Positions 1 through 6,509 of a DNA stretch of 6,509 nucleotides are shown piece after piece. Origin of the DNA: Chloroflexota bacterium (GTDB lineage Bacteria; Chloroflexota; Anaerolineae; UBA3071); assembly GCA_014383605.1 (NCBI GenBank), contig JACNHM010000469.1, positions 1 to 6,509 on the forward strand, given 5' to 3'. Made by a program: the position numbers and the translations under genes. A model generated the notes under the pieces. It was not told where the DNA came from. It was given only the letters and a program-made list of their open reading frames with translations, and ran no database searches. How positions within the stretch are numbered: the stretch's first letter is position 1; each line of letters begins with the position of its first letter.

Positions 1-1
1 T

Positions 2-502
2 GAGCTGGCCCCGGCTCTGCAGCCGCTGAGCCTCGCCTTCGGTGAGCAAGTGGAACTGGTGGGCTGGGCCTACGGCGGCCGCGGGCCGGGGGCAACCAGC
101 ACGGTCGAGGAGGCGCGCGCACCAGAGGTGGTGGTCGGCCAATCTGCCTGGGCGGTGCTGCGTTGGCGGCAACTTGCGGGCGCCAAAGAGCCGCTTAAGG
201 TCAGCCTACGGCTGGTCGGCGAGGATGGTCATCGGATCGGCCAAGATGATTGCCCATTGCTCAACGACCGTCACCTGGCCCCGCCAAACTGGGACGCGGA
301 AGATCGGCCGCTGAACGTCTACCTCATCGAAGTGGAAGTGGGGCCGGACACGCTGCCGGGTAGCTACTTGTGGCAGGTGGTGGTCTACGAACCGCAGACG
401 CTGGCCCCGCTGCTCTGGTTGGATGCCGATGGCCAACTCCATGGCGAGCCGGCCACGCTGGGCCGCATTCGTGTGCTAGGCAAGGACGATTTCTCTTCGT
501 GA
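2..502 (+). CDS. C-terminal part of a GT-C (GT39/ArnT-like) membrane glycosyltransferase, 5' truncated
   Basis: Only the last 166 codons are present; the frame is open to the left edge, so the start lies outside the window. No membrane helix is visible. The segment reads as an extracytoplasmic beta-strand-rich domain: alternating strands around residues 16-24, 42-57 and 64-72, a G-E-D-G turn (73-76), and the pattern L-P-G-S-Y (118-122) followed by a strand ending in VVVYE. The next gene ends with a recognisably similar domain (V-F-L-Q-L-L-D-A-E-G, then L-P-P-G-E-Y). In large Chloroflexota-type GT39-like proteins this kind of domain follows the membrane-embedded catalytic part. The stop TGA at 500-502 overlaps the GTG start of the next gene by 4 bases (GTGA), which suggests translational coupling. 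That the missing N-terminal part is a GT-C membrane domain is inferred from the shared C-terminal pattern and the neighbours. The catalytic residues cannot be seen here. Confidence 0.72.
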   Translation, partial: ELAPALQPLSLAFGEQVELVGWAYGGRGPGATSTVEEARAPEVVVGQSAWAVLRWRQLAGAKEPLKVSLRLVGEDGHRIGQDDCPLLNDRHLAPPNWDAEDRPLNVYLIEVEVGPDTLPGSYLWQVVVYEPQTLAPLLWLDADGQLHGEPATLGRIRVLGKDDFSS

Positions 503-2955
503 TCAGCAGGAACCACAGATTTCACGGATCACACAGAAACATTCAAATTCGCTGGCCGTGGCCGGCAGCGGTCGCCCTCTTCGTCTCGCTTTTTACCATT
601 TACTTGTTGACAGGGAGCGGTGGCTTTCACATCGTTGACGAAATCTCCCTGTTCGCCGTCACCGAGAGCGCGGCCAAGCGAGGGGCCTTCGACACCAACG
701 CTATCGGCTGGATGCAGTGGACGACTTCGCCTGGGGAGCGGTTGGGCGCTTTCGGGCCCGACGGCGATGTCTTTTCCAAGAAGGGGCCGGCGCTGGCGCT
801 GCTGGCGGTGCCGCTCTACTGGCTGATGTGGGCCTTGCCGGGCGTAGGGTTGCTGCAGGGCACGCTGCTCTTCAACATGCTGGTGACCGCGGCCACGGCG
901 TTGCTCGTATGGCGGACGGTGCTGGCCTTGGGATATGCGCAGCGGACCGGTGTGGTCGCGGCCTTGCTCTACGGTCTGGGCACCATGGCCTGGCCTTACG
1001 CCACCCATTTCTTCGGCGAACCGCTGTCGGCGCTGTCGCTGCTGGCGATGTTCTATACCTTACTGCGCCTGCGGCAGAGCGGGCGCTCGGGGTATGCCTG
1101 GGCTACGGGGCTGGCGGCCGGCCTGCTCATCGCCGGCAATGCCGCCCACGCTGTCGTCCTGCCCTTTTTCCTGCTCTACCTGGCGCAAGAGGCAAGGGGC
1201 AAGAGGCAAGAGGCAGGAAGAGAGAGCCATTTGCATCTTGCATCCTGCATCCTGTATCTTGCATCTTGCATCCTGGTGCCCCTGATCGCAGCGGTGGCAC
1301 TGCTGGCCGGCTACAACTGGGTCCGCTTCGGCCATCTGCTGCAGACAGGGTATCATTTCGAGGCTGGAGAGGGATTCAACGGGCCATTGCTGCAGGGATT
1401 GTGGGGGCTGCTGTTGAGTCCCTATCGCGGCCTGTTTTGGTACACACCGTTGGCCGTCGCCGCGCTGTTGAGCTGGCCCCGTTTCATCACTCGACATAAA
1501 GAAGAGGGCTGGCTGCTGGCGGCCGTGAGCGGCGCGTTGGTCTTACTCTTCTCCTGCTGGTGGATGTGGTGGGCGGGCTTCGCCTGGGGGCCGCGCTTCC
1601 TGGTGCCCTTAATGCCGTTTCTGGTGGTCGTCCTGGCACCGGTGCTGGAGAGGTGTAGGGGCACCCCTTGCGGTTGCCCTACAGACGTTGGGGTGGATGG
1701 TGTAGGGGCACCCCTTGCGGTTGCCCTCATAATCCTAATCCTCCTCTCCGTGGCCGTGCAACTGCTGGCCGTGAGCGTCAACTACGTCAATTATGAGATG
1801 GAGTTGCGGGAGAAGATCTATCCCACCGACTGGGCCGATCCTCTGCGCTATGGGCCGCCGGCGTTGTATAATCCCTGGCATTCGCCGGTGCTGGGGCAGG
1901 TGCGCCTGTGGTGGCGTGGTTTCCTGGCCCACGAAGACTTGGCCTGGGTGCAGGCGGGAGCTGTGCAGTGGGACGTGGTCGTGGCAGGGCTGGCAGTGTT
2001 GGCCTTGGCCGGTGTGACGCTGGGCCTGGCGCTGCGGCAGGAAGCAAGAAGCAAGAAGCAAGAGGCAAGAGGCAGGAGACAGGAAGTTACTCGCATCTTG
2101 CATCCTGCGTCCTGCATCTTGCTTGTCCTGGCAGCGCTGGCTTTCGCCGGCTTTGTCCTGGTGCGATACGCCGCTGATCCTGTCTACGGTCAGGCAAAGG
2201 AAGGGTATGCGGCCATCCTGGACGAGATTGCCGTCCAGGCCGGGCCGGATGATGCCATCGTCACGGTGGCTCCGTACCATTACCACATTCCCATGAATCG
2301 CTATCGGGGTCGGCTGCCCATCTACGGCTACGCACAGGAAGGGTTGCCGCTGCATGCCGAGACGGAGCGCGTGCTGCGGCGGGTGCTGAATCAGCGCGAG
2401 CGCATCTGGTTCGTCACCGCCGGGCTGCGTCCGTCCGATGAAAACAACGGCATTGAGGCCTGGCTGGCGGAGCACGCCTTCCAGGCCGGCGATCGTTGGT
2501 ACGGCGATTTCCGGCTGCTGCCCTACGGGACGGCTGATGAGCTCACGCCGCTGCCGGTGACGGCCCGTTTCGGCTCGGCCATTGAGTTGGAGAGTGCGGC
2601 CATCGGCCCAAGCCAAGCCGGTTCCATCCTGGCCGTGGAGTCGCGTTGGCGCGCCCGGGAGCCAGTGAAGTCAGACCTCGTCGTCTTCTTACAGCTTCTG
2701 GATGCTGAGGGGCGGCTGCGAGCGCAGCGGGACGGTCGGCCCCGGGGAGGGTATGCGCCTGTGGCCACCTGGCGACCCGGCCAGGTCATCGTTGACCGTC
2801 AGGGGCTGCTGTTACCCTCCGACCTGCCGCCAGGCGAGTATACCCTCATCGCCGGCTGGTATGAGGCAACGAGCCTGGAGCGACTGCCCGTTTGGAGCCG
2901 TGACGGTGAGCCATTAGGCGATCACCTGATGCTGGGCAGGGTAATGACCGAATAG
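499..2955 (+). CDS. GT-C (GT39/ArnT-like) integral membrane glycosyltransferase carrying in-frame repeat insertions, 818 aa
   Basis: Likely transfers a sugar from a polyprenyl-phosphate donor on the outer face of the membrane. Start: GTG at 499 overlaps the upstream stop as GTGA, with AAGGA (482-486) upstream. It is the last GTG/ATG before the first membrane helix (about 20-38). An earlier in-frame start at 370 would add a low-quality tail lying wholly inside the upstream gene. The first outer loop holds the H-I-V-D-E motif (44-48), where GT-C enzymes carry an acidic catalytic residue, then F-G-P-D-G-D-V-F-S-K-K-G (85-96), as in this family. W-G-P-R-F-L-V-P (363-370) is another family landmark. 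Roughly 11-13 helices run to about residue 554. An outer region (560-680) and a beta-rich terminal domain (685-815) follow. The oddity is repeat-derived peptide at residues 6-14, 230-259, 386-410 and 513-541. The frame is intact, so I do not call it a pseudogene. The exact substrate is unknown. Confidence 0.88.
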   Translation: MISRNHRFHGSHRNIQIRWPWPAAVALFVSLFTIYLLTGSGGFHIVDEISLFAVTESAAKRGAFDTNAIGWMQWTTSPGERLGAFGPDGDVFSKKGPALALLAVPLYWLMWALPGVGLLQGTLLFNMLVTAATALLVWRTVLALGYAQRTGVVAALLYGLGTMAWPYATHFFGEPLSALSLLAMFYTLLRLRQSGRSGYAWATGLAAGLLIAGNAAHAVVLPFFLLYLAQEARGKRQEAGRESHLHLASCILYLASCILVPLIAAVALLAGYNWVRFGHLLQTGYHFEAGEGFNGPLLQGLWGLLLSPYRGLFWYTPLAVAALLSWPRFITRHKEEGWLLAAVSGALVLLFSCWWMWWAGFAWGPRFLVPLMPFLVVVLAPVLERCRGTPCGCPTDVGVDGVGAPLAVALIILILLSVAVQLLAVSVNYVNYEMELREKIYPTDWADPLRYGPPALYNPWHSPVLGQVRLWWRGFLAHEDLAWVQAGAVQWDVVVAGLAVLALAGVTLGLALRQEARSKKQEARGRRQEVTRILHPASCILLVLAALAFAGFVLVRYAADPVYGQAKEGYAAILDEIAVQAGPDDAIVTVAPYHYHIPMNRYRGRLPIYGYAQEGLPLHAETERVLRRVLNQRERIWFVTAGLRPSDENNGIEAWLAEHAFQAGDRWYGDFRLLPYGTADELTPLPVTARFGSAIELESAAIGPSQAGSILAVESRWRAREPVKSDLVVFLQLLDAEGRLRAQRDGRPRGGYAPVATWRPGQVIVDRQGLLLPSDLPPGEYTLIAGWYEATSLERLPVWSRDGEPLGDHLMLGRVMTE
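514..540 (+). repeat. Three 9-base units forming a CACAGATTT-type repeat at the N-terminus of the 499 gene
   Basis: Three consecutive 9-base units start at 514, 523 and 532: CACAGATTT, CACGGATCA and CACAGAAAC. They share the core CAC-R-GA. The period is a multiple of three, so the units translate to the tripeptide pattern HRF-HGS-HRN in the N-terminal cytoplasmic tail. From memory, sequences of the type CCACAGATTTCACGGATT occur as dispersed intergenic repeats in Chloroflexota, Planctomycetota and other large genomes; this was not checked. Here the repeat begins only 12 bases inside the coding region, just after the GTGA overlap. The natural reading is that it landed at the gene junction and was absorbed as the protein's first residues. 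Confidence 0.62.
1185..1275 (+). repeat. Heptanucleotide hairpin-like element 1, in frame inside the 499 gene
   Basis: The left arm (1185-1219) is five 7-base units of consensus GCAAGAG (variants GCAAGGG and GCAGGAA). A 13-base purine-rich spacer follows (1220-1232). The right arm (1233-1274) is six units of GCATCTT or GCATCCT, with one GTATCTT. Right-arm units are near reverse complements of left-arm units: about six of every seven positions can pair, the exception being one G-A mismatch per unit. The whole can therefore fold into an imperfect stem. In the gene's frame the left arm encodes QEARGKRQEAG and the right arm encodes HLASCILYLASCIL. This gives a charged loop followed by the first half of a membrane helix (about residues 247-271). 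From units 1185-1274 the length is 90 bases, a multiple of three. Confidence 0.85.
1652..1683 (+). repeat. 29-base palindromic repeat, copy 1, with 7-base terminal inverted repeats
   Basis: Bases 1652-1680 are identical to 1699-1727. In this copy the three following bases complete a perfect 7-base inverted repeat, TGTAGGG (1654-1660) against CCCTACA (1677-1683). Inside it, CA/TG and CC/GG can extend the stem with single-base bulges around the loop CCTTGC, so the 30-base unit 1654-1683 is a near-complete hairpin of REP or MITE-fragment type. It is read here as the Cys/Pro-rich peptide RCRGTPCGCPT (residues 385-395), immediately after the helix that ends in LVVVLAPVLE. I recall GTAGGGGCACCCCTTG-type repeats as common dispersed elements in Chloroflexota, which is unverified here. 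Confidence 0.82.
1699..1727 (+). repeat. 29-base palindromic repeat, copy 2, read in a different frame
   Basis: Exact copy of 1652-1680, starting 47 bases later and separated by the 18-base spacer 1681-1698. Because 47 is not a multiple of three, the identical DNA is decoded one frame over, giving GVGAPLAVAL (residues 401-410). This runs straight into the hydrophobic helix IILILLSVAVQLLAVS. The right terminal repeat is degraded: CCCT is followed by CAT rather than ACA. The only remaining frame would read GTG TAG and terminate, so both copies sit in permissive frames. Confidence 0.82.
2037..2120 (+). repeat. Heptanucleotide hairpin-like element 2, in frame inside the 499 gene
   Basis: The left arm (2037-2085) is seven 7-base units: GCAAGAA, GCAAGAG and GCAGGAR types, and one ACAGGAA. 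A 7-base spacer GTTACTC (2086-2092) follows. The right arm (2093-2120) is four units: GCATCTT, GCATCCT, GCGTCCT and GCATCTT. It has the same architecture and unit consensus as the element at 1185-1275, with different copy numbers. It also enters the reading frame in the same phase (codons start at the second base of the first unit). It encodes QEARSKKQEARGRRQE followed by TRILHPASCILL, that is, a basic cytoplasmic loop and the start of the last membrane helix (about residues 534-554). The total length is 84 bases, a multiple of three. Confidence 0.85.
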
Positions 2956-2970
2956 CCAAGCGACAAGGAC

Positions 2971-2986
2971 AGGGGGAGATAGGGAA
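2971..2986 (+). promoter_or_regulatory. Candidate ribosome binding site for the GT2 gene
   Basis: The only sizeable gap inside the cluster (2956-2991, 36 bases) is purine-rich, with GGGGGAGA (2972-2979) and AGGGAA (2981-2986) upstream of the GTG at 2992. AGGGAA leaves 5 bases before the start, a plausible Shine-Dalgarno spacing; the stronger GGGGGAG match lies farther away. I see no stem-loop followed by a T-run, so a terminator here is not supported and read-through from the upstream gene is likely. Confidence 0.45.
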
Positions 2987-2991
2987 CCGAG

Positions 2992-3684
2992 GTGCTCACG
3001 AAATTATCCATCATCGTGCCCACATACAACGAAGTGAATACGATCCGCGAGGTATTGCGGCGAGTGCGGGCAGTGGAACTGCCGGTAGAGCGAGAAGTCA
3101 TCCTCGTAGACGATGGCTCCGTGGATGGGACGCGGGAGATCATCGCTGAGGAAGCCGCTGCCGACGAGGTCATCGCCGTGTTCCATCCTCAAAATCGGGG
3201 GAAGGGAGCCGCTGTCCGCAGTGGCATTGCCTGCGCCACGGGCGAGTGGTTGATCATTCAGGATGCCGACTTGGAGCTTGACCCGTCAGACTACCCCCGT
3301 CTTCTCGCGCCCATTCTCGCTGGCCAGGCCCAGGTGGTCTATGGCTCGCGGTTCCAACACGGATATGGCACTCTTCCCTGGCGGCAACGTTTCGGCAACG
3401 GATTCTTGACCTGGCTGACCAATCTCCTCTATCGGGCTCGTCTGACGGACATGGAGACGTGTTACAAGCTCCTTCCCGCCCAGATCATGAAGGACATCGG
3501 CCTGCGTGCTAATCGCTTCGACATCGAGCCGGAGATCACAGCCAAGCTGCTGAAGCGTGGTTGCCACATCTACGAGGTGCCCATCTCTTATCGCTATCGC
3601 AACCAGGATGAGGGGAAGAAGCTCGGCTGGCGCGACGGCGTGCAGGCGCTGTGGGCCCTTATCAAGTATCGTTTTGTGGATTGA
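2992..3684 (+). CDS. Family 2 glycosyltransferase, polyprenyl-phosphate sugar synthase (DPM1-like), 230 aa
   Basis: Expected to transfer a hexose from a nucleotide sugar to polyprenyl phosphate on the cytoplasmic face. It has the full GT2 landmark set: nucleotide-binding start S-I-I-V-P-T-Y-N-E (6-14), V-D-D-G-S (39-43), N-R-G-K-G (68-72), metal-binding D-A-D (91-93), Y-G-S-R (117-120), T-D-M-E-T-C-Y-K (152-159) and F-D-I-E-P-E (176-181). The C-terminal E-V-P-I-S-Y and [10 protein letters not shown] (207-216) are typical of the short DPM1-like bacterial subfamily. There is no C-terminal membrane helix, so it is probably soluble or peripheral. The GTG start gives the standard N-terminus a few residues before the first beta strand. 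Its position among GT-C genes fits a supplier of lipid-linked donor. Mannose or glucose is likely for the family but cannot be decided here. Confidence 0.92.
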
Positions 3685-3686
3685 AA

Positions 3687-5072
3687 ATGCGAGTAACCGG
3701 GATGCGGCCAAGGATGAGGCGCTATCTGGCGATCGTCGTTTTGGCTGCTTTGGGTTTCGTTCTCTTCGTCGCCTTGAGTCGGAGTTTGTGGGCCTTCGAA
3801 GAGGGAATTGACGTTCCTCCCCTCTATGCAGGCTTTCGCCCCCACTGGTCGCCGCGTCTCATCATCCCCATCGTGCTCTTCGGAGGGTTGCTGTGGTTCA
3901 TGAAGAGAGCAGAGGTCGGATGGCCTCGTGGGTCTGCTTGGTGCACTTTGCTACCCCTTGTACTGTTAGGAGCGCTTTTGCACCTGAGCATGGCTACGCT
4001 GGAGGCAGGACTATCAGGGGTCGAAGCTCCCTTTATCCCTGCTGGGCTGGAGTACTACGGTGACATTCACCGGGTGGATACCTCCTTTCTGGCCACCTAT
4101 GTCGCTGACATGGGGGAGCTATCGCTGCACGGACGCACCCATCCGCCAGGGCCGATTCTCCTGCTGTGGGGGTTTTCGCGATTGCTGGGGGGCAGCAGGC
4201 TGGCCGCGGCTAGCGCCGTAGCTTGTCTGTCGGCTCTGGCGGCTGTGCCTGTGTACCTGTTGGCACGCCAGGTCTTGCTCGATGCTGGCCAGGCATTGCT
4301 GGCTGCTTTCCTCTTCTTGCTCACTCCTAACGTCATCTTGTATTCCGCCACCTCCATGGACAGCGCCATCCTTTTCTTCAGCGCTTGGACCCTGTATTGC
4401 GCCTGGGAGGGTTTGCGTCAGGCCAGCCTGCGCTGGGCCGTGCTGGCCGGTTTAGCCTACGCCCTGACGCTGTTCATGACTTTCACCGTGGCTTTCCTAT
4501 CCCTTTTCCTTGGCCTCCTGTTTTTGCTGTTGTGGCTGAGAGGCCCGGGCCGGCGCGTGCGTCGCCTGTGGGCGTTGATGGCGATGGGGGTCATGGTTGT
4601 GATCTGTTACTTCGTGTTGGCTGTGAGTACAGGCTTCAACGTCCTGGCTTGCTTTCAGCGCGCCTGGGAACTGAATCAAACCTCCATTGCCGTGTTGCGC
4701 CCCTATGACTATTGGCTCGTAGGCAACCTGGTGGCCTACGCGGCCTGGCTGGGTTTTGCCTCCTGGCCGCTATTGGGAGCCCAACTGCGACAGATGGTGC
4801 AGCGCTGTTGTAGGGGAGGTCTGCTGCAGGGATCGGAAGCTATGCTGCTGGCTGCTGTGGGCACGGCATTGATTTGGGATCTTTCCGGCCTCATTCGCGG
4901 CGAGGTGGGACGGGTTTGGCTCTTCCTGGTGCCGACGCTGGTCATTCCTGCTGCCCGTCGCCTGGCTGCCTGGCTGGCGGAGGTCCGTTCTCGCATTCCG
5001 CTCTACGTATGTGCCAGCCTGCTCTTCGGCCAGGCATTGCTTTTCGAGCTGTTACTCAATACGTATTGGTGA
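3687..5072 (+). CDS. Multi-spanning GT-C-like membrane protein with THPPGP motif, 461 aa
   Basis: The ATG at 3687 starts 2 bases after the GT2 stop, implying coupled translation; ATGs at 3702 and 3714 are alternatives that would trim only the basic N-terminal tail. About 10-12 hydrophobic helices run from residue 12 to the C-terminus. The main outer loop (about 103-155) carries L-E-Y-Y-G-D-I (121-127) and H-G-R-T-H-P-P-G-P (148-156), which resembles the conserved acidic and H-P-P-G signatures of bacterial GT-C-like proteins. T-P-N-V-I-L-Y-S (213-220) and G-E-V-G-R-V-W-L-F-L-V-P (405-416) are further landmarks that I recognise from uncharacterised actinobacterial and chloroflexotal relatives. 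Unlike the 499 gene it has no outer C-terminal domain and ends in a helix. A lipid-linked-sugar-dependent transferase role is inferred; the substrate is unknown. It contains no repeat insertions. Confidence 0.85.
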   Translation: MRVTGMRPRMRRYLAIVVLAALGFVLFVALSRSLWAFEEGIDVPPLYAGFRPHWSPRLIIPIVLFGGLLWFMKRAEVGWPRGSAWCTLLPLVLLGALLHLSMATLEAGLSGVEAPFIPAGLEYYGDIHRVDTSFLATYVADMGELSLHGRTHPPGPILLLWGFSRLLGGSRLAAASAVACLSALAAVPVYLLARQVLLDAGQALLAAFLFLLTPNVILYSATSMDSAILFFSAWTLYCAWEGLRQASLRWAVLAGLAYALTLFMTFTVAFLSLFLGLLFLLLWLRGPGRRVRRLWALMAMGVMVVICYFVLAVSTGFNVLACFQRAWELNQTSIAVLRPYDYWLVGNLVAYAAWLGFASWPLLGAQLRQMVQRCCRGGLLQGSEAMLLAAVGTALIWDLSGLIRGEVGRVWLFLVPTLVIPAARRLAAWLAEVRSRIPLYVCASLLFGQALLFELLLNTYW

Positions 5073-5073
5073 G
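5068..5073 (+). promoter_or_regulatory. Candidate ribosome binding site deciding the GTG start at 5079
   Basis: GGTGAG overlaps the stop codon of the preceding gene and lies 5 bases upstream of the GTG at 5079. The nearby ATG at 5074 is out of frame and meets TGA after 14 codons, so it is not the start. The match is modest but well placed, and the overlap with the previous stop suggests coupled translation. Confidence 0.4.
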
Positions 5074-5078
5074 ATGCT

Positions 5079-6509
5079 GTGTCGTCAAGAACTCGCTACA
5101 ACTGCCTCATCGCCCTGATCCTCCTGGCCCATTTCCTGGTAACTGTGGGCTACAGTCTCATCGCGCCTTTGGGCGAGGCGCCGGACGAGCTGTCGCACTA
5201 CGATTACTTTCGCTACGTGGTCCGGGAGCGGGCGCTGCCCGCGGGCACCGGAGTGGATGAGGCCATCCAGCCTCCTCTGTATTACCTCATGGGCGCGCTG
5301 CTGACCTTCCCCGTGGAGATGGATTTCGCCTTCGCCCGCTCCAATCCCGACTTCTCGCTGGCGGCGGCGGATGGCCCCCAGAATCTGCTCATCCACACCA
5401 GCCTGGAGAGCTGGCCTTACCGCGGGAGTGCGCTGGCCTTTCACCTGGTGCGGCTCCTCTCGGCCTCGCTGAGCACGCTGACCGTCTGGGCCATCTACCG
5501 GCTGGGGCGGGAGTTGTTTCCAGAGCGGGAACCGCTCGCCCTGGGGGCAGCCGGCTTCGTGGCCTTCATCCCCGAGTTCTGTTTCCTCGGCGGGGCGGTG
5601 AACAACGATAACCTGGCCGCGGCCGTCGGCGCGCTGCTCCTCTGGCGTTTGGTGCGGCTGCTGCGGCGGAGCGAGGGGAGCGAGGATGGGGATGTGGGTT
5701 ACGGCGAGTTTGCTCTCCTGGGCCTGCTGCTGGGGGCCGGGCTACTGACCAAGACCAGTTTCCTGGCCGCGCTGCCGCTGGTGGCCCTGGTCATCGGCTG
5801 GTTTGCCTGGCAGCGATGGCGGGCGTCCGGTGCGGCGGCGGTTCGGCAACCATTCGTGGGAGGCATCCTCGCCTTCGCGCTGGCCGTGCTCATCGCCGGC
5901 GGCTGGTATTGGCGCAACGTCCGGTTCTACGGTGACCCCTTGGCCTGGAAGCTGATCTTGGAGGGGGTGGATCTGCGCTCGGCGCCGCTGACCGTTGCCG
6001 ATTATGCTTGGCTGTTCAAGGGGTTGTTTCAATCCTTCTGGGGGCGCTTCGGCGGCGCGGCACACATTTGCTTGCCGGCGCCTGTCTACTGGGTTGCCGG
6101 TGGGCTCAGCGTACTCTCGGCGCTGGGGTTGCTGCGTTTTCTTGCGGCGATGAGGACGCTGAGGGACTGGCAGCGGTGGGGGCTGTTGCTGTTGGCTGCC
6201 TGGTGGGCGGTGATCTTCGCTGCGCTCCTACGCTATACTGCTGTGGCTTTGGGCACCGATCAGGCCCGTCTCCTCTATCCGGCTCTGGCATCGCTGGTCA
6301 TCCTCTTTGTCTTGGGGCTGGCACAATGGCTGCCGCCTCGACGTTGGCGCGTTTCGGCCTTCGGGTTGACGGCTGCCGGGTTTATCTTCAGCCTGCTGGT
6401 GTTGCTGCTCTTCTTGCGACCTATCTATGCGCCGCCGAAGCCAGTGGACGGAAGAACATTGGCCAGTATTGATCGCGCCAGCGCGGCTGTGTTCGACGAT
6501 CGGCTGGCG
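5079..6509 (+). CDS. GT-C-like membrane glycosyltransferase (GT39/DUF2142-like), 3' truncated, first 477 codons
   Basis: The frame is open from the GTG at 5079 to the right edge with no stop, so the C-terminus lies outside. Helix 1 is at residues 9-28. The first outer loop begins A-P-L-G-E-A-P-D-E-L-S-H-Y (29-41), the P-D-E-x-x-H signature of this family. D-E-A-I-Q-P-P-L-Y-Y (60-69) follows, then the long loop to about 115. Later landmarks are G-G-A-V-N-N-D-N-L-A (171-180), L-L-T-K-T-S (222-227), Y-W-R-N-V-R-F-Y-G-D-P (277-287), S-F-W-G-R-F-G (319-325) and T-D-Q-A-R-L-L-Y-P-A (393-402). These are the usual order in Chloroflexota-type GT-C proteins. The last helix (about 428-447) is followed by the start of an outer segment (448-477), so an outer C-terminal domain probably continues beyond the window. 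Function is inferred as sugar transfer from a lipid carrier; substrate unknown. Confidence 0.85.
   Translation, partial: MSSRTRYNCLIALILLAHFLVTVGYSLIAPLGEAPDELSHYDYFRYVVRERALPAGTGVDEAIQPPLYYLMGALLTFPVEMDFAFARSNPDFSLAAADGPQNLLIHTSLESWPYRGSALAFHLVRLLSASLSTLTVWAIYRLGRELFPEREPLALGAAGFVAFIPEFCFLGGAVNNDNLAAAVGALLLWRLVRLLRRSEGSEDGDVGYGEFALLGLLLGAGLLTKTSFLAALPLVALVIGWFAWQRWRASGAAAVRQPFVGGILAFALAVLIAGGWYWRNVRFYGDPLAWKLILEGVDLRSAPLTVADYAWLFKGLFQSFWGRFGGAAHICLPAPVYWVAGGLSVLSALGLLRFLAAMRTLRDWQRWGLLLLAAWWAVIFAALLRYTAVALGTDQARLLYPALASLVILFVLGLAQWLPPRRWRVSAFGLTAAGFIFSLLVLLLFLRPIYAPPKPVDGRTLASIDRASAAVFDDRLA
5668..5685 (+). repeat. 9-base tandem duplication GGAGCGAGG x2 in the 5079 gene
   Basis: Two identical adjacent copies of GGAGCGAGG (5668-5676 and 5677-5685) lie in the stretch encoding RRSEGSEDGDVGYGE (residues 196-210), a polar loop between two helices. 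Nine bases keep the frame. It is a simple local duplication, not related in sequence to the repeats of the 499 gene. Confidence 0.6.

Follow-up and report, generated by a model that had tools for sequence, protein, structure and literature searches.

Paired heptanucleotide word arrays in two loops of a Chloroflexota membrane glycosyltransferase, a variant of the known bacterial heptanucleotide repeats

The stretch of DNA analyzed here (the window) comprises 6,509 nucleotides of contig JACNHM010000469.1 from a Chloroflexota bacterium and contains the gene of a membrane glycosyltransferase (Table 1). Two Pfam families, PF03901 and PF13231, match the protein, both below the cut-off. Its AlphaFold model has a pLDDT of 79.8, and the best PDB matches of this model are AglB, EmbA/B, Pmt4, and AftA, with TM-scores of 0.25–0.34 (by query length); we take the protein to be of the GT-C type by fold. 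It has 351 homologues at E ≤ 0.001. When compared with 12 array-bearing genomes, the protein gave partial matches only, the best of which was 40% identical over residues 533–812. The Rfam scan of the window returned no family at gathering scores.

Table 1. Positions of the glycosyltransferase gene and of the repeats described in the text.
Feature	Position	Strand	Encoded product or content	Basis
Membrane glycosyltransferase gene	499..2955	+	818 aa; holds E1 and E2	open frame
Degenerate 9-nt units (about 3)	508..535	+	ACCACAGATTTCACGGATCACACAGA	read from sequence
E1 arm 1, five GCARGRR units	1185..1219	+	charged QEARGKRQEAG	
E1 spacer, 13 nt	1220..1232	+		
E1 arm 2, six GYATCYT units	1233..1274	+	LHLASCILYLASCIL, start of next helix (241–277)	
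Different repeat, two identical 29-nt copies	1652..1727 (1652–1680, 1699–1727)	+		repeat finder
E2 arm 1, six GCARGAR units	2037..2078	+	QEARSKKQEARGRRQE	
E2 spacer, 14 nt	2079..2092	+		
E2 arm 2, four GCRTCYT units	2093..2120	+	RILHPASCIL, start of next helix (536–558)	

Within the single open frame of this gene lie two elements, E1 (1185–1274) and E2 (2037–2120), with the design (GCARGAR)n, spacer, (GCATCYT)n. Their units, arms, open frame, and related peptides (QEARGKRQEAG...LASCILYLASCIL in E1 and QEARSKKQEARG...LHPASCIL in E2) are as the original prediction described them. The pattern GCARGARGCARGAR matches the window seven times and GCATCYTGCATCYT four times, always within E1 or E2, and neither pattern found a match in 200 dinucleotide shuffles. 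The two elements do begin in the same codon phase, as had been claimed, which says little because successive 7-nt units occupy the three phases in turn. The claim that both lengths are divisible by three fails, since positions 1185–1275 make 91 nt (remainder 1), with 84 nt for 2037–2120. The hairpin proposed for the elements is real as geometry. Both fold better than their shuffles on both strands (z −3.4 to −6.0), and 0 or 1 of 200 shuffles folded equally well. The arms, however, had been called near reverse complements and are not plain ones; GCARGAR stands opposite the complement of GCARGAT, so that most repeats contain one purine·purine mismatch, mainly with A. None of the six frames of a GCAAGAG array contains a stop. 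This openness was considered as what makes the word special and was dropped, as 8264 of 16384 heptamers share it.

Two other repeats are found in the gene. The 29-nt pair lies in a third variable loop of the protein, in which residues 390–399 have a pLDDT below 50; no stretch of the viral contigs contains it. The degenerate 9-nt units begin a few bases past the stop of the upstream frame (500–502) and were not listed by the repeat finder.

In the predicted structure, the sites of E1 and E2 are the tips of two helical hairpins. The original prediction took the elements for dispersed repeats rather than ancestral protein sequence and proposed a homologue alignment and a search for further arrays as checks, and both bore it out: the residues of E1 and E2 are absent from 19 aligned homologues, and many copies of the arrays lie inside and outside genes in genomes other than the window's own. 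The term "exapted" goes too far, as the peptides are loop tips where homologues vary freely. In some homologues, these loops contain different repeats of 7/8 residues. At the E2 site of relatives that are 73–74% identical, the peptides are compatible with remnants of the GCARGAR/GCATCYT word or with short runs of it, a probable unit history that is read from the peptides of the closest relatives, P0002–P0005. Across the glycosyltransferase family, peptides with a period of 7–9 occur in 14 protein-regions of the N-terminus and loops (14,777 residues) and in 4 protein-regions of the other segments (80,580 residues).

The two-armed motif was found in 52 stretches from 19 genomes, 12 of them Chloroflexota. 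Single-arm matches occur in all 19 (1 to 92 per genome), and the reversed control pattern gave 0. In the phylum survey, the strict two-arm pattern was present in 1 of 301 genomes, the centre genome itself, which makes the strict word a rarity in this phylum. The GCAAGAG-type word is also present in Prevotella, Flavobacterium, and Nitrospinota. The two-armed motif has no match in the viral collection. The elements measure 41–202 nt, with variable units and words, and 19 of 55 lie inside genes, including in-frame copies within unrelated genes. The orientation of the word is biased: among 47 orientable elements outside the window, 42 are sense and 5 antisense, and the unpaired rows of genome G001 are one-sided for GCAAGAG (15/15) and split 3 to 2 for GCAAGAA.

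What had been described as one element is one word among dozens in a large class of 7/8-nt arrays. Clusters of such arrays reach 15.8 per 100 kb in G019, 10.3 in G001 (from stretches not selected for arrays), and 8.3 in G003, compared with 0.2 in G227, an array-poor Chloroflexota control. Arrays of period 2–6 are few, and first-order Markov sequences yield 0–1 period-7 array per sample. By extrapolation from the samples, some Chloroflexota genomes would contain hundreds of copies. Several words may be mixed within one spacer, and unpaired arrays are common. Inverted pairing nevertheless exceeds chance: adjacent arrays are inverted-complementary (score ≥ 12) in 38% of 24 pairs in G019 and in 52% of 46 pairs in G001, a count that takes in chosen stretches, against 7% and 5% of random pairs, and direct similarity of adjacent arrays is not raised. 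The arrays are located mainly in co-directional spacers, and one fifth are inside genes. Co-directional clusters often lie at gene junctions, within 20 nt of the upstream stop (25/38 and 14/28). The sense strand was also examined for a general excess of purines, which was not seen (29/51 and 19/37 clusters above one half).

At orthologous sites, the array is often retained while the word differs. The CarA orthologues of G003, G002, and G019 (88% and 85% identity of the latter two to G003 over the matched part) have arrays in the same two loops, and in the linker two of them carry GCAAGAG and the third carries GCGAATCA and AAATCCA. In eight flank-matched comparisons, the partner site had an array in every case, in two of them the very element for which that locus was chosen; the word was different in seven and partly shared in one. 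Where the flanks matched less well, only 5 of 14 additional partner sites show an array, one of them weakly, and in another comparison one of nine sites has none. A stricter test of site persistence, with array-free spacers as control, was limited to a handful of cases: four array comparisons and two array-free ones in G019, with none listed for G003. Sites that share a word differ in length, as in L034/L049. Given the remnant-like peptides at the E2 site and the array sites in other genes whose word has been exchanged, a single insertion event is not the most fitting account of E1 and E2.

These observations are probably best explained by self-expanding word arrays that turn over at permissive sites and are tolerated as loop peptides. 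E1 and E2 would then be two copies of the GCARGAR/GCATCYT word family, within a class of 7/8-nt arrays that often form inverted pairs. Slippage may lengthen and shorten arrays by 7 or 8 nt at a time, and older words may be overwritten by new ones at tolerant places, such as spacers just past a stop codon and protein loops or linkers. In the window gene, the charged turn would come from arm 1 and the opening turns of the membrane helix that follows from arm 2; at such a loop tip, the peptide would be tolerated rather than of demonstrable use. A new array could arise by copying from another array, by fold-back synthesis, or through an enzyme. The orientation bias of the GCAAGAG-type word needs an added selection step in this turnover, and vertical turnover does not explain the presence of the word in Prevotella, Flavobacterium, and Nitrospinota. 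It is also possible, but can be put forward only tentatively, that in some bacterial lineages an active process, possibly an enzyme, keeps writing 7/8-nt arrays and their inverted counterparts at permissive sites, where they replace older words.

Other explanations fit the data less well. Chance codon similarity between two loops of an ordinary ancestral protein is regarded as refuted: each loop is a charged turn leading into a membrane helix, which would make some resemblance unsurprising, but the aligned homologues lack the residues, the shuffles gave no match, and the same DNA arrays lie in spacers of other genomes. It is unlikely that the elements are a fixed cassette mobilized by a transposase or reverse transcriptase, like REP/RAYT, MITEs, or Rickettsia palindromic elements, and sometimes landing in frame. 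Their dispersal, palindromic form, and presence within and between genes would suit such a cassette, for which the Rickettsia elements are a precedent, but their length is not fixed, words are mixed in one spacer, and the viral collection lacks the motif. The REP tags GTAG/CGTC lie ≤10 nt from the palindrome feet in 3 of 55 elements, no more often than the 6.6 expected from random places. Y1 transposase-like matches occur in 9/9 genomes, equally in array-poor G227, so the family does not distinguish array-rich genomes. The reverse transcriptase family PF00078, present in 7/9 genomes, was found in all five array-bearing Chloroflexota tested and not in G227, but Prevotella G006, a draft genome with 92 word matches, gave no hit to it either.

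An mRNA stem-loop under selection, for example one that blocks nucleases or tunes expression in operon spacers, with the coding copies as by-products, is an improbable functional unit as well. The strong folds, the sense orientation, the clustering near upstream stops, and the inverted adjacent arrays are in its favor. However, the R4·Y6 pair does not covary (Watson–Crick 0.439 vs. 0.454 expected if independent, in 72 elements from loci selected partly for A at R4), and the sense strand shows no preference for G·U pairs (G·U and U·G 54, A·C and C·A 73, in 26 elements). With neither compensatory changes nor such a preference, selection on RNA pairing is rejected, and the predicted hairpin shows no sign of it. 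The purine·purine mismatch is also retained in most repeats, many elements are within genes, and unpaired arrays are common.

Heptanucleotide repeats have long been known in bacteria, and the cyanobacterial STRR are 7-nt tandem arrays with several words per genome, as here. The present arrays are a new variant of them. They share with the STRR, TAACTGA, and GGGAATC types the head-to-tail 7-nt units, the many dispersed and mainly intergenic copies per genome (in genomes other than the window's own), and the variable unit number at orthologous sites. Coding two-armed copies such as E1 and E2 were not found for STRR in the literature listings. The available text on Geobacter metallireducens describes one four-unit word (consensus GGACCGG, 49 copies) and states no inverted second arm (PMC2700814), whereas the genomes studied here contain dozens of words each and differ in word at orthologous sites. 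TAACTGA repeats of Beggiatoaceae, Cyanobacteria, and Bacteroidetes are likewise, in the portion available, 7-nt arrays with a patchy distribution among phyla; most are intergenic, some lie in frames, and close strains differ by 7-nt indels (MacGregor 2015, PMC4679880). Forward TAACTGA, however, stops all frames and stands before starts in the Guaymas genome (PMC4679880), whereas GCAAGAG arrays are open, often begin near stops, and have an inverted arm. The GGGAATC/GGGGAYT repeats of Xanthomonas and Nostoc are, from the accessible text, also dispersed heptamers, preferably between aligned genes, with variable length and sequence at shared sites, but they form quadruplexes with a four-unit preference (Rehm 2015, PMC4692102), and the GCAAGAG-type word lacks such G tracts. 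Rickettsia palindromic elements, as far as the available excerpts go, are comparable as palindromic DNA in frame inside genes whose protein is still tolerated, here too in unrelated genes; they form families of ~150 bp elements (PMC6649704, PMC10969869), whereas the present tandem words lack constant sequence and length. REP/GTAG palindromes with RAYT are short, dispersed, and sometimes within genes, and are also reported from Chloroflexi; in the part of the source available, they have a GTAG or CGTC tag and a transposase link and are not tandem words (PMC3733652). No occurrence of five word strings was found in published papers, and no paper on heptanucleotide or heptamer repeats in Chloroflexi was found in the literature listings.

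The many arrays, the array-poor relative in the same phylum, and the word-changed orthologous sites make it possible to measure how arrays are born, grow, and are replaced. Genomes of this kind bear on why the unit is 7 (and 8), how such repeats spread, and why words recur in distant phyla. If active writing were true, spacers and protein loops would keep receiving fresh tandem sequence, the words would vary from genome to genome at sites that persist, and the two loops of the glycosyltransferase would be products of this process. The arrays show a route from non-coding repeats to protein loops, linkers, and helix ends.

The two elements of the glycosyltransferase gene, E1 and E2, each consist of a purine-rich arm of GCARGAR-type units, a short spacer and a second arm of GCATCYT-type units that is nearly its reverse complement. 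The elements are real. All matches of the two arm patterns in the window (7 for one, 4 for the other) fall inside E1 or E2, and 200 shuffles yielded none. The original prediction that both lengths are divisible by three fails for E1, which is 91 nt long.

Coordinates of the glycosyltransferase gene and the parts of its two elements
Feature	Position or length	Description
Membrane glycosyltransferase gene	499-2955	818 residues
E1 arm 1	1185-1219	GCAAGAG, GCAAGGG, GCAAGAG, GCAAGAG, GCAGGAA
E1 spacer	13 nt	
E1 arm 2	1233-1274	six GYATCYT units
E2 arm 1	2037-2078	six GCARGAR units
E2 spacer	14 nt	
E2 arm 2	2093-2120	four units

The contig is of the Anaerolineae/Caldilineae type, the named homologues of its largest protein coming from such MAGs. 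The glycosyltransferase gave two Pfam matches, to the Alg9-like and PMT_2 families, both below the cut-off. An AlphaFold prediction based on an alignment of 20 sequences (mean pLDDT 79.8, pTM 0.82) consists of a multi-helix domain and, at the C-terminus, a beta domain. The closest solved structures, with low TM-scores, are AglB, EmbA/B, Pmt4 and similar proteins, which we take to be GT-C enzymes. In the model, the tip connecting helices 215-238 and 241-277 holds E1, and that connecting helices 491-523 and 536-558 holds E2. Arm 1 is predicted to form a charged end and turn and arm 2 to open the following helix, with moderate model confidence at both elements (block means 72-87).

Apart from one partial exception at the E2 site, the E1 and E2 peptides were found in none of the 19 aligned homologues, which bears out the claim that they are not ancestral. 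At the E2 site, the relatives P0002-P0004 have GREAGGRW and P0005 has RQEAGGRRQET. These peptides may be a relic or short form of E2's word, since a GCAGGAG array read in the E2 frame gives QEAGGRR. At the E1 site, the P0005 peptide SKSEIRNPKFPFHPLHLAPCIL would fit an AAATCCG array with GCACCTT/GCATCCT units behind it. Peptides with a period of 7-9 residues were surveyed in the query and 119 of the 351 hits, 120 proteins in all. They occurred at the N-terminus of 3 proteins and in loops 1, 2 and 3 of 4, 3 and 4, compared with 3, 0, 0, 0 and 1 proteins for the five other segments; some, such as those of the alanine-rich P0029 and P0031, probably do not represent arrays. Other apparent words are ANQQINESANQRISE (P0027) and ASRIPHPAPRIPHP (P0065). 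The gene carries further repeats. Degenerate 9-nt units of the CACAGATTT type at 508-535, which start immediately behind the upstream frame's stop, overlap the putative start region of the glycosyltransferase, and the HRSHRLHRG N-termini of relatives resemble an array like these units. The third variable loop holds two identical 29-nt copies of GGTGTAGGGGCACCCCTTGCGGTTGCCCT (1652-1680 and 1699-1727). This repeat matched no stretch in a viral collection, and similar palindromes, GTAGGGGCGCAAGGCC...GCCCCTAC, occur in the compared genome G001 (L097).

When one genome of each species was scanned with the two-arm pattern GCAAGARGCAAGARN{6,36}GCATCYTGCATCYT, 52 stretches matched, which lie in 19 genomes as counted from record titles. 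The 19 genomes comprise 12 Chloroflexota, 2 Nitrospinota, 2 Deltaproteobacteria and one each of Prevotella, Flavobacterium and Hydrogenedentota; the last, a single match on a 4-kb contig, may be mis-binned. The strict two-arm pattern was present in one of 301 Chloroflexota genomes, the centre itself. A longer single-arm pattern matched in all 19 genomes, 1 to 92 times each, and its reversed control in none of them. The 92 matches, of the GCAAGAR form, belong to a Prevotella MAG (G006).

This word belongs to a wider class of 7/8-nt arrays. Period 7 was the commonest (134 of 475 arrays), with dozens of words, in 705 kb of G001 selected for the presence of such arrays. In samples picked without regard to arrays, clusters numbered 15.8 (G019) and 10.3 (G001) per 100 kb. 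The density was 8.3 in G003 and 0.2 in the one array-poor genome covered, G227, for which 20 places on a 3.3-Mb Chloroflexota contig were sampled; density samples were about 400 kb each, contiguous or hand-picked rather than randomly drawn. By comparison, each sample of first-order Markov sequence contained 0-1 period-7 array. The 104 clusters of G019 and G001 lay in co-directional spacers (66), genes (22), divergent (8) and convergent (5) spacers and at edges (3), and their density per base was about 24 times higher in spacers than in genes. Counting overlaps, 25/38 and 14/28 co-directional clusters in G019 and G001 started no more than 20 nt from the stop upstream.

Words are replaced at orthologous sites, and CarA is the clearest case. 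In 30 CarA loci, from at least 31 CarA-like matches with long coverage, arrays were read by eye; one locus, L183, is truncated. Arrays occupy the linker before the amidotransferase domain in 3 loci. G003 (L156) and G002 (L158) carry a GCAAGAG/GCATCCT element there, G019 (L157) carries GCGAATCA octads and AAATCCA heptads, and the array is absent in G014 (L159). The second loop holds 7/8-nt arrays in 4 of the 30 loci (L177 included), as word mixtures that again differ among G003, G002 and G019. In G003 (L013/L156), GCAAGAG, GCGAATC, ATTACGAA and AATCCAA stand side by side within the coding sequence of a loop of about 80 residues. The same site has five copies of an 18-nt repeat of a different type (LASHAG) in L176 and an inverted repeat in L159; it is long without an array in L178-L180 and short in 20 loci. 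The open frame of L158 stops inside its second-loop array, with further CarA sequence matched in another frame; either the array has caused a frameshift or the repeat has been misassembled.

For spacers and other genes, there were 23 site comparisons. In nine, each flank reached an identity of 76% or more across 150 bases or more, and one of these was dropped because its target was masked by N. All eight remaining partners had a 7/8-nt array, which consisted of a different word in seven and of a partly shared word in one; two of these arrays (in L031 and at one site of L052) are the element for which the locus was retrieved. Among the 14 comparisons whose flanks were weaker or shorter, 5 partners had an array, one of them weak. 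A separate comparison of nine sites, anchored on the 52 loci with CarA left out, gave a different word at three (two also among the eight), no array at one and the same word at five, the same-word targets having mostly been fetched by that very word. These five, between G002, G003, G005, G015 and G019, differ in length.

Inverted complementarity is far commoner between adjacent arrays than between randomly paired arrays of the same genome. The inverted design is real, yet it does not appear to be maintained by current pairing. The R4.Y6 pair of the GCARGAR family showed no covariation; the selection of the 52 loci with A at R4 in two units limits variation. In G001, the 26 two-armed elements had no excess of G.U-type over A.C-type mismatches (54 vs 73). 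Outside G001, single-arm loci have a Watson-Crick second arm, no clear second arm or a following array of another word (L071, L080); the Prevotella locus L053 is an example of the first kind, its second arm pairing in plain Watson-Crick fashion and not in the purine.A manner.

Orientation was assessed for 55 elements (53 in the 52 loci and 2 in the window), with genes called by a simple purpose-made codon-model caller. Co-directional spacers held 27 sense and 3 antisense elements and genes 17 sense (the window's two included) and 2 antisense; 2 were convergent and 4 undetermined. Without the window's elements, 42 were sense and 5 antisense (binomial p 2.5e-8). Unpaired rows in G001 were sense in 15 of 15 cases for GCAAGAG and 3 of 5 for GCAAGAA. 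Over all words, no clear sense-strand purine excess was found, and therefore the bias is a property of particular words. It could result, we conjecture, from selection that favours hydrophilic loops and disfavours pyrimidine-rich untranslated RNA.

Arrays vary in length, mix words and exchange them at kept sites. They would grow by slippage in 7/8-nt steps, and permissive sites would be refilled with arrays repeatedly. Nine genomes were searched for enzymes. Y1 transposase-like matches occurred in all nine, array-rich and array-poor alike. RVT_1 matched in seven (five array-bearing Chloroflexota, Nitrospinota G008 and Flavobacterium G017) and in neither the array-poor G227 nor Prevotella G006. 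Because RVT_1 is missing from G006, which is rich in this word, a reverse transcriptase is not required on this evidence; in Chloroflexota, one may take part. Coding palindromes are described for Rickettsia (PMC6649704 and PMC10969869). A literature search, with subscription journals mostly beyond reach, found no report for Chloroflexota of 7/8-nt arrays that comprise many words, have inverted partners and undergo word replacement. The description of the two elements as exapted was not borne out, and their coding use is better described as tolerated. E1 and E2 are non-ancestral members of a large, dynamic class of repeats.
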